Assembly: GCA_041447175.1 (NCBI GenBank)
Contig: CP166960.1
Location: forward strand, 2,434,519-2,498,518
From: Candidatus Bathyarchaeia archaeon
GTDB taxonomy: Archaea; Thermoproteota; Bathyarchaeia; Bathyarchaeales; Bathycorpusculaceae
Direction of reading: 5' to 3'
Length of the DNA stretch: 64,000 nucleotides
The position numbers and the translations under genes are program-made. The notes under the pieces were generated by a model. The model was not told the DNA's origin and did not search any database. It saw only the letters and a list, made by a program, of their open reading frames with translations. Positions 1 to 64,000 of this stretch are shown in pieces. Every line of letters starts with the position of its first letter. The stretch's first letter is position 1.

Positions 1-999
1 TTTAGATTTTGCCGATATAAGCAGGGGGTTCTTGGTTTCTTCCCGAAGCGCCTCAAGTTTCTGTTGGGCTTCTTGGGGGCTTAAACAGTCAATTTTGTTA
101 AGCAAAGTCAGCATCGGCAGCCCTGAGGCGCCTATGCGGTTGATGGTTTGTTGGCAGGTTTGGTTCTTTTTGCGTACAGTTTCTAAGGGCTCGCTAATGT
201 CCAGCACCAAAATGAGTAGGTCAGAGTAGACGGTTTCTTCCAGCGTGGAAAGAAACGCCTCAACCAATGTATGGGGTAAGCGGTCGATGAAGCCCACGGT
301 ATCCGTGAGTAGAAAGCGGCGTTTGGAAAACTCAATCAGTCGTGTTGTGGTTGAAAGCGTCGTGAACAGGGCGTTGTCTACTTCAACGGTTGCTTCTGAG
401 AGAGCATTGAAGAGGCTGCTTTTGCCCGCGTTGGTGTAGCCCGCCAACGAAACCGAATACAACCCCAACGCGGTGCGTCGTTCGCGGTGCAGCACCCGTT
501 TCTCTCGGATGTGCCCCAGCTTCTGCTGAATGGTGTGCACTTGCCGTTTGATGGCTTCACGGTAAATCTCCGCCTCATAAACACCGATGCCCATGAAGCC
601 CGGCTGCTCCCCATGTTTAGTGAGGCGCACTTTTTCTTTGGCGTGTTTTAACTCGTTTTTCAGGGTTGCCAGTTGAATCTGCAGTTTGGCTTCGGTGGTT
701 GTGGCGCGTTTATTGAAAATTTCCAGAATAAGTTGGAAGCGGTCAATGATTTCGACTTTGGTGGCTTTCGCCAAATTATACGCCTGAATCATCCGCAGGG
801 CATTGTCGAAGATGACTTTTTCGGCGCCAGTTTCCTTAACAAGGTCTGCGAGTTCCTCAACTTTGCCTCTGCCTATTTGGTATCGTGCATCTGCCCGCCG
901 CGTCTGTTCAAACTCCGCCACCACATCATAGCCCGCGGATTGAGCAAGCCGCCGCAGCTCGGGCAAGCTTGAGGCTTCACGGTTTAGGCGGCGCTGCAC
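1..999 (-). CDS. hflX: GTPase HflX, 3' end cut by window edge
   Basis: HflX-family ribosome-associated GTPase. The frame reads from the N-terminal RRLNREASSLPELRRLA segment through the glycine-rich and helical HflX domain to a G domain. The P-loop GYTNAGKS is near residue 187, followed by a DTVGF switch II and the NKID specificity motif. About 333 codons are present and the C-terminus lies beyond position 1. The start is uncertain: no ATG exists in frame, the first usual start codon is GTG at 999, and conserved-looking residues (KAII) are readable just upstream. It directly follows the MBF1 gene (stop at 1023), so translational coupling is likely. Known family role: GTP-dependent binding to large ribosomal subunits, splitting or rescuing ribosomes under stress. 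The family call is secure. Confidence 0.9.
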   Translation of the reverse strand, partial: MQRRLNREASSLPELRRLAQSAGYDVVAEFEQTRRADARYQIGRGKVEELADLVKETGAEKVIFDNALRMIQAYNLAKATKVEIIDRFQLILEIFNKRATTTEAKLQIQLATLKNELKHAKEKVRLTKHGEQPGFMGIGVYEAEIYREAIKRQVHTIQQKLGHIREKRVLHRERRTALGLYSVSLAGYTNAGKSSLFNALSEATVEVDNALFTTLSTTTRLIEFSKRRFLLTDTVGFIDRLPHTLVEAFLSTLEETVYSDLLILVLDISEPLETVRKKNQTCQQTINRIGASGLPMLTLLNKIDCLSPQEAQQKLEALREETKNPLLISAKSK

Positions 1000-1022
1000 T
1001 ATGATTGCTTTCGTTTGGTGGG

Positions 1023-1559
1023 TTACTCTCCCTTGCTTTTCTTGCTGATTTTGATGGCGTCGCCTAACGTGAATTCCCGGTTTGCAGCTTTAGGAAGGGA
1101 AACTTTTTCTTCAGCGACAGGAACCAGCAGCTTAATCTTTAGCGTGTGCTCCAGCTTGGAGACCAGTTGGTCAGTGGGCGCCATTTTTCCTGTTTCGATT
1201 TTGCGCAGTACGGATTCTTTTTCGTTTATCTTCTTGCCCAAGTCTTCGTGGCTCAACCCAAGTTTTTCGCGGGCTTGACGGATGACTTCAGCGTAGTCTT
1301 CCGCAATTTCTTGGGCGGTGTCCACTCGGGCGATAATGACTTTTTTCTTAATCGGAATGGGTCTTCGTGTTGGAGCGCCCTGCCCTGAGAAGGCGGGTTG
1401 AGGGATTACCGCGGCTGGTTTGGGCGATTCGTCCCACTCCACTTTTCCATGTTTAGCGCAAGCTGAGCATACAGTTAGTTTAGCGCCTTCAATTACTACA
1501 CGCATGGGTTCTTCGCGAATTTTGCGTCCGCAGACTTCGCATCGCAATGAATCGTTCAC
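1023..1559 (-). CDS. mbf1: archaeal multiprotein bridging factor 1 (aMBF1)
   Basis: 178-residue protein with an N-terminal zinc ribbon (CEVCGRKI ... CSACAKHG, about residues 9-37), a basic flexible linker, and a Cro/C1-type helix-turn-helix around residues 85-145 (REKLGLSHEDLGKKI and ESVLRKIETGKMAP). This is the classic archaeal MBF1 architecture. Family members bind the small ribosomal subunit and may act as a transcription co-regulator. The gene sits immediately upstream of hflX on the same strand, with about 24 nt between its stop and the HflX GTG. A translation-related operon is plausible. Confidence 0.92.
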   Translation of the reverse strand: MNDSLRCEVCGRKIREEPMRVVIEGAKLTVCSACAKHGKVEWDESPKPAAVIPQPAFSGQGAPTRRPIPIKKKVIIARVDTAQEIAEDYAEVIRQAREKLGLSHEDLGKKINEKESVLRKIETGKMAPTDQLVSKLEHTLKIKLLVPVAEEKVSLPKAANREFTLGDAIKISKKSKGE

Positions 1560-1631
1560 CTGTTTCTATTTTGTATTACCCAAGGTTTATACTTGTCGAA
1601 CTAAAACAGCTACATTCACGGTGAAACCGTC

Positions 1632-2093
1632 GTGGAGAATCCTCTAAACCGTATACGATGCATCGCGGACTACCAATTCGGGCAAGGCACAGGAGACCAG
1701 CTGTTTCCTGACGATGTTGAAATCCAGTATTCCCCCGCCACAGGCAGAATTCGCTACGTAAACCTTAACGGAGAAAGAATTGCCACCCTGCGTCCCACCG
1801 ACAGCTTCTTTTCGTTGAGCGTTAAAGCCGCCGCAAAACTAGCAAAAAGCAAACCTGACGCCCAATGTTTTGTCACGGTGCGGCAGGACATAGCCAAGTT
1901 TGTGGCCGACGGAGGAGACGTGTTTGCCGCCCACGTTGTAGCGGTAGATAAAGAGGTCCATGCTAAGGATGAAGTTATCGTCAAAGATGAAGAGGGCAAC
2001 GTGGTGGCAGTCGGACGAGCATTTCTGTCAGCAGAAGAGATGCATGCTTTCAAAGTAGGCGTAGCCGTTAAAGTAAGGCATGGAAACACGTAA
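1632..2093 (+). CDS. PUA-domain RNA-binding protein
   Basis: 153-residue protein starting at GTG 1632, divergent from mbf1. The C-terminal half (about residues 75-150) reads as a PUA domain: FVADGGDVFAAHVVAVDKEV followed by DEVIVKDEEGNVVAVGRAFLSAEEM. The N-terminal half resembles the pre-PUA region of archaeosine-transglycosylase-related stand-alone PUA proteins. PUA domains bind structured RNA, often tRNA or rRNA. No catalytic domain is visible, so the exact role is unknown. Confidence 0.8.
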   Translation: MENPLNRIRCIADYQFGQGTGDQLFPDDVEIQYSPATGRIRYVNLNGERIATLRPTDSFFSLSVKAAAKLAKSKPDAQCFVTVRQDIAKFVADGGDVFAAHVVAVDKEVHAKDEVIVKDEEGNVVAVGRAFLSAEEMHAFKVGVAVKVRHGNT

Positions 2094-2427
2094 GCCCACA
2101 AGTTTTGGAAAAAGTGAACATGCCTGCTCTGTCTTAACTCAATGCAGGATTTTGCATAGTTCCCACTTGGTGAATGAGCAAAGGTCGCTTCTGGCAGAAC
2201 CTATAGCGGGATAGGGGTAGGTCAGAGGTAGTTAACCTATATTCATGCAAACCATTGCACAACAAATGACTGCCCCAAAACATTCCCGAAAAAAGTAGGT
2301 GCTAAAAGAGCAAAAAGAAAGAAAGGGTTTTTAGATTTTCTTTGTTTTGTGGCATTTTCTATGGCAAAACACCAGCAATGCTTAAATCAACGATGGGTAT
2401 TGCTGTGCACATCGTGGAGTCAAGCAA
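2094..2427. other. intergenic region with one dispersed repeat copy
   Basis: 334 bases with no convincing gene. It contains a copy of dispersed repeat family A (2194-2223, minus orientation), a T-rich tract near 2328-2350 that could end transcription, and an AT-rich CTTAAAT near 2381-2387, a possible archaeal TATA element for the ABC operon starting at 2428. I saw no riboswitch motif. Confidence 0.5.
2194..2223 (-). repeat. dispersed intergenic repeat A, copy 1
   Basis: Read on the minus strand, this 30-nt stretch matches 40097-40126 at 27 of 30 positions and 28463-28492 at about 22 of 30. The core ends in CTATAGGTTCTGC in copies 1 and 3. All three copies lie between genes. Confidence 0.6.
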
Positions 2428-3543
2428 ATGAACACAAAATATCTGGCTATATCCTTAGTAATTATCATTGTATGTGCTTCCGCAATAGGGTTGGTTTGTT
2501 ATTCTGGTAACAATTCGTCGTCACCTTCACCATCCCCATCACCCACTCTGTCTCCAACTTCCTCTTCCGTTCCAACAACAAAAACAATTGTTGATGCCGC
2601 GGGAAGAAGTGTGACAATTCCGTACACTGTAGACAGAGTGGCAATGAATAATCCTGTCATGCAAACTTTGATACTAGCACTGGGTGTTGAAGATAAAGTA
2701 GTTGAATGCAAAAGTGTATTGCCAAGTGCATGGTGGGAAAAAATACAGCCCTCGGTTGCAAACATACCTACCGCCTTTAACGGTAGCAGCCTTAACGTCG
2801 AACAACTATTGGCTTTGACTCCCGATGTCTACATCACACCTTACTCCGACACAAACATTGCTGCGGTCGAAGGTGTAGGAATACCTGTCGTAGAAATTGA
2901 CATAGACAACTGGGCGGGGCTGCAACAAAGCATGTTAATCTTGGGACAAGTTTTCGGAGACAGCGCAACAGCCAAAGCTGAACAATTCAACACCTACTTC
3001 GAGAATACAATAAACGAAATTAACTCAACAATATCCACGTCTTCTACGGGCACTTCTCCATCCGTAGCCTTTCTATTCTTCTACGTTCGAGATTCAGTAA
3101 TGAACATGATGGCTTTTGGCTCCGACACTCAGCAAGGTTCATGGATAATTGTAGACGGTGGCTCAAACGCAGTTGATTTTGAGGGTGCAAAGGCAATTAA
3201 CATGGAAACCGTCTTGAACTGGAACCCGGAAATAATCGTGTACACTGCCCCATCAGGAACGCCGATGAACTTAACAGTCATGCAAAATGATTCATTGTGG
3301 AGCCAAGTAAGTGCCGTTCAGAACAGCCAAGTTTACTTCTGTCCTGAAGGATTGTGGACGTGGTCAGGGACATCCGTAGAATCCGCCTTAATGGTTCAAT
3401 GGGGCGCAAAACTGCTGCATCCAGACTTATTCCCAGACCTCAACCTATCAGCTGAAACGATGTCTTTCTATGAAACATTCTATGGGTACTCCTTGACAGA
3501 AGTTGATGCCAACAACATTCTTTCCCATTCTTCCCCTTCTTAG
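2428..3543 (+). CDS. ABC importer substrate-binding protein (iron/cobalamin type)
   Basis: 371-residue extracytoplasmic solute-binding protein of the FepB/BtuF fold (peripla_BP_2). Residues 1-27 form a hydrophobic signal or anchor, followed by a Ser/Pro/Thr-rich linker (about 28-52) typical of archaeal tethered lipoproteins. The binding domain begins at TIVDAAGRSVTIPYTVDRVA and continues to the C-terminus. It is first in a same-strand set with a second binding protein, a FecCD-type permease and an ATPase. The substrate is not decidable from sequence: siderophore-iron, haem or corrinoid are all possible. Confidence 0.9.
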   Translation: MNTKYLAISLVIIIVCASAIGLVCYSGNNSSSPSPSPSPTLSPTSSSVPTTKTIVDAAGRSVTIPYTVDRVAMNNPVMQTLILALGVEDKVVECKSVLPSAWWEKIQPSVANIPTAFNGSSLNVEQLLALTPDVYITPYSDTNIAAVEGVGIPVVEIDIDNWAGLQQSMLILGQVFGDSATAKAEQFNTYFENTINEINSTISTSSTGTSPSVAFLFFYVRDSVMNMMAFGSDTQQGSWIIVDGGSNAVDFEGAKAINMETVLNWNPEIIVYTAPSGTPMNLTVMQNDSLWSQVSAVQNSQVYFCPEGLWTWSGTSVESALMVQWGAKLLHPDLFPDLNLSAETMSFYETFYGYSLTEVDANNILSHSSPS

Positions 3544-3552
3544 AGTGGTCAA

Positions 3553-4500
3553 ATGAAAAGTGAAAATTCAAGAAAAATAGTGGACATGAATGGGCGAGTC
3601 GTAGAAGTTCCTAAGAGCATAAAACGGGTTGCTGTTTCGCGCGCAGTTCACAATATGCTAATGCTGATTCTTGGCTCAGGGGACAAAATTGCCGCAACAG
3701 TGAAACACGCCCGTACACCCCTATCATTGAAAGTCTATCCCGCCCTCGCAAACAAACTATTTCCTTTTGAAAAAGGTAAAATTGACACCAACGCACTCAA
3801 ACATGCCCAAATTGACGCCGCAATAGTCTCCACAAATGACCATACAATTGAGCATTTGGAAGCCTTAGGTGTCCCCGTTTTGACTGTTTACCATAGAAAT
3901 CTTGAAGACCACATGCGAGTGGTCGAATTCTTTGGCAACGTGTTAGGCGAAGAAGAATCACAAAAAGCTGCCCAATATCGCACCTATTTAAGTAACAAAA
4001 TAGAAAAGATAACTTCCACCCTTTCCGTTATTCCCACAGAAAAGCGTCCGAAAGTTTTTTTCGCCAACTCATTTGACCCAATAATGACTATAGGAAATAA
4101 TCATCCTCTTAATGACTGGCTAGTGAAAGGAGGGGGAATAAACGTGGCTACAGGCTTTGACGATGCCAAATATGTCTCAATTGAACAGGTTCAGCAACTG
4201 GACCCAGACATAATTGTAATTCCTACTAATTTCAAGAATGTAATCCTTAACAACTCAGAATGGCAGAAGCTTAAGGCAGTGCGAAATAACAGGATACTTG
4301 TGGGGCCTTATGGATTGTATCCGTGGGTGGCGTGTGAACCGGAAATGGCTTTGCAGTTGCAGTGGTATGCCAAGCGGTTATATCCCGACAAATTTGAGGA
4401 CATTGATATCGAAGAAGAAACGCGGTTTTTTTATAAGACGTTCCTACGTTACAATTTATCTCCTGACGAGATCAATGAAATCCTAAATCCAGCAAACTAA
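3553..4500 (+). CDS. second solute-binding-protein homologue without signal peptide
   Basis: 315-residue protein of the same FepB/BtuF-like fold (KIVDMNGRVVEVPKSIKRVAV at residues 8-28). It starts directly in the binding domain, with no hydrophobic leader, lipobox or Ser/Pro linker. It begins 9 nt after the stop of the secreted paralogue, behind a plausible ribosome site (GTGGTC). As written it should stay in the cytoplasm. It may be a cytoplasmic metallophore or corrinoid carrier or sensor, or the true start may lie elsewhere, although no in-frame hydrophobic segment is available in the 9-nt gap. The fold is well supported, the role is not. Confidence 0.8.
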   Translation: MKSENSRKIVDMNGRVVEVPKSIKRVAVSRAVHNMLMLILGSGDKIAATVKHARTPLSLKVYPALANKLFPFEKGKIDTNALKHAQIDAAIVSTNDHTIEHLEALGVPVLTVYHRNLEDHMRVVEFFGNVLGEEESQKAAQYRTYLSNKIEKITSTLSVIPTEKRPKVFFANSFDPIMTIGNNHPLNDWLVKGGGINVATGFDDAKYVSIEQVQQLDPDIIVIPTNFKNVILNNSEWQKLKAVRNNRILVGPYGLYPWVACEPEMALQLQWYAKRLYPDKFEDIDIEEETRFFYKTFLRYNLSPDEINEILNPAN

Positions 4501-4519
4501 AAGAGGGAACAGTGTTGTT

Positions 4520-4559
4520 AAAAAAAGCGCCTAACAGGACGGGGGTTTGGCGTTTTTAA
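4520..4559 (+). terminator. hairpin between binding-protein genes and permease
   Basis: Arms AAAAAAGCGCC (4520-4531) and GGCGTTTTTAA (4549-4559) can pair around a G-rich loop with a small bulge, ending in a T run directly before the TTG start of the permease. It could attenuate transcription so that more binding protein than permease is made. The pairing is short. Confidence 0.35.
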
Positions 4560-5591
4560 TTGGCAACAAACAAACAAAACTTTCTGTCGTCCAGTAAGGC
4601 TAAACTGCTGGTTCTAATTGCTTGTCCACTTATTGTTTTCTTCGTATCTCTTTTTTTGGGTGTCTATCCAGTTTCTCCACAGGATGTTTTCCAAACCCTT
4701 TTTTCAGATATCTTTCGCACTGAAAACACTGTGCCTCTTGTAAACGTATACGTAATAAATCTTGTTAGGATACCGCGAGCCATCCTAGCCCTCACCATCG
4801 GAGCCGGTTTAGCTATTGCGGGGGCATCTAATCAGGGAATGCTTCAAAATCCCTTAGTCAGTCCCGACATACTAGGTGTGTCAGCAGCAGCAAGTTTTGG
4901 AGCAGTCCTCGTTATCCTCCTTGGAGGCAACACCGCTCTTTTACAGATTTCAGCATTTAGCTTTGGTTTACTAGCGGTAGGTTTGACGTACCTGCTCAGC
5001 CGAGTTTACAAAACAACTCCTCTGTTAATGCTTGTCCTCTCTGGTGTTGTGATTTCTGCTTTTTTCTCTGCATTAATCGGGATAATTGAATATGTAGCGC
5101 CTCCCAACACCAAACTTCAGCCCATTGTTTTTTGGTTGCTTGGGGGCCTCACGGGAACAACATGGGATACTCTTGTGCCTGCAGTTCCTTTAATGGTGGT
5201 TGGAATTGTTGGGCTTCTTTTAATCAGGTGGAGAATCAACCTGCTTGCTTTGGGTGACGATGAGGCGCGCTCATTGGGGGTGAGAACGGAACGTTTGAAG
5301 GGTATCATTATTATCTTCTCAACTATTACGGTTGCTGCAGCAGTAACTGTAAGTGGACTAATCGGCTGGGTTGGCTTAATCATTCCTCATATTGGTCGAA
5401 TGCTGGTTGGTTCAGATCACAAAGCGCTGCTTCCCGCTTGTGTATGTATTGGTTCGGCATATTTGCTAGTTATGGATGACCTCGCCCGCACTCTTACCTC
5501 AGGTGAGATTCCGCTGGGGATTCTTACAGCTTTGCTTGGTGCACCCTTCTTCTTAATCATTCTTCGTAAAACTAAGGGAGCTTTGAAGTGA
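4560..5591 (+). CDS. FecCD-family ABC transporter permease
   Basis: 343-residue integral membrane protein with about ten transmembrane segments. It shows the family signatures RIPRAILALTIGAGLAIAGA (first half), NPLVSPDILGVSAAASFGA, and the ATPase-coupling region GLIGWVGLIIPHIGRMLVG in the second half. It forms the membrane channel of an iron-siderophore/haem/cobalamin-type importer. The start is TTG at 4560. Its stop (TGA 5589-5591) abuts the ATPase start, so translation is coupled. Confidence 0.93.
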   Translation: MATNKQNFLSSSKAKLLVLIACPLIVFFVSLFLGVYPVSPQDVFQTLFSDIFRTENTVPLVNVYVINLVRIPRAILALTIGAGLAIAGASNQGMLQNPLVSPDILGVSAAASFGAVLVILLGGNTALLQISAFSFGLLAVGLTYLLSRVYKTTPLLMLVLSGVVISAFFSALIGIIEYVAPPNTKLQPIVFWLLGGLTGTTWDTLVPAVPLMVVGIVGLLLIRWRINLLALGDDEARSLGVRTERLKGIIIIFSTITVAAAVTVSGLIGWVGLIIPHIGRMLVGSDHKALLPACVCIGSAYLLVMDDLARTLTSGEIPLGILTALLGAPFFLIILRKTKGALK

Positions 5592-6401
5592 TTGGAACCT
5601 AAGCTACAAGTAAAAGATGCCGCTTTTAATTATGGTAAACGAACAATCTTTAGTGGTCTTAACTTAGACGTCCGTTCGGGAGAAGTTGTTTGTGTTCTCG
5701 GTCCCAACGGATGTGGAAAAACTACGCTGATGCGTTGCATGAATGGGCTTCTAAATCTAAACAAAGGGCATATTCTTTTAGACGGACAAAAACTTGATTC
5801 TATGCCCTCTGATAAGGTAGCAAAGGCAATTGGTTTTGTTTTTCAAGACCACAACCTCACGTTTCCTTTTTCTGTTTTGGAAGTTGTTCGCATGGGACGC
5901 GCCCCTCATTTGAGTTTTTTTGCTTCGCCATCCCAAGTTGATACCGAAATTGCAATAGACGCTTTAACGACAGTAGGGTTGCTGCATCTACAAGACAAAC
6001 CATACACTCAAATTAGCGGCGGAGAGCGCCAACTTGTTTTCATCGCTCGAGTTTTAGCGCAACAGCCTCAGGTTGTTTTGATGGATGAACCTACTTCGCA
6101 TCTGGACTTCAAAAATCAAGTCCTTGTTCTGAGGATGATTGACAAGTTGGCTGCACAGGGTCTGACAGTCGTAATGACTACGCATCTTCCTGACCAAGCA
6201 ATACTTTATTCAAGTAAGGTGGCTTTGATGAATAGCGGCAAATTCATTGCAACAGGAGAACCCTCTAAAGTTATGACGGAACAGAACATTGGAGAAGTCT
6301 ACGGGATGAAGGTGCGTATTTTGCAAGCTGAAGACCCCGTTACCGGCGAAGTGCTCAAGTTTGTGGTCCCAGCCCAAGAACGTTTCTCACTATCCAACTA
6401 A
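5592..6401 (+). CDS. ABC importer ATPase (FecE/BtuD type)
   Basis: 269-residue ATPase with Walker A GPNGCGKTT (near residue 38), Q-loop VFQDHNLTF, signature ISGGERQL, Walker B VVLMDEPTSHLD and an H-loop in TTHLPDQ. It powers the preceding permease. The start is TTG immediately after the permease stop. This is the last gene of the importer set; no regulator is adjacent. Confidence 0.95.
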   Translation: MEPKLQVKDAAFNYGKRTIFSGLNLDVRSGEVVCVLGPNGCGKTTLMRCMNGLLNLNKGHILLDGQKLDSMPSDKVAKAIGFVFQDHNLTFPFSVLEVVRMGRAPHLSFFASPSQVDTEIAIDALTTVGLLHLQDKPYTQISGGERQLVFIARVLAQQPQVVLMDEPTSHLDFKNQVLVLRMIDKLAAQGLTVVMTTHLPDQAILYSSKVALMNSGKFIATGEPSKVMTEQNIGEVYGMKVRILQAEDPVTGEVLKFVVPAQERFSLSN

Positions 6402-6827
6402 CCAAAGGGTAACCATCTGTAATCAAGTGCCGAAAGCATGAATTAAAGTCTGCTCAAAAAAAGCTATTGGATTGAAGTTAGGGGCTGAGTGGGCTCTGAA
6501 GAACTTAAAGCTCCACTTGCTGTTGATTTTTCACTCTTCTCTATCACTCCTAGATTGCTTTCCAGAGCCCCAGCAAGCCCTCCCAAAATGCCTTTGAGAC
6601 ACATTTTGACGACGCGTTTTCGGTCGAACTTTGGAAGGCTGCCTGCCCTTTTGTGACAAAATTTGACGTTTCCCGCCGTTCCCTGTCACATCCCGCCTAT
6701 CCCCGACGCATGTTAAGCCCATTTCCGACGCAGAAACAAAAAAACAGCCCAAAACGGGCTCTGCAGAAAGGTGGGGGAGAGCAAAAGTGCAGAAAAAGAA
6801 AACACAAGAAAAGGGAAGGAAGGGGGT
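6402..6827. other. intergenic region between convergent genes, with repeat B
   Basis: 426 bases between the importer ATPase and the 3' end of pgk. I found no supportable gene. It holds a copy of dispersed repeat family B (6483-6582) that can fold on itself. On the pgk strand, a T-rich end just after the stop may serve as terminator. Confidence 0.5.
6483..6582 (+). repeat. dispersed hairpin-forming repeat B, copy 1
   Basis: Shares with 10951-11045 (opposite strand) the 13-mer TCCAGAGCCCCAG (6561-6573), the leading GGCTGAG (6483-6489), a CTCTG-containing arm and a similar pyrimidine-rich middle. GGGCTCTG (6491-6498) and CAGAGCCC (6563-6570) are perfectly complementary and would close a large hairpin. 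This could be a non-coding RNA or a non-autonomous mobile repeat. Confidence 0.5.
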
Positions 6828-8060
6828 TTAGATTTTTTTGGTTGCGGCAGCGTTTTCTAGGGCAACAACGCCTGGAAGCTTTTTGCCCATCAAAAACTCG
6901 ATGAGTGCTCCGCCTGCGGTGCTGATGTAGCCGATTTTGCTGCTTAAGCCGTATTCGTTGATGGCTGCGATGGTGTTTCCGCCGCCTGCAAGACTGAAGC
7001 CTTCTGAGTCTGCGATGGCTTCAAAGACTTTTTTGGTGCCGTAGTTAAACTCGGGGTTTTCGTACACACCCATTGGACCACTAACCACAATGCTTTTGGC
7101 GTCTTTGATTATGGTTGCAAAGCATGCGACGGTTTTGGAGCCTAAGTCAAAAATGCTGTACTCGGTTGGCAGCTCCGAAACCGAAATTTCTTTGCGTTTG
7201 CCCTCCACGTCCAACGCGACGTCGGTGGGAATCACGATGGCTTTAGGATACTGCGCCAAAAGCTCCTTAATGCCTGGGATAAATTGTGTCAGGTCCTTTT
7301 TCTCCAGAAACGCCATTGTTTTGGCACCCAAAGAAACGCCTTGCGCCGCCAAAAACAGCTGCGAAGTCACACCGCCAACCAAAACCTTGTCTGCGATGCC
7401 GTTGCTTAGCACGTACTTGCTAATTTCCAAGCTGTCATCAGCTTTCGCTCCACCCATAACGTAGACGCATGGGTGCTCAGGCTTCTCCAAGGCTTTCGCC
7501 AAGGATTTGAGTTCGCGCTCCATGATTCTGCCAGCTGCCGAAGGCAAAACCGCGGTGAAGCCCACCATCGAAACATGTCCGCGGTGTGCTGCAGCAAACG
7601 CGTCATTCACAAACAAGTCCGCCAAAGGCGCAAGGTTCTGCACCAGCGGTGTTTGGGCGTGTTGTTCAGGCGTGCCGTTTTTGGTTTCGCCGTCAAAGCT
7701 GCGCACGTTCTCCAGCACAAGGATTTCGCCGCCTTTAAGCTCCTTGATGGCTGCTTTGGCTTTGTCGCCGTAAACATCATCCACATAATTCACTGTGCAC
7801 CCCAAGATTTTGCCCAAAATTTCAGCATGCTGCTTTAGCGGGGTGTAGTCGGGGTCGCCTTTTCTGCCTTGATGTGCTAAGATGACGGTTTTGGCGCCTT
7901 TTTCGGCAAGTTCTTTGATTGTTGTTTCTGCGTGCGCCTTGATGCGTACGTCGCTGTTAACGTTTTTGGTTTGCGGGTCAATTTCGCTGTTAAAGTCCAC
8001 ACGGACAAGAACCACTTTATCTTCCACGTCAAAATCATCTAAAGTCTTATAGTTCGCCAT
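6828..8060 (-). CDS. pgk: phosphoglycerate kinase, archaeal type
   Basis: 410-residue phosphoglycerate kinase interconverting 1,3-bisphosphoglycerate and 3-phosphoglycerate with ADP/ATP. Visible motifs are VVLVRVDFNSEI near the N-terminus, the archaeal-type substrate loop VILAHQGRKGDPDYT, FVNDAFAAAHRGHVS, YVMGGAKADDS and the C-terminal nucleotide loop SLAGGGNT / ISTAGGALIEFLMGK. I prefer ATG at 8060 (MANYKTL) over TTG at 8075, because GGGATG precedes it by 7 nt. It lies downstream of gap on the same strand with a gap of about 80 nt, so the two triose-phosphate steps are probably co-transcribed. Confidence 0.95.
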   Translation of the reverse strand: MANYKTLDDFDVEDKVVLVRVDFNSEIDPQTKNVNSDVRIKAHAETTIKELAEKGAKTVILAHQGRKGDPDYTPLKQHAEILGKILGCTVNYVDDVYGDKAKAAIKELKGGEILVLENVRSFDGETKNGTPEQHAQTPLVQNLAPLADLFVNDAFAAAHRGHVSMVGFTAVLPSAAGRIMERELKSLAKALEKPEHPCVYVMGGAKADDSLEISKYVLSNGIADKVLVGGVTSQLFLAAQGVSLGAKTMAFLEKKDLTQFIPGIKELLAQYPKAIVIPTDVALDVEGKRKEISVSELPTEYSIFDLGSKTVACFATIIKDAKSIVVSGPMGVYENPEFNYGTKKVFEAIADSEGFSLAGGGNTIAAINEYGLSSKIGYISTAGGALIEFLMGKKLPGVVALENAAATKKI

Positions 8061-8141
8061 GTCAATACATCCCAAATTCAGTTCAGGTTTATTGAAAAAA
8101 GAAAAGGAAAAGTTGGTTTTAAAGCTTCAGATGCACCGCGT

Positions 8142-9164
8142 CTATAAGCCAGCTTTTGCGCCGACCATTTCGATGAAGTCAACCATGCGGTTGCTAAAGC
8201 CCCACTCGTTGTCGTACCACGAGAAGACCTTAACAAAGTTGCTCTTTTCGCCCATAACCATGGTTAACCCTGCATCGAACACGCTGCTGTAGGTGCTGTG
8301 CAAGACGTCAGTGCTGACAATTTCGTCTTCAGTGTACTGGAGAATGCCCTTCAGTGGACCAGACTCAGCGGCTTGTTTCATGGCAGCGTTGATTTCGTCT
8401 TTGGTGACCTCTTTGCTCAAAACTGCAGTCAAGTCGACAATGGACACGTCAGCGGTTGGAACACGCAAAGACATACCGTTCATTTTGCCGTTGCATTGAG
8501 GCAAAACTAAACCGATGGCTTTTGCTGCGCCTGTGCTTGTGGGAATGATGTTTATTCCGGCGGCGCGTGCGCGTCTGAGGTCTTTGTGGACTAGGTCCTG
8601 AACTTTCTGGTCGTTGGTGTAGCTGTGGGTGGTGCTCATGAAGGCTTTCTCGATGCCAAAGTTGTCAGCGAGAACTTTGCTTATAGGAGCAAGACAGTTA
8701 GTGGTGCAGCTGGCGTTGCTGAGGACCTGATGTGCGTCTGGGTTGTAAGTTTCACTGTTAACACCCATAACTATGGTTACGTCTGGGTCTGGGGATGGCG
8801 CGGAGATGAGAACTTTTTGGGCTCCTGCTTGAAGGTGTTTGGATGCATCTGCACGTTTAGTGAATAAGCCTGTGGACTCAACTGCAAGGTAAACGCCCAA
8901 GTCTTTCCATGGCAGGACGGCGGGGTCTCTTTGGCTGACGACCTGAAGGGTCTTGCCGTTAACGACCAAGTCTTTGCCTTGGACTTCGACGGTGCCTGGA
9001 AAGCGTCCGTGGACACTGTCATATTTGAGCAGGTGTGCATTGGTTTTGGCGTCTGTAAGGTCGTTGATGGCGACAAAGTCGATGTTTGCGTTTTTCTCAA
9101 GAGCTGCGCGGTAGAGAAGTCTGCCGATTCTTCCGAATCCGTTAATTCCTACTTTTATTGCCAT
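8142..9164 (-). CDS. gap: glyceraldehyde-3-phosphate dehydrogenase, bacterial class I type
   Basis: 340-residue class I NAD(P)-dependent phosphorylating GAPDH. The Rossmann motif GINGFGRIG occupies residues 7-15, the catalytic motif [12 protein letters not shown] carries Cys153, His180 follows in STTHSYT, and the end reads [16 protein letters not shown]. This is the bacterial/eukaryotic enzyme, not the archaeal class II GAPDH with its SCNT active site. GGTGA stands 6 nt before the ATG. Pairing with an archaeal-type pgk suggests the gene entered by transfer from bacteria. It would act in glycolysis or gluconeogenesis. Confidence 0.96.
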
Positions 9165-9513
9165 ACTAAATCACCATTTTATTCCGAGTTTATCAGAGAT
9201 TTTTACTTAATTAATTTTCCGACCCAACAACCCCAGACAGAAAACAGTTAAAAGCGTTAGTTGCCAAGCATGCTTCCGCTCTACACCCTTACCCCTCAGC
9301 TTTTTTCAGGCTCAGATTTGGGCTGCTTTTTCGTTTTTTGACTGTAAAACGGGTTTTTGCGGCATATAAAACGTAAAACGGCTTTAATGCAATTGGTTAG
9401 GTAAAGCTTGGTTTTGAAACGTGCTAACTTTGAACTTTAACCCTAAGGCAACTATGTTCGATGTTTTGAAAAAGAGAGGTTTAGCCAGATAAGAAGAGTC
9501 TCCAGATGACTGG
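9165..9513. other. intergenic region upstream of gap
   Basis: 349 bases, AT-rich, with no supportable gene. The gap promoter should lie at its left end (AT-rich TTAATTAAG near 9208-9216 on the minus strand). T runs near 9330-9350 on the plus strand look terminator-like but serve no visible gene. No repeat or RNA gene was recognised. Confidence 0.45.
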
Positions 9514-10788
9514 TTACAGTTCGCTTTGGTGGTACTTGACTGTGCTCAACATTTTTTTAAGATACGCTTTACCCTTCTCGGTCAATGTGAACACGCCTTC
9601 TTTTTCCTGCAAGTACTCTTCATTCAGCAATGGCGTCACCAGCTCCGAAAAGTTGTTTTCAAAATCAAACCGTTTCCCCATGGTTAACTCAGCAAACAAG
9701 GCAGGCACAAACTTGGGCTTGAACGTTCGTTCCAGCGAGCGGATAATTTCGGGTTTAGTGTGCAGTTTTTCTTTTTGTATTGCGTAAAGTATCCAGTTGC
9801 GGAAGGTTTCCCTGCGTTTTATCTCGATTTGCTCCTCAAACGGCAGCTTAAACTGGTCAAAGTCTGGTTCTTTCCCTTTCATGGAGTTTATGGCTTGCCG
9901 CATCAAAGCCACACCGTTCAAACTGATTTTAAGTGCTATAAATCCGCCGACGACTGCGTCCACCCAGTATACCCCAAAAAGGGAGAACACTGCACCTGCA
10001 ATAACGGCGATGGCTGAGTAGACACTGTTTTGGCCGTCGATAGACTGGGAAATTAACGCAAGGCTTTTGTTTCTGCGTCCCACAAGCCGCTGATACATCG
10101 AAAACGTAAATGCAGAAAGCATCGCGATGCTTTCTACGATTATTACCATGTATGGCTCGGACATGGGCAGGAATGTACCGTTTATGTTCTGAATGATGGA
10201 GTTTGCTGACGCGTAGAATAGGGATGCGGCGGTGGCAAACATCAACACAAGAATGACGATGGTGCCGAACATTTCTTTCTTGAATTTGATGCCTAACCAG
10301 ACAACACCCGCAGAGGCAGTGTCCACAGAAGTGTCGGAGCCGTCGGCGATTAACCCGACACTACCCCCAAAGAGCCCCGCGGTTAGCTTCAAAACAGACA
10401 GGAAAAAGTAGGCGATTATGGTGTTTCTTGCTGTTGCTTGGGGCGTCAGAACATGTTTTTCAAGAATGTGGGCTCCTCGGTCAATGGCTTTTGCGGTGTC
10501 TTCGGCTTTAGCTTTGCCTGCCTCTGTTAAAACGTATTTGTTGTCTTGAGTTAGGTACACGTATTGTTCTTCAACGAGTGTGTTGCACGCGGTGGGTAAG
10601 TCAACTTTGCGTTTTCTGCGGCGTTTCTCTCGGCGTTCTCTGATTTCGCTGGGAAGACTGTAATAGGCATTTAAAGAGGAAGCCCGTTCCTCCAATTCGT
10701 TTAGGGTTGAGGGCCCTTCGTTAAGCAAAACCAACAGTATTATTCGATGAACATTGCCAAAGTCGTGGTTACCCCAATTGTTCCCCAA
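9514..10788 (-). CDS. cation diffusion facilitator flanked by two winged-helix domains
   Basis: 424 residues. Residues 10-115 form a winged-helix/PadR-like DNA-binding region with a very basic stretch (RERREKRRRKRK, 50-61) and a wing ending YVLTEAGKAKAED. Residues 120-300 form a six-segment CDF membrane domain with SVGLIADGSDTSVD (143-156) at the TM2 metal site. Residues about 325-424 form a second winged-helix-like domain ending VFTLTEKGKAYLKK. In TM5, the usual HxxxD is replaced by D251-G-Q-N-S255, so one expected metal ligand is missing. The protein may sense or carry a divalent metal and bind DNA from the membrane. TTG at 10788 is the likely start. Confidence 0.8.
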   Translation of the reverse strand: MGNNWGNHDFGNVHRIILLVLLNEGPSTLNELEERASSLNAYYSLPSEIRERREKRRRKRKVDLPTACNTLVEEQYVYLTQDNKYVLTEAGKAKAEDTAKAIDRGAHILEKHVLTPQATARNTIIAYFFLSVLKLTAGLFGGSVGLIADGSDTSVDTASAGVVWLGIKFKKEMFGTIVILVLMFATAASLFYASANSIIQNINGTFLPMSEPYMVIIVESIAMLSAFTFSMYQRLVGRRNKSLALISQSIDGQNSVYSAIAVIAGAVFSLFGVYWVDAVVGGFIALKISLNGVALMRQAINSMKGKEPDFDQFKLPFEEQIEIKRRETFRNWILYAIQKEKLHTKPEIIRSLERTFKPKFVPALFAELTMGKRFDFENNFSELVTPLLNEEYLQEKEGVFTLTEKGKAYLKKMLSTVKYHQSEL

Positions 10789-11101
10789 TACAGTTACCTA
10801 CAGGTTAAAAATTGCATATGTCTCAATTTTTAAACTTTTCACTCTGCAAACTGCGTTCCTGCCAATTTACAGGAAAAAAATACGAAAAATGAACACAAAC
10901 AAGTTATGCCCAAAACCGTTTATGACGCCGCAGGGCAGCTTTGGACAAGCTAGCGGTTTACTGGGGCTCTGGAGGGGGAGTGTCCTAGGAGAGAAAAGAA
11001 TTAAAATCCAAAGTTGAAAATAGTGTCTCCAGAGTCCTCTCAGCCATTCTTCGACGCTTAGTTTGTCCCAAAAAAGGAGAAGGGCAGTTTGTATACTGCA
11101 T
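10789..11101. other. intergenic region with repeat B
   Basis: 313 bases. Contains repeat B copy 2 (10951-11045) and, near 10820-10900, AT-rich sequence that probably holds the promoter of the gene starting at 10788. No other gene seen. Confidence 0.45.
10951..11045 (-). repeat. dispersed hairpin-forming repeat B, copy 2
   Basis: Minus-strand counterpart of 6483-6582. It contains the identical TCCAGAGCCCCAG (plus-strand 10961-10973) and GGCTGAG (plus-strand 11039-11045). GGACTCTGGAG and CTCCAGAGCCC can pair over 11 bases with one mismatch. Conservation of the pairing in two diverged copies suggests selection on structure. Confidence 0.5.
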
Positions 11102-13696
11102 TTATTTGTTTCTTCTTAGGGCAATTGCTGCTGCAACGACAATTGCGACAATGACTGCTGCTGCAATAGTAATGTAAACGGCTATGGGCGTTTCACTTGC
11201 TGGTTGTGGAGCGGTTGACGGGGATGGCTCGGCTGTCTGTGTGGGCGTTAATGGAGCTGAGGGGGAGACTGCTGTTGTTGGTTGCGAAGTTGGCGGAGGT
11301 GAAAGCGATGGAGAAACTGGAGCTTCCGAAATGGCAAAAGAGGTTGCTCCGTAGGATTTGAAGTATGAGCCTGAACCGTCAAATGACGCCTTCAAAGTGT
11401 AGACTCCGGGAACAGGAGGAGCCCATTCTACCGCAAAGTTGCCGTCCATGTCGCTGGTGACTGTGTCGATGTCTTGGGTGTTACCGTTGGGGTCAACTGC
11501 TGTCAGATGCACAGTTACACCTGTTGCTTCCGTTGGTTTTGGCTGCTGCATGTAGAGGTACTCCATCCACTCACTCATGTCCGCGTCAGAGATTGCAGGT
11601 GTGCCTGCTGCAGGAATTCCAAGACAAGTCTGGCCTGGAGATTGGTCGGTGACGGAGCCTTTGATTAAGATGCTGGTGCTGCTGCCTATGACTGGTTCAT
11701 ACGAGACGGTAGTTGCGGTTTGACCTTTTCCGAAGCAGTAAATTTGCTTGTCATAGCCGTTCTCAGTTACAAGGTAGCCGTCTGCAACTGCCGGAGCGTT
11801 TGTCCAGCCGTCTTGCATCCAACCTAAAACGCTGAAAACTTCTTCTCCTGTGGTTGCGTTGATACAGTACAGTTCCGCGTCGGCAAATTGTGGTAAAACT
11901 CCGTGTGAGTGTCCTACTGCGATGTAGACTTTTCCGTCTGCGATAGTGAAGCTCCCCAGGTCAAAGGGCCAAATACCGTATATTGTTTGTACTCCGCTGC
12001 TTAAGGCTGCAAAATCCCACAGATGCTCTCCAGTTGTTAGGTCGTAAGCGTGTAGTCCATCAAAGCAAAGCGAATAGAGGGTGTTGTAAGCTATTGCGGA
12101 TCCGGTGTTGTAGACGCTCCATGCATTAGAAGTTGAGTCAGTTGGACCCCACAGTTGTTCTCCTGTAAGGGCGCTAAAACCATACCATGCTTGCTGTTCC
12201 TGGATGTATTCAGTGTAAACGCCTTCTGCCATGGGTCCTTGGAGGTTGTAGTTGTTTGAGCCAGGGATAAGGTGGGTTCTGTTTTGAATCCAGAGTTGTT
12301 CTCCTGTTTGTGCGTCATAGCCAATTTCAAGCCGCGTGCCTGGAGCTGCATCCCTTGAGGAAACCGCCAAAATCATGTCGGAGCTTACTTTAGCAATTGA
12401 TTGCCCCGGTATTGGTTGAGCTAAGGTTACGTTCCATTCTAATCCGTTTCTCCAGTCGGTTGTGCTGCCAGTGACAGGTCTCCAAGTGCGGTAGCCGGGT
12501 ATAGTTGTTGATGTTGGGACTGCTTTGGTTGAATTCCACATAGCCAGCCAGCTGTCACCCATGAGGTACATGAAGAGGGCGCCTGTTTTGTCAGTGGTGA
12601 AAGTTGGCGATGAAGCAGAGGCATTTGCTAAGTTAAGTATCCAGTTTCCAGTGAAAGCGTCATACATGGACCAAACAGAGCCAAATGTGTTCCAAAGGTA
12701 TGGAATACCGCCATACTGGTTTTCGGTGATATAATTGAGCACTTGCCCGTTGGTTATTCCAGGCCAGATTATACCTCCAAGTGTACCTGTGCTGATTTGG
12801 GGGTCGGATTGTTGTCCAGTGCTGTTTTGGTACCAGAGTGTTTCGCCAGTTCGTATGTCTACTGCTTGGAATCCATATTTGGGTGGGCTTGCGGTGTTGT
12901 AGTATAGTACGCCGTTTATGATTACTGGGGGAGTAAATTGTGCCTCGTAAGAGTTACCTGTATAGTACGTTGGGGGGTCACTATATTCGCCGCCTATTAC
13001 GCCGCCAAAGCCGTTTTCTTTTGTCCAAACGATATGTGCAGTGTTGGGTGCTGCGGTGTAAGGGTTGAAGTTGCCATAGTTGGACATTGAATTAAATGCT
13101 CTGGATCCAAAAGAAGCGGAGCCTAATCCCAGCCAGTTTCCTGAAAATGTTGTCCAGAGAAGATTTTGACCGTTTATGGGGCGCTCCCAGTAGGTGTTTG
13201 CATCAGGGAGCGGTGTGTTTGGGTATGGTTCAATTTGTTCCTGTTGTACAGTTAACGAAACTATGGGGCTGTCACTGGGATTGTAATAGTTGCCGTTCTG
13301 GCTTAGTTGCCCGGGAAAGTGGAACTGAAAACGATATGAGCCGACTTCAGTGGGGATATAACTGAAATATATCTGTCCGATAGCATCGGAAGAGTAGGGT
13401 CCTTTGGTCTCGGTTATCCCCTCAGGAGTTGTGACCGTCACAGTCAAATCTTCCCATTGTTCACCTGTAATCCCGAAAGCGGTGGGTGGCGGCAGAGATA
13501 GCCAAGAAACAACAACGACGGTTTGACCTACGCCAACGGGGTTAGTTGAAAGAGCAAGAAAAGCGTAGGTGTCATAATTTGCGGCTTTTACTGTGGGTAT
13601 GTTCATGAGTAACGCAGGGGAAGCGAGTATCAGAATCAAAGCAGCGGTTAGAAACAACGGTTTATTTTTTGTTTTGAAATTGAATGTTCTATGCAA
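11102..13696 (-). CDS. secreted membrane-anchored PQQ-like beta-propeller protein
   Basis: 864 residues. A signal peptide (about 1-38, ending TVKA) is followed by an Ig-like domain (about 45-150), a PQQ-type beta-propeller with repeated TGE.LW blades (for example VDIRTGETLWYQN, DAQTGEQLWIQN, LTTGEHLWDF, INATTGEEVF), and a second Ig-like or carboxypeptidase-regulatory domain (about 720-790). A Ser/Thr/Pro stalk and a C-terminal transmembrane helix ending RRNK close the protein. The start is TTG at 13696 behind GGAGAG. It is a cell-surface protein of unknown ligand; propellers of this kind often bind proteins or sugars. It is transcribed divergently from the TrmB-like regulator, with a palindrome between them, so that regulator is a candidate controller. 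Confidence 0.85.
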   Translation of the reverse strand: MHRTFNFKTKNKPLFLTAALILILASPALLMNIPTVKAANYDTYAFLALSTNPVGVGQTVVVVSWLSLPPPTAFGITGEQWEDLTVTVTTPEGITETKGPYSSDAIGQIYFSYIPTEVGSYRFQFHFPGQLSQNGNYYNPSDSPIVSLTVQQEQIEPYPNTPLPDANTYWERPINGQNLLWTTFSGNWLGLGSASFGSRAFNSMSNYGNFNPYTAAPNTAHIVWTKENGFGGVIGGEYSDPPTYYTGNSYEAQFTPPVIINGVLYYNTASPPKYGFQAVDIRTGETLWYQNSTGQQSDPQISTGTLGGIIWPGITNGQVLNYITENQYGGIPYLWNTFGSVWSMYDAFTGNWILNLANASASSPTFTTDKTGALFMYLMGDSWLAMWNSTKAVPTSTTIPGYRTWRPVTGSTTDWRNGLEWNVTLAQPIPGQSIAKVSSDMILAVSSRDAAPGTRLEIGYDAQTGEQLWIQNRTHLIPGSNNYNLQGPMAEGVYTEYIQEQQAWYGFSALTGEQLWGPTDSTSNAWSVYNTGSAIAYNTLYSLCFDGLHAYDLTTGEHLWDFAALSSGVQTIYGIWPFDLGSFTIADGKVYIAVGHSHGVLPQFADAELYCINATTGEEVFSVLGWMQDGWTNAPAVADGYLVTENGYDKQIYCFGKGQTATTVSYEPVIGSSTSILIKGSVTDQSPGQTCLGIPAAGTPAISDADMSEWMEYLYMQQPKPTEATGVTVHLTAVDPNGNTQDIDTVTSDMDGNFAVEWAPPVPGVYTLKASFDGSGSYFKSYGATSFAISEAPVSPSLSPPPTSQPTTAVSPSAPLTPTQTAEPSPSTAPQPASETPIAVYITIAAAVIVAIVVAAAIALRRNK

Positions 13697-13754
13697 ATTT
13701 CTCTCTCCATATTTATGTTAGGTGCATAGGTTTGAGGACTTTTAAAAAATGGCG

Positions 13755-13770
13755 AGTGCATACATGCACT
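13755..13770. promoter_or_regulatory. palindrome in divergent promoter, candidate operator
   Basis: AGTGCAT-AC-ATGCACT is a perfect 7-2-7 inverted repeat about 60 nt from each of the divergent starts (13696 and 13831). It lies close to likely TATA elements (TTTTAAA-like on both strands). A natural candidate binder is the TrmB-like protein encoded at 13831. Confidence 0.45.
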
Positions 13771-13830
13771 AACACAAAACTTAAGTCATGAACTTTTAAA
13801 TTAAAACGGAACATATTTGGAGAGAGATAT

Positions 13831-14663
13831 GTGACTGCCCAAGAAGATTGTTATGAGGTTTTAACAAAACTTGGACTTACCAAGCTACAAGTTAGGGTTT
13901 ACTTAGTCCTCAACAAACTCGGCAACGCACCCATAAAAACAATCTCAGAAAACACTAAAATAGATAGAGCACACACCTATCAAATAATCGCTAAACTCCA
14001 AGAAATGGGGTTAGTTCAAAAAATAATTGCAAATCCAAACCTGTTTAGGTCTCTTCCCTTACGAGAAGGAATTCAAATTCTATTTTCACGTAAAGTCGCG
14101 GCGTTTAGGGAATTTGAGGAAAACACGAAAGACCAGATTAAAAAAATCAATCGGCAAAAGGTGGCTAAAGTAGTTCAAAACGAGGAACCCCAAATCGTTC
14201 TGACCGAAAGCAAAGAAGCGAACAAGCGAATATTTGTGAAGCTTTTTAGGAACATTAAAAAAAGCTATGACGGCATTTTTTTATGCCCAGAAAACTTTTG
14301 CCATTACCTATTGAATGTTTTAGATGGAACCGATTCAACAACTCAAAAACTGCTAAATCGAGGGATAAAATTTCGCCTTATAGTTTGCAATGTTGGAGAA
14401 AAAAAATTTCAATGAGAATATTAGAAACAGTTGAAAAATTGAACCAAGAAGGCGGGTTTAAAATTAGATACACGCAGTCTTGCACGGCTTCGCAGTTTGG
14501 TATAATTGATGAAAAAGAAACCTACATGTTCACGGGTCCATCGTCTGAATTGTGGGATAAAACAAGTTTAACCTCAAACAACCCCGTTATAGTGGCTATG
14601 GCACAAGGATACTTTAATCAAATGTGGCAAGTCGCACAAGAAAAAAAAGAGCAAAAAACTTGA
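13831..14663 (+). pseudogene. TrmB-family transcriptional regulator with frameshift
   Basis: Start is GTG 13831 behind GGAGAG. The first 194 codons give an N-terminal winged helix (LGLTKLQVRVYLVLNKLG ... IDRAHTYQIIAKLQEMGLV) and the start of the TrmB C-terminal sugar-sensor/PLD-like domain. The frame stops at TGA 14413, just after an A8 run (14399-14406). The -1 frame continues the domain to 14663 (FGIIDEKETYMFTGP ... MAQGYFNQMWQ). Joined, the protein would be about 277 residues, normal for the family. The run contains an in-frame A AAA AAA slippery heptamer, so programmed slippage is possible, but a sequencing indel or a real mutation explains it as well. TrmB proteins usually control sugar uptake or surface genes. 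Confidence 0.75.
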
Positions 14664-14713
14664 GAACGCAAACACAATTTAGGCAACTTTCCCATGGGCG
14701 TTTTCCAATTGTG

Positions 14714-15922
14714 CTATGCCCAGAAGCTTTTGCTGTACTCACCCAAGACGGCTTGGTACATGCCAAGGGTTTGCTGGGCAATTTTGTCCCAGTCGTACTT
14801 TTCCAAGATTTTCCGATACGCATTTATCCGAATGGCGTTGGCGAAGGCGTCGTCGGTGAGGATTTTGGTTATCCCCCACGCCAATGAGTCCGTGTTGTTG
14901 GGGTAAACCTTAATCCCCGTCGTTTCATGCTGCACGATTTCGCTCAGCCCGCCCGTGTCCGAAACCACCACCGGGCTCTTTGCAGCCATAGCCTCCAACG
15001 CCACGATGCCAAAAGGTTCAAACAGCGAAGGAACCACCGACACATCAGCAACTTTCTGCAGCTTAAGCAGACTCTGTTCATCCACAAACCCAGTGAAGAG
15101 AACCTTATGTTCCAACCCCATGCTTTTAACGATGTTACTGAGTTGTTCCTGCATGTACCCGGAGCCGACAATGACAAATTTAGCGTTTACTTTGGAGAGG
15201 ATTTTGGGAACGGCGTTGATGAGGATATGGATGCCCTTCTCGTAGACAAGGCGCCCCACGTAGAGCACGATTTTTTCCTGAGGCAACGCAAACTGCAGCC
15301 GGAAGCTGGCTAAGTCTTGTTTTTCTAAGCCATTGTAGATTTGGGGGTTTACGCCGTTGGGCACCATGGACATCTTGTCAGGCGGTAACCCGAACGCCCA
15401 CCGTACATGCTGCATCATGTAGTCGCTGCAGCAGATGACTCGCCAAGCTTCGTAGGTGAGCCACGCCTCGGTTTCATGAATCATCCGTTCCGTGATGGCG
15501 TGTAAGCCGTCGCGGCGTCCGATTTCGGTGCTGTGCATCGTAACCAGCAAAGGCTTACGGAAAATATGTTTTAACCCAATACCCGCCGTGGCAACCAGCC
15601 AATCATGCGCGTGAAACACGTCTATAGGCTGGGAGAGTTTGGCGGCTATGGCGGCGGCTTCCCGCTGCATGTTCAAATTCATTAGGAAAACCCAGGTGGC
15701 AAAGTCTGGGGAAGGCGTTTTGTAGCTGTCAATACGGTAAACTTCCACATCGTCGATTGTTTCGTGGGCAGGGGCGCCGGGAAAATCGCATGTGACCACA
15801 TGAACTTTAACGCCGATTTTGGCAAGGCTTTTGGAAAGGAAGTAGATGTGAGGGGAGATGCCTCCAATGACTCGGGGGGGAAACTCCCAGCTAAACATCA
15901 TAACGTTAAGTCGCCGCTTCAT
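14714..15922 (-). CDS. GT4-family glycosyltransferase (glycogen-synthase-like)
   Basis: 402-residue GT-B glycosyltransferase. The N-terminal domain begins MMFSWEFPPRVIGGISPHIYFL, the donor-binding loop typical of glycogen/starch synthases. The C-terminal domain has VLYVGRLVYEKGIHIL and the E-x7-E motif EPFGIVALEAMAAKSPVVV. Its ATG overlaps the TAA of the upstream short transferase (TAATG at 15922). Clustered with a GH57 enzyme, it probably elongates or processes alpha-glucan from a nucleotide-glucose donor; other hexosyl transfer cannot be excluded. Confidence 0.88.
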   Translation of the reverse strand: MKRRLNVMMFSWEFPPRVIGGISPHIYFLSKSLAKIGVKVHVVTCDFPGAPAHETIDDVEVYRIDSYKTPSPDFATWVFLMNLNMQREAAAIAAKLSQPIDVFHAHDWLVATAGIGLKHIFRKPLLVTMHSTEIGRRDGLHAITERMIHETEAWLTYEAWRVICCSDYMMQHVRWAFGLPPDKMSMVPNGVNPQIYNGLEKQDLASFRLQFALPQEKIVLYVGRLVYEKGIHILINAVPKILSKVNAKFVIVGSGYMQEQLSNIVKSMGLEHKVLFTGFVDEQSLLKLQKVADVSVVPSLFEPFGIVALEAMAAKSPVVVSDTGGLSEIVQHETTGIKVYPNNTDSLAWGITKILTDDAFANAIRINAYRKILEKYDWDKIAQQTLGMYQAVLGEYSKSFWA

Positions 15923-16545
15923 TAATTCACGGAGCCTCCCGCTACCGCCCTGTAGGTGTTTAGAACGTCTTTTATTAGAGAAGCTGTCCCTGAAGAAACG
16001 ACGGTGATTTTTTCTTTAGGCACTTTGTAAAGCCGCATGATTTCGTTTTTCATCCATTCGGATTTTGCAGTTATTTTTTCGGCTTCGTAAAAACCCAGCC
16101 ATTCAATGCCACGTATGGACATGTTGAAGGGTTCGTTAGCTCCTGGAGAGCGGTGGTCTTCGAGGCTCTCCACCGAATACACAAAGGGGATACCCAAAGC
16201 GTTTTTGAGCGCAACTGCAGCGGGTATGAAATGCCAGTCGTAAACGTCGATAAGGTCAATGTGTTTGCCTGTTTGGTAGTAAATGTTTGCGGCTGCCCGC
16301 TCTACCTCCTGATTAAGGGTCAAGTCCCAAGTTAGAAGGCTAACGTGTGAAAGAACAGGGTTGGCTACACGGGTGACTTTTACCCCGTTTGCCTCGGTTG
16401 CGGTGCCTGTTGCGGCGTCGTAGTAAGTAACCACGTAGGCGTCCACTTTGTTTTTGACTAGTTGCGTCGCTAACCCGTTCACGTATTCCGAAAGTTTGCC
16501 CACTGTCCGTGGCGGGTATTCCCAGCAGAAGATAACGACGCGCAC
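15922..16545 (-). CDS. stand-alone N-terminal glycosyltransferase domain
   Basis: 207 residues covering only the acceptor-side Rossmann half of a glycogen-synthase-like GT-B fold (VRVVIFCWEYPPRTVGKLSEYVNGLA at the start). No C-terminal donor-binding domain with the E-x7-E motif follows. GTG at 16545 is preferred: GTGAGG lies 8 nt upstream, and a start at 16575 would overlap the preceding gene. It overlaps the complete GT4 gene by one base and is probably made in step with it. It could be a regulatory or partner subunit, or the remnant of a duplicated transferase. Confidence 0.75.
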   Translation of the reverse strand: MRVVIFCWEYPPRTVGKLSEYVNGLATQLVKNKVDAYVVTYYDAATGTATEANGVKVTRVANPVLSHVSLLTWDLTLNQEVERAAANIYYQTGKHIDLIDVYDWHFIPAAVALKNALGIPFVYSVESLEDHRSPGANEPFNMSIRGIEWLGFYEAEKITAKSEWMKNEIMRLYKVPKEKITVVSSGTASLIKDVLNTYRAVAGGSVN

Positions 16546-16558
16546 AAGTTTTTCCTCA

Positions 16559-16810
16559 CTAAGTGAAAAGCGCACAGACCTTAATTATGCCCTTAGGCGT
16601 AAGGTAGTACCGTTTTTTGCCCTCATTATCCTGAAAACTTTCAGCGAAGCCGCGGGTTTTGTAGTCGTCAAGAATTCGTTCAATTTCGCCGGGGTCACGC
16701 TGCAAAATCCTTGCCACCTCTTCGCCTTGCTTAGCTAAGTCCGCGGCGGTGGCACAAAGATTATGCAGGGTCTGCAAGACTTTATCTGGAAACGGAAGCT
16801 CTTCACGCAT
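16559..16810 (-). CDS. small winged-helix-like protein
   Basis: 83 residues (MREELPFPDKVL...). It is helical, with a probable winged-helix core: EEVARILQRDPGEIERILDDYKTRGF followed by a wing KKRYYLTPKGIIKV. The start at 16810 has a strong GAGGAG 8 nt upstream. It lies between GH57 and the glycosyltransferases on the same strand and may regulate the glucan genes. DNA binding is inferred from the fold pattern only. Confidence 0.7.
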   Translation of the reverse strand: MREELPFPDKVLQTLHNLCATAADLAKQGEEVARILQRDPGEIERILDDYKTRGFAESFQDNEGKKRYYLTPKGIIKVCALFT

Positions 16811-16883
16811 ATTAATTACTCCTCTATGCACTTAGTAGTCTAAATATTTGCCTTATAAACACATGCACGCCCATTTTTGCACA

Positions 16884-18431
16884 CTAAAACAGTTTCGTGT
16901 CCTTCTGCACCTGCGCATTGACTTTACTGTATTGCTTTTTGACTACGGCGACAAGTTTTTTCCTGAGCACCTCACCGTTCACCTTCGAACCCTGCACCGC
17001 AGTCAGTTGCGCCTGTAGCGTTTCGTCTTGGAGCGAATGCGCCGCCCAACTTGAAAAGTCTCCGCGGCTGTTGTGAAACTCTAATGCCTTCAAATCCACG
17101 GTTTGCAGCGCTTGCAAGAAGCCCTTTAGCGTCCACGCCATGGTGCCAGTGTAGGCTTCCTTGTTTGCAGCGGTGCTAAACAGAAAGGGCTCGTTTGCCG
17201 CCAGCGTTTGGAGCCGAACGCGGTTTTCAAAGTCTAACAGGGAACTTTCTGCCGCAACAAACGCGTTAATGGGTGATTCGTAGGGACTGAAGTAGCTGTG
17301 GACCTCTCCGGGTGCGCCGCCTCGGGCGAACATGTAGTAGAGGTGGTCGCTGGTTTGGAAGTTCCGCCAAAGCCCCAGCAGTTCGGGGTCGCCTGACTCG
17401 TGAATTAGGGGTTCGAGCCGTTTTAGGTTGGTGTAGTATGCCCACTGCATTGCGTTGCCAAGCCAGCCGCTGCTGTCTCGGTCCACATCCGCCCACGAGA
17501 CTGTGCCTTTGGTTTCGGAAACGTCCACTTCGCCTTTGGAATGGTATTTCTCAACCACCTCGCTGGGTGTAGCCAGCTTCAGGTGGGGCCATTTGAGGAT
17601 TTCTTCAGGCAAATGCCGCAGGAAGCTATGGATGCCTGTTTCGGGCCAGTGGTGTTCGCCGAAGGTTTCGTAGTCGGGGAAGATGTTGATGAAGTCGCCT
17701 TTAGTGTCCGCCAGCCAGTGGGCGTATTTATCAGCGGTTAGGGGCCACTCACTCCACCACCGTGCACTAAAACGAAAACCAACATCGTCGGTTAGCTTGT
17801 AGTTGCGCAGCAGCAGGCGAATGCGGCGGCAGCCTTTGGGGGTGTAGAGGTAGTTGGGGCTGTTTTCGCCAAGGATTTTTTCCACGCCCTCCGTGTAGAT
17901 ACCTGTGTAGCCGAGGTTTTCGATGATTTTGGCGATAGAGTTGTTGTAGAGCAGTTCGGTGTTTTCAAAAACCTTCGGCGTGTAGCCTAAGAGGGTTTGG
18001 ATGAGTTCACGGTGCATCCTCACCTGTGCCACAAACTCGTCTTTGTCGGGGTATAGGCTGGCAATGCTGTGGTAGTAGGTTTGGTTGAGGAATTCTACGC
18101 ACCCTGTTTTTGCTAGTTGCTTAAAAGTTTCCATCAGGTCTGGGCTAAACATTTGGCATTGTTCAAGGAAGACGCCTGAGAGGCTAAAGGCAAATTTGGG
18201 GCGGCACCGCTCCCGTTTGTGTTCGTCAATTACGTCTAGCAGGGTCTGGTTGGATGGGAAGTAACATTTTTTGGCGGCACGCACAAAAATTTCCCTGTCC
18301 AACTCTTTGTCAAAGTAGTAGTTGAAGAGGTCTTCTTTTTTGGTGCGTCTAAAGACCTTGTTTTCCCAGAACAGGTTCTTTCTGAGCCTGTGAGGCTGAT
18401 GAACTTCAAATACGAACACAATATCGGTCAT
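16884..18431 (-). CDS. GH57 glycoside hydrolase (alpha-amylase type)
   Basis: 515-residue GH57 enzyme acting on alpha-glucans. Family motifs: HQPHRL (residues 11-16), FENTELLYNN (155-164), the nucleophile region IYTEGVEKIL with Glu181, and the general acid region FPDYETFGEHHW with Asp253. A helical C-terminal domain follows. GAGAGG precedes the ATG by 8 nt. No signal peptide is seen, so it is cytoplasmic. With the adjacent glycosyltransferases it forms a glycogen or maltodextrin storage locus. Amylase, 4-alpha-glucanotransferase and branching activities occur in the family; the length and motifs resemble the intracellular archaeal alpha-amylase group most. Confidence 0.9.
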   Translation of the reverse strand: MTDIVFVFEVHQPHRLRKNLFWENKVFRRTKKEDLFNYYFDKELDREIFVRAAKKCYFPSNQTLLDVIDEHKRERCRPKFAFSLSGVFLEQCQMFSPDLMETFKQLAKTGCVEFLNQTYYHSIASLYPDKDEFVAQVRMHRELIQTLLGYTPKVFENTELLYNNSIAKIIENLGYTGIYTEGVEKILGENSPNYLYTPKGCRRIRLLLRNYKLTDDVGFRFSARWWSEWPLTADKYAHWLADTKGDFINIFPDYETFGEHHWPETGIHSFLRHLPEEILKWPHLKLATPSEVVEKYHSKGEVDVSETKGTVSWADVDRDSSGWLGNAMQWAYYTNLKRLEPLIHESGDPELLGLWRNFQTSDHLYYMFARGGAPGEVHSYFSPYESPINAFVAAESSLLDFENRVRLQTLAANEPFLFSTAANKEAYTGTMAWTLKGFLQALQTVDLKALEFHNSRGDFSSWAAHSLQDETLQAQLTAVQGSKVNGEVLRKKLVAVVKKQYSKVNAQVQKDTKLF

Positions 18432-18596
18432 GCGGTATGCCTCTCGTTACCCTATTACACGTGCATGGTTATTTCTAGTTTATCATTCCCGTCGCGAAAA
18501 CTCAGCTACGGTATGTTTTCTTCCTGTTTCAAAGTGTTCTTTCGGAGAACAGCTTTGTTCTGTCGGGAGAAAAATTAGGGTCATCGGTAATACTGA

Positions 18597-18706
18597 AAGG
18601 GGTGATAAACGTGAGAACCGAAAAGAAACTAACAAAAAAGGTGCTCTTGTCTTAATTGGTGTACCTACACAAAGCGGTGATAAAAATGAAATTGAAAAGA
18701 AACTTG
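18597..18706 (+). repeat. imperfect direct duplication of a start region
   Basis: Two similar segments of about 35 nt begin at 18597 and 18671. Each has a GGTGATAAA ribosome-site-like block, a start codon (GTG at about 18610, ATG at 18686) and GAAAAGAAACT. They look like a tandem duplication of the translation start of the adjacent frameshifted gene. Confidence 0.5.
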
Positions 18707-19537
18707 TGGCATGCAGCATTTTGTGTCTCATTATCGGCATTTCTTCAGTATCTCCCTTGCTGTTTCTAATGCAAGCCAGAGCCGAAAACACTGACAGCAA
18801 TCCATGGTTCAATGTCAGCGTTCCCTACGCCTACTGGGCAACAAACAACCTACTCTTCCCGCCACCACACTCGGCAATGGGTCAGTCGCTCCAACAGTCA
18901 ATGACCCACGCGGAAATGGGTATCCTCTTTTGACGTTAAACGAAAAACACGCACTTATTCTGAACTTTACACTGAACTCCGCAGCTAAAGACGACCATGC
19001 GGATGCGCGGATCGAATACTACCTGCTCACCATTTACTCCAACAATGGATTAAAGCTAACATGTCATATTTCATCGGCACCAGTAACACTGACGACTTCG
19101 ACAAAGGAAACTCAAGATTCGGCTTTGCACTTAACGACTGGTTTGACGTCAACGGGAGAAGTCCCCACTTCGATGGTACCACATTTTCTGGAGGCATCTT
19201 GTTTAGCAACAACAGTCTGATGTTAAGCGGAGAGCCTCAGACCTTGCCAATCTCAGGCAGCAGTAGCGGTGCAGTCGGCGACAACAGCACGTCAAAACTG
19301 GTTGACGCTCTTAGGCAGGCACAGGTGCTGTATATCGATGTCAGCAGGCAAGGCTGGGTAACCTATCACGACAGCACCGCACAAGTCACATTGGCAAACA
19401 CTGAAGTTCTGCAGCATATCCAACTCGATCGTTACGGCGAAGAAGGCTTCCTTTACAACAACTTTTTCGCGCCTGAAGAACTCTCGCAAATCGATTTGGC
19501 TTCTCCAATGGGAGCGCCACCAACACTAAAACCATAG
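18686..19537 (+). pseudogene. frameshifted secreted-protein gene
   Basis: A coherent secreted protein can be read only by changing frame three times. ATG 18686 (MKLKRN, behind GGTGA) leads into a signal helix in the next frame (LVACSILCLIIGISSV). After about 18860 the frame changes to GSVAPTVNDPRGNGYPLL ... IEYYLLTIYSNNGLK. After about 19050 it changes again to MSYFIGTSNTDDFDKGNSRF and ends PTLKP at 19537. All three changes go the same way. The mature domain is not one I recognise. It is either a decayed gene or a product of assembly indels. The membrane winged-helix gene follows by 10 nt. Confidence 0.65.
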
Positions 19538-19547
19538 GTGCAGCAAC

Positions 19548-20024
19548 GTGGCTACGAATGAGCTTGAAGGTAACACGCTGAGCGTGTACGCATACGTAGC
19601 CAAGGAGGGCAGACCAGTTGGTACTCGAGACGTTACCCGCGGCGCCAACCTCAGCAGTCCCAGCGTAGCGCACAGGCATTTGCTCAAGCTTGAAGCGTTG
19701 GGCTTGATTCAGAAAAACGAGTACGGCGAGTATACGCTTAGGGAAAAAGTGAACGTCAACGGGTACGTGTGGGTTGGCAGAAACCTCGTGCCACGCCTGA
19801 TGTTCTACTTCTTCTTTTTTATGGGTGCCTTCGGCGCAGAACTGGCGATAATAGTTTTAAGCTTTCTGGTTTTGGGTTCAACCATCGAGGTGAGTTTCTT
19901 TTTCTTGACGGGCATGACGGCGGTTGCTATGATTTTGTTTCTGACCGAAAGTATAAGGCTACACCGCAAGCTTCAACCTGCTTTTCAGACTGAACGCACA
20001 AACGAAAAGCAACAAATTAATTAG
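19548..20024 (+). CDS. membrane-anchored winged-helix protein
   Basis: 158 residues from GTG 19548. An N-terminal winged helix (about 8-65: EGRPVGTRDVTRGANLSSPSVAHRHL style recognition region) is followed by two hydrophobic segments (about 83-107 and 113-133) and a basic cytoplasmic tail. It resembles one-component membrane regulators of archaea. It lies 10 nt after the frameshifted secreted-protein gene and may have controlled it, or formed a surface sensor with it. Confidence 0.7.
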   Translation: MATNELEGNTLSVYAYVAKEGRPVGTRDVTRGANLSSPSVAHRHLLKLEALGLIQKNEYGEYTLREKVNVNGYVWVGRNLVPRLMFYFFFFMGAFGAELAIIVLSFLVLGSTIEVSFFFLTGMTAVAMILFLTESIRLHRKLQPAFQTERTNEKQQIN

Positions 20025-20053
20025 ACGCCAGTGAGCGTCACAACATTTTTGAT
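20024..20053 (+). terminator. possible terminator after the winged-helix gene
   Basis: GACGC and GCGTC (20024-20039) form a 5-bp stem with a 6-nt loop, followed within a few bases by a T5 run. It sits exactly at the stop codon. Confidence 0.3.
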
Positions 20054-20150
20054 TAGTCCTAAGGGTTATACTGAAAAGGGCACTTTAGTGATTGGTTTGG
20101 GCTTTTTTTACAATTAGTCATATTAGCGGGTTGCGTTCAAAAGGGATGCA

Positions 20151-21056
20151 ATGACGCATCAGCATCAGCCTAAGCCCGATTCCCTCTCTGAAATGCATGA
20201 GTACCGAGGCGTAGCCAAAAACCGCCTTGCCTTAGCCATGGGCATCACAGGCGCGGTTATGGTCTTGGAGGTATTAGGCAGCGTCATAACCGGCAGCTTA
20301 GCGTTGGGCAGCGACGCAGGCCACATGTTCACCCACCTGTTCGCTTTAGCAATAAGCTTTGTCGCCATAACCTTAGCCTGCAAAAAACCCTGCCACCACC
20401 GCACATACGGCTTCTACCGCGTAGAAATTTTGGCGGCGCTCTTCAACAGCATCTTTCTCTTTGCCGTAACCGGCTACATCCTGTTTGAGGGCATTGTTCG
20501 CCTGCTAAACCCGCAGCCAGTTGTCGGGTTTGAAATGCTCGTTGTGGCTTTGTTTGGGTTAGCGGCAAACGGGTTAAGCATCCTAATTCTGCGAGGCAGC
20601 GTAAAAAGTGACCTGAACGTTCGCAGCGCGTTTCTACACATGTTTGCCGACACCGCCTCTTCAGTGGCGATAATTTTTGGGGCAGTCATTGTTACATACA
20701 CTGACTGGTACCTCATTGACCCTCTGCTGGGAATTGGCATTTCGGTGCTAATTTTTGTCTGGGCATGGGGGCTCTTCAAAGACTCCGTGAACGTGCTTTT
20801 GGAAACCGCACCCAAAGGCATGGACAGCGATGACATAAGTGCCACACTCAAAAAGCAGCTCCCAGAAATTACCCAAATCTCGGACATGCACATCTGGGAA
20901 ATCACTTCCGACATGTACTCTTTCACGGCGCACATTCAAATCGCTGGCTTAGATTACGCAAAATCCAAAGAAGTTCTGGAAAGAATAAACAGGGTACTGG
21001 ACGAGAAATATGGCATTCGGCACACCACTATCCAGCTGGAACCCACAGACAACTAA
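20151..21056 (+). CDS. CDF-family metal cation exporter (CzcD/ZitB type)
   Basis: 301-residue cation diffusion facilitator with an N-terminal His-containing tail (MTHQHQ) and six transmembrane segments. Metal-site motifs are SLALGSDAGHMFTHLFAL in TM2 (Asp/His) and FLHMFADTASSVAI in TM5 (HxxxD). A C-terminal cytoplasmic ferredoxin-like domain ends IRHTTIQLEP. It exports Zn2+ or similar divalent ions in exchange for protons. It converges on the tldE gene with a gap of only 4 nt. Confidence 0.92.
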   Translation: MTHQHQPKPDSLSEMHEYRGVAKNRLALAMGITGAVMVLEVLGSVITGSLALGSDAGHMFTHLFALAISFVAITLACKKPCHHRTYGFYRVEILAALFNSIFLFAVTGYILFEGIVRLLNPQPVVGFEMLVVALFGLAANGLSILILRGSVKSDLNVRSAFLHMFADTASSVAIIFGAVIVTYTDWYLIDPLLGIGISVLIFVWAWGLFKDSVNVLLETAPKGMDSDDISATLKKQLPEITQISDMHIWEITSDMYSFTAHIQIAGLDYAKSKEVLERINRVLDEKYGIRHTTIQLEPTDN

Positions 21057-21060
21057 TGCA

Positions 21061-22422
21061 CTACGTTCCGATGACGCGAACGTTTTCCACCAGCAGCCAC
21101 GGAGCCACCAACTGCCCCATCTTCCGCTCATTGCACCCCAAGGCAGCAACGTTCTTGAGTAACTCAAAGATGTTTCCCGCAAGCATCACACCCTGCGTTG
21201 CATGCTCAATTTTGCCTTTGCGGATTTTCCACGCGGGTGTTGCGACAACGGAGAATTCGCCGCTGACGGGGTTGCTGCTGTGGGCACCCTGCAGGTACGA
21301 AACCAGTAAGCCATCGTCAACTTCGCAAAGAAGCTGCTCGGCGGATTTGGTTCCGGGTAGGAGGTGGAAGTTTGTGGGTTCGATGCTGGGCGTGGAGAGG
21401 TAGCCTGCGCGTGAGGCGTTGCCGGTGCTTTCTTTGCCCTGCTTTTTGGCGGTGTAGCTGTCGTAGAGGAAGCCTTGGAGGATTCCGTCTTTGATTATTG
21501 GAGTTTTCTGGTGGGGGAAACCTTCGGCGTCGAATTTGCCTGTGCGCATCCCGCCTGCGAGCAAGCCGTCGTCGATTATGGTTATTGCGTCTGAGGCGAC
21601 TTGGCTGCCGACTTTGTCTTTGAAGGGCGACTGGTTGCGCTCCACGCTGTCAGCTTTCACCGCGTTAATCAGCGTGTAATAGAGGAGTTCTTGGAGGGCG
21701 AATTGGGTGAATATGAGTTGGTAGTTTTTGGTTTGTATATGTTTGGGCTTTAACGAGGAGAGGGCGATGCGTGCGGCTTCTTTACCCACCCACTCAGGGT
21801 CCACACTGAGGCTGCGTTCCGAGTTGAATTCAAAGCATACGGGCGTCACCGCGTTTCCATCTTGGGCAAGCGTTGCCAAGCTGCATTCCACGGCTGTGCC
21901 CGCGTCAAAACCCAAAACACCATTCGAGTTAGCCACGGCGTTTGAGACGTAGCCTGCGCCTGCGCCGCCTTCAATGGGGAAAACCCGCTTGTCCGCTTCC
22001 ACTGAGGCGTCAAGCATGCGGGAAGCCAAATCCACAAGGTCCTCCGAGCGGAGCGCCATGATTTCGGGGTCGAACATGTTTTTTGGCGTGGGGTAGGATT
22101 TCTTTTCGGGGAGCCCGTTCCAGTTTTTGTCGGGTTTATTTGCCTTGGCTGCCGCCAGCGCCTTCAGGATAACATCCTCAACTGCCGAACTGTCAGCGAT
22201 GTTTGTGTATGCGAAGCCTATGGCTTTGTTCACCTGAACCCGTATACCAATCCCTTTATCGAAAATCTTTGAGGTCTTAACAATCTGTCCTCGTTCGATG
22301 CCGACGCTTGTTGCGTTACCATCGTAGGCGAAAGCTTCCGCTTCTGCCGCGCCTCGCTGTAGGGCAACTTTTACGGCGTTCTCTGCCAAAGCCAGCAGTT
22401 CGTCTTTGTTAAGCGCTGCCAC
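21061..22422 (-). CDS. tldE: TldE/PmbA-family protein
   Basis: 453-residue PmbA/TldE subunit, partner of TldD. It lacks the HExxxH motif, as TldE does, and carries the shared domain [21 protein letters not shown] and a C-terminal barrel. TldD/TldE heterodimers cleave unfolded peptides and mature modified peptides. GTG at 22422 has GAGGTG 7 nt upstream; TTG 22425 is the alternative. The start overlaps the end of tldD, indicating coupled expression. Confidence 0.9.
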
Positions 22423-23794
22423 CAACAGTCACCTCACTAACCCTGATGTGTGGACCACCATCACCTATAAACGCCGTCTGCCCTTTGCCACAGCGCCCCG
22501 AATTGAGCTGGAAATCCTTGCCCACCGCATCCACCTTAAGCAGCGTTTGCAACGTGTTGCCGCTAATGGATGCATCTCGCACAGGCGCGCCCAGTTCACC
22601 ATCGATGATTTCGTAGGCTTCTTGGATGCCCACTTGGAAGGTACCGTCAAAGTTTGCTTGCCCCCCGCGAAAGCTCTTGAAAAAGTAGCCCTGCTTTATG
22701 CCTTCAAAAAGCTCCTCAAACGTGTGGTCCCGCGGCGCCATGTAGGTGTTGCGCATGCGGATAATGGGTTCTACGCGGAAATCCTCAGCCCGCGCGTTCC
22801 CCGTCGGCTTTGCGTTGAGTTTGTGAGCGGTTTCGCGATTATGCATCAGCCCTGCAACTACGCCGTCTTTGATGAGCAGGGTTTTCTGGGCGGGGACGCC
22901 TTCGTCGTCGTACTTGAAGCTGCCAAACGCGCCGCCTATAGTCCCGTCATCATAAAACGTGACCTGGTCAGAACCAATTTTCTTACCCATGTTCCCCGAC
23001 AAGACGCCTCCTGCCAACGCCAAATCCGCCTCCGCCAAATGCCCAAACGCTTCATGCACAAAAACCCCCACCACGTTCGGACCCAAAACCACAGGAAACA
23101 CGCCGCCCTTTGGGGGCTTGGCGTCCAATTGAGCCACGGCACGTTTAGCCAGCCGCTCGCCGATGGCTTCGGGAGGTTCTGCATCGAAGAGCTCATAGCC
23201 CGCTGTGGAGCCGATTTCTTCGCGGCTAAAAGTGAAAACGCCGTTTTGCTGGGCCGAAGCTGTTGACCTTGACCAAACGTAAAGCTTGTCCTGCTCGATG
23301 TAGGAGCCGTCTGTGTTGGCAAAGATGCTATTGCCAGTTAAATCCAAGTAGTCAACAGTGCAGCTTTTAATCTGCCCATCCTGCCCCATGGTGGCGCGGG
23401 TTAAGGTGGAAGCGGTTTTGATTTTTTCTTCAATGCTAATTTCTGAGGGCTTACGCTTTGGCTTTAATTCAACGCGGTCTTCGACGGCGGGGGCGTTTGC
23501 AAGCGCAACAGGAGTCTTAAGTCGCGCACTTGCCGCCTTCGCCATTGCACACGCGTCCGAAATGGCGTCCGCCAAGACTGCGGCGTCCATGGAGCCCACC
23601 GACGCGAACCCCCAAGCGCCATTCACTAGCACGCGTAGGGCAACGCCGCTTTCGATGCCTTGTTTGGCGGCTTCCACACGTCCCTCCTTCATGGTGAACA
23701 TGGTTTTGGAGAGGCTCTGGGCGCGGGCTTCGGCGTACTGGGCGCTGAACTTGGTTTGAGCGGTGTTTAGTATTTTTGTGAGAAGGTCTTTCAA
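22409..23794 (-). CDS. tldD: TldD metalloprotease
   Basis: 461-residue TldD with the zinc motif [11 protein letters not shown] (HExxxH) and the conserved [25 protein letters not shown] region following it (read in part). Together with TldE it forms a proteolytic barrel acting on small unfolded peptides. The start is TTG at 23794, 8 nt after GGAGG, rather than a longer frame to 23872. Confidence 0.92.
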
Positions 23795-24036
23795 ATAAGT
23801 TGCCTCCAAAAGGCGATTTGTGTATGACTGTAACTGTTGGGTGAAGGAATAAAACGGTTGCGTTAATGCCAAGGGTTAACCCATTGCGGCACCCGTTGGA
23901 GGGACTAAGGCGAGTGCACGTTGGGTCGTTTGTTCTGATTTTTGAGGCCATCGAAGAAATAAAAACGGTCAGGCTCATCACATACAAATATCACGACGAA
24001 GCCTACGTCTAAACTTTCAGAAACAGTTCTTGGCAG

Positions 24037-25362
24037 TTACCAAAAGTCAGAAAGCCCCGTTTGTTGCACCCGATTCCGCGGCGGCTTAAACCTTGAAGCC
24101 TGGGCAGACGGCCCTTGGAGAGGCGCGGCTTCTTTTTCGGCTGGGGGCAAGTCAAGTTTACCGTAGACGCCGTCGTAGCCCGGAATTACTGCCACTTTGC
24201 CTTCTCGGACATCCACTATTGTGTCAGCCATGCGTCTGTCAACTACCGTCGCCAAGTCTTCGCGGGATGCGTCAATGAGCACGGCGTATTCGTCGCCGAA
24301 GCGTTTGACGAGCGGACTGTAGGCCTTCCATACAGCTTGTGTGGAGGGTGAAGCTGACCCGACGACGGTGGCGATGATTTCGCTTAGCGGCATTAACCGC
24401 ATAAACCCAGGCGAGGTAGCGCTTTGGTAGTCGGGGTTGCGGTCGGCAAGCTCCTCCACCCGCTGCTCCACACCCTTGGTAAGTTTCCGTCCACAAACGG
24501 GACAGATGCTGTTGTGCTTGCGGGCCTCCGCAGGAGAAAGCGATACATCACAGTTACGATGCCCCGTCCAATGATATTTGCCGTAGGCAGGGTCGGTTTC
24601 AATGGTGAACTTGAGTCGGCGTGTGTCTTTGGTTTTGATGGCGTCGATGACCTCGCGGTAGGTAACATGGTCAAGTTCGAAGACGTTGGCTTCCCTGCCC
24701 ATGCGCCAAGGCCAAAAACTGTGGCTGTCACTGTTGGAAAGCAACGTGAAGCGGTCAAGGCTGCTCAGTCGCCAGTTCATCGGCGGGTCACTGCTCAGCC
24801 CCGTCTCCAACGCGTGAATGTGTCGGGTTTGGTCTTGGTAGCAGTCTTCGATGCGGTCAAACCCACTAAAGGCGCCAAACAGGCTAAACCACGGCGTCCA
24901 CACATGCGCCGGAAAAACCATATTGTCACCCGAAACCCCCATGACAGCTTCGACAAGCTGCGGCGCGGTCATGTTTAGGAGGGGTCTTCCGTCGGCGCTA
25001 AGGCTCCCGTATTTGCCCAGTGCCTCGTTGATTTGCTCTGCCGCCTCCACGCTTGGAGTTAGGATTACGTGGTGGATTTTGCGGTTTTGGTTCTCGTAGT
25101 CAAAGATGGTGCAGACTTCGGTGGTTAACATAAAATAAACAGGCGAGTCTGTGTCGTCTGCCAGTTTGAATAAGCCTGAGTCTGCTTCAGGGATAAGGGT
25201 TTGGCGGATTTCGCTGAGCCACTGCGGATGCGTAAAGTCTCCTGTGCCCACCAGTTGCAACCCCTTGATTTTGGCGTACCGCGCAATCTCTTTGAGGTTC
25301 ATTTGTTCGCTGGTGGCGCGGCTGAATCGGCTGTGAATGTGCAAGTCCGCGATGACTCGAAT
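24037..25362 (-). CDS. endoQ: endonuclease Q (PHP-domain DNA repair nuclease)
   Basis: 441 residues if initiated at ATT 25362. The PHP domain starts VIADLHIHSRFS (His8, His10) and continues with GDFTHP, TEVCTIF, VFPAHVWTP and SNSDSHSFWPWRMGRE metal-site motifs. A Cys cluster follows (NCDVSLSPAEARKHNS-ICPVCGRK, about 275-300), then a helical segment (LSEIIATVVG). The last eight residues QTGLSDFW fit a PCNA-interacting PIP box. EndoQ nicks DNA 5' of deaminated bases and abasic sites. The nearest usual start, TTG 25344, would cut off the first PHP strand, whereas ATT 25362 has GGGAGG 8 nt upstream. The family assignment rests on architecture and motifs. Confidence 0.85.
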   Translation of the reverse strand: MRVIADLHIHSRFSRATSEQMNLKEIARYAKIKGLQLVGTGDFTHPQWLSEIRQTLIPEADSGLFKLADDTDSPVYFMLTTEVCTIFDYENQNRKIHHVILTPSVEAAEQINEALGKYGSLSADGRPLLNMTAPQLVEAVMGVSGDNMVFPAHVWTPWFSLFGAFSGFDRIEDCYQDQTRHIHALETGLSSDPPMNWRLSSLDRFTLLSNSDSHSFWPWRMGREANVFELDHVTYREVIDAIKTKDTRRLKFTIETDPAYGKYHWTGHRNCDVSLSPAEARKHNSICPVCGRKLTKGVEQRVEELADRNPDYQSATSPGFMRLMPLSEIIATVVGSASPSTQAVWKAYSPLVKRFGDEYAVLIDASREDLATVVDRRMADTIVDVREGKVAVIPGYDGVYGKLDLPPAEKEAAPLQGPSAQASRFKPPRNRVQQTGLSDFW

Positions 25363-25482
25363 GTGTTTGTCCTCCCTTTTTGCCCAGTGAAGGGTTCTGC
25401 TGGTAGAAGCTGGGTATGGCTTAAAAACTTAGTTATAACGATGAGGCGCTCAAAAAAGAAAAAGGAAGTTGAGGGGCAGACA

Positions 25483-26679
25483 CTAAGGACTGAAAGTGTA
25501 GCTTGTTTCAGTGATTGTGCCGCTTTGCCAGGTTCCTGTCCAGTCCACATTGTAGGGAGTTTGGACTCCTGTCTGCGTATAGTTGGCGGAAACCGTGTAC
25601 AGGGGGTTTAGGGTCACTGGGTAGTCAAGAGTAACGGTCCATCCTGCAGCTCCTGGTGCCGATATCATGGTGGTGTATGCGTACTGTTCTGCACCGATAA
25701 GTCCAGTTTCCACTTTGCCGCCTGTCCACGTTAAATCCTGCATGAACTGCGCTGTTTGGTTATGGTTGAGTTTTATGTAGTTCATGATGGAGTCGCGGAT
25801 TTGCTCCTGCGTCACGGGCACGTTTGAGCTGTACCCAGTTTCGTCAATGCAGCCGTCTTGCCATGTTCCGTTCCAGAAAACGTTGTAGGGTGTCTGGACG
25901 CCAGTTTGGGTGTAATTGATTTTTATGGTGTAGATTGGGTTAGGTACAACGGGGTAGGTGAGTTCGACGGTCCACCATGCGCCTCCAAGCATGCCGTGCT
26001 CAGTGGTGTACACGTAGTTCTCTACGCCTACAAGTCCTGTTTCGACTCTTCCGCCGTTCCAGCTGAGGTCCTGCATGAATTGGTCGGTTTCAACGTGAAT
26101 TGCCTGTATGTAGCTTATGGCGTCGTTTCGTACTTGCTCCTGAGGCTGAGGTTCAGCCGCGTTTATGTTTGACAGGTAGCTGGTTTCGGTGATTGTTCCG
26201 TTTTGCCAGGTGCCGTTCCAGGATATTTCAACGGGGTACTGCACACCTGTTTGAGTGTAATTCACAGTGGCAGTGTAAAGTGGATTGGGGACTACAGGGT
26301 AGCTGAAGGCTACTGTCCAGCCTGCGCTTCCAGGGGCTCCAGTCATGGTGGTGTAAACATAGTTTTCTGCGCCTACCAAACCTGTTTCCACTCTGCCGCC
26401 TGACCAGCTTAGGCTTTGCATGTACTTTGCGGATTCAGGATGGTAGCATTCGATGTAGGTCATGATTTCGTCGCGAGCCGTTGTTTGGGTTGAGTCTTCA
26501 GGAGGCAAAACCTCCCCTAAGGGGAGCTCAGACGTTTGAGGCGTCGGGGTTGCAGAAGGGGAGGGTGTTGATTCGGGTTGAGTTAATGAAATGTATCCTA
26601 CAGAACCGCCTACAATTACGATTACCAGAACGATAGCTATTCCAATCATTAAAAGTTTTTGAACCATTTTTTTCACCAA
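25483..26679 (-). CDS. secreted/anchored protein with three copies of an unknown domain
   Basis: 398 residues: an N-terminal hydrophobic anchor (about 8-32), a Ser/Pro/Thr linker to about 60, and three tandem repeats of about 105-110 residues. Each repeat has the order Y(I) helix with HxE..F/YMQxLSW, GGRVETGLVGAE-Y-YTT, GWTV--YPV-NP-YT, NYTQTGVQ-P and W-GTWQ-G-I-ETSY. I do not recognise the domain. A one-domain paralogue is encoded just downstream in coordinates reversed (26864-27322, upstream in transcription). It is probably an extracellular binding or structural protein. Confidence 0.8.
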   Translation of the reverse strand: MVKKMVQKLLMIGIAIVLVIVIVGGSVGYISLTQPESTPSPSATPTPQTSELPLGEVLPPEDSTQTTARDEIMTYIECYHPESAKYMQSLSWSGGRVETGLVGAENYVYTTMTGAPGSAGWTVAFSYPVVPNPLYTATVNYTQTGVQYPVEISWNGTWQNGTITETSYLSNINAAEPQPQEQVRNDAISYIQAIHVETDQFMQDLSWNGGRVETGLVGVENYVYTTEHGMLGGAWWTVELTYPVVPNPIYTIKINYTQTGVQTPYNVFWNGTWQDGCIDETGYSSNVPVTQEQIRDSIMNYIKLNHNQTAQFMQDLTWTGGKVETGLIGAEQYAYTTMISAPGAAGWTVTLDYPVTLNPLYTVSANYTQTGVQTPYNVDWTGTWQSGTITETSYTFSP

Positions 26680-26863
26680 TCCTTTTGTTTCTACATAGTC
26701 TATATAACAGTAGTTGTTGAGGCGTTGCAGGAATCGTTATGTTGAACAGAAATGACACAATTTCAAGTACGAAGCTTCTTGTGGCGTTGTTTGTTTTTTC
26801 ATAAAAAATGCAAAAATAGTTGACTGAGAAAGCCCGTTTTTGCGGGGAGATTAGGAGAGGGGC

Positions 26864-27322
26864 CTACTGCGCAAAAACGTAGCTTGTCTCAGTCACGCAT
26901 CCAGCTTGCCAGGAGCCTTCCCAGATTAGGTGGTAAAGTATCCCAATGACGCCGTTTGCGGTCGAATAGTCGACTGTGATGCTGTAGATGGGGTCTGCCA
27001 CAACGGGGTAATGAATTGTCACGTTCCAGCCTTCGGCTTGGTAGGTGTAGGTTTCAGCGCCCAACAAGTTTGGCGGGGTGACTCTGCCACCGGTCCAATT
27101 AAGGTCACTCATAAACTGCAACGCCTCCGGATGGTTTTCTCCAATGTATGTCAGGGCGGCTTCGCGGATGTCTTCTTGAAGCGTGGGCTCGGGCACGTTT
27201 TCAGGTTGGTCCTGTGCTTGTTTAGGAATTTGTTGAGCATTAACGACGACCCAGCTAACGCCACCCACGACGGCAAAGATTGTAACGAAGACAATTAATG
27301 CTTTGATTTTTTCGTGTGCCAT
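26864..27322 (-). CDS. secreted protein with one copy of the same unknown domain
   Basis: 152 residues: hydrophobic anchor (about 8-28), a short Pro/Glu linker, and a single domain homologous to the repeats of the neighbouring 398-residue protein (ALTYIGENHPEALQFMSDL, WTGGRV, YPVVADPIYSITVDY, WEGSWQAG, TETSYVF at the end). It is transcribed in the same direction with about 184 nt between the genes. Duplication followed by triplication within one copy is the simplest history. Confidence 0.78.
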   Translation of the reverse strand: MAHEKIKALIVFVTIFAVVGGVSWVVVNAQQIPKQAQDQPENVPEPTLQEDIREAALTYIGENHPEALQFMSDLNWTGGRVTPPNLLGAETYTYQAEGWNVTIHYPVVADPIYSITVDYSTANGVIGILYHLIWEGSWQAGCVTETSYVFAQ

Positions 27323-27540
27323 TTCTTTTCGCCGCTCTTCTTGTGGTTATGCGGTCTTATAGCGCCATGCCTTGGAACAATATGTACCAGAACCTGAAAA
27401 GAGTGTTCTAAACTTTTGAAAACAAAGAACCGTGGATTTTTTGATGGAAACCTGTCGGCAGTCTTTGCGGGTGGGCAAAAGCTTAAGAACGAAGCCACGT
27501 TGATTTTTCGAAGCGAAAACTTATGGGCTTGAAGATGAGC

Positions 27541-28356
27541 ATGAAGGTTTGCGTGGTTGGTCTGGGGCAAATTGGCTTCCCCGTAGCACAGTACATTCAC
27601 GAAAAAGGCATGCAGGTTTGGGGCTGCGACATAAATGAAGCAACAGTTGAACATGCATGCAAGATGGGGCAGTTTGAAGCCACAACCATTTGGACAGAAG
27701 TCCCCCCCGCAGATGTGTACATCGTTTGTGTAACCACCAGCCAAACAGGTGGTCACCCAAACTTGAAGGCAGTTTTTGATGTCTGCCAAAATATAGCCCA
27801 GAAAGCCTCATCTTCAGCACTGGTGGCAATCGAAAGCACCATCGTGCCCGGCACCTCCAGAAAAATCTTCACCGACATTTTCCACGGCAAAATAAAGCTT
27901 GTCCATGCACCTCATCGGTACTGGGCAGACGAACCCGTAGAGCACGGCGTCAACCAACTACGTGTCATCGGCGGCGTAAACGAAGAAAGCCTCACGGCAA
28001 GCTTAGCCTTCTATCGGGATGCGCTTGGGATTCCGATGCATGTTTGCTCTTCCGTGGAAGTTGCCGAGATGTGTAAAATCACTGAAAACAGCCACCGCTA
28101 CCTGCAAATCGCATTTGCCGAAGACCTTAAAATGCTGTGCGCCCAAATTGGCATGGACTTTGAGGATCTGCGGGCGGCATGCAACACAAAGTGGAACGTG
28201 GACATCCCCCAAGCGCGAGACGGCATCGGAAGGCACTGTTTGCCCAAAGACATCAAATACGTCACCTCCCTCGCACCCAGCACGCTGCTAAACAGCGCCA
28301 TGCAGGTGGACAAAGAATACCGCGAATGGCTAACCAAAAAAACCAGCAATCGCTGA
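27541..28356 (+). CDS. NDP-sugar dehydrogenase lacking the C-terminal domain
   Basis: 271 residues from ATG 27541 (MKVCVVGLGQIG; ATG 27523 and 27535 are also possible). It has the N-terminal Rossmann domain GLGQIGFPVAQ, the central dimerisation helix, and the active-site segment GIGRHCLPKD with the catalytic Cys of UDP-glucose/UDP-ManNAc/GDP-mannose 6-dehydrogenases. It ends soon after, so the third, NDP-binding domain of the roughly 430-residue family is missing. Phenylalanine and valine-rich linkers are intact and there is no sign of a frameshift. It may use another sugar substrate or a partner. Confidence 0.78.
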   Translation: MKVCVVGLGQIGFPVAQYIHEKGMQVWGCDINEATVEHACKMGQFEATTIWTEVPPADVYIVCVTTSQTGGHPNLKAVFDVCQNIAQKASSSALVAIESTIVPGTSRKIFTDIFHGKIKLVHAPHRYWADEPVEHGVNQLRVIGGVNEESLTASLAFYRDALGIPMHVCSSVEVAEMCKITENSHRYLQIAFAEDLKMLCAQIGMDFEDLRAACNTKWNVDIPQARDGIGRHCLPKDIKYVTSLAPSTLLNSAMQVDKEYREWLTKKTSNR

Positions 28357-28462
28357 GCACCGACAGGTTTCCGCTTCACAAAAGGTAAACTACGCTTTCT
28401 AATACCCTTCCTCTCTACGTTTTTCCAACGCCATGCCGACTGGACTGAAGCATCTTATCTGC

Positions 28463-28492
28463 GGACAGCCTCTACCTCTCTATCGTTTCTGC
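28463..28492 (+). repeat. dispersed intergenic repeat A, copy 2 (diverged)
   Basis: About 22 of 30 positions match the 40097-40126 copy (shared CTCTACC-type core and TTTCTGC end). The following bases contain ATTTGGATGC (about 28502-28511), the reverse complement of a decamer that follows copy 3. It lies between the convergent dehydrogenase and trmO genes. Confidence 0.4.
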
Positions 28493-28525
28493 ATCGAATC
28501 AATTTGGATGCCTAATAGGCGCGGG

Positions 28526-29008
28526 TTATTTGCAGAATCTGCCGTCATCCTTGGTTTGAGGCAGCTTGCTGATGTTCTGTGTGAACCAGCCGATTTTTGT
28601 TGCTGCGCGGTCGTCAAACTTGGGCACGTAGGGTTTGATGTCCAGCAGTGGGGTGCCGTCGACGATGTCTACGTCTTGGATGTGTAGGATGTTGTTTTCG
28701 ATGCGGGTTAGTCTGACATTGGAGATGCCGATGGGGTTTGGTCGAGCGGGTGCGCGGGTGGCAAATATGCCGTGAAGGTTGTTGTCCAGAAACGGCTTAA
28801 CCGTGAGTGCAGTGTTTGTTATGAGGTTAAGATGGTAAATTAGGATGATGTGGGAGAAACCCTCCAGATCTTTAAGCCCCTCCACGTATGGGGGGTAAAC
28901 TTCTATGGTTCCCAGAATGTTTGAAGCCGCCGCCTGAATGGGTACATTTTTGGGTTCCTTAAACGGGGAATGCACCACCCCAATGGGCTTAAACGTGATG
29001 GCACTCAT
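28526..29008 (-). CDS. trmO: TrmO-family tRNA m6t6A methyltransferase
   Basis: 160-residue TrmO/TsaA (UPF0066) protein. Motifs are PIGVVHSPF at residues 7-15, DLEGFSHIILIYHL, GIFATRAPARPNPIGISNVRL and VDIVDGTPLLDIKPYVP. The known family member N6-methylates t6A37 in tRNA-Thr using S-adenosylmethionine on a beta-barrel fold. The window also encodes KEOPS subunits that make t6A. A second, divergent paralogue lies at 55519-55986. Confidence 0.9.
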   Translation of the reverse strand: MSAITFKPIGVVHSPFKEPKNVPIQAAASNILGTIEVYPPYVEGLKDLEGFSHIILIYHLNLITNTALTVKPFLDNNLHGIFATRAPARPNPIGISNVRLTRIENNILHIQDVDIVDGTPLLDIKPYVPKFDDRAATKIGWFTQNISKLPQTKDDGRFCK

Positions 29009-29101
29009 AAGCGTCCCTGACGATGTTGTTTCTTGGTGTTCTTGGCTTATAAGCAGCCCCTCAAAAAACTGGTTTCTGCATGGAATTTTAGTCTTTTTGC
29101 C

Positions 29102-30142
29102 TCATGTGACCAAGTTTTTCAAGCCCACGTTCTTGGCTAAACGCAGCGACTGTTTTCTTTCGGTTTTGGTTAAGGTTCGGCAAAGCTCCGGAATCTCATG
29201 TGCCCGCCATTGGGGTCTGTACTGAAACATCACATTCACCCTTGTGTCCGTACCCAAGTTCTCTGCAATCCACTCCAAAATCGGTTTCACACAGCAATCC
29301 AAATGGTTTGGCAAAACCAGCAACCGCACAATAAGTTCCCCGTACCTTTTTGCTTCCAAATGGTTAGCCGTGCATGCCTGCCAGTAGTTGGGTGCATTGG
29401 CGATTCTTTCGGCGCAGTCGCCCGGTCCATACTTGAAATCCAGCAGGTAAACATCCACAAACCCCGCCAACAACTGTGCCGTTTCAAAACTGTAGTAGCT
29501 GTTTGAATTACAAACCACTGGAACGTTTGCCTTGACATGTGTGAAGGTTTGGAGCCACTGAAACAGCCAAGGTGTCGGCTCCCCACCGACCAGGTTTATG
29601 TTTTTGCAGCCTTCACGGTGGAGTCGGTCAACTTCTGGGGCTAACCTTTGAGGGTTGAGCGTTTCCCCTTTTTCTTTCCATTGGCTGATGGTCCAGTTCT
29701 GACAATGCTTGCACTGTATGGTGCAGCCCATGGTGAATATTGTTCCTGACGGCACCAACTCAGGTTCCTCTCCCAGATGCGCAAAGATGCTGGAAACCGC
29801 CAAGTCGTCGCTGCTACACCCACAAAACCCAATCTGCCCCAAGGTGCGGTTCGTTTGGCATCTTCGGCTGCAAAAATGGCAATTCGAAAGAATTCTGCGT
29901 GCAATTTCGAGTTTCAGGTTGAAGTAGGATTTTTCAGGAGCACTAAGGCTATCGTAGCTCGAAGCTGCGTCGTTTTCTTGCTCTATCCTAAAATATTGGG
30001 CTGTTCTTTTTTGATGTTCCACCCAAAGCTTCTCTAAAGAGTCGTTGGGGTCAAATTCTGCGGGAACTTTTTGGGCAAGTTTGAATTTGGCGGGTTTCCT
30101 GTTTTGGACAACCGCAAAATATCTGCTCAAACTTGCCTTCAT
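29102..30142 (-). CDS. radical SAM protein, PflA/AmrS-like
   Basis: 346 residues starting at ATG 30142 (GAGGA 9 nt upstream; TTG 30151 has none). An N-terminal Cys-rich segment CHFCSRRCQTNRTLGQIGFCG resembles that of AmrS proteins. It is followed by the radical SAM cluster motif CTIQCKHC (CxxxCxxC) and a partial TIM barrel with GGEPTP and LLDFKYG. It lies immediately downstream of a second, clearer AmrS gene on the same strand. Substrate unknown; glycyl-radical or AmmeMemo-associated chemistry is possible. Confidence 0.82.
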   Translation of the reverse strand: MKASLSRYFAVVQNRKPAKFKLAQKVPAEFDPNDSLEKLWVEHQKRTAQYFRIEQENDAASSYDSLSAPEKSYFNLKLEIARRILSNCHFCSRRCQTNRTLGQIGFCGCSSDDLAVSSIFAHLGEEPELVPSGTIFTMGCTIQCKHCQNWTISQWKEKGETLNPQRLAPEVDRLHREGCKNINLVGGEPTPWLFQWLQTFTHVKANVPVVCNSNSYYSFETAQLLAGFVDVYLLDFKYGPGDCAERIANAPNYWQACTANHLEAKRYGELIVRLLVLPNHLDCCVKPILEWIAENLGTDTRVNVMFQYRPQWRAHEIPELCRTLTKTERKQSLRLAKNVGLKNLVT

Positions 30143-30214
30143 TGCAGGCAATCCTCATTGATTTGTGATTCTGCTTTTTTGGGCGCGCTCCCCTAACCTG
30201 CCTGTTTTGGTGTA

Positions 30215-31270
30215 CTAGAACAGGGCGTAGGGGAACTGGGTGTTGCTGGCGTGCAGTTTGCCTTCGATGGGAATGGGGGTTCCGCATACGGGGCAACGCA
30301 TATCCTCGGTAAGATTCCACTGGGTAATCTCAAAGCCGTAGCGTCGGATGACGGTTTCGTCGCAGGTTGGGCAAACCGTGTTCTCCGCTGCGTGACCCGG
30401 CACGTTGCCAATGTACACGTAACGTAAGCCAGCGCTTTTGCAAATCATGAAAGCTTCCTCTAAGGTCTCCACAGGCGTCGCGGGAATGGTGGTCATTTTG
30501 TAGTCGGGGTGGAACCGTAGCAGATGAAATGGCGTATCTGTGCCTAAATAGAACTTTATCCACTCCGCCATTTTACCTATTTTTTCCATGTCATCCCCCA
30601 CCTTTGGAATAACCAAATTTGTAATCTCAATGTGAATGCCATGAAGCTTGAGTTCCTTGAGGGCTTCGTAAATGTGTTTCACGTCTGGCACGGCAGAGAA
30701 CTCCCTGTAAAACTCCTCATCCCCGCCCGCCTTAAAATCCACCGTTGCCGCATCCAAGTAAGGAGCAATTTCCCGGATAGCCTCGGGAGTCATGTACCCG
30801 TTGGTGACAAACGTGTTAAACAGCCCCGCTTCATGTGCAAGTTTTGCCGTGTCAAGCGCGTACTCCATGTAAATCGTGGGCTCGGTGTATGTGTAGGCTA
30901 TGCCTTGGCAGTGGTGGTCTTTGGCGGATTTTATGATGTCTTTGGGTGGGAAGTCTTTGCCGGCGATTTCTTTTTCTTGGCTTATCATCCAGTTGTCGCA
31001 GAATTGGCAGCGGAAGTTGCATCCCGCCGCGGCAATCGACATTACCGACGCGCCGGGGTTGAAGTGTGTGAGGGGTTTTTTGCCTATGGGGTCGATGCAG
31101 GCGGAGACGGCTTTGCCGTAGTTGAGGGTGAAGAGGGTGCCGCTTTGGTTTTTGCGGACCAAGCAGAATCCGGGGGCGCCGTCGGCTATGAGGCATCTTC
31201 GGGCGCAGAGGTTGCATTTGACTTTGAGGTCTGTTTCTCTTTTGTATAGGATGGCTTCGTGGAGTAACAT
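30215..31270 (-). CDS. amrS: AmmeMemoRadiSam system radical SAM enzyme
   Basis: 351-residue AmrS. CNLCARRCLIADGAPGFCLVR (read in part) forms the N-terminal Cys segment. CNFRCQFCDNW is the CxxxCxxC radical SAM motif, followed by IAYTYTEPTIYMEYA, FVTNGYMTPEA and DFKAGGDEEFYR. A C-terminal zinc-ribbon-like part has CPTCDE and CPVCGTPIP. ATG 31270 is preferred with AGGTGA 5 nt upstream. Family context links it to AMMECR1 and MEMO proteins; the AMMECR1 homologue is in this window at 44032, no MEMO is seen. Confidence 0.9.
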   Translation of the reverse strand: MLLHEAILYKRETDLKVKCNLCARRCLIADGAPGFCLVRKNQSGTLFTLNYGKAVSACIDPIGKKPLTHFNPGASVMSIAAAGCNFRCQFCDNWMISQEKEIAGKDFPPKDIIKSAKDHHCQGIAYTYTEPTIYMEYALDTAKLAHEAGLFNTFVTNGYMTPEAIREIAPYLDAATVDFKAGGDEEFYREFSAVPDVKHIYEALKELKLHGIHIEITNLVIPKVGDDMEKIGKMAEWIKFYLGTDTPFHLLRFHPDYKMTTIPATPVETLEEAFMICKSAGLRYVYIGNVPGHAAENTVCPTCDETVIRRYGFEITQWNLTEDMRCPVCGTPIPIEGKLHASNTQFPYALF

Positions 31271-31354
31271 GGGTTTCACCTGAGGTTAACAAGACGCCTG
31301 TTTATGGCGTGACCCGAACAAAAATAGGAAGGGTTTCCTTAAAAAACTATCAGT

Positions 31355-31693
31355 TCAGCATTGGAATTGGTTGAAGAAGCAGTTGTGGCTTCCTGTGTGG
31401 CACGCTGGTCCCGTCTGCTCAACCACATACAGTAGTGTGTCGTAGTCGCAGTCGGCGGCGACGCTTTTGATTTTTTGGGTGTGTCCGCTGGTTTCGCCTT
31501 TCACCCACAGCTCTTTTCTGCTTCTGCTCCAATACGTCGCCTTCCCCGTTTTGAGTGTGTGCTCTAACGCTTCCCTGTTAGCATAAGCCAGCATTAGCAC
31601 CTCTTTGGTTTCGGCGTCCTGCACAACTACAGGAATTAAGCCGCCCATCTTTTTCCAATCCAACTTGCCAATGAGGTTTGCGTTTTCGGTCAT
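31355..31693 (-). CDS. hisI: phosphoribosyl-AMP cyclohydrolase
   Basis: 112-residue HisI, which opens the purine ring of PR-AMP in histidine synthesis. Motifs are [44 protein letters not shown], the metal residues in [11 protein letters not shown] and the end [13 protein letters not shown]. It lacks the HisE domain often fused in bacteria. Its ATG overlaps the hisF stop (ATGA). It is the last gene of the his operon. Confidence 0.95.
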
Positions 31694-32493
31694 GGTCTAA
31701 CTGTCACCCCCATCTTGCGCAAATACTCCTTCACCACAGGAACAGGGTACTCGCTGTAGTGGAACACCGACGCCGCCAAAGCCGCATCCGCCTTGCCCTT
31801 GGTGAACGCCTCCAAAAAATGCTCAGGCTTGCCTGCCCCGCCGCTTGCAATCACGGGCACGTTAACCCGCTCCGAAATCGTCCGTGTCAGCTCCAAGTCG
31901 TAGCCGTCTTTTGTGCCGTCGCAGTCCATGGAGGTGACCAGAAACTCGCCTGCGCCAAGCTCCAGGGCTTTCTGAGCCCATTGAATGGCGTCAATGCCGG
32001 TGGGTTTGCGTCCGCCGTAAATGTAGACTTCAAACCAACAGTCTCCCTTTGCCGTCTCCACCATGACTCTGCCTTCTTGGGGGGTGTAGTTGCGTTTGGC
32101 GTCTATGGCGACGACGACGCATTGCTGCCCAAAAATGTCAGCTAACTTGGAAATTAACGTGGGGTTTTGGACGGCTGCAGTGTTAACCGAGGTTTTGTCT
32201 GCGCCGCTGCACAGGACCAGTCGAGCGTCGGATTCGTTGCGTATGCCCCCGCCGACGGTGAAGGGGATGTTAATGGCTTTTGCCACACCTTCGACTATGT
32301 CGCGTAGGGTTTCGCGGTTATCCGAAGACGCCGTGATGTCCAAAAAGACCAACTCGTCGGCGCCTGCATCCGAGTACCGCTTGGCTAACTCGACGGGGTC
32401 GCCTGCGTTTTTGAGGTTAAGAAAGTTGGTGCCTTTGACGACACAGCCGCCTGTCACGTCCAAGCAGGGAATTATTCGTTTTGCTAATGGCAT
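31690..32493 (-). CDS. hisF: imidazole glycerol phosphate synthase subunit HisF
   Basis: 267-residue (beta/alpha)8 cyclase that uses ammonia from HisH to make IGP and AICAR. It starts [20 protein letters not shown], with catalytic Asp in CLDV and in [16 protein letters not shown] 32493 is chosen: AAGGAG lies 8 nt upstream, inside the hisA end. The frame stays open further upstream but runs back through hisA and would not be conserved. Confidence 0.96.
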
Positions 32494-32495
32494 TT

Positions 32496-33230
32496 TTAGT
32501 TCTCCTTTACGGTTTCTATTGCTTCTTTTAGTGTGAATCGCCCTTCGTAGAGCGCCTTGCCAACAACCGCTGCCTTGGCTCCGACGCCCTTGAGCGCGAC
32601 TAAGTCGGTTAGGTTGCCTATGCCGCCAGCAGCAATCACCCAAGCATCCGTGCGTCTGCAGATGGCGCCCAGCGTTTCCAAGTCTGGACCCGACAAGGTA
32701 CCGTCTCTGGTGATGGAGGTAATCAGGAACGATTCCACACCCAACTTCATATAGGCGTCCAGCGCTTCGGTGAGATTGACTGTGGTTGCGTTTGTCCAGC
32801 CCTCAACCATGACTTTACCTTCTTTGTTGTCAAGGGCAACAATGACGCGGTCGGGACTAAACTTTTCCTGCAACTTCGTGACTGCTGAGGGGTCCTTGAG
32901 CGCCAATGAGCCCAAAATGACATATTTTATGCCCGCGGAAAGTAACCGTTTCGCCGCTTCGACTGAGCGTATGCCGCCCCCAACTTGGATTGGTAGCCCT
33001 GTGGCTTTGGAGATTTCTGCGACGACGTTGAGGTTGTCGGGTTTGCCAAACGCGGCGTCTAAGTCTATTATGTGAAGTCGGTCTGCGCCTTCTGCCTGCC
33101 ACTTTTTAGCTGCCTCAACGGGTGAGCCCATTTTGTCGTAGAATTTTGCCTGTGTGGGGTCGCCTTTGGTTAACCTGACCACTTTGCCCGACATTAAGTC
33201 AATTGCGGGAATAACCTGCACATTGGTCAC
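32496..33230 (-). CDS. hisA: ProFAR isomerase HisA
   Basis: 244-residue (beta/alpha)8 isomerase converting ProFAR to PRFAR. Catalytic Asp8-region [15 protein letters not shown] and the second Asp in [12 protein letters not shown] are visible, with phosphate loops VGGGIRS and AAGGIGN. The start overlaps the hisH stop by 4 bases. Confidence 0.96.
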
Positions 33231-33832
33231 CTTATGACGGCTTTGGCGAAGTTTTTGAGGATTTGCAAGCCGATGTCGCCGCTTTTTTCAGGGTGAAACT
33301 GGGTGCCATAGATGTTTTTGTCGGCAACTGCAGAGGTGAAGGTCTGGGCGTACTCGGTTTCAGTACACACGATGCTTTGGTCTACGGGCACAGGATACAG
33401 GGAGTGCACGAAGTACACGTAGGAGCCATCCTCAACGCCGCTAAAGAGTTCGTTTTCTTTGACTTTCTGGATGGTGTTCCAGCCCATATGCGGCACCTTC
33501 ACTTGGCCCACCAGCCGCACGTTTCTGCCCTTAAAAAACGCTAAGCCTTCACCAGGTCCTTCGTCGCTGGCTTCAAAGTACAACTGCAACCCCAAACAGA
33601 TACCCAGAATCGGCGTTCCCGCAGCCCCCGCATCCACAAGCGCCTCTTTGGCGGGCTCCAACGCTTTTGCGGCAGCGGTGAAATTGCCCACGCCGGGCAA
33701 GGCAATGGCGTCCGCTTCTTTGAGGTCTTTTGTCGGCGGAGAAATCTTGACATTTAACCCTGTTTTTTCCAGCGCGAATTTAAGGCTAAGCAGGTTGCCC
33801 ACGCCGTAGTCTATTATGAGGACTTGTGGCAC
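33227..33832 (-). CDS. hisH: imidazole glycerol phosphate synthase glutaminase HisH
   Basis: 201-residue class I glutamine amidotransferase. The nucleophile is in GICLGLQLYFE, and the His-Glu pair in YGTQFHPEKSG. It supplies ammonia to HisF. GTG start overlaps the hisB stop (TAGTG). Confidence 0.95.
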   Translation of the reverse strand: MPQVLIIDYGVGNLLSLKFALEKTGLNVKISPPTKDLKEADAIALPGVGNFTAAAKALEPAKEALVDAGAAGTPILGICLGLQLYFEASDEGPGEGLAFFKGRNVRLVGQVKVPHMGWNTIQKVKENELFSGVEDGSYVYFVHSLYPVPVDQSIVCTETEYAQTFTSAVADKNIYGTQFHPEKSGDIGLQILKNFAKAVIR

Positions 33833-34407
33833 TACATTGCACCTTTGGAGCTTGGGATGCCTTTTCGGCGGGGGTCCATGGCTACCGCTTGCTTTAGGCA
33901 GAGGGCGAGGGCTTTTACTGCGGCTTCGGCTTTGTGGTGGTCGTTGCCGCCGTACTCCGTCCAGACATGAACATTCGCCGACAGCGAGGTTGCGAGGGTT
34001 TCGAAGAAGTGTACGATGTCTTCGGTTGCCATATCCTCGATTTTTTTGCCTTTCAACTTCAAATTAATCACCGCGTAAGGACGTTTGACCAAGTCTAAAG
34101 CGGCAAACGCCAGTGAGTCGTCCATGGGCACCGCTGCAAAACCAAACCGCACTATGCCTTCGCGGCTGCTTAAGGCTTTGTTGAGGGCTTCGCCTAACCC
34201 GATGGCTAAGTCTTCGATGCAGTGGTGCTTCAGGTCGCCTTGCACTTCGGCGGTTACGTCTATGAGGCTGTGTGTGGCAAAAGACATCAAGAGGTGGTCA
34301 AAGAAGGCAATTCCAGTGGATATGCTGCATTTGCCTTCGCCATCCAAATTCACCTTGGCGGTGACTTCGGTTTCCTTGGTTTTACGGTACACTTCGTCAG
34401 TTCTCAT
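33832..34407 (-). CDS. hisB: imidazoleglycerol-phosphate dehydratase HisB
   Basis: 191-residue IGPD. Duplicated fold with metal motifs FFDHLLMSFATHSLIDV and KHHCIEDLAIGLGEAL, then DDSLAFAALDL and HVWTEYGGNDHHKAEAAVKAL. ATG 34407 is one base beyond the hisC stop and is preferred to an in-frame start at 34428. No phosphatase domain is fused, so a separate histidinol-phosphatase is needed and is not in the window. Confidence 0.95.
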   Translation of the reverse strand: MRTDEVYRKTKETEVTAKVNLDGEGKCSISTGIAFFDHLLMSFATHSLIDVTAEVQGDLKHHCIEDLAIGLGEALNKALSSREGIVRFGFAAVPMDDSLAFAALDLVKRPYAVINLKLKGKKIEDMATEDIVHFFETLATSLSANVHVWTEYGGNDHHKAEAAVKALALCLKQAVAMDPRRKGIPSSKGAM

Positions 34408-34408
34408 C

Positions 34409-35524
34409 TTAATCACCCATGTATTCACGCAGAGCTTTTAGGAGTTTTGCGTTCATCTCGGGCAAACCCACCGTGGTCCGCAAGCAATTCTCGTACTTAA
34501 GCAGCTTACCCAGCTTCTTGATGACCAACCCCTGCCGCAGGGCAACCTCGTAGATTTCCATGTAGGGTTTGGTGGTGTTGAAGAGGACAAAGTTTGCCTT
34601 CGAATCAAACGCTTCTATGCCCTTTATCTGGTTAAGGGCGTTTATGAGTTTTCCCCGCTCCGCACGCAACGCCGCCACCGACTCCCGCATCAAGCTGATG
34701 TTTTCCAGCATTTTCCTGCCCATGCTCAGCGAAACCACATTCACAGGGTACGGGGCAGGCGCCTTGTCTAAGGCTTGTGCCAACGCGGGGTTCGCAACCG
34801 CATACCCCAACCTTAAGCCTGCTAAGCTGAAGGCTTTGCTAAACGTCCGCAAAACCACCAAGTTGGAGTATTTCTTGATGAGCGGCACAACCGAGCAATC
34901 CGTGTACTCCACATAAGCCTCATCCACCATCACCAACCCCGGGAACTCTTCGATTAGCGTTTCAATTTCGCTCTGTTTTAGCTGGTTGGAGGTTGGGTTG
35001 TTGGGTGAGCACAGATAAAGCAGCCTAGTGTTTGGCGTAAAGACTTTACGCATCTCCTCCAAGTCTACGGTGAAGTCATCAAGCAGCGGCGCCTGAACAT
35101 ACTCCACGCCTTGGTATTTGACGCAGTACTTGAAAACGCTAAACGTGGGTGCAAACGTCACCGCACAGTCACCCTCCTTAAGGAAAACCCGAATGACCCG
35201 CTCCATAACTTCGTCGCTACTGTTGCCTACGGTTATGCATTCAACGGGAACTTGCAGATACTGACTGATTTTCTCCTTCAACTTGGCCTCTTCGTTCTGC
35301 GGGTAAATGCGAAAATCAACCTCCTCAGCCACCTCCTTCAGTAGCGGGATAACTTTTTCGCGTGGAATGTAGAGGTTCTCGTTGTAGTTGAGCTTCACAA
35401 TGTCCGCTACGCTTAAGCCGTATTGGTCGGCGATTTGTTGGTTGGTTTTCTCAGCGCTGTAAATTTCAAAACTTTGCAGCCGCTCAAGCTTTTGTTCTAA
35501 CCATTTTTTTCCTTGGGAATTCAT
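34409..35524 (-). CDS. hisC: histidinol-phosphate aminotransferase
   Basis: 371-residue PLP-dependent class I/II aminotransferase. LNYNENLYIPR, LCSPNNPTSNQ, VDEAYVEY and the PLP lysine motif TFSKAFSLAGLRLGY are present. Its ATG overlaps the hisD stop by 4 bases. Confidence 0.95.
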   Translation of the reverse strand: MNSQGKKWLEQKLERLQSFEIYSAEKTNQQIADQYGLSVADIVKLNYNENLYIPREKVIPLLKEVAEEVDFRIYPQNEEAKLKEKISQYLQVPVECITVGNSSDEVMERVIRVFLKEGDCAVTFAPTFSVFKYCVKYQGVEYVQAPLLDDFTVDLEEMRKVFTPNTRLLYLCSPNNPTSNQLKQSEIETLIEEFPGLVMVDEAYVEYTDCSVVPLIKKYSNLVVLRTFSKAFSLAGLRLGYAVANPALAQALDKAPAPYPVNVVSLSMGRKMLENISLMRESVAALRAERGKLINALNQIKGIEAFDSKANFVLFNTTKPYMEIYEVALRQGLVIKKLGKLLKYENCLRTTVGLPEMNAKLLKALREYMGD

Positions 35525-36837
35525 GCTTCAAACCTCGCTTCTACTGCTTTGTTGTGATTGGGAAGCCGCTCAGCCGCTGTCAGGGCTTGGATTGTGGGTT
35601 TGGCTTTCTGGAGGCCTTCTTTTGTGCTTTCTACAATGTTGACTCGGCGAACAAAGTCCAGAACCGAAAGCCCCGAAAACGAAGCCCCAAACCCGCCTGT
35701 AGGCAGCACGTGGTTGGTTCCGCTGGCGTAGTCGCTCAACGCCACGGGTGAGTATGGGCCGAGGAGTATGAGTCCTGCGGTGGTGATTTTGTCGGCGACT
35801 TCTTTGGGGTTGGCGGTCATGATTTCGAGGTGCTCAGGTGCAAACGTGTTAGCTAGCTCCGCCATCTCTTGTGGCGTCGTGCATTTGATGATGAAACCGT
35901 ACGTTTCCAATGATGTTCTAACGATGTCTTCCCGATTTGATTGCGCAACCAGTTTCTCTATCCACAGCTGAACCTCCTCAGCCAGCTTTGCAGAGGTTGC
36001 GATTAAGCCGCTTGTGCTATCAGGCGTGTGCTCAGCTTGGCTAATCATGTCCGCCGCAATCGCCTGTGGGTTCGCGGTTTGGTCAGCCAAGACCAACACT
36101 TCGCTAGGTCCAGCAGGCATGTCAATGGCTACATCTTGGGAAACCTGCATCTTTGCCATCATCACGTACTTGTTTCCGGGACCCGCAATTTTACGCACTT
36201 TGCCTATGGTTTCTGTGCCGTAGGCTAATGCCGCGATTGCCTGTGCCCCGCCCACTTTGTAGATTTCTGTCACCCCACAAAGGTCTGCAGCTACCAACAC
36301 CAACGGGTTTATGGGGGCTCCTTCTCGGACAGGAGAGCAAACCACAACTCTGGAAACCCCCGCAGCTTTAGCTGGTGTGGCAGTCATAATCACCGAACTT
36401 GGGTATGCTGCAAGACCTCCTGGAACGTAGCAGCCGACGCTTTCCAGCGGACAGAGTACCGTCTTAACCGAAATGCCCTCTTGAACCGTTACAAGTTGCT
36501 GTTCCCGTTCCCGCGCAATAACCTGCTTTTCTCTCGCTTCCAGCCGCTCCTTCATAACCTTCAACGCGGCAACCTGCTCCTCCGTAACCGCAGTGTAAGC
36601 GGCTTGAATTTCCTTGGGAGATACCCGCAAGGTCTGCGCCGTAAGGTTAGCCTTGTCAAATCGCTCCGCGTATTCAAGCAACGCAGCGTCGCCCCGTTTC
36701 TGCACTTCAGCAACTATGCCTTTGACCGTGCTCTCCACTGAGGCGGTGTCGCTGTCCGTTGCGGTGTTAGCTCGCTTAAACCAGTCCGCAGGGAGCTCAG
36801 CGGGGGAATTGTAGATTACTCGGAGTTGTTTTTGCAT
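35521..36837 (-). CDS. hisD: histidinol dehydrogenase
   Basis: 438-residue zinc- and NAD-dependent enzyme oxidising histidinol to histidine. GCYVPGGLAAYPSSVIM, GPGNKYVMMAK, AGPSEVLV, SQAEHTPDS and FAPEHLEIM motifs are present, including the His/Glu zinc and base residues. The start overlaps the 3' end of hisG by 22 bases. Confidence 0.96.
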   Translation of the reverse strand: MQKQLRVIYNSPAELPADWFKRANTATDSDTASVESTVKGIVAEVQKRGDAALLEYAERFDKANLTAQTLRVSPKEIQAAYTAVTEEQVAALKVMKERLEAREKQVIAREREQQLVTVQEGISVKTVLCPLESVGCYVPGGLAAYPSSVIMTATPAKAAGVSRVVVCSPVREGAPINPLVLVAADLCGVTEIYKVGGAQAIAALAYGTETIGKVRKIAGPGNKYVMMAKMQVSQDVAIDMPAGPSEVLVLADQTANPQAIAADMISQAEHTPDSTSGLIATSAKLAEEVQLWIEKLVAQSNREDIVRTSLETYGFIIKCTTPQEMAELANTFAPEHLEIMTANPKEVADKITTAGLILLGPYSPVALSDYASGTNHVLPTGGFGASFSGLSVLDFVRRVNIVESTKEGLQKAKPTIQALTAAERLPNHNKAVEARFEA

Positions 36838-37817
36838 CTGTTTTCTTTTCTCCGAGTGATCTCATCCAACGCCAGCACCTGCCGTGGCTCATAAACCACT
36901 ACGCCCTGCGCGATTTTGCGGATTTTTGGCAGCAACTGGATAAGCAGGTCCTTTTCGATAACGGTGTTTACACCAACCCACGCCTCGTCAGCCAGCGGTG
37001 AAATTGTCGGGTTCTTGAGGGCAGGCAATTCGCTGAGCAGCTTTTGCAGGTTCGCCTTTTCCACATTTACAAAAATGTGTATCCGTTTGGAGCCGTCCAC
37101 AACGCCTTTGAGCAGTGAGAGGATGTCAAAGATTTTCTCCTCTTTTTCGGGGTCTTCAAGCGCTTTCTTGTTCGCGATTAGGGCAGCGGAGGAGGTCATG
37201 ACGGTGTCGATGATTTTCAGGTTGTTTGCCTCTATGGTGGAGCCTGTTTCAGTTACATCGATGATGCAGTCGCTGTTTTCTGGCGGCTTAGCTTCCGTGG
37301 CGCCAAAGCTGAGGAATATCTTCGCGCGTGGATTATCGCCTTTGCGCCACCAAGGCGTCACAATCATCGGGTCAACATCGCCAAAACGCTTCTGATAAGC
37401 GGGGATGCCTTTGAGGTACTCTGTGGCTATGTTGAGGTATTCGGTGCTTACACGGAAGTTTTTACCTTGGCTCCAAATTTCCTCCATGAATTCGCCCATG
37501 CTTTTGGTTTCGCCGATGACTTTGGGTACCGCCACGACAAGGCGGATTTTGCCGTACTCCAAGTTCTGCAAAATTTCAACGTCAGCGCGGTTTTCCCGCA
37601 CCCAATCCTGTCCTGTAATGCCAAGGTCTTGTAGGCCTTCGCTGACAAACACGGGGATTTCTTGGGGACGCAGAACCTTCATTTCGATTTGGGGGTCGTT
37701 TATTTTTGGGCGGTAGGTGCGGTCGGTGCCCGAGATTTTGTATCCTGAACGGGCAAAGAATTCGGAGGTTGCTTTGGCTAAGGAGCCTGCGGGTATTGCA
37801 AATTTCACTTTATCCAA
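36816..37817 (-). CDS. hisG: ATP phosphoribosyltransferase, long form
   Basis: 333-residue HisG with the long-form C-terminal regulatory domain, so it should not need HisZ. It catalyses the first, feedback-controlled step of histidine synthesis. Start MDKVKFAIPAGSLAKAT; GITGQDWVRE and the PRPP loop VDVTETGSTIEANNLKI are seen. First gene of the operon hisG-D-C-B-H-A-F-I, in which every junction overlaps or is within a few bases. Confidence 0.94.
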   Translation of the reverse strand: MDKVKFAIPAGSLAKATSEFFARSGYKISGTDRTYRPKINDPQIEMKVLRPQEIPVFVSEGLQDLGITGQDWVRENRADVEILQNLEYGKIRLVVAVPKVIGETKSMGEFMEEIWSQGKNFRVSTEYLNIATEYLKGIPAYQKRFGDVDPMIVTPWWRKGDNPRAKIFLSFGATEAKPPENSDCIIDVTETGSTIEANNLKIIDTVMTSSAALIANKKALEDPEKEEKIFDILSLLKGVVDGSKRIHIFVNVEKANLQKLLSELPALKNPTISPLADEAWVGVNTVIEKDLLIQLLPKIRKIAQGVVVYEPRQVLALDEITRRKENRCKNNSE

Positions 37818-38108
37818 TTTTGGTCACCTAAATTTTTCATTAACTTAACCTTTAGCCTGTTGGCTACACGATTTTTTGTTGCGTTTAAAAGTTCAGTGGC
37901 TTTAAGGGTGAGGGAGATGCGGACGGTGAAATAGCTTTTTGGTCTTAAACGGGTGGGGTTTTGGCTGTATTTACGTTGGATGAACGCAATCGCCTTTGAT
38001 GAACGCAATCCCTCATCTTGGGTCACTCACCGCACCATAACCTAGTCAATCTTATAAACATATCTTAGCAGTTGAATCACGATTTAAGGCTTAACCCCTC
38101 AAGCCCGT
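37818..38108. other. his operon upstream region
   Basis: About 290 bases. On the his strand a TATA-like CTTTTAAACGC lies near 37880-37890, about 65-70 nt before hisG. Two identical 13-mers further upstream are listed separately. No histidine-rich leader peptide was found. Confidence 0.45.
37979..38010. promoter_or_regulatory. tandem 13-bp direct repeats upstream of hisG
   Basis: GATGAACGCAATC occurs at 37979-37991 and 37998-38010, 19 bases apart from start to start, about two helical turns. The position upstream of the likely his promoter suggests an activator or repressor site. No binding protein can be assigned. Confidence 0.4.
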
Positions 38109-38699
38109 TTATGGTTGCGGGTTAGGCGCTTTGCGTACTTCAAAAACCAGCGGCGGAACCGAATTCTTCAAGTCCAACTCCACCCCTAAAAGCCCCTCCA
38201 AGACACCCGCCAAAATTTCCGCCTCATTAATGAAGGGGGTTTTTGCCAAAAGGTACTTGTCTTTGGTGTAGAAGTCTCCAAAGCCTTGAACCCGAAGCCG
38301 TTTAAACACGCTTTCCCAGTTCTCGCGGGTTATTTGAGGCAAGTCCAAGGTGGTCTCCATGGACACCTTTAACCCGCAGCCCATTTGCCTGCCGATTTCA
38401 CGCCACTTCTCTTGAGGGATGTTGTGGATAAGTATGTTAAGTAGTTCTACGTTGATGAAGGCGATTCGACTGATGCCGCAGTAGTATTCTCCTGGGAAGC
38501 GCCAGTCGTAGATCATCATGCTGCGGTAGACGTCCAGCATTTTGCTGATGAGCGGTTTGATGCCGGGTTCTTTACCTTCCCGAATGAGGCTGTCGATGTA
38601 TTCGCGTTCGTCTTTTTCTAGAATGATGGTTGTGCGTTTTGCTCCGGTTTCGTCTTTTGGTAAGCTTTCTCGGGGGTTTCTTTTTCCGCCGCTCTGCAT
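38109..38699 (-). CDS. ribbon-helix-helix protein with archaeal C-terminal domain
   Basis: About 196 residues from ATG 38699. Residues about 22-60 (KRTTIILEKDEREYIDSLI) read as a CopG/MetJ ribbon-helix-helix. The remainder (YYCGISRIAFINVELLNILI ... KWREIGRQMGCGLKVSM) is a conserved-looking globular domain of unknown function. A TATA-like GCATATAAC lies about 28 nt before ATG 38699, which favours a leaderless start there over ATG 38720. It is probably a DNA-binding regulator. Confidence 0.65.
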   Translation of the reverse strand: MQSGGKRNPRESLPKDETGAKRTTIILEKDEREYIDSLIREGKEPGIKPLISKMLDVYRSMMIYDWRFPGEYYCGISRIAFINVELLNILIHNIPQEKWREIGRQMGCGLKVSMETTLDLPQITRENWESVFKRLRVQGFGDFYTKDKYLLAKTPFINEAEILAGVLEGLLGVELDLKNSVPPLVFEVRKAPNPQP

Positions 38700-38909
38700 A
38701 CCGAGTATGTTTGCAAGCATACGTTATATGCTTTGTTGATTAAACATCCTGTGGCGCAATCTGTATACAGAACCTCCATGCTTGATGGAGCATCTAAAAA
38801 CCCTGTTGAAGTGAACAAATTTAAAAGCTGCCCTGCAACTTTAAAGTTGCCGATGACGAATCTTTAAAAGCTGATTGGTGATGCACCCTGGGGTATCCGA
38901 GGCAAAAGG

Positions 38910-39149
38910 TTAGGTGACTGCTTTCTTTTGCACCAAATACCGCATCATAACCAACCCCACAGCAAAGAGAACAAACCCAACCGCAAAGGAGGCGGCAAGA
39001 TCCACCTTTATGACCACGGCAAGTCCATAGACAATGTAGGTTGGACCTGCAAAAATCAGGAAAACCGACACTATAGTGAGCAGTAATTTACCGAACTTTG
39101 AGCTGACAAAACTGTTATCCATGGTTTGGGTTTCTTCGGTTTGGGTCAT
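38910..39149 (-). CDS. small two-helix membrane protein
   Basis: 79 residues with two hydrophobic segments (about 21-47 and 50-72) and a short basic tail. It has no recognised motif. It is encoded next to the PAC2-family gene on the same strand (29 nt apart) and may be co-transcribed. Confidence 0.65.
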   Translation of the reverse strand: MTQTEETQTMDNSFVSSKFGKLLLTIVSVFLIFAGPTYIVYGLAVVIKVDLAASFAVGFVLFAVGLVMMRYLVQKKAVT

Positions 39150-39177
39150 GCAGTTCCTTCCGCTGTTTTGCTTTCGG

Positions 39178-39834
39178 CTAAAGTGTTTCTGGTAATCCTT
39201 CTTTTATCTCTTTTCCTAACGCCTTCATCAGAAACTTGAACGCAAGCAAACCAGCATTCTTATCTGACTTAAACCCTGTGGTTGCCCCTAACAGGCAGAT
39301 GCCCGGCAAACCGCGCTCTTTAGCCAACGCCAGTGTTAAGCCTGTGCCGCCCACGATTTTGCCTCGGCTGTATAGTGCGGCGCCTTTGTTTTTGAATTCG
39401 TCGGCGAGTTTGGGGTTAGTTGCGGCGACGTAGACTTGGGCTTTTTCTTCGGTTTGGGGGACGCCGCCGATGGTTATGAGGAATTGGCAGCCGAGAGTTT
39501 GAGTGTAGTTGAGGATTTCGCCGCAGACGCTATAGTGTGCTAAGGTGTCGTCGAAACTGGGTTGGGTTTCGCCAGTCATGATAACTAAGTTTGTGTCTTC
39601 AAGTGAGGCCGTGTAGAATTGGTAGTGAGGGAGGCTGGCGGTGCCTTTGGTGTTCACGGCGACGTAGTCGGGGAAGGTGGGGGAGTAGAGTTGGGCGAAG
39701 GGTTTGGCGTTGACGTATTTGATGAGGAGTTGGGCGGCAATTTTGCCGACGTTGCCAAACCCAGGCAGTCCCTGAACGAAAATCGGGTCTTGCAGGGTAG
39801 GAGTTGTGGTTTGGCGTAAGATTGGTTTGTCCAT
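39178..39834 (-). CDS. PAC2-family (proteasome assembly chaperone-like) protein
   Basis: 218 residues of the PAC2/PbaB fold: VQGLPGFGNVGKIAAQLLI near residue 20, LVIMTGETQP, GCQFLITIGGVPQ, KIVGGTGLTLALAKERGLPGICLLG and a late GATTGF. Archaeal relatives include PbaA/PbaB, which assist or bind the proteasome. The precise subfamily is uncertain. Confidence 0.85.
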   Translation of the reverse strand: MDKPILRQTTTPTLQDPIFVQGLPGFGNVGKIAAQLLIKYVNAKPFAQLYSPTFPDYVAVNTKGTASLPHYQFYTASLEDTNLVIMTGETQPSFDDTLAHYSVCGEILNYTQTLGCQFLITIGGVPQTEEKAQVYVAATNPKLADEFKNKGAALYSRGKIVGGTGLTLALAKERGLPGICLLGATTGFKSDKNAGLLAFKFLMKALGKEIKEGLPETL

Positions 39835-39934
39835 GGTTGTGCCCGTGCTTGTATTGTCGAGGGGGTAATTAATGGTTTTGTGTTTTGAAAAAAGAAACTA
39901 TTAATAATCGGCAGACAGGTAGTATCAAGAATCC

Positions 39935-39958
39935 CCTAAGCAAAGGCACACGCTTAGG
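39935..39958 (+). other. hairpin upstream of initiator tRNA
   Basis: CCTAAGC (39935-39941) and GCTTAGG (39952-39958) form a perfect 7-bp stem with a 10-nt loop between a TATA-like TATTAATAAT and the tRNA. Its function is unknown and chance cannot be excluded. Confidence 0.3.
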
Positions 39959-39968
39959 CACAGGCTGT

Positions 39969-40047
39969 AGCGGGGTGGGGTAGCCAGGATTAACCCGCTG
40001 GGCTCATAACCCAGAGATCGGTAGTTCAAATCTACTCCCCGCTACCA
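39969..40047 (+). tRNA. initiator tRNA-Met (CAT)
   Basis: Full cloverleaf: acceptor AGCGGGG/CCCCGCT, D-stem GGG/CCC, anticodon arm CTGGG-CTCATAA-CCCAG, T-arm GGTAG-TTCAAAT-CTACT, discriminator A and an encoded CCA (40045-40047). The A1-U72 pair and three G-C pairs at the bottom of the anticodon stem are the initiator signature. No intron. Confidence 0.95.
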
Positions 40048-40348
40048 CACACAACTTCTCCCGTTTTGTGGCTTACACGTAGGTCAGCTAAGTTTTGACC
40101 GACCCCTACCCCTCTATAGGTTCTGCAATGAATTTCTAATAGCATCCAAATAGACCCCATAGTTTCGCAGTTTACCAGTTGCCCTTGGTACTTTCCCCAA
40201 ATATCCAAAACAAACTATCACCAAGAAACAGCAAAAACCATCTACATCAAAAAGAGGGACGCCCTTTTGAAGCCTTTTCTCTTTTGAAGTGTTTTGGGTA
40301 AAAGGTAATATGTTCAGTGTGGGTTAGTGTTTTGTTGGTGGGTGCCCT
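40048..40348. other. intergenic region after tRNA with repeat A
   Basis: About 300 bases. Contains repeat A copy 3 and, at the right end, the likely promoter and GGTGGGTG ribosome site of the MNT gene. No other gene found. Confidence 0.45.
40097..40126 (+). repeat. dispersed intergenic repeat A, copy 3
   Basis: 27 of 30 positions identical to copy 1 (minus strand of 2194-2223), including CTATAGGTTCTGC. It starts 50 nt after the initiator tRNA. Confidence 0.6.
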
Positions 40349-40639
40349 TTGAAGCTTGAGGTGTTTAAGGTTAAATTGGCGTCTCTTAAGCCTGTTCTTG
40401 CTGAAAAGTACAATGTGGCAACTATTGGTTTCTTTGGGTCTTATGTGAGGGGGGAACAGAAGAGGGAAAGTGATTTGGATGTGCTGGTTGAGTTTTCTGA
40501 GCCCATTAGCCTGTTCAAATTCATCGAGTTGGAAGATTTTCTTAGCAGTAATCTCGGCGTAAAGGTAGATTTGGTGATGCGTGCTTCTTTAAAGCCCAGG
40601 ATTAAAGACCGAATTTTGAATGAGGCGATTTACGTTTGA
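40349..40639 (+). CDS. mntA: MNT-type nucleotidyltransferase antitoxin
   Basis: 96-residue minimal nucleotidyltransferase: GFFGSYVRGEQKRESDLDVLVEF (read in part) with Gly30-Ser31 and Asp42/Asp44, the catalytic GSx9DxD motif, and a third acidic residue in KVDLVM. In characterised pairs MntA adds AMP to a Tyr of the HEPN toxin and so silences it. Start TTG 40349. The stop overlaps the TTG start of the HEPN gene. Confidence 0.88.
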   Translation: MKLEVFKVKLASLKPVLAEKYNVATIGFFGSYVRGEQKRESDLDVLVEFSEPISLFKFIELEDFLSSNLGVKVDLVMRASLKPRIKDRILNEAIYV

Positions 40640-41013
40640 AGAAAGATTGCAGACTTTACATTGATGATATTCTGGAAGCCTCTAACAAAATAGGAGAGTA
40701 CACCAAACGGTTGAATTTTAGCGCGTTTTCTAATGATTCCAAAACTGTGGATGCTGTGGTTAGGAATTTTGAGATTATCGGCGAAGCAACAAAACGACTG
40801 CCTGCTGAAGTTAAAGCCCGAAATCCTCAGGTGCCTTGGCGCATGATGACGGGAACCCGCGATAAACTCATCCATGACTACTCTGGAGTCAATCTGGATG
40901 TTCTTTGGAAAGCGGTCAAAGAAGATATCCCTGCACTGAAACCTGTTTATCGAGCAATTGCTGGCAAAGATGGATCAAGAATCGGCAGAAACTTGCTAAG
41001 TAGCCGAAGCTAA
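40636..41013 (+). CDS. hepT: HEPN-domain toxin (HepT-like, DUF86)
   Basis: 125-residue all-helical HEPN protein with the RNase motif R75-x4-H80-x-Y82 (RDKLIHDY). Tyr82 is the expected AMPylation target. The overlap with the MNT gene by 4 bases marks a type VII toxin-antitoxin operon. HepT proteins cleave RNA, often tRNA, and the unit lies 300 bp from a tRNA gene. Confidence 0.88.
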   Translation: MKKDCRLYIDDILEASNKIGEYTKRLNFSAFSNDSKTVDAVVRNFEIIGEATKRLPAEVKARNPQVPWRMMTGTRDKLIHDYSGVNLDVLWKAVKEDIPALKPVYRAIAGKDGSRIGRNLLSSRS

Positions 41014-41045
41014 ACTTAAAATTAAAATAAGAAAAAATTGTTGGT

Positions 41046-41243
41046 TTAGGCTTTGCCTTTTTCTTCTTTTCCGAAGTAGGTAGTCCACTTCAGCTTACGT
41101 GCGTCACGTTTGAACTTGAGCGAGCTTTTCTTGCATTTGTTTGAGTCAAACCACAAGATGGTGCCGTCGTTCTTAACGTACATCATGCCAGTGCCAGCGG
41201 GAAATTCGGCACCGCAAAATGAACATTTTCTTGGTTTCGGCAT
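41046..41243 (-). CDS. rpl24e: ribosomal protein L24e
   Basis: 65 residues with the zinc-finger pattern CSFCGAEFPAGTGMMYVKNDG and CKKSSLKFKRDARKLKWT. Large-subunit protein. Last of the L7Ae-S28e-L24e set. Confidence 0.96.
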   Translation of the reverse strand: MPKPRKCSFCGAEFPAGTGMMYVKNDGTILWFDSNKCKKSSLKFKRDARKLKWTTYFGKEEKGKA

Positions 41244-41260
41244 AGTTCAGGACTCCCCTT

Positions 41261-41491
41261 TTATCGGTTGATTTTCTTGGCTTCACGTTCAGTCTCGCGC
41301 AGCATCAAGATATCCTGAGCACGCACCGGACCCTTCACGTTGCGGGTGATGATGCGGCCCTTGTCGCGGCCATCCAAGATGCGCACCCGCGCCTGCGTAA
41401 TTTCACCCGTCACGCCTGTACGGGCGATGACTTGGATGACTTCCGCCGGCGTAAGCTGATCGGATGCCTGCGTTTTCTCTTCTTTGCTCAT
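41261..41491 (-). CDS. rps28e: ribosomal protein S28e
   Basis: 76 residues; OB-fold core [21 protein letters not shown] followed by [18 protein letters not shown] and the conserved end [14 protein letters not shown]. Adjacent to rpl7ae with 1 nt between them. Confidence 0.96.
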
Positions 41492-41492
41492 T

Positions 41493-41870
41493 TTACTGCG
41501 AGCCTCTTATCTGCTCAAGACGTGAAATTATTTCCTTAATTAAACCTGTGGCTTCGCCTTCTTTAAGTATGCATGCCGACGCAGCGGGAACATCGATGCC
41601 GATGGCTTTGCCGATTTCTTCTTTGCTGGGCACAAACACGTACGGAATTTTGCGTTCGTCACACAGCAAGGGCAGATGTGCGATGACCTCTGGGGGCTCC
41701 ACATCTTCCGCGATGACAACCAGTTTAGCTATGGCACGTTCCACAGCTTTGGTGGCTTCGTTGGTTCCTTTTCGGACTACGCCTGATTTTGAAGCTATGT
41801 TGAGGGCTTCATAGGCTGCATCTACTACTTCTTTTGGTGCTTCATATTTTACATAGAATGGTTTGGACAT
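41493..41870 (-). CDS. rpl7ae: ribosomal protein L7Ae
   Basis: 125-residue kink-turn RNA-binding protein: [57 protein letters not shown]. In archaea it acts in the ribosome, box C/D and H/ACA RNPs and RNase P. Gar1, another H/ACA protein, is encoded divergently across a 160-bp promoter region. Confidence 0.96.
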
Positions 41871-42029
41871 TTTCTTGGCCTCACCCTATTAAGGCACAAA
41901 CTAAACGCTGCTTCTCAAATATGAACGTTTCTGCTGGAAAAACGTTCAACTAAACAAGCTGCCCTCGGTTTTTGTCGAAAGCTTTATAAGGCGTATCACG
42001 TTGACGTTGTTGTTTTTCGAGAGGGGAAC

Positions 42030-42275
42030 GTGTTGCAAAGATTAGGAAAAGTTCTCAACGTGACGCCGTCACAAAACCTTGTCGTGAAAACCGAAAACCC
42101 CCCCAAACTAGGCGCCGCAGTAGTTGATGAGAATCTAAACCTTGTCGGAAAAATCTTCGACATCATTGGCCCAGTGTCTTCTCCGTACGTCGTGGTTAAA
42201 CCCTCCCTTAAGAACCCTGAAAAAATGGCAAACAAGCAACTGTATGTTTCTCCCCCAAAGAAAAACCGGAGATAG
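42030..42275 (+). CDS. gar1: H/ACA RNP protein Gar1
   Basis: 81 residues. Six-stranded barrel core: RLGKVLNVTPSQNLVVKT, GAAVVDENLNLVGKIFDIIGPVSSPYVVVKP (read in part) and a basic KKNRR tail. It assists pseudouridylation guided by H/ACA RNA. GTG start 42030 with GAGGGG just upstream and TATA-like CTTTATAAGG near 41978-41990. TFB follows by 4 nt, in the usual archaeal gar1-tfb order. Confidence 0.93.
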   Translation: MLQRLGKVLNVTPSQNLVVKTENPPKLGAAVVDENLNLVGKIFDIIGPVSSPYVVVKPSLKNPEKMANKQLYVSPPKKNRR

Positions 42276-42279
42276 ATGA

Positions 42280-43251
42280 ATGAGTGGGAATAATGGGTTG
42301 CATGAGAAAACCGATGTGTCCTCGTCGCCACAAAAAACCGCCGTGAAAGTTCAATCCTGCCCCGAATGTGGCAGCACCCGGCTAATGCGCGACTACGAAT
42401 GCGCCGAAATCGTCTGCATGGACTGCGGCTTTGTGGTCGCCGCCAAAATCGCCGACCGCGGCCCCGAATGGCGCGCATTTGACGAAGACCAACGGTCAAA
42501 ACGCACAAGGGTTGGTGCCCCTTTAACTTACACCATCCACGACAAAGGTTTATCCACAACCATCGACTGGCATGACCGGGACGTCTACGGCAAAAGCCTC
42601 AGCCCTGGCCAGAAGGCGCAAGTTTACCGCCTGCGCAAATGGCAGCGCCGCATCCGCGTTAGCGACGCCACCGAACGCAACCTCGCCTTTGCCCTTTCCG
42701 AAATCACAAAGATTTCCAACAACCTCAACTTGCCCAAAAACATCTTGGAAACCGCCTCCGTTATTTACCGCAAAGCCGTCAAGGAACGGCTTATCCGCGG
42801 ACGCAGTATCCAAGGCGTCACCTCCGCTGCCCTCTACTTGGCGTGTAGGCAGTGTGGGCTTCCTCGAACGCTTGACGAGATTGCCCAAGCCTCCAACGTG
42901 AACAAGAAAGAGGTCGGACGCAGCTACCGCTTCTTGATTAAGGAGTTGAATTATTCGATTCCGCCGCTTCGCCCAGGACAATACATAACTAAATTCAGCA
43001 ACCAACTTACAATGCAGGGCAAAGTGGAGGAAATCGCCCACAAAATCCTCGCCTCAGCCAAAGAACTCAAGCTCACTTCAGGGCGTGGTCCAACAGGCAT
43101 CGCAGCCGCCGCCAGCTACATCGCCTCCGTCCTCACCGGAGAACGTAAGACGCAGCGGGAAATCGCCGAAATCGCGCAAGTCACCGAAGTCACCATCCGC
43201 AACCGCTACAAAGAACTTGTTGAGCGACTCATGTTCCAAATCAGCATCTAA
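42280..43251 (+). CDS. tfb: transcription initiation factor IIB (TFB)
   Basis: 323 residues: zinc ribbon with Cys27/Cys30 and Cys46/Cys49 (CPECG, CMDCG), B-reader and B-linker ([21 protein letters not shown]), and two cyclin-like repeats (about 120-210 and 215-310), the first containing [27 protein letters not shown] (read in part). It recruits RNA polymerase to TBP-bound promoters. Confidence 0.97.
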
Positions 43252-43348
43252 AAGCTCTTTCTTTTTTGTATCCTTTGTTAGCGGGTTCTTGTTGAGATTA
43301 AGCTTAATAGTTGGTCTTGTGTAATCCCTTAGGAAAAGGTGCAGACTT

Positions 43349-43990
43349 ATGGACGGATATGGAATTCAAACTCCCTCACAGTCACAAGCCCAAGGCACGA
43401 CATGGGTGCCTGGAGCCACCACTTTAGGTCTCGTATGCAAAGACGGCGTGATTCTGGCTTCTGAAAAACGCGTCTCCTACGGCTACTTCATCGCCAGCAA
43501 AGGCGGCAAAAAAGTCTTCAAAATCACCGATAAAATCGGCGCCGCCTGTGCCGGCTTAGTCAGTGACATGCAGGTCTTAGTCCGTGATGTAGCGGCGAAC
43601 GCGAACCTGTTTAGCATGGACGTAGGCAGAGCCATCAGCGTGCGCGCCGCTGCTAAACTCATGAGCAACATCCTCTTTAACCGTCGTATGGCACCGCTTA
43701 TCACGCAGACCATCGTGGGCGGCATTGACGACGAAGGACCCAGCCTGTGGGTGCTGGACGTGTTGGGCTCTGTTTTGCCCGACGACTATGCGGTGGTGGG
43801 TTCAGGAACCGAAATCGCTATGGCAGTCATCGAAGAAGGCTACAACAAGGATTTGACGGTTGCCGAAGCCAAACCGTTGGTTGCCCGCGCCATAAAGTCC
43901 GCCATCAGCCGAGACGCCATGAGCGGCGACGGCATCGACCTCTTGGTCATCACCAAGGAAGGCGTAACTGAAGAAACCACAAAATTCTAA
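43349..43990 (+). CDS. psmB: proteasome beta subunit, apparently without catalytic Thr1
   Basis: 213 residues of the beta-type fold: ATTLGLVCKDGVILASEKR, Lys55 in KGGKKVFKI (the Lys33 equivalent), late GSGTEIAMAVIEEGY and SGDGIDLLVI. There is no alpha-type N-terminal helix. Aligned by the invariant Gly5 and Lys33 spacing, the mature position 1 is Ala23, not Thr. This resembles the beta1 subunits of Sulfolobales, which lack their own Thr1 and work with a second, active beta. AGGTG precedes the ATG by about 8 nt. No alpha or second beta gene lies in the window. Confidence 0.88.
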   Translation: MDGYGIQTPSQSQAQGTTWVPGATTLGLVCKDGVILASEKRVSYGYFIASKGGKKVFKITDKIGAACAGLVSDMQVLVRDVAANANLFSMDVGRAISVRAAAKLMSNILFNRRMAPLITQTIVGGIDDEGPSLWVLDVLGSVLPDDYAVVGSGTEIAMAVIEEGYNKDLTVAEAKPLVARAIKSAISRDAMSGDGIDLLVITKEGVTEETTKF

Positions 43991-44031
43991 CCTCCCTTCT
44001 TTTCAACTAACCTGCGAGCCAGCGTGTAGCT

Positions 44032-44679
44032 GTGCCATTGGAGATGAACCCTGTGCCGTTTGAACTGACCGATGCCGAAGGAAAATTCTTAATTGCGCTT
44101 GCCCGAAACACCGCGAAGACCTTTCTGGACACAGGTGAAACCCTAAAGCCGCCCGCGGACACGCCTAAGAAACTTTTTGAGAACTGTGGCGTCTTTGTCA
44201 CCATAAACAAGGTGCAGCGTGGCGGGAACGCCCTGCGTGGCTGCATCGGTTACCCCTACCCCACGAGCCCCCTTGTCAACGCGGTAATTGACAACGCCAT
44301 ACATGCAGCAACACAAGACCCCCGATTTGAACCGATGCACAAAGAGGAGCTTGACCATGTGGTCTTTGAAGTCAGCGTGCTCACGCCGCCTGAGTCTGTG
44401 CAGGTGGATAAGCCTGAGGAATATGTGAAGCAAATCAAGGTGGGCGAACACGGGTTAATCATGGAGCGAGGTTTCTATCGGGGGCTGCTGTTGCCGCAGG
44501 TGCCTGTGGAGTGGGGTTGGTGCGAAGAAGAATTCCTGTGTCAATGCTGTGTGAAAGCGGGGTTGCCGCCTGACAGTTGGCTAACCAAAGGCACAAAGGT
44601 CTACCGTTTTGGCGCTATCGTTTTCGAAGAAGAAACCCCCAACGGAGAAGTCAAACGCAAAAGCCTAACCGACGCCTAA
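44032..44679 (+). CDS. amrA: AMMECR1-domain protein
   Basis: 215 residues of the AMMECR1 family: the signature LRGCIGYPYP, PLVNAVIDNAIHAATQDPRF and EFLCQCCVKAGLPPDSWL at the C-terminal half. GTG 44032 or ATG 44044 may be the start. Family members occur with MEMO and AmrS radical SAM proteins. AmrS is at 30215 here. It converges with the following glycosyltransferase gene, overlapping by 4 bases at the 3' ends. Confidence 0.93.
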   Translation: MPLEMNPVPFELTDAEGKFLIALARNTAKTFLDTGETLKPPADTPKKLFENCGVFVTINKVQRGGNALRGCIGYPYPTSPLVNAVIDNAIHAATQDPRFEPMHKEELDHVVFEVSVLTPPESVQVDKPEEYVKQIKVGEHGLIMERGFYRGLLLPQVPVEWGWCEEEFLCQCCVKAGLPPDSWLTKGTKVYRFGAIVFEEETPNGEVKRKSLTDA

Positions 44680-45830
44680 TGGCGCGGGACTTTTTCGATG
44701 ATTTCGACGGCTCGAGTTAAACCGCTGTATTGGTTCGAAGCCCTGTTTAGAGTTTGCATGTTTGTTTTGTATTTGCTGTAGTTGTCTTCGATGCTTCGAA
44801 CTGCCGCTGCCAGTTGCGTCTTATTTTTTGCCACTATTGAACACTGCATATTCTGTAGTTTTGCGGCGTTTGCCAACTGTTCCGGTTGTGTAGGAACGCA
44901 TATAGTGGGTTTAGTGTATTTGACAGCTTCAAAGCAGGTTATGTGTCCCCCACTGAAAACCACAATGGATGCATTTTGCATTGCTTCGGCGCGTTCCTGA
45001 GCCGAAAGCCACGAATGAATTTCACAGTTACCCCGTTTGACCACTTTTCTCTCCTCCCCCATGGCGCCTAAGCTGACGATGCTTTTAGCTTCTAGACGTT
45101 CAAACGTGGGAACCAGTATGTTTAGAAGTCGGGCGCGGGTTCCAAACGGTCCGCTTACAGGGGCAAAGATATGTTGCTCCGATACTTTGGTTGGTTTGGT
45201 GTCGAAGAAGCTGCCCACAAATTCGGTTTTGTCCCCGATTCCGACACTTCCGAGGTTGCCAATGTTGTATTCGCAGATGGTGTGGGGCGGTTTATTGTCG
45301 GGGATTATGATGCGTTTGCAGCTTTTGACATATCGCTCGATTATTCTTTCGCCGGGGCTAAGCAGGGAGGAGAAGCCTTGGCTTGGTCTGACAAGGTTGG
45401 TTATGTAAACGTCGGGGATTTTCCACCGTTGCGCCATGCGCAGCGCGTTGAGGTCGCCGTCGGCTATGAGGACGTCGGGGGCGATTTCGTAAATGAGCCT
45501 GCGCAGGTCGTAGTAGCGGTGGATGATTTCCATGGCGATAGACGATTTGATTTCGTATTTGTCGGTTTCAGCGTTGTAAACAGGCAGCGAAAAAAGGATG
45601 TTGATGAGTGATGCCGACATAATTATGCCGCTGCTGTTCTCATACCACGCTACGGGCGTGACGGGATAGACGTGTTTGAATTCTTTTTTGAGCAGCTGGT
45701 ATGCTCTTGCGCCTGAAAAAAAGAAAACCTCATGCCCGCGTTGCTCCAGCTGTTTACCCAGCGTCGCTGTGCGGGCGGCGTGTCCTAAACCTAGCTCGGA
45801 GCAAGCATACAACAGTCTCATAAAAGACAT
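44676..45830 (-). CDS. MurG-like GT-B glycosyltransferase
   Basis: 384 residues. N-terminal LLYACSELGLGHAARTATLG and C-terminal VVFSGGHITCFEAVKYTKPTICVP match a conserved archaeal group of putative UDP-GlcNAc-type transferases related to MurG. ATG 45821 (MRLLYAC) is a possible internal start. Probably acts on a lipid or surface glycan precursor; acceptor unknown. Confidence 0.82.
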   Translation of the reverse strand: MSFMRLLYACSELGLGHAARTATLGKQLEQRGHEVFFFSGARAYQLLKKEFKHVYPVTPVAWYENSSGIIMSASLINILFSLPVYNAETDKYEIKSSIAMEIIHRYYDLRRLIYEIAPDVLIADGDLNALRMAQRWKIPDVYITNLVRPSQGFSSLLSPGERIIERYVKSCKRIIIPDNKPPHTICEYNIGNLGSVGIGDKTEFVGSFFDTKPTKVSEQHIFAPVSGPFGTRARLLNILVPTFERLEAKSIVSLGAMGEERKVVKRGNCEIHSWLSAQERAEAMQNASIVVFSGGHITCFEAVKYTKPTICVPTQPEQLANAAKLQNMQCSIVAKNKTQLAAAVRSIEDNYSKYKTNMQTLNRASNQYSGLTRAVEIIEKVPRH

Positions 45831-45928
45831 TGTGGGATAGCTTTATTTTAATTCTCCCCCAAATCGCGCCCAGCATGCCGAAGAAATCACAAGAAGGGAT
45901 TTAAAGTCTAAACGTCAAAATACCAGTT

Positions 45929-46789
45929 ATGTTTGTTCCCCGCAAGATTCTGGAAGAGAAACTGGCAAAACTCCTCGCTGAAGACGTCGGTCAAGGCGAC
46001 GTAACCAGCGCTGCAATCCTCCCCGTTGAAACCACGGCGGAAGCCCAAGTCATAGCCAAAGCCGAAGGCACCCTTGCAGGCATCGAGGAAGCGGCGGTTT
46101 TAGCGGAGTCACTGGGGCTGCAGGTCGAAGTGAATGTTGACGACGGAAACCAAGTCCAGAAAGGGCAGGTTTTGATGAGTCTTTGGGGGGACGCAGCCAC
46201 CATCCTCTCCGTGGAGCGGACACTTCTGAATTTGCTCTCACGCATGAGCGGCATAGCCACAGCCACACACAACCTAACCCAGAAAATCGAGAAAGCAAAC
46301 TTGAAGACACGCATCACGGCAACCCGCAAATCTGCGCCGGGCTTGCTGTATTTTGATAAGAAAGCGGTCATAGTTGGCGGCGGAGAACCCCACAGGCTTC
46401 ACTTAGACGACATGCTTCTGATTAAAGACAACCATCTCGCGTTGGCGGGCGGCCTCCAAGAAGCCCTCAAGCTTGCCAAGCAGTATGCGTCGTTTAGCAA
46501 GAAAATCGAGGTCGAAGTCACTAACGCCGTAGACGCTGTGAAGGCTGCTGAGTTGGGCGCTGACATTGTGATGCTGGACAACTTTACGCCTGCCCAAATT
46601 GTTGAAGCGGTTGCCCAATTCAAGAAGGCGGGCTATTTTGGGCGGGTGCTGCTGGAGGCAAGTGGAAGAATCTCAGCTGAGAACTTGCTGGATTACGCAC
46701 AGACGGGTGTGAATTTGATTAGTTTGGGAGAGTTGACTCACAGCGTCAAAGCCTTAGACATTAGCTTAGAAGTCGTTTCCCTCTCCTGA
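45929..46789 (+). CDS. nadC: nicotinate-nucleotide pyrophosphorylase (QPRTase)
   Basis: 286 residues. N-terminal domain begins LAKLLAEDVGQGDVTSAAIL; catalytic barrel has LLNLLSRMSGIATATH, ITATRKSAPGLLYFDKKAV, GGGEPHRLHLDDMLLIKDNHL and the end ASGRISAENLLDYAQTGV. It makes nicotinate mononucleotide from quinolinate and PRPP. Single-gene unit; nadA/nadB are not adjacent. Confidence 0.96.
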   Translation: MFVPRKILEEKLAKLLAEDVGQGDVTSAAILPVETTAEAQVIAKAEGTLAGIEEAAVLAESLGLQVEVNVDDGNQVQKGQVLMSLWGDAATILSVERTLLNLLSRMSGIATATHNLTQKIEKANLKTRITATRKSAPGLLYFDKKAVIVGGGEPHRLHLDDMLLIKDNHLALAGGLQEALKLAKQYASFSKKIEVEVTNAVDAVKAAELGADIVMLDNFTPAQIVEAVAQFKKAGYFGRVLLEASGRISAENLLDYAQTGVNLISLGELTHSVKALDISLEVVSLS

Positions 46790-46937
46790 CCCGACTATGC
46801 GACAATACAACTTACCACAAAACTTGACAACATGCACTGCAAGAGGCATATCCCTAAACGGCAAAAGCCTCTTTCTGAAAGAGCCTACCCTTTGGGTTTG
46901 TTAAATAAAAGGGGCTGAAGTTTAGTTTGTGGGTTTT

Positions 46938-47525
46938 TTGCGTTTTCTAATCGCCACCGTAGCTGCCAGTGCCGCTATGCATGCAGTAGTGCGCCCATAG
47001 CCCCAAACGGGTACTCAGGCAAAACAAACCCACCAAACCCAAACAGCGGGTCAGGAGCGGTCTTGGTCAACCAAAAATCGCCAAAACCAGCACCAAAAGA
47101 TTCCGTGGTGCCTGACAGTGCGTATCCTCCATCATTAGTTTGAATCAAACACTCTGCCCGATCATTGCCTGTTCCGCCGTAGGTTTGACTCCACTGTACT
47201 GTACCTGCCTCATCCGTCTTAACCAACAAAAAATCACTTCCGTCACCCAAATATCTGTGGCCTGCTATTGCGTATCCGTCGTCGCTAGTCTGAATCACGC
47301 ATTTTGCGCCGTCATAGCCTGTGTTCCTCCGTAGGTCTGATTCCATTGGGTCGTCGGTGCATCTGATGCGGCGGCGAACCCAAAACCAGCCGCAGCCAAA
47401 AGCAAGCCCGAAAAAAGCAGCCCAACCAAAACAGCAGCCCTAAACAGCCTTCTCCATGGCGGTAAATCATTCAGTTTAGCTCTTAAAAAATGTTGATTCA
47501 TGCCTTTTCCTCTCTCCTTTCTCAC
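46938..47525 (-). pseudogene. frameshifted secreted repeat protein
   Basis: On the minus strand: MRKERGKGMNQHF start with a signal helix (AAVLVGLLFSGLLLAAAGFGFA), then WNQTYGGT. The frame breaks near 47315 at a duplicated CA (ACACAGG). It continues as GYDGAKCVIQTSDDGYAIAG and a second repeat SQTYGGTGNDRAECLIQTN, then PEYPFGAMG. A second break near 46995 restores a C-terminal membrane helix (CIAALAATVAIRKRKK) ending at 46938. The repeats (YGG-G-D-A--VIQT-DGGYA--G) are common in archaeal surface proteins. It is either decayed or affected by assembly indels. Confidence 0.65.
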
Positions 47526-47582
47526 ATTACAATCATGAAGACCTGTCCTGCTTAATAAAATTGGGGGGTGACCTGATTCGTG

Positions 47583-48269
47583 TTATATGCCCAGCATGAG
47601 AAGAGCCAAGACAATGAGGTTCATGCCGCCATGCGCCGTCGCAGAAGCCACATAACCCCAACGATGGTAAATGTAGCCTAAGGCAAGTCCACTAACGAAG
47701 GCGGCAATTGTGTACACTCCTGCGGGGTCAAAATGGAACAGCCCAAACACCACAGCCGAAACCGTAACTGCCACGGCAAAGGCGTATTTGGGGTTTGTGC
47801 GGTTTAGGTTTTTGAAGAGTGAGTTCTGTAGAAAACCCCGAAACGCAAATTCCTCGCAGACGCCCGCTAAACCCAGCGACAGAGCCACGGCAATTAGCCC
47901 TGTTGGGGTGGCGCTGAGCCCTGTGAGCAGCTCATTGGACTGCTGGACGGCTGCGCTTTCACCAAAAACGGCGGTTAACACGTTGGTGGATGCAACGTCG
48001 ATTAGGAGCAGGATAAGTGCACAGCCCAAACCTATGGTTAGCAGTTTTGGGTTGAAGTGTATACGAGCGTAGCTTTTGATGTCTATCCGCTTCATCAGCA
48101 GATACGTGAGGGGCACGGCAAGAATGGCCAACTCACCAACAATGAGGGCGATTTCGGAGCCCACCGTAAGTTGAAGTGCAGCACTCAAAAACACAGAAAC
48201 AAAAAAGGTCGCAAAAATAACTAAAGCAGCCTCAAAGTTGGGCACGGCGGTAAGTTTTTGGGTTTCCAC
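47583..48269 (-). CDS. CPBP-family intramembrane metalloprotease
   Basis: 228 residues, about seven membrane helices, with motif 1 CEEFAFRGFL (EExxxR), motif 2 FGLFHFD and motif 3 TAHGGMN (HxxxN). GTG 48269 is preferred: GAGAGG lies 7 nt upstream. The frame stays open to TTG 48302. Family members are Rce1-like or bacteriocin-tolerance proteases; the substrate is unknown. Confidence 0.88.
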   Translation of the reverse strand: METQKLTAVPNFEAALVIFATFFVSVFLSAALQLTVGSEIALIVGELAILAVPLTYLLMKRIDIKSYARIHFNPKLLTIGLGCALILLLIDVASTNVLTAVFGESAAVQQSNELLTGLSATPTGLIAVALSLGLAGVCEEFAFRGFLQNSLFKNLNRTNPKYAFAVAVTVSAVVFGLFHFDPAGVYTIAAFVSGLALGYIYHRWGYVASATAHGGMNLIVLALLMLGI

Positions 48270-48340
48270 AGAGCTACCTCTCATAAGTCTGCTTGTTTGC
48301 AAACTAAAAGGGTTTCCCCAACTCCCCTTCCAACAGCCGC

Positions 48341-48931
48341 CTATGCTTGTTTAAGATACCACTGTGCAAATTTGCTGACGGCTTGCGCACGATGCGAAAC
48401 TGCATTCTTCTCTTCAGGAGTCATCTCGGCAAATGTTTTGCTGCTTGCGTTGGGCTGAAAAATGGGGTCAAACCCAAACGCCGACTTAACATCCACTGCC
48501 CGTTCTTGTGTGGTTATTTCTCCTTGAGCTTCACCAGTAAAACATGTTATCTGACCTGTTTCGCTGTCACAATACGCGATGGCGGAGCGGAAAGTGGCTT
48601 TTCTGTCCTGCACGTTTTCCAGAAGTTTTAGTAGTCCCCGGTTTCCGACGGTTTTGTACACGTACGCTGCGTATGGTCCTGGGAACCCCTTCAGGGCGTC
48701 CACAAACAGCCCTGCATCCTCAACAATTATGGGCAGATGGCAACGTTTGTAGGCGTCTATGGCGCTTGCAGTGGCAATTTCTGTTAAGCTGTCACTTTGA
48801 ATTTCAACTGCTTTGGCTCGAAGCATGCCTGCGGCTAAGCCGTGTTTTGCCAGCACGACTCGTGCTTCGTTAAATTTGTGTATGTTTCCTGTGGCAAAGA
48901 AAACCACTTTTCCTTTTAATTTAAAACTCAC
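48341..48931 (-). CDS. rdgB: XTP/dITP pyrophosphatase (RdgB/HAM1)
   Basis: 196 residues: VFFATGNIHKFNEARVVL, IVEDAGLFVDALKGFPGPYAAYVY (read in part), FGFDPIFQPNASSKTFAEMTPEEKNAVSHRAQA (read in part). It removes deaminated purine nucleotides (XTP, ITP), which fits with endonuclease Q elsewhere in the window. GTG start overlaps the bud32 stop by 4 bases. Confidence 0.95.
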   Translation of the reverse strand: MSFKLKGKVVFFATGNIHKFNEARVVLAKHGLAAGMLRAKAVEIQSDSLTEIATASAIDAYKRCHLPIIVEDAGLFVDALKGFPGPYAAYVYKTVGNRGLLKLLENVQDRKATFRSAIAYCDSETGQITCFTGEAQGEITTQERAVDVKSAFGFDPIFQPNASSKTFAEMTPEEKNAVSHRAQAVSKFAQWYLKQA

Positions 48932-49602
48932 ATTCCCACCTGCTCTGCCTCTTGTTGCCTGTCAGCTATATAGCGGCCTCTTTTTTCTATTTCCCTTATC
49001 TTATCTAAAACCCTTGCTGTTCCATCCGCCCCCAACACAGCTTCATAGCCTTCAAGAACCGCCCAAAAGCAAGCATCCGCGACTTGGAAGTGGGTGCTCT
49101 GCAGCGCCCGCCTAAACAGATGCAAATCCACCCCGCGAGCTTCCAACTCCACGTTTTTTTCGCCTAACCCAAAGTCCACCAAGAAAACCCTGCCTGCCTC
49201 GGTTAAAATCATGTTGGAGGTTGTTAGGTCGCCGTGAATTACGCCGTGGCTGTGGAGTTTGCCGATTAACGTGCCGATGTCCACGCACAACTGGTGCCTG
49301 CTGGCGTCTGAAGTCGTGTCCAGCATCTGCTTGACCTGCTGCCCCGCAACGTACTCCATCACTACCGTCGCGTTCTCTACATCAACCAAGAAAATCGTCG
49401 GTGTTGAGACTCCTGCGCGTTTTGCCTCATGCATCAACTGCGGTTCATGGACGGTGCGGTAGCGGCGAATCGTCAAATCCAACTGTTCGGGACGGTACTG
49501 TTTGGGTAGCCGCATTTTGATGACCACTTGCCTGCCGTGCCAGTTGGCGAGGTAGAGGCTGGCTTCGGCGCCCTTCTTGATAAGCTGCTTCTGCTGGGTC
49601 AT
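48928..49602 (-). CDS. bud32: KEOPS kinase/ATPase Bud32
   Basis: 224-residue minimal RIO-like kinase: KKGAEASLYLANW, VVIKMRLPKQYR, the catalytic HGDLTTSNMI and DFGLG. Within KEOPS it supports t6A37 synthesis by Kae1. ATG 49602 overlaps the kae1 stop as ATGA and has GGGTGA 7 nt upstream; ATG 49617 is less likely. Confidence 0.95.
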   Translation of the reverse strand: MTQQKQLIKKGAEASLYLANWHGRQVVIKMRLPKQYRPEQLDLTIRRYRTVHEPQLMHEAKRAGVSTPTIFLVDVENATVVMEYVAGQQVKQMLDTTSDASRHQLCVDIGTLIGKLHSHGVIHGDLTTSNMILTEAGRVFLVDFGLGEKNVELEARGVDLHLFRRALQSTHFQVADACFWAVLEGYEAVLGADGTARVLDKIREIEKRGRYIADRQQEAEQVGM

Positions 49603-50627
49603 GGCTGCTTCACCCATGGAACATCCACCTTGTCAACTCGCCAACGCACCCGCACAAAACTCTCCTCCACCGGAACCGACAAACCATGCGTATAAGCCAG
49701 CACCCCAGCCCAAGCAATCATGGCACCATTGTCAGAGGCAAACCTCTGCGGAACCACACTAAACGAAGCATCATGCTCCCCCGCGATGATGTCGAGCATA
49801 GCCTGCAGGCGCCTGTTCGCGGCAACCCCGCCCGTCAACAGAACCTCCCGTTTTTCGGTGTGCGCCAGCGCCCGCTCCGTAACCTCAGTCACCATCGAAA
49901 ATGCGTGCTCCTGCAGGCTATAACAGACATCCTCAAGGCTAAAGGCTCCCTTTTGCAAGGCAGTCACGGCAGCCGTCAATAATCCACTTAGCGACAAATC
50001 CATCCCCTTCACCACGTAGGGCAGCGGAACCAGCCGTTTGCCTTTTGCGGCAAGCTGCTCCACCGCGGCACCCAAAGGCAGCCCTTTCTGGTTTTTGAGC
50101 CCGGCTTCCCGCGCAAAAACATCCAAGCAGTTGCCCAACGCAATGTCGAGGGTTTCGCCGAAAACGCGGTACCTGCCCGACGCAAAGGCGGTGACCATGG
50201 TGTTGCCTCCTGAAACATAAAGCGTCAGCGGGTCTTTTGCGCCGGTTTGGAGTTTGCCGATTTCGATGTGCCCCACCGAATGGTTAACCCCCACCAACGG
50301 AACCCCCAGATACGACGCCAACGCCCGTGCCACCGTAGCTCCTGTTCGCAGGCAAGGCCCCAACCCGGGTCCCTGAGCGAAAGCTATAGCGGTGAGGTCT
50401 TTGGGTTTCATTTTGGCTTGGCTAAGGGCTTGCGCGAGGACACTGTCGGCGACTTCTGCGTGGTGCCGTGCGGCTTCTCGTGGGTGAATTCCGCCTGTTT
50501 CCGGTATGTAGCCGTCTGAAACGTTGGCGAGGATGTCGCCTTGAAAGGTTGCGATGCCCACGCCAAAGTCGTCTGCTGTGGATTCGATGCCTAAACAGAA
50601 GCCTTCCCTGCTTTTGCCTGCGGTCAT
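49599..50627 (-). CDS. kae1: KEOPS t6A transferase Kae1
   Basis: 342 residues of the Kae1/TsaD family: LGIESTADDFGVGI, HPREAARHHAEVAD, AFAQGPGLGPCLRTG, the metal motif GVNHSVGHIEIG, YVSGGNTMV, LLTGGVAANRRLQAML. It transfers the threonylcarbamoyl group to A37 of ANN-decoding tRNAs. First of a compact kae1-bud32-rdgB operon. Confidence 0.97.
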   Translation of the reverse strand: MTAGKSREGFCLGIESTADDFGVGIATFQGDILANVSDGYIPETGGIHPREAARHHAEVADSVLAQALSQAKMKPKDLTAIAFAQGPGLGPCLRTGATVARALASYLGVPLVGVNHSVGHIEIGKLQTGAKDPLTLYVSGGNTMVTAFASGRYRVFGETLDIALGNCLDVFAREAGLKNQKGLPLGAAVEQLAAKGKRLVPLPYVVKGMDLSLSGLLTAAVTALQKGAFSLEDVCYSLQEHAFSMVTEVTERALAHTEKREVLLTGGVAANRRLQAMLDIIAGEHDASFSVVPQRFASDNGAMIAWAGVLAYTHGLSVPVEESFVRVRWRVDKVDVPWVKQP

Positions 50628-50692
50628 GTTTGTCTTTTCCTTATGTTAATTTGCCGTGTTTTTGGGGTACTCTTTTTATCTGGCAACTAGTG

Positions 50693-50700
50693 CTTATATA
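50693..50700 (+). promoter_or_regulatory. TATA element of the TFE-beta gene
   Basis: CTTATATA centred about 27 nt before ATG 50724, the archaeal TATA-to-start distance. It implies a leaderless transcript beginning at or next to this ATG. Confidence 0.5.
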
Positions 50701-50723
50701 GTGTATTCACTGGATTGACCAAG

Positions 50724-51095
50724 ATGCCAAAACGTAACGACTTAGAGCAGAAAGCCCTCCATTTTGTCATGAACACTGGCTACCAAGGCGTGTTGCAGTC
50801 TGAGCTGTGGCGAGAGTTGGGCGCCAGCAGCCGCGAGGGCAGTCGCGTCGCCATCAAACTGGAGGAGAAGGGGCTTATCCGCCGCGAAAAAGAACTTGAA
50901 GGCGGCAGATGGACCTACAGGCTTTTCCCCAAACGCATGCCCGCCAGCATCGAAACCATCGTGGACTGCCCCTGCCTTATGTGTCCTGACAACGCACGAT
51001 GCGACCCTACCACGACGATTTCACCAAAAAGCTGCGAGCGGCTAACCGACTGGATTATACGGTTAGACCAACCTCCCGAAGTAGACCCCGCTTAA
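50724..51095 (+). CDS. TFE-beta (RPC34/39 homologue) transcription factor
   Basis: 123 residues. An N-terminal winged helix (EQKALHFVMNTGYQGVLQSELW ... VAIKLEEKGLIRRE, read in part) is followed by a cluster CxxC-x5-C-x10-C (C87, C90, C96, C107 counted from TTG 50715) in a CLMCPDNARCDPTTTISPKSC context. This is very like the [4Fe-4S] end of eukaryotic RPC39 and archaeal TFE-beta. It pairs with TFE-alpha to open promoters. ATG 50724 fits the TATA element; TTG 50715 is the alternative. Confidence 0.85.
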   Translation: MPKRNDLEQKALHFVMNTGYQGVLQSELWRELGASSREGSRVAIKLEEKGLIRREKELEGGRWTYRLFPKRMPASIETIVDCPCLMCPDNARCDPTTTISPKSCERLTDWIIRLDQPPEVDPA

Positions 51096-51116
51096 CAACT
51101 AATTGAGGCTTTTTCT

Positions 51117-51752
51117 GTGGGCAAGACCAAGACCTGGATTAAAGAGCGTAAACAAGAATACTACTACAAAAAAGCCAAAGCCGAAAACTACCGCAGCCGC
51201 GCCACCTACAAACTTGCCCAAACCATCCAAAAATACCACTTCATAAAATACGGCGACATCGTCGTCGATTTGGGTGCGGCGCCAGGCGGCTGGATTCAGG
51301 CAGCCCGCAAAGTCGCAGGCAAGAAGGGCTTTGTTTTAGGCGTCGACTTAAAGCCTATTGAGCCTTTTGAGCAGCCCTACATTCGTACCATCGTTTTGGA
51401 CATGACCGAACCCGACGCCGTAAATCAGATTCTGAGTTTCTTACCAACCAAAGCCGACGTGGTCATTTCCGACATGTCGCCCAACATTTCGGGCGTTTGG
51501 GAAGTGGACCAAGCACGCCAAATTGACCTTGCAACCAAGGCGCTTCATGTTGCCCAACAAATTTTGGGTGCCCACGGGAACTTTTTCACCAAAGTTTTTG
51601 AAGGCGACCTCTTCAAGGAGTACATGGATAAAGTCAAGGAGAGTTTTGAGGAGGTTAAGCTGATTAAGCCTAAGGCAAGCCGCGCTAAAAGCAGCGAAAT
51701 GTACATCTTAGGGTTAGGCTTAAAATCTCCCGAAGCCCCAGAAGAAGGGTAA
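51117..51752 (+). CDS. rlmE: RlmE/FtsJ rRNA 2'-O-methyltransferase
   Basis: 211 residues. YYYKKAKAENYRSRATYKLAQ, the SAM site VVDLGAAPGGWIQAA, VISDMSPNISGVWEVDQ, NFFTKVFEGD give the K-D-K-E FtsJ fold. It methylates a 2'-OH in 23S rRNA. GTG start 51117, shortly after the TFE-beta gene on the same strand. Confidence 0.95.
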   Translation: MGKTKTWIKERKQEYYYKKAKAENYRSRATYKLAQTIQKYHFIKYGDIVVDLGAAPGGWIQAARKVAGKKGFVLGVDLKPIEPFEQPYIRTIVLDMTEPDAVNQILSFLPTKADVVISDMSPNISGVWEVDQARQIDLATKALHVAQQILGAHGNFFTKVFEGDLFKEYMDKVKESFEEVKLIKPKASRAKSSEMYILGLGLKSPEAPEEG

Positions 51753-51792
51753 ACCTAAATTCTTTAACACTCTTTCCTTGGTGGTGCTTGCT

Positions 51793-52485
51793 TTGAGGAT
51801 TGTTGCAGCCGACTCCGCAGCCGCCTTACTGGACGAAAAATTCAACCCCACCCATCTGGTTGCTTCGGTGGCGGTGCTCGTTGAAGAGCCCTACAGGGAA
51901 GCCCACAACCGTCTATCCCAGCCCCTCTTCAAAGAAGTCGACGAAACCTACGACGTAATCGTAACCGAGGCGCATCTTTGCCAAGCTCTGCTCGAAACCA
52001 CCAAAGCCGACGTGGTGCATTTGGATTCGACGTTGGGCGGCGTTCCCGTGGACGAGTTGTCCCCCGTGGAGCTGATAAACATGCGGCTCTCCAACAAGGC
52101 GCGGGCAAACCTGCTCAAAATCCTGCCCAAACTGCGGCGCACGGCAGGAGAAATCCGCCGAAAACACAACATTGAAACACTGGCTATAGGCAAAGAAAGC
52201 GTGGCGGTTCGAGTTGCAGAACTGACAGCAGGCTCCGAAGCCATCCTATATGCCGCCACAAAATCTGTGGAAGAGAAAAAGTCGCTATTGCTTGGGTTGC
52301 CTATCAAATGTACTCACAGCATCGCAGATGGCAAAGTTTACCTCCACTCCCTCATCGAGGCAGAGCATGATGTTAGAGGGTATGCGAACGATTTGGCTGG
52401 TGTTTTGGAGGAAGTGACGTTGATAGAGATGCTTAATCCAGTCGCAAGAGGCTTTCGAACATTAAAAATCAAACCCAAAACGTAA
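51793..52485 (+). CDS. conserved archaeal protein (DUF4152-like)
   Basis: 230 residues from TTG 51793 (MRIVAADSAAALLDEKF). The N-terminus and the segment VHLDSTLGGVPVDELSPVEL resemble an uncharacterised archaeal family (DUF4152) with an RNase H-like look; this name is from memory and untested. The internal part is helical. It follows rlmE on the same strand and may share its operon. Function unknown. Confidence 0.6.
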   Translation: MRIVAADSAAALLDEKFNPTHLVASVAVLVEEPYREAHNRLSQPLFKEVDETYDVIVTEAHLCQALLETTKADVVHLDSTLGGVPVDELSPVELINMRLSNKARANLLKILPKLRRTAGEIRRKHNIETLAIGKESVAVRVAELTAGSEAILYAATKSVEEKKSLLLGLPIKCTHSIADGKVYLHSLIEAEHDVRGYANDLAGVLEEVTLIEMLNPVARGFRTLKIKPKT

Positions 52486-52678
52486 GACCCTATCCAGTTA
52501 GTTGTGGTCTTCAGTTGAATTTGCTCCCAAAAGCCATCAATAAACGAAAATGTTATTCGTTCCTGTTTCCAATTTGTTTCTGTAACCTTGCAATCCGAGT
52601 AGTTTTCTCGGGTTGGGTACAGTTATTCTTAAATATGCGTTTTATGTGGGTTAAGGTGCGATAAGTAAGGTAATTGAC

Positions 52679-53119
52679 ATGCCAAAGCAGGAAAAAGGAA
52701 AGTCACACAGTATTCGCCCAGTAAGCCGCAGACCGCCAAGCTGGTGCAAATACGAGCCAGAAGAAGTAGAAGCCTTCATCATTAAACTGGCAAAAGAAGG
52801 TCACAGCCTAAGCAGCATAGGCACCGTCCTGCGGGATCAATATGCCATTCCGCTGGTTAAACCCATCACGGGCAAAAGCATAAGCCAAACCCTCAAAGAA
52901 GCAGGTTTAGCTCCCGCAATGCCCGAGGACCTTAGCAACTTGGTCAAGAAAGCTCAACGTATGGCAGTTCACATGGAACGCAACAAAAAGGACTCCCACA
53001 ACAAACGCAGCATGGTTATGATTGAAGCCAAAATCCACAAGCTCAGCCGCTACTACAAACGCAAAGGCGTGGTCCAAAAGAACTGGAAATACGTGGCAAA
53101 AATCGCCTCCATCGCCTAA
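52679..53119 (+). CDS. rps15: ribosomal protein S15
   Basis: 146-residue archaeal/eukaryotic-type S15: N-terminal S13/S15 segment RPVSRRPPSWCKYEPEEVEAF and C-terminal MIEAKIHKLSRYYKRKGVV. A TATA-like CTTAAATATG is near 52629-52638. First in the archaeal S15-RecJ-Pcc1 gene order. Confidence 0.96.
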   Translation: MPKQEKGKSHSIRPVSRRPPSWCKYEPEEVEAFIIKLAKEGHSLSSIGTVLRDQYAIPLVKPITGKSISQTLKEAGLAPAMPEDLSNLVKKAQRMAVHMERNKKDSHNKRSMVMIEAKIHKLSRYYKRKGVVQKNWKYVAKIASIA

Positions 53120-53203
53120 ACATATCCCTTTTCCCACGCGTAAAGCATATTTGCCGCCGCGCAAACTTCTCTTTTCCAAACTCAAAACCCGTAAGTGTGA
53201 ACC

Positions 53204-54670
53204 ATGCAGCAAAACCCTCACGCAGTTGAAGCCTTTTTGGCAGACGCCCAAGCAGCAGCCGAAGTCATTCGCCAAACTATCCAAAACGACGGCTTCATAC
53301 ACGTTTTTAGCCATCTGGACGCTGACGGCATCGCCGCAGCAGGCGTAATCGGCAGAGCACTTTTCAGGTTTGATGCACGGTTCCGCATCCGCATTACACA
53401 GTGGGTAGACGAAAAAATCATAAACGAAATCGTCGCCGACAAACCCGAACTGGTCATCCTCACCGATTTTGGCAGCGGCTACCTTGACCTGCTTAACGAA
53501 AAAATCCCCAACTTCAAAGTCGTCATCCTAGACCATCACCAAGCCGCAGGAACCAACCAAAACCCAAACTTCACCCAAGTCAACCCCCACATGCACGGCA
53601 TGGACGGCGCAACCGAAGTAAGCGGCTCAGGCGTGGCATACTTTGCGGCACGGGCGCTGGATAAACGCAACACCGACTTAGCCCCCATTGCGTTGGTGGG
53701 CGCGTTGGGGGACATGCAAGACCGTTATGGACAGCGTGAGTTGGGCAGTTTGAACGCGCTCATCGTGGAAGATGCTTTAGCTGCCAAGCTGATAAAAGTC
53801 GAGAAAGACCTCACCTTCTTTGGCAGAGAAACCCGTCCCATCCACAGAACCTTAGCTTCCACAACCAACCCGTTTCTGCCCGGCATAAGCGGCGAAGAAG
53901 ACAAAAGCCTTGCTTTCCTGTCAGCCCTCAAAATCCCCCTCAAGAACGGCGAACGCTGGCGCGCCCTAAGGGATTTAACGGAGGAGGAAAAGAAACGGCT
54001 CTGCTCAGCACTGGCAGAGTACTTGTTGTCTAAGGGGTTGCATTACGAAATTACTAACTTGATTGGTAACATTTACGTTTTAAGCACAGAGGAGCCCTGG
54101 ACGCCTTTGCGGGATGCCCGCGAATTCGCCGTTCTCCTCAACTCCACTGGACGCATGGAAAGACCCAGCTTGGGCATTGCGGTTTGTATGGGTGACCGTG
54201 GGGCAGGCTTGGAGGAAGCCAACAAGGCGTTGGAGGATTACCGCAAAAGCATCAACAAATACCTGATTTGGGTTTGGGAAAAACCTGAAAGGCTGCGGGA
54301 ACTCGAAAACATCTACGTGGTTAACGGTGAGGACTTTGTTAGCGAAAAAATCATCGGCACCATCTCCTCCATCCTTGTTAGCGGCTTGCCCAACGTGGAA
54401 AAACCCCTCATAGCCTACGCCAACGTGCCCGGCGAGGGACTGGCAAAGCTTTCTTCCCGAACCACCGACGTCGCCGTCCACAAAGGCGTCAACTTGGGCG
54501 TGGTGATGCGGCTGGCAGCGGAACCGCTGGAGGGCAAAGGCGGCGGACACAACATCGCAGCAGGCGGACAGGTGCCTTTGGAGAAGGCTGAGGAGTTTGT
54601 GAAAGCCGCCAACGAGTTGGTTGGGCGGCAGTTGCGGGGCGAAAACGTTGAAGGCGACAATTCGGCTTAA
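53204..54670 (+). CDS. archaeal RecJ-like DHH phosphoesterase
   Basis: 488 residues. DHH domain with HVFSHLDADGIAAAGVIGRA, ILTDFGSGYLD, VVILDHHQAAG and a DHHA1 end GGGHNIAAGGQVP. In archaea these proteins act as single-strand exonucleases associated with GINS/Cdc45 (GAN-type) or in repair. Its end overlaps the pcc1 start. The exact functional class (GAN versus RecJ2) cannot be fixed here. Confidence 0.9.
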   Translation: MQQNPHAVEAFLADAQAAAEVIRQTIQNDGFIHVFSHLDADGIAAAGVIGRALFRFDARFRIRITQWVDEKIINEIVADKPELVILTDFGSGYLDLLNEKIPNFKVVILDHHQAAGTNQNPNFTQVNPHMHGMDGATEVSGSGVAYFAARALDKRNTDLAPIALVGALGDMQDRYGQRELGSLNALIVEDALAAKLIKVEKDLTFFGRETRPIHRTLASTTNPFLPGISGEEDKSLAFLSALKIPLKNGERWRALRDLTEEEKKRLCSALAEYLLSKGLHYEITNLIGNIYVLSTEEPWTPLRDAREFAVLLNSTGRMERPSLGIAVCMGDRGAGLEEANKALEDYRKSINKYLIWVWEKPERLRELENIYVVNGEDFVSEKIIGTISSILVSGLPNVEKPLIAYANVPGEGLAKLSSRTTDVAVHKGVNLGVVMRLAAEPLEGKGGGHNIAAGGQVPLEKAEEFVKAANELVGRQLRGENVEGDNSA

Positions 54671-54896
54671 CTACGCGGACGCAAAGTTGGCTTTGGCGGT
54701 TGCTGACGCGGTTGGTCCTGACAACTATGTGTCGCCCCCGGGGCTGACGGTGCAAACTCAACTTGACGGGGCAAGCGTGGTCACGGAGATTTGTTTGAAG
54801 GGCAAGCTCTCAACGTTACTATCCACCATTGATGATTTGCTGGAGAGTGCGTCTACCGCAGAGAAAACTTTGCGGACAGTACGAAAGGAGAGTTAG
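54648..54896 (+). CDS. pcc1: KEOPS subunit Pcc1
   Basis: 82 residues: MKATIRLNYADAKLALAVADAVGPDN (read in part) and CLKGKLSTLLSTIDDLL, the short alpha/beta KEOPS dimerisation subunit. TTG 54648 lies inside the end of the RecJ gene. With Kae1 and Bud32, three KEOPS subunits are in this window. Confidence 0.85.
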   Translation: MKATIRLNYADAKLALAVADAVGPDNYVSPPGLTVQTQLDGASVVTEICLKGKLSTLLSTIDDLLESASTAEKTLRTVRKES

Positions 54897-55060
54897 CCGT
54901 CTCTTTTTGTTTTTTGTGTTGTTTTTTTGTTTCTGGGGGTGCTTTGGGTTTTGCTTACGTCTTTTGCTGTGGCTAAATGTTTCTGTTTGACATGTTTGGT
55001 CATGGATTTGCTGGGAAAGGTATATCAGAAAACGCCCCTATTTTGCAGAAGGGTTTCATT

Positions 55061-55444
55061 ATGCAGTTGAAGGTTTTGGAAGAGAAGTACCTGCTGCGCA
55101 CAAGCGTCAACGAATCCGCCGAGCTCATCGAGAAAGCCCTAACCGAAGTTGGCTTACAAAACGTCACCGTCAAAAAGTTTGTGCCTCCCCGTTACCTGCT
55201 AATTCAGTACAGCCCCAGCTGGGTCGGCAAATCACTGGAAGTTGAGTTCCTGTTTACCCCAATTGAAGGTGGAACTGAATTGGCAATCAAATGGCCCTAC
55301 ACGCGTGATCTTCCTGAAACCGACGAAGCACCTTATGCGTTTCTCAAAGAGCAAGAGCAGGCTCGGCAAAAAATCGAGCAGTTGCTTGCGGATTTTAAGA
55401 AAAAAATCGGCGCCGAAGACCTGCCACGTCAAAACCAAAATTAA
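55061..55444 (+). CDS. hypothetical alpha/beta protein
   Basis: 127 residues from ATG 55061 (MQLKVLEEKYLLRTS). Alternating strands and a C-terminal helix (EQEQARQKIEQLLADFKKKI) suggest a START/SRPBCC-like or similar small fold, but no motif is decisive. An earlier in-frame ATG at 54977 is less likely because the added residues look non-coding. Function unknown. Confidence 0.6.
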   Translation: MQLKVLEEKYLLRTSVNESAELIEKALTEVGLQNVTVKKFVPPRYLLIQYSPSWVGKSLEVEFLFTPIEGGTELAIKWPYTRDLPETDEAPYAFLKEQEQARQKIEQLLADFKKKIGAEDLPRQNQN

Positions 55445-55518
55445 ACCACAGCAAACTCCAACTGACCCTTCTTCCAGAAAGGGGGGCGGTGGACAACAGG
55501 CGCTGCACATCTCGCTCA

Positions 55519-55986
55519 TCAGTCGCTTTCAAGGTTCGTGTCCTCAGGCATCCACTCTGGCCAGCCCTTAAGCCACTCTGGGATGTGAGCTTCCTTTACC
55601 CTGTCACAGACTGGAAAATACGCTTTCAGGTCCAACACCGGTGTTCCGTTGTAGGCGTCCATCCATGGCACTTTAATTATTCCTTTCTTTTCGTCTACTT
55701 CGAGAATTCTGCAGGTTGTTAGCGCGATGGGGTTGGGGCGGTATTCGGCTCGGCAAGCAAACACGCCTGTTAGTTTGTCGGCGTATGGGGGTGTGGTTGT
55801 GGTTTTGCTGCGGCTTTCTTTGTTGTCGTGTTTGTCTGCCCACCAAACTACGATTAGGTGGCTGAAGTGTTCGAGTTGGCGGAGTGCTGGGCGGAAGGGT
55901 TCGTTGACTTGGATGTTGAAGCCTTCTTTGGTTTTGCGTACTGACCCGATTGGGTTGACTTCGTATTTGGGTGTTTTTTCGGTCAT
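55519..55986 (-). CDS. second TrmO-family protein
   Basis: 155 residues: YEVNPIGSVRKTKEGFNIQV, LRQLEHFSHLIVVWWADKHD, GVFACRAEYRPNPIALTTC, VPWMDAYNGTPVLDLKAYFP. The UPF0066/TrmO signature RPNPI is intact but the flanking residues differ from the copy at 28526. It may modify another tRNA or another substrate. Divergent from the effector-binding/ArsR pair. Confidence 0.85.
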   Translation of the reverse strand: MTEKTPKYEVNPIGSVRKTKEGFNIQVNEPFRPALRQLEHFSHLIVVWWADKHDNKESRSKTTTTPPYADKLTGVFACRAEYRPNPIALTTCRILEVDEKKGIIKVPWMDAYNGTPVLDLKAYFPVCDRVKEAHIPEWLKGWPEWMPEDTNLESD

Positions 55987-56018
55987 TTTTATTCCTCAGT
56001 CGGGCTAGGTTTGGCACC

Positions 56019-56046
56019 ATATTTAAATATACCTAAAAATATAGGT
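56019..56046. promoter_or_regulatory. bidirectional TATA and palindrome in divergent promoter
   Basis: ATATTTAAATAT (56019-56030) is a self-complementary TATA-like element. ACCTA and TAGGT (56031-56035 and 56042-56046) form an inverted repeat right next to it. The ArsR-type protein encoded at 56590 is a candidate binder. Confidence 0.4.
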
Positions 56047-56072
56047 TTTATTCCTAATAAAAGTGAATAACC

Positions 56073-56600
56073 ATGGAGCTTCAAGTCACAATCACCCCCG
56101 AACTAACCCTACAACTACTAGGATGCGTATACTACGGCGACCCCTTCCACCAAGCAAAAGAATGGGCAATCGAAAACGAAATCGGCAAACTCTGGCAACG
56201 ATTCATGAACCTATGCCAAAAATACTCAAACCTCCTTGCTGGAATAAGCAGCCAACCCAACATCGGCTACGAAGTCCACATAGAACCAGAGGAATACTTA
56301 GCAACCCGAAAGTACTACGTGTTTGCAGGCGTCCAAGTCACAAGCATCCAAGAAATCCCTCTGGAAATGTTTGTCAAAGTCCTCCCCAAAACACGATACG
56401 CCACCTTCACCACCAAAGTCGCTGATGAAAAAACAGGGCTCTACGTGCTAAAAGAATGGCTGCCTCAAAACGGGCTGGAGCAAGCTTACCCCTACATCAT
56501 CGAAGCATACAACGCAGAACGGTTTAGAGGCGTTGATGACCCGCAATCCGAAGTTGACTGGTACATACCCGTAAAGGAGAAGCCGCAACATGTCTTATGA
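56073..56600 (+). CDS. GyrI-like effector-binding domain protein
   Basis: 175 residues. The second half, YYVFAGVQVTSIQEIPLEMFVKVLPKTRYATFT (read in part), a later EWLPQNGLEQAYPYIIEAY and a final VDWYIPVKE match the AraC effector-binding/GyrI fold that binds small molecules. There is no DNA-binding domain in this protein; one is supplied by the overlapping ArsR gene (11 bp overlap). Confidence 0.8.
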   Translation: MELQVTITPELTLQLLGCVYYGDPFHQAKEWAIENEIGKLWQRFMNLCQKYSNLLAGISSQPNIGYEVHIEPEEYLATRKYYVFAGVQVTSIQEIPLEMFVKVLPKTRYATFTTKVADEKTGLYVLKEWLPQNGLEQAYPYIIEAYNAERFRGVDDPQSEVDWYIPVKEKPQHVL

Positions 56601-56985
56601 AAAATCATCAACTGCGTTGGTGGAGTCCCTCAAAGCCTCCTTTTACGACATACTAAATATAACCAAAGCTCTGGGTAACGACAAACGCCTGCAAATCATA
56701 ATATCCTTACTGCTGGGACCCAAATCGTTTGAAGCGCTCAAAGACGAAACCCTGCTGGAGAAAACCGCACTATCCAACCATCTGACCCTGCTGCTTAGGC
56801 ACGGTCTTATTGAGAAACCTGAACACGGCAAATACCAAACCACCGCAGACGGGAAACTGTTTGTTAGAGCCATCGACATGGCTTACCTACAATCGGGGCA
56901 TTGGAAGACGAAGCAATTGCAGACTTCGCAGGAGGGGCACTTCTCGGACCTGTTCATGGACACATTCTTTAACAGACGACGCTAA
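56590..56985 (+). CDS. ArsR-family winged-helix regulator
   Basis: 131 residues. ALGNDKRLQIIISLLLGPKSFEALKDE and KTALSNHLTLLLRHGLIEKPEHGKYQTT form the ArsR winged helix. No metal-binding Cys are evident. Translation is coupled to the effector-binding gene, so the pair probably acts as a two-protein ligand-responsive regulator. Confidence 0.85.
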   Translation: MSYEKSSTALVESLKASFYDILNITKALGNDKRLQIIISLLLGPKSFEALKDETLLEKTALSNHLTLLLRHGLIEKPEHGKYQTTADGKLFVRAIDMAYLQSGHWKTKQLQTSQEGHFSDLFMDTFFNRRR

Positions 56986-57146
56986 CTGCAGCCAACCCCT
57001 ATAGCTGATTACAATGCGGCTCTCGCCTTGGCTGGAAAGTCAACTTCTTTGGCTATCCAAAACCGCGACGTTTTTAACCCAGAAAGGTTAATTAGCCAAA
57101 ATAATGTGTATTGTTGCGGCGCTTAAGCCATAAGCGACAAAAGCTT

Positions 57147-57224
57147 GCCCAGGTAGTATAGTTCGGTCTAGTATATGCGGCTGTCGCCCGCAGGACCCGG
57201 GTCCGAATCCCGGCCTGGGCGCCA
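57147..57224 (+). tRNA. tRNA-Asp (GTC)
   Basis: Acceptor GCCCAGG/CCTGGGC, anticodon arm TGCGG-CTGTCGC-CCGCA with anticodon GTC, T-arm CCGGG-TCCGAAT-CCCGG, discriminator G and encoded CCA (57222-57224). No intron. Confidence 0.93.
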
Positions 57225-57342
57225 CTTCTCTTTATCTTGTCTTTAATGATTTTCGTTTCAATTGGAATTCCACGTAGTTGTCCTTTAATTTCCGTCAATT
57301 CCTTAAGGAAACTGAAAGCATCGCTTCACGGAGGCGTCTAAG

Positions 57343-58041
57343 TCACTTGAAGTACTTGTTGTATCTATTTTCACAGAACTGCCGATAATCCCCATATTTT
57401 TGGAAATGAGCGTAGTCGATGCTCTTTGTTGTGTCTCTTAGGTTTTTGAAGTTGTCGTTGGTTTCAAGCTGTTGACCAACCATTTTTGACTGCGCGTGCG
57501 TTATTTCTGATATAACCGACGCGAAGTGTATCGCATAAATGGTGTCTTCTTCGATTTCCATGTCCTGTGGGGTGAAAACGTTGAATAGTTGTAGTTTGAA
57601 ACCTGAACCCGAGTATTCAGCATGAACCGAATCGTTTTCTTTTTTCAGTTTCACTGGAAGAAGCATGTGCCCCACAAACCACGATGCTGCATCAGTGATG
57701 GGTGTGCTTACTCCTTTTGGGCAGGCTGCCATCGTGTCGGCATTGAATTTCCAGTGAAAACCGCTACAAAAGTGCCTGATGACATCTTCTTTGTTTATTA
57801 TCATTTCATCCAAATCGGTTTTATAATAAAAACAACAGTCTCGCAGCCTTCGAAATGCTGTGTCTAGCTTTGCCCCGCCAGCAAGGTCAATCATTTTCTG
57901 AAAATTCAGCGAGGGGCGGCGTTGCTGAGATGCGAAGTAGTGTGTTATCTTTTCTTCAGCTTCTTTGGTGATTGGGCATTGACAGCTGAGAAGTATTCGT
58001 AGTAATGCTTTGGCTGCTTCGGTTTCAATTTCTAAGGTCAA
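57343..58041 (-). CDS. unknown cysteine-containing protein, divergent from ECF-like gene
   Basis: 232 residues from TTG 58041 (MTLEIETEAAKALLRILLSCQ); GGAGG lies 12 nt upstream. A longer frame to 58284 would run through the operator and over the divergent gene, so I reject it. The protein has helical N-terminal parts with Cys-x-Cys and Cys-Cys pairs (SCQCPIT, RDCCFYY) and a later beta-rich part (AEYSGSGFKLQLFNVF). I recognise no family. Its divergent position over a palindrome makes it a candidate regulator of the hydrogenase locus. Confidence 0.6.
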   Translation of the reverse strand: MTLEIETEAAKALLRILLSCQCPITKEAEEKITHYFASQQRRPSLNFQKMIDLAGGAKLDTAFRRLRDCCFYYKTDLDEMIINKEDVIRHFCSGFHWKFNADTMAACPKGVSTPITDAASWFVGHMLLPVKLKKENDSVHAEYSGSGFKLQLFNVFTPQDMEIEEDTIYAIHFASVISEITHAQSKMVGQQLETNDNFKNLRDTTKSIDYAHFQKYGDYRQFCENRYNKYFK

Positions 58042-58088
58042 CTTGCCAACAATCCTCCTAAACGTTTTTGCCGCAAACCCATATATAG

Positions 58089-58116
58089 GTGTTACTTTTT
58101 TTAAAAAAAGTAACAC
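58089..58116. promoter_or_regulatory. perfect 28-bp palindrome, candidate operator O1
   Basis: Arms GTGTTAC and GTAACAC enclose a T7-A7 core, 14+14 bases without mismatch. It lies between the divergent starts at 58041 and 58133, next to TATA-like CATATATAGG. The same motif recurs at 58863-58890. Confidence 0.7.
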
Positions 58117-58132
58117 TGGGGATGTGTGGGCT

Positions 58133-58765
58133 ATGACAAACAACGTTAAAGAACAATTCCATCTCAAACCCTTTGACTTAGCGCTAACTGCAATTATGGC
58201 AGCAACCAACTTTGTAATCTGTGCAACCGTTGCCCCTGCACTAAAAGTTGTAATACCCCAAGTCTTTCTTGGAGCATTAATCATGGTTCCTTTGGACCTC
58301 TTTTTCGCCTACACTACGTGGGCAATCACGCGCAAGAACATTTTCGTCCTGTACTTTCTCATCTTCGGCTTGCTCACTGTACCCACCACAATCTGGGGCA
58401 ACACCCCCGGTATATTCAAACCCTTTCTCGGTTTAGCCATTGGATTATTACTGGACTTGCTGATAATGCGGCTAAACCCCCAAACTAGGCTGGCAAAGGT
58501 TACCCTGGCGGTCGTGTTTCCCTGCATTTTTTGGAGTTTAACCGCCATCGTTTGGTCGATTGCGGGGTTGCCCATCGTGCAGATTTTTCAAACTATGGTC
58601 ACAAGTGCGCCCTTTCTTAATTCAATCGTGCCAGCAGGGTTCATTTCAACCTTTTTGACTCTGGCTTTGTTAACTATGCCTTCTTCTTTTGTTGCAATTA
58701 CGGCAGCCGTTTCTACATCAAAAAGAGTTGAAAAGATTGTTCCCGTATCCACAAAACAGAGTTAG
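58133..58765 (+). CDS. six-helix membrane protein, ECF S-component-like
   Basis: 210 residues with about six hydrophobic segments. The beginning FDLALTAIMAATNFVICA and the central PGIFKPFLGLAIGLLLDLLI resemble substrate-binding S components of ECF vitamin/metal transporters, though no exact type is clear. ATG 58133 is 16 nt after the O1 palindrome. The operator pattern it shares with the hydrogenase gene suggests joint control. Confidence 0.65.
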   Translation: MTNNVKEQFHLKPFDLALTAIMAATNFVICATVAPALKVVIPQVFLGALIMVPLDLFFAYTTWAITRKNIFVLYFLIFGLLTVPTTIWGNTPGIFKPFLGLAIGLLLDLLIMRLNPQTRLAKVTLAVVFPCIFWSLTAIVWSIAGLPIVQIFQTMVTSAPFLNSIVPAGFISTFLTLALLTMPSSFVAITAAVSTSKRVEKIVPVSTKQS

Positions 58766-58840
58766 GGTTCGCCCTGCAGTTTTTCTGGTCAAGTGGGGCT
58801 GTTTTGTTGTGTGTTGCTGTTTTTGGGGTTTTGTGTTGAT

Positions 58841-58858
58841 TTAGCGCAGCAACGCTAA
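58841..58858. other. short inverted repeat before the hydrogenase gene
   Basis: TTAGCG and CGCTAA, perfect 6-bp arms around 6 nt, lie 5 nt upstream of operator O2. It could be part of the promoter or the end of the preceding transcript. Confidence 0.3.
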
Positions 58859-58862
58859 AATA

Positions 58863-58890
58863 GTGCTACTAATTTTAAAAATAGTAACAC
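58863..58890. promoter_or_regulatory. 28-bp palindrome, candidate operator O2
   Basis: Arms GTGCTAC and GTAACAC with an A/T core; 12 of 14 half-site positions are complementary. Most of it matches O1. It ends one base before the ATG at 58892, so a bound protein would block leaderless initiation or early elongation. Confidence 0.65.
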
Positions 58891-58891
58891 C

Positions 58892-60733
58892 ATGGCGAGT
58901 GAGTGCATGCAGGTAACTATCAACAAAAAAATAGTTCAAGTATCTAGTAACCTTTCAATCTTTGAAGCCATTCAATCTGCAAACGAAACTGTTTTAACGC
59001 CGCAGTTGGGCGACGCAAAAGACTGGATACCTAACAAGTCCTGCCCTTTGCTTGGACTTGCTGAAGTCGATGGGCAACTTGTTTCTTTATCTGCCCTGAA
59101 GAAACGTACCGCTCAGGACGGAATGTCAATCAATACCAATACGCCGCTAATCCAGCAGGAACTTGCAGGTCGGGCAGATTTACTTACTGACCAGCATGAA
59201 TGCTTTTTCATGCGGGAATGGCAAAAAAAGATAGCCGTTGAAGGCATCAACGCTGGGTTAATCACTCAAGAAGAGTATGACGGTTTTTCTTTCTCGACGC
59301 GAGGCGCTACCCCCTCGATTGTTCATGACCCCAATCGATGCATCCGTTGTAAATCCTGCGTGCAAACCTGCAGGCTACAAGGTGTAGAAGCGTTAACATT
59401 TGATGAAGAAAAAGGCGTAATAGTCGACGAAGAACGTTGCGTTAGATGCGGACAATGCATCCTTCACTGCCCCATGGGCGCATTAGCCACCAGAAACGTA
59501 CTGGCTGACTTCTTACAATGCGAAAACTGCGCCTTCACTGAACCACTAAGTGCCATGCGCGAGTCCGATGACACCTTTGAAGCGTGGACCCTGCTGAAAA
59601 ATCCCCAAACCTTCTGTGTTGCACAATTTGCACCCGCCATCCGCGCTTCTCTCGGGGAAGAGTTTGATTTTCCTCCAGGAGAATTGGTTACTGGAAAAAT
59701 TTATGCGGCTCTTCGCCGATTAGGTTTCAAAAAAATCTGGGATACAAACTTCGCTGCAGATTTAACCATCATGGAGGAAGGCAGCGAATTCATTGACCGT
59801 TTAACCAACGGAGGCGTCCTGCCGCTTTTCACCTCTTGTTGTCCAGCGTGGATTCGGTTTGCCGAAAGATTCTATCCAGAATTATTGCCTCATTTGTCTA
59901 CTGCAAAAAGCCCACAGCAGATGTTTGGCGCGGTAGCTAAATCATTTGGCGCAAAAACACTGGGCGTCAATCCCCAAGACATGAGGGTAGTTTCCATTAT
60001 GCCCTGCACTTCAAAGAAGACTGAAGCAAAGCGCCAAGAAATGACTGACGCCTCAGGGTATTGGAACGAGCACGGGGAACAAAGCGTTGAAGAAACATTC
60101 CAAGATGTCGATTTGGTGCTTACGGCAAGAGAATTGGCGCGTCTCCTCAAGATAGCGGGAATTGATTTGCGTCAGATGCCTGAAGAAAACGCTGATTCCC
60201 TTTTGGGTAGCTACACCGGTGCCGCTCCAATCTTTGGCAGAACCGGCGGCGTTATGGAAGCAGCACTTAGAACCGCCCTTACTTTGCTTACCGGAAAAAC
60301 CCCCGCTGCTCTTGAGTTTGATGATTTAGCCACCATGGATGGGATAAAGCGCGGTGAACTTTCGGTCGGCGGCAAAGTTGTGAAAGTTGCGGTTGCTCAT
60401 GGTCTGGAGAATGTGCGCAAAGTTTGTGAATCAGTTCTTTCGGGCGGAGAGTTCTCGAAGTATCACTTTATTGAGTTCATGGCGTGTCCTGGGGGATGCA
60501 TCGGCGGCGGAGGGCAACCGTTACCCACAAATGTATGCACCCGAAAAGCGCGTACAGCTGGATTGAACCGCGATGACAGAGAAGTGTGCGAGTTGCGGAT
60601 GAGCCATGAGAACCCCGAGATTAAAGCGTTATATCAGACATTTCTAAGAAAGCCTCTCAGCCACACTGCACATCATCTGCTGCACACAAGTTACTCTGCG
60701 GTCAAACTAGCACCAAAGACAAATAACAGTTAA
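58892..60733 (+). CDS. hydA: [FeFe]-hydrogenase, monomeric group A type
   Basis: 613 residues. H-cluster motifs are complete: TSCCPAW (C316, C317), MPCTSKKTEAKR (C372), MACPGGCIGGGGQP (C532, C536). Two [4Fe-4S] ferredoxin motifs are present (C150/153/156/160 and C183/186/189/193). The C-terminal SHENP ... AHHLLHTSY tail is typical of HydA. In the N-terminal region the [2Fe-2S] ligands are mostly missing (only C51) and the His-Cys cluster has only H102/C104 of its usual four. It reversibly reduces protons with ferredoxin-type electrons. No hydE, hydF or hydG maturase is in the window. Confidence 0.95.
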   Translation: MASECMQVTINKKIVQVSSNLSIFEAIQSANETVLTPQLGDAKDWIPNKSCPLLGLAEVDGQLVSLSALKKRTAQDGMSINTNTPLIQQELAGRADLLTDQHECFFMREWQKKIAVEGINAGLITQEEYDGFSFSTRGATPSIVHDPNRCIRCKSCVQTCRLQGVEALTFDEEKGVIVDEERCVRCGQCILHCPMGALATRNVLADFLQCENCAFTEPLSAMRESDDTFEAWTLLKNPQTFCVAQFAPAIRASLGEEFDFPPGELVTGKIYAALRRLGFKKIWDTNFAADLTIMEEGSEFIDRLTNGGVLPLFTSCCPAWIRFAERFYPELLPHLSTAKSPQQMFGAVAKSFGAKTLGVNPQDMRVVSIMPCTSKKTEAKRQEMTDASGYWNEHGEQSVEETFQDVDLVLTARELARLLKIAGIDLRQMPEENADSLLGSYTGAAPIFGRTGGVMEAALRTALTLLTGKTPAALEFDDLATMDGIKRGELSVGGKVVKVAVAHGLENVRKVCESVLSGGEFSKYHFIEFMACPGGCIGGGGQPLPTNVCTRKARTAGLNRDDREVCELRMSHENPEIKALYQTFLRKPLSHTAHHLLHTSYSAVKLAPKTNNS

Positions 60734-60822
60734 CCAAGACCCGAAGGAAAACCTTTTCACCCTTTTTTTGACCGAAAGACTTAACAAACTCCCAAAAACC
60801 CCCGTTCTTGTTTGGCGGTTAA

Positions 60823-61743
60823 ATGACGGATACCCACAGTGCTGTTACATGCGACAACTTGGTTAAGGTTTACAAAGATAGCAAAACCCGTGCGCTGGAC
60901 TCCGTGAGCTTTTCTGTTCCTTCCAAGGGTATATTTGTTCTCATCGGCAGGAACGGTTCAGGCAAAACCACCTTGGTGCGGATTTTAGCCACCGAACTTG
61001 AACCCACCTCAGGAGCAGCCTTTGTCAACGGCATTGATGTCATGAAACAGGCGCAGCAGCTTCGAGAGAAAATCGCCATCGTACCCCAAGAGGCACGCCC
61101 CGTGCCTTGGATGACCCCCTACCAGACGGTGCTTTCCTACCTGCTTTGGCGCGGATTTGGGTATGGCGAGGCAAAACAGCGGGCACGGGAATGGTTGCAG
61201 CGGCTGGGGCTTGGCGAGTGCAGCAACACTTTGAGCCGTTCGCTTTCGGGTGGAATGAAGAGAAAGGTTTCGGTTGCGACGGTTCTTGCTTCTGAGGCAG
61301 AAATTGTTTTCCTTGACGAGCCAACTACGGGGCTTGACCCGATTTCCCGAAGAGCCCTCTGGGACCTCCTCAAAGAAACCGGAAAAGAGCGTTTTACCTT
61401 TCTTACCACGCATTATCTTGAGGAAGCCGAGGCACTTGCCGACTACATTGGCGTGTTAGACAAGGGCAGGCTCATCCGCATCGGAACTTTAGAGCAGCTT
61501 AGGCAAAGCGTGAAGTACAATTACAGCATAAAACTCCTCTTTCAGCCCCCGCAAGGTTTTCTTGGGCAATTCAGCGGAGAAATGTTAACCGAAGATGGGT
61601 TTGTGCGAATTCTAACCCACGAAGAAGAAGCGTTCCGCATCGCACGGGCACTCTCCAAAGGCACAGGCAAATTCACCATCAACCCGATTTCGCTTGATGA
61701 CATCTTCTTTTATCTAATCAGCCAACAAGAAGGAGAAGAATAA
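60823..61743 (+). CDS. ABC exporter ATPase
   Basis: 306 residues: Walker A GRNGSGKTTLVRI, Q-loop VPQEARPVPW, signature RSLSGGMKRKVS, Walker B EIVFLDEPTTGLDP, then an extended C-terminal part typical of ABC-2 (DrrA/CcmA-like) ATPases. The permease follows 3 nt later. Substrate unknown; drug, lipid or peptide export are all possible. Confidence 0.93.
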   Translation: MTDTHSAVTCDNLVKVYKDSKTRALDSVSFSVPSKGIFVLIGRNGSGKTTLVRILATELEPTSGAAFVNGIDVMKQAQQLREKIAIVPQEARPVPWMTPYQTVLSYLLWRGFGYGEAKQRAREWLQRLGLGECSNTLSRSLSGGMKRKVSVATVLASEAEIVFLDEPTTGLDPISRRALWDLLKETGKERFTFLTTHYLEEAEALADYIGVLDKGRLIRIGTLEQLRQSVKYNYSIKLLFQPPQGFLGQFSGEMLTEDGFVRILTHEEEAFRIARALSKGTGKFTINPISLDDIFFYLISQQEGEE

Positions 61744-61746
61744 CAG

Positions 61747-62517
61747 GTGCCAAACACCGCGCAGGGTTCAACGCAGAAGCGAAGCAAGTTCAGTCAGATT
61801 CTTGCAGGCGTGCTTGTAAACTCCATTTATGAAATGAAAAATTACCCCGTGGTTTTGATTAACACGGTTTTGGCTCCCTTCTCGTTTCTGTTTTTAATTG
61901 TGCTGGTGAGCCGCGGAAGCCTGATTGGACCAGCAGTGCAAGGCGCATTCATCATGACCGTTTTCCAGAGCGGCATGTCAATCCAAACCGACTTGGCACA
62001 TCTAAAAAACGACTTCAAACTTCAGGACATGGTGGTTAGCTCTCCGACTTCTTGGGTTACTTACATGTTTGGAATTGCCTTGGCAGAAATCGTCTACTCA
62101 CTTCCCGCTTTAATCGTGCTGAGTGTGCTGGCGTATTTCTTTCTAACCCTGAGTTTGGCGGGAATTCTGCAGTTCGTCGCGGTGCTGGGTTTGATGTTTC
62201 TGGTTTCCATCGCAATCGGCTACACGCTCTCCACCTTCTCCAGCGACATCGTGCAAAGCTTTGCCTTCTCAAGGCTTATCTCTACGCTTTTCTCAACAAT
62301 ACCCCCAGTGTATTACCCCATCACCTACATTCCGCTGCCCTTCCGGTACCTTGCATACTTTTCCCCCACGACGTATGTCGCTGAGATTGCTCAAAACGCC
62401 GCGGGGTTTTTGCAGGTGCCTTCTTGGAACATTATTTTGGACTGGATAGTGCTGGTTGTTTTGGCGGTGACGCTTTTTTTGGTTGCCAAAACTAAGGCGC
62501 GGTGGAGAGAAATCTGA
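61747..62517 (+). CDS. ABC-2 type exporter permease
   Basis: 256 residues with about six membrane helices. Segments LINTVLAPFSFLFLIVLVS and the late YLAYFSPTTYVAEIAQNAAGF are typical of ABC-2 permeases. GTG start 61747, GGAG about 10 nt upstream inside the end of the ATPase gene. Confidence 0.88.
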   Translation: MPNTAQGSTQKRSKFSQILAGVLVNSIYEMKNYPVVLINTVLAPFSFLFLIVLVSRGSLIGPAVQGAFIMTVFQSGMSIQTDLAHLKNDFKLQDMVVSSPTSWVTYMFGIALAEIVYSLPALIVLSVLAYFFLTLSLAGILQFVAVLGLMFLVSIAIGYTLSTFSSDIVQSFAFSRLISTLFSTIPPVYYPITYIPLPFRYLAYFSPTTYVAEIAQNAAGFLQVPSWNIILDWIVLVVLAVTLFLVAKTKARWREI

Positions 62518-62569
62518 CACGAAAAACCATAAAGGCAATTCTTGCTGATTGTTACTTGTGGTGACAAAA

Positions 62570-63343
62570 ATGAGTGAAGTAGTTAAAGTTGTGGGTTTAA
62601 CTCCTGAAAACTATCGTGAACTCGGGTGCCCTTGTTTTTTAAATCCAAAACATCCCGCGCATCTAACTAAGCTGGAGTGGCTTAAAGACCGTTTTGCGGA
62701 AGGCTTCACCATCAAGTCGCTTTACGCCGAAAACCAAAAGCGTCCCATAGGCTTCATTGAGTATGTTCCGGGCGAGTTTGCGTGGCGCGCCGTTGACGCC
62801 CCAGACTACCTGTTTATTCACTGCATTTGGATTAGTCCCAACAAGTACAAAGAACAAGGCAACGGTTCACTGCTGGTTCAGGAATGCATCAACGATGCCG
62901 CGGCACAGGGAAAAGCAGGCGTTGCTGTGGTGACAAGTGAAGGACCGTTTATGGCGTCTAAGGCTTTGTTTTTGAAAAACGGCTTTGAACAGGTGGCACA
63001 AGATGACCATTTCGAGTTGATGGCAAAAAACTTGAAAGCTGATTGTGGTTTGCCCAAGTTTAAGGATTGGCGAACAGAGCTAGCCAAGTACATGGGATTA
63101 AATATCGTATACTCCAACCAATGCCCTTGGGTAGCAAGGTCAATAGATGAAACAGTTGAGATTGCAAAAGAAAAACGCTTGGACCTCAAAGTAACCGAGC
63201 TTAAAACCGCCCAAGACGCTCAAAATGCGCCCTCCATTTACGCCACCTTCACCTTGATTTATGACGGAAAAATCTTAGCCGACCACTACATTTCCAGCAC
63301 ACGTCTCTTAAGCGTCCTAAAGAAAGAGCTGAAACTGATTTAG
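62570..63343 (+). CDS. GNAT acetyltransferase with YoaP-like C-terminal domain
   Basis: 257 residues. Residues about 5-150 form a GNAT fold (IHCIWISPNKYKEQGNGSLLVQECINDA, read in part, as the acetyl-CoA loop; FLKNGFEQV). A C-terminal domain resembling the YoaP extension follows (VYSNQCPWVARSIDETVEIA, a thioredoxin-like Cys). ATG 62570 preferred, behind GGTGA. Acceptor unknown. Confidence 0.82.
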   Translation: MSEVVKVVGLTPENYRELGCPCFLNPKHPAHLTKLEWLKDRFAEGFTIKSLYAENQKRPIGFIEYVPGEFAWRAVDAPDYLFIHCIWISPNKYKEQGNGSLLVQECINDAAAQGKAGVAVVTSEGPFMASKALFLKNGFEQVAQDDHFELMAKNLKADCGLPKFKDWRTELAKYMGLNIVYSNQCPWVARSIDETVEIAKEKRLDLKVTELKTAQDAQNAPSIYATFTLIYDGKILADHYISSTRLLSVLKKELKLI

Positions 63344-63384
63344 CAGCCTTGAAAAATTGTTGACGAAAAGAAAAGAAGAGTGGG

Positions 63385-64000
63385 TTAGTGGATTTTCTGC
63401 TTTTTCCCTTTAGTGTAGATTACGAAGGCTGCGGCGAAGGCTGTGACTGCGCTGAGGGCACCCAGAATGGATTCTGGAACCACGGTTATGTATCCGAGTA
63501 TGCAAATGTTGGTGGATGTTGTCAGCTGGAAGCATGGTGTAACTGCTATTAGGTCTTGGTTGTTTTCACTGGTTAGATCTAAGAATTTTTGAACCCAGAC
63601 GCCCTGTGTTGAGGCTTTGACTTCGATGGTTGAACCTAGTTGAGTGTCTGCGGGGACGGTGACGGCTACCTGAACTCTGCCTTGGCTGTCAGTGAAGGCT
63701 TCTGCGGGTGTGACGTAGGTTGAGTTTAGCTCTGTGTTTGATGCTCCATTGTTGAGTGTGACTGTGAACTGCATCTTAACGTTGGGGCGTGGGACACCTG
63801 TTGAGTCTTCAAGCTGCGCTGTGAACACTATGGTTTGTCCTGCATTGCCCTGAACGGACCCGCCGTCAGTGGGTATCGGGGAGATCCAGTTGAGTACGTC
63901 GCCTTGTCTTACCCCATCTTTGCCTGTGGCGGCGGTTGCTTGAGCTTCACCTGCGCTGTATATGCTTAAGTCCATCCATGATGGTGGCGTGTAGCTTGGG
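63385..64000 (-). CDS. secreted protein with Ig-like domain, 5' end beyond window
   Basis: At least 205 residues. The frame is open through 64000. It has a beta-sandwich repeat (GQTIVFTAQLEDSTGVPRPNVKMQFTVTLN, read in part, and GRVQVAVTVPADTQLGSTIEV), then a hydrophobic C-terminal helix (VPESILGALSAVTAFAAAFVIYT) and basic KGKKQK end. It is a surface protein anchored at its C-terminus. The N-terminal part is not in the window. Confidence 0.8.
   Translation of the reverse strand, partial: PSYTPPSWMDLSIYSAGEAQATAATGKDGVRQGDVLNWISPIPTDGGSVQGNAGQTIVFTAQLEDSTGVPRPNVKMQFTVTLNNGASNTELNSTYVTPAEAFTDSQGRVQVAVTVPADTQLGSTIEVKASTQGVWVQKFLDLTSENNQDLIAVTPCFQLTTSTNICILGYITVVPESILGALSAVTAFAAAFVIYTKGKKQKIH

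Follow-up and report, generated by a model that had tools for sequence, protein, structure and literature searches.

A bacterial-type [FeFe]-hydrogenase gene with all its catalytic motifs stands in a Bathyarchaeia genome in which the maturases HydE, HydF, and HydG go undetected, and the locus thereby raises the question of what the protein does and when the cell would call on it. The answer argued here, to which we give somewhat better than even chances, is that a group A [FeFe]-hydrogenase now has its home in a Bathyarchaeia genus, where it belongs to a nickel-starvation cassette under NikR control.

The hydA gene and its place in the genus

The open reading frame at 58892-60733 (+ strand) of the window, meaning the whole 64-kb stretch of DNA analysed, encodes 613 aa and is identified by domain and profile searches as a group A [FeFe]-hydrogenase (HydA). 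Its first ATG sits 1 bp beyond a NikR-type site; translation probably begins at the second in-frame ATG, position 58907 (MQVTINKK...), because in L005, the 78%-identical protein of another species of the genus, the first start codon falls at this position and an earlier start is not possible. Domain searches place a two-cluster ferredoxin domain with two 4Fe-4S motifs at residues 146-200 (59327-59491, + strand), the H-cluster domain Fe_hyd_lg_C (PF02906, E=5e-90) at residues 242-540 (59615-60511, + strand), and a fused small-subunit domain, Fe_hyd_SSU (PF02256, 2e-21), at residues 551-603 of the C-terminal end (60542-60700, + strand). Moreover, HydA passes the NCBIfam model FeFe_hydrog_A (TIGR02512) with 469.5 bits against a cut-off of 405.95, and profile searches with the group A6, Clostridial, and group B hydrogenase models do not reach their cut-offs. 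The alignment contains all three group A H-cluster motifs (TSCCPxW, MPCxxKK, ExMxCxxGCxxGGGQP), here complete as TSCCPAW (C316, C317), MPCTSKK (C372), and EFMACPGGCIGGGGQP (C532, C536), and both ferredoxin [4Fe-4S] motifs are complete as well (C150/153/156/160 and C183/186/189/193). Motifs, domain search, and profile thus bear out the initial annotation, which had read the H-cluster motifs and two ferredoxin clusters as intact.

The window is part of a single-contig genome of 2,733,033 bp (G000), 97% complete, in which a search for a terminal overlap of the contig found none. A search of 257 genomes of the class yields matches to the H-domain family in five, namely G000, G129, G130, G252, and, weakly, G084. 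G129 belongs to the same genus, is 96% complete, and carries L005 on a 446,878-bp contig, within the same block of three genes (an unknown protein, a membrane protein, and hydA) and in otherwise non-syntenic surroundings. G130, also of the genus, keeps only a 3' remnant (L017 / L068, G130:C2, about 235 kb) that spans about codons 398-613 and lies at the window's locus with the same downstream genes, a metal ABC transporter standing where the 5' part of hydA would be. Since one member retains only this remnant and four others have no copy, hydA is dispensable in the genus; as read from these genomes, it is a gene of the genus that one member has in truncated form and others lack. As a separate observation, contig G252:C34 encodes a different HydA (L015), 40% identical, in another Bathyarchaeia family, and no HydG is found in that genome, which is 82% complete with the gene on a short contig.

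The remnant could also be taken to mean that hydA is a non-functional transferred gene in decay, acquired from bacteria without its maturases or after losing them. This is improbable: the reading frame and all ligands are intact in two species that are separated by a dS of about 1.6, dN/dS between them is about 0.09, and the operators are conserved in both. The transporters of the genus give a dN/dS of about 0.08-0.11, and these values indicate that the archaeal hydA is under purifying selection and evolves like other orthologues of the genus. Contamination or a chimeric assembly was considered as well and is ruled out by the single 2.73-Mb contig, by the recurrence of the cassette in another species, and by operators of the kind found in the regulon of the genus. 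The hydrogenase, which had been described as sitting amid archaeal genes, is hence native to the archaeal genome and kept by another species of the same genus. [FeFe]-hydrogenases of archaea were reported by Greening et al. (2024, Cell), as cited in PMC11406978, and the likeness to that survey is the occurrence of such an enzyme in archaea.

Relatives of HydA and its altered N-terminal relay

In a tree built on the H-domain alone, the window HydA and L005 form a clade (100/99) with one protein from Zixibacteria (L006, 63% identical to the window HydA) and one from Pirellulales (L007, 55%), and the two archaeal proteins are sisters (91/86). The initial annotation had named a position inside one bacterial genus, together with a break in composition, as what would speak against it; the gene instead lies closest to an archaeal sequence and then to single MAGs of two bacterial phyla, and its GC3 falls short of the window mean by only about 1.2 sd. 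Additional HydA homologues were sought among viral contigs, and none was found. The two bacteria share the altered N-terminus and the insert described below with the archaeal proteins, but they differ from them in encoding HydE, HydF, and HydG, for which the archaeal genomes G000 and G129 have no detectable counterparts, and in the first H-cluster motif, TSCSPGW in both bacteria versus TSCCPAW in both archaeal HydA. Specifically, the Pirellulales genes are arranged as an operon, hydE-hydG-(aspartase-like)-hydF-hydA, in which the aspartase-like gene (L007 2800-4581) was identified by eye.

The best solved relatives by sequence and fold matches are HydA1 of the bifurcating HydABC hydrogenases (Thermoanaerobacter kivui, 8a6t; Acetobacterium woodii, 7q4v) and Clostridium pasteurianum hydrogenase I (CpI), which resemble HydA in the H-domain, the two ferredoxin clusters, and the overall N-terminal fold. 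Unlike them, the archaeal HydA has lost the ligand sets of the N-terminal [2Fe-2S] and His-Cys3 clusters, carries a CxxC insert, and has no adjoining HydB or HydC; the hydB and hydC partners of the bifurcating complex were looked for beside hydA, where the neighbours are unrelated. In an alignment of 23 HydA proteins, the relatives of standard layout have a CxxC-containing [2Fe-2S] site and an HxxxCxxCxxxxxC site, whereas the corresponding region of the window HydA (58907-59326, + strand) is degenerate, with 2Fe-2S-like and His-Cys3-like stretches in which only the invariant C51 (59042-59044) and C104 (59201-59203) are kept. With respect to the CpI-type (M3) relay, therefore, the Cys4 [2Fe-2S] and His-Cys3 sites are missing and the two ferredoxin [4Fe-4S] sites are present. 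Conversely, after the ferredoxin domain, a 24-residue insert (about residues 197-220; 59480-59551, + strand) with a CxxC formed by C210 and C213 occurs in the window HydA, L005, L006, and L007 and not in the relatives of standard layout.

The four proteins of the clade accordingly have four extra invariant cysteines outside the known sites (C51, C104, C210, C213), and this N-terminal trait is independent evidence for the clade, because the tree used the H-domain only. In principle, these four residues would be enough for one putative replacement cluster. Since the whole clade, bacteria included, has the added CxxC insert, the front end of HydA looks rebuilt and not merely stripped. The earlier description of a stripped or shortened relay hence stands for the loss of the [2Fe-2S] and His-Cys3 ligands, and it left unmentioned the clade-wide CxxC insert that was added. 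It had also proposed a structure prediction of residues 1-145; the AlphaFold2 model of HydA has too low a confidence at residues 101-105, 132-201, and 212-223, i.e., around the candidate ligands.

NikR-type operators and the three-gene cassette

Two palindromes probably connect hydA with nickel. A NikR-type operator with one mismatch, GTGCTAC-N14-GTAACAC, lies upstream of hydA at 58863-58890 (+ strand), and a pattern search finds a perfect one, GTGTTAC-N14-GTAACAC, at 58089-58116 between the divergent companion genes of the cassette. Both 28-bp palindromes recur at the L005 locus. They are the only sites with up to two mismatches in the window, both at promoters of the hydA cassette, and 60 simulated windows contain no match with up to one mismatch. 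Across whole genomes, the counts at two mismatches are about those of control patterns and close to background, so that the argument draws only on paired sites and on those with zero or one mismatch. The palindromes have the form of the NikR consensus, GTGTTAC-[N13/14]-GTAACAC, which was derived in delta-proteobacteria (PMC545781). The initial annotation mentioned neither the operator, which is the best clue to physiology, nor the three-gene cassette.

The same palindrome precedes metal transporters of the FecCD/BtuF type in the window genome and in other species of the genus, which suggests that nickel uptake in the genus may proceed via siderophore-type transporters. It also precedes a P-loop ATPase, resembling CooC by eye, in G000 and other species of the genus, and the palindromes of the genus are often tandem pairs about 37 bp apart (L087, L088, L089, L091-L099). 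Some of the binding proteins associated with FecCD/BtuF behind the palindromes carry a dockerin-like domain. By eye, positions 2428-6398 of the window look like another ABC transporter operon for metal or cobalamin, and this one has no NikR-type site. NikR itself is encoded in seven of the seven genomes of the genus tested, and its better copy (L104) passes the NCBIfam NikR cut-offs and has the H/HxH/C nickel-ligand pattern. A NikR-like palindrome is also found upstream of the Pirellulales hydA, where its occurrence by chance is about 2 in 5000. Altogether, the operators and the regulator make NikR control of the hydA cassette likely.

The cassette consists of an unknown protein, a membrane protein, and hydA, in an order that is kept in the second species. 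The membrane protein (58133-58765, + strand; 210 aa from ATG) and the divergent companion (57343-58041, - strand; 232 aa, TTG start, conserved Cys/His) have no family match, and their counterparts beside hydA in G129 are 63% and 52% identical, respectively; the structure prediction of the latter companion has a mean pLDDT of 41. The two divergent genes are possible candidates for new nickel-starvation or maturation proteins.

In the presence of nickel, NikR-Ni would bind both palindromes and repress hydA and the two companion genes; conversely, under nickel scarcity, the cassette would be expressed and a nickel-free hydrogenase would take the place of presumed [NiFe] enzymes. HydA would then exchange electrons with ferredoxin by way of its two ferredoxin clusters and of a modified entry at the N-terminus, where the lost [2Fe-2S] and His-Cys3 clusters may have been replaced by nothing or by one cluster on C51, C104, C210, and C213. 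The same consensus precedes hydAB, the Fe-only hydrogenase of Desulfovibrio desulfuricans, for which nickel repression was proposed (PMC545781). That predicted case shares both the operator and the logic of a nickel-repressed, nickel-free hydrogenase, but the Desulfovibrio enzyme is bacterial, periplasmic, and of two subunits, whereas the window hydA is archaeal and has two extra co-regulated genes. In Methanothermobacter, Hmd is a nickel-free hydrogenase that replaces [NiFe] enzymes when nickel is limiting (PMC12350162); the likeness lies in the use of a nickel-free hydrogenase under nickel limitation, while enzyme and cofactor are unrelated.

Undetected maturases and the role of HydA

The profile searches give no HydG match at all in G000, G129, G130, and G252, and for HydE and HydF their matches stay far under the cut-off and consist of generic radical-SAM proteins and GTPases. 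Within the reach of the profiles, two candidates for distant maturases in G000 were rejected: the one that scores best for HydF is HflX, and the one that scores best for HydE is a radical SAM protein of the BioB/HmdB kind that is not found in G129. A radical SAM protein of this type, falling between BioB, HmdB, and HydE and under all cut-offs (L002, G000:C1:2601215, and L045), occurs in G000 and G130 and is not found in G129. The initial annotation had held that the enzyme should be active, which does not follow, since no HydE, HydF, or HydG is detected in the genome; it had also counted a total absence of maturases from a complete genome against its proposal, and the three go undetected in both the 97%-complete genome and its 96%-complete relative. 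We know of no bacterial [FeFe]-hydrogenase that gains its activity in vivo without HydE, HydF, and HydG; a genome with an active group A enzyme is expected to encode all three, although they do not enter into the definition of the group by sequence. Because HydEFG are absent from the searches and yet hydA is under selection, competing readings arise, in which the H-cluster is made by another route, the protein functions without it, or the maturases were missed.

The maturases might be encoded in the unassembled few percent of the genomes or be too diverged for the HydE, HydF, and HydG models, as completeness is below 100% in both cases and no terminal overlap of the contig was found. This, too, is improbable: three genes each would have to escape in two independent genomes, the nearest HydF and HydE matches are the proteins named above, and HydG has no match whatever, although in the same search related radical-SAM proteins match in 7 of 14 control genomes. 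A protein that is kept but never receives the full H-cluster deserves more weight and is still unlikely; it would hold only [4Fe-4S] clusters and act in electron transfer, as a sensor, or in metal handling in the nickel-starvation response, like maturase-free relatives of HydA. Such a protein would agree with the undetected HydEFG in G000 and G129, with the dispensability of hydA in the genus, and with the case of Entamoeba histolytica, which has neither HydA nor the maturases while all Archamoebae retain a group B hydrogenase homologue (PMC10711303). However, a [4Fe-4S]-only protein would be expected to relax at the residues specific to the diiron site, and HydA has retained them, both in TSCCP and MPCxxKK and at the invariant E/S/K positions nearby.

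Given these considerations, the most likely role of HydA is that of a nickel-starvation hydrogenase, and the chance that it carries out H2 chemistry in vivo is, to judge from its sequence, about even. The more specific proposal that the archaeal HydA is active in vivo without HydEFG, receives its diiron site via another pathway, possibly with the co-regulated unknown protein of the cassette, and serves as a NikR-controlled nickel-free replacement is tentative and, taken as a whole, rather doubtful.

In any case, the NikR operators name nickel starvation as the condition under which HydA is to be studied. If the enzyme is active, it would be an instance of [FeFe]-hydrogenase maturation without HydEFG, or a pointer to a new assembly route, and its front end would represent a naturally rewired hydrogenase relay that is common to two domains of life. 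Moreover, a bacterial-type [FeFe] enzyme would then join the means by which archaea sustain hydrogen metabolism under nickel scarcity.
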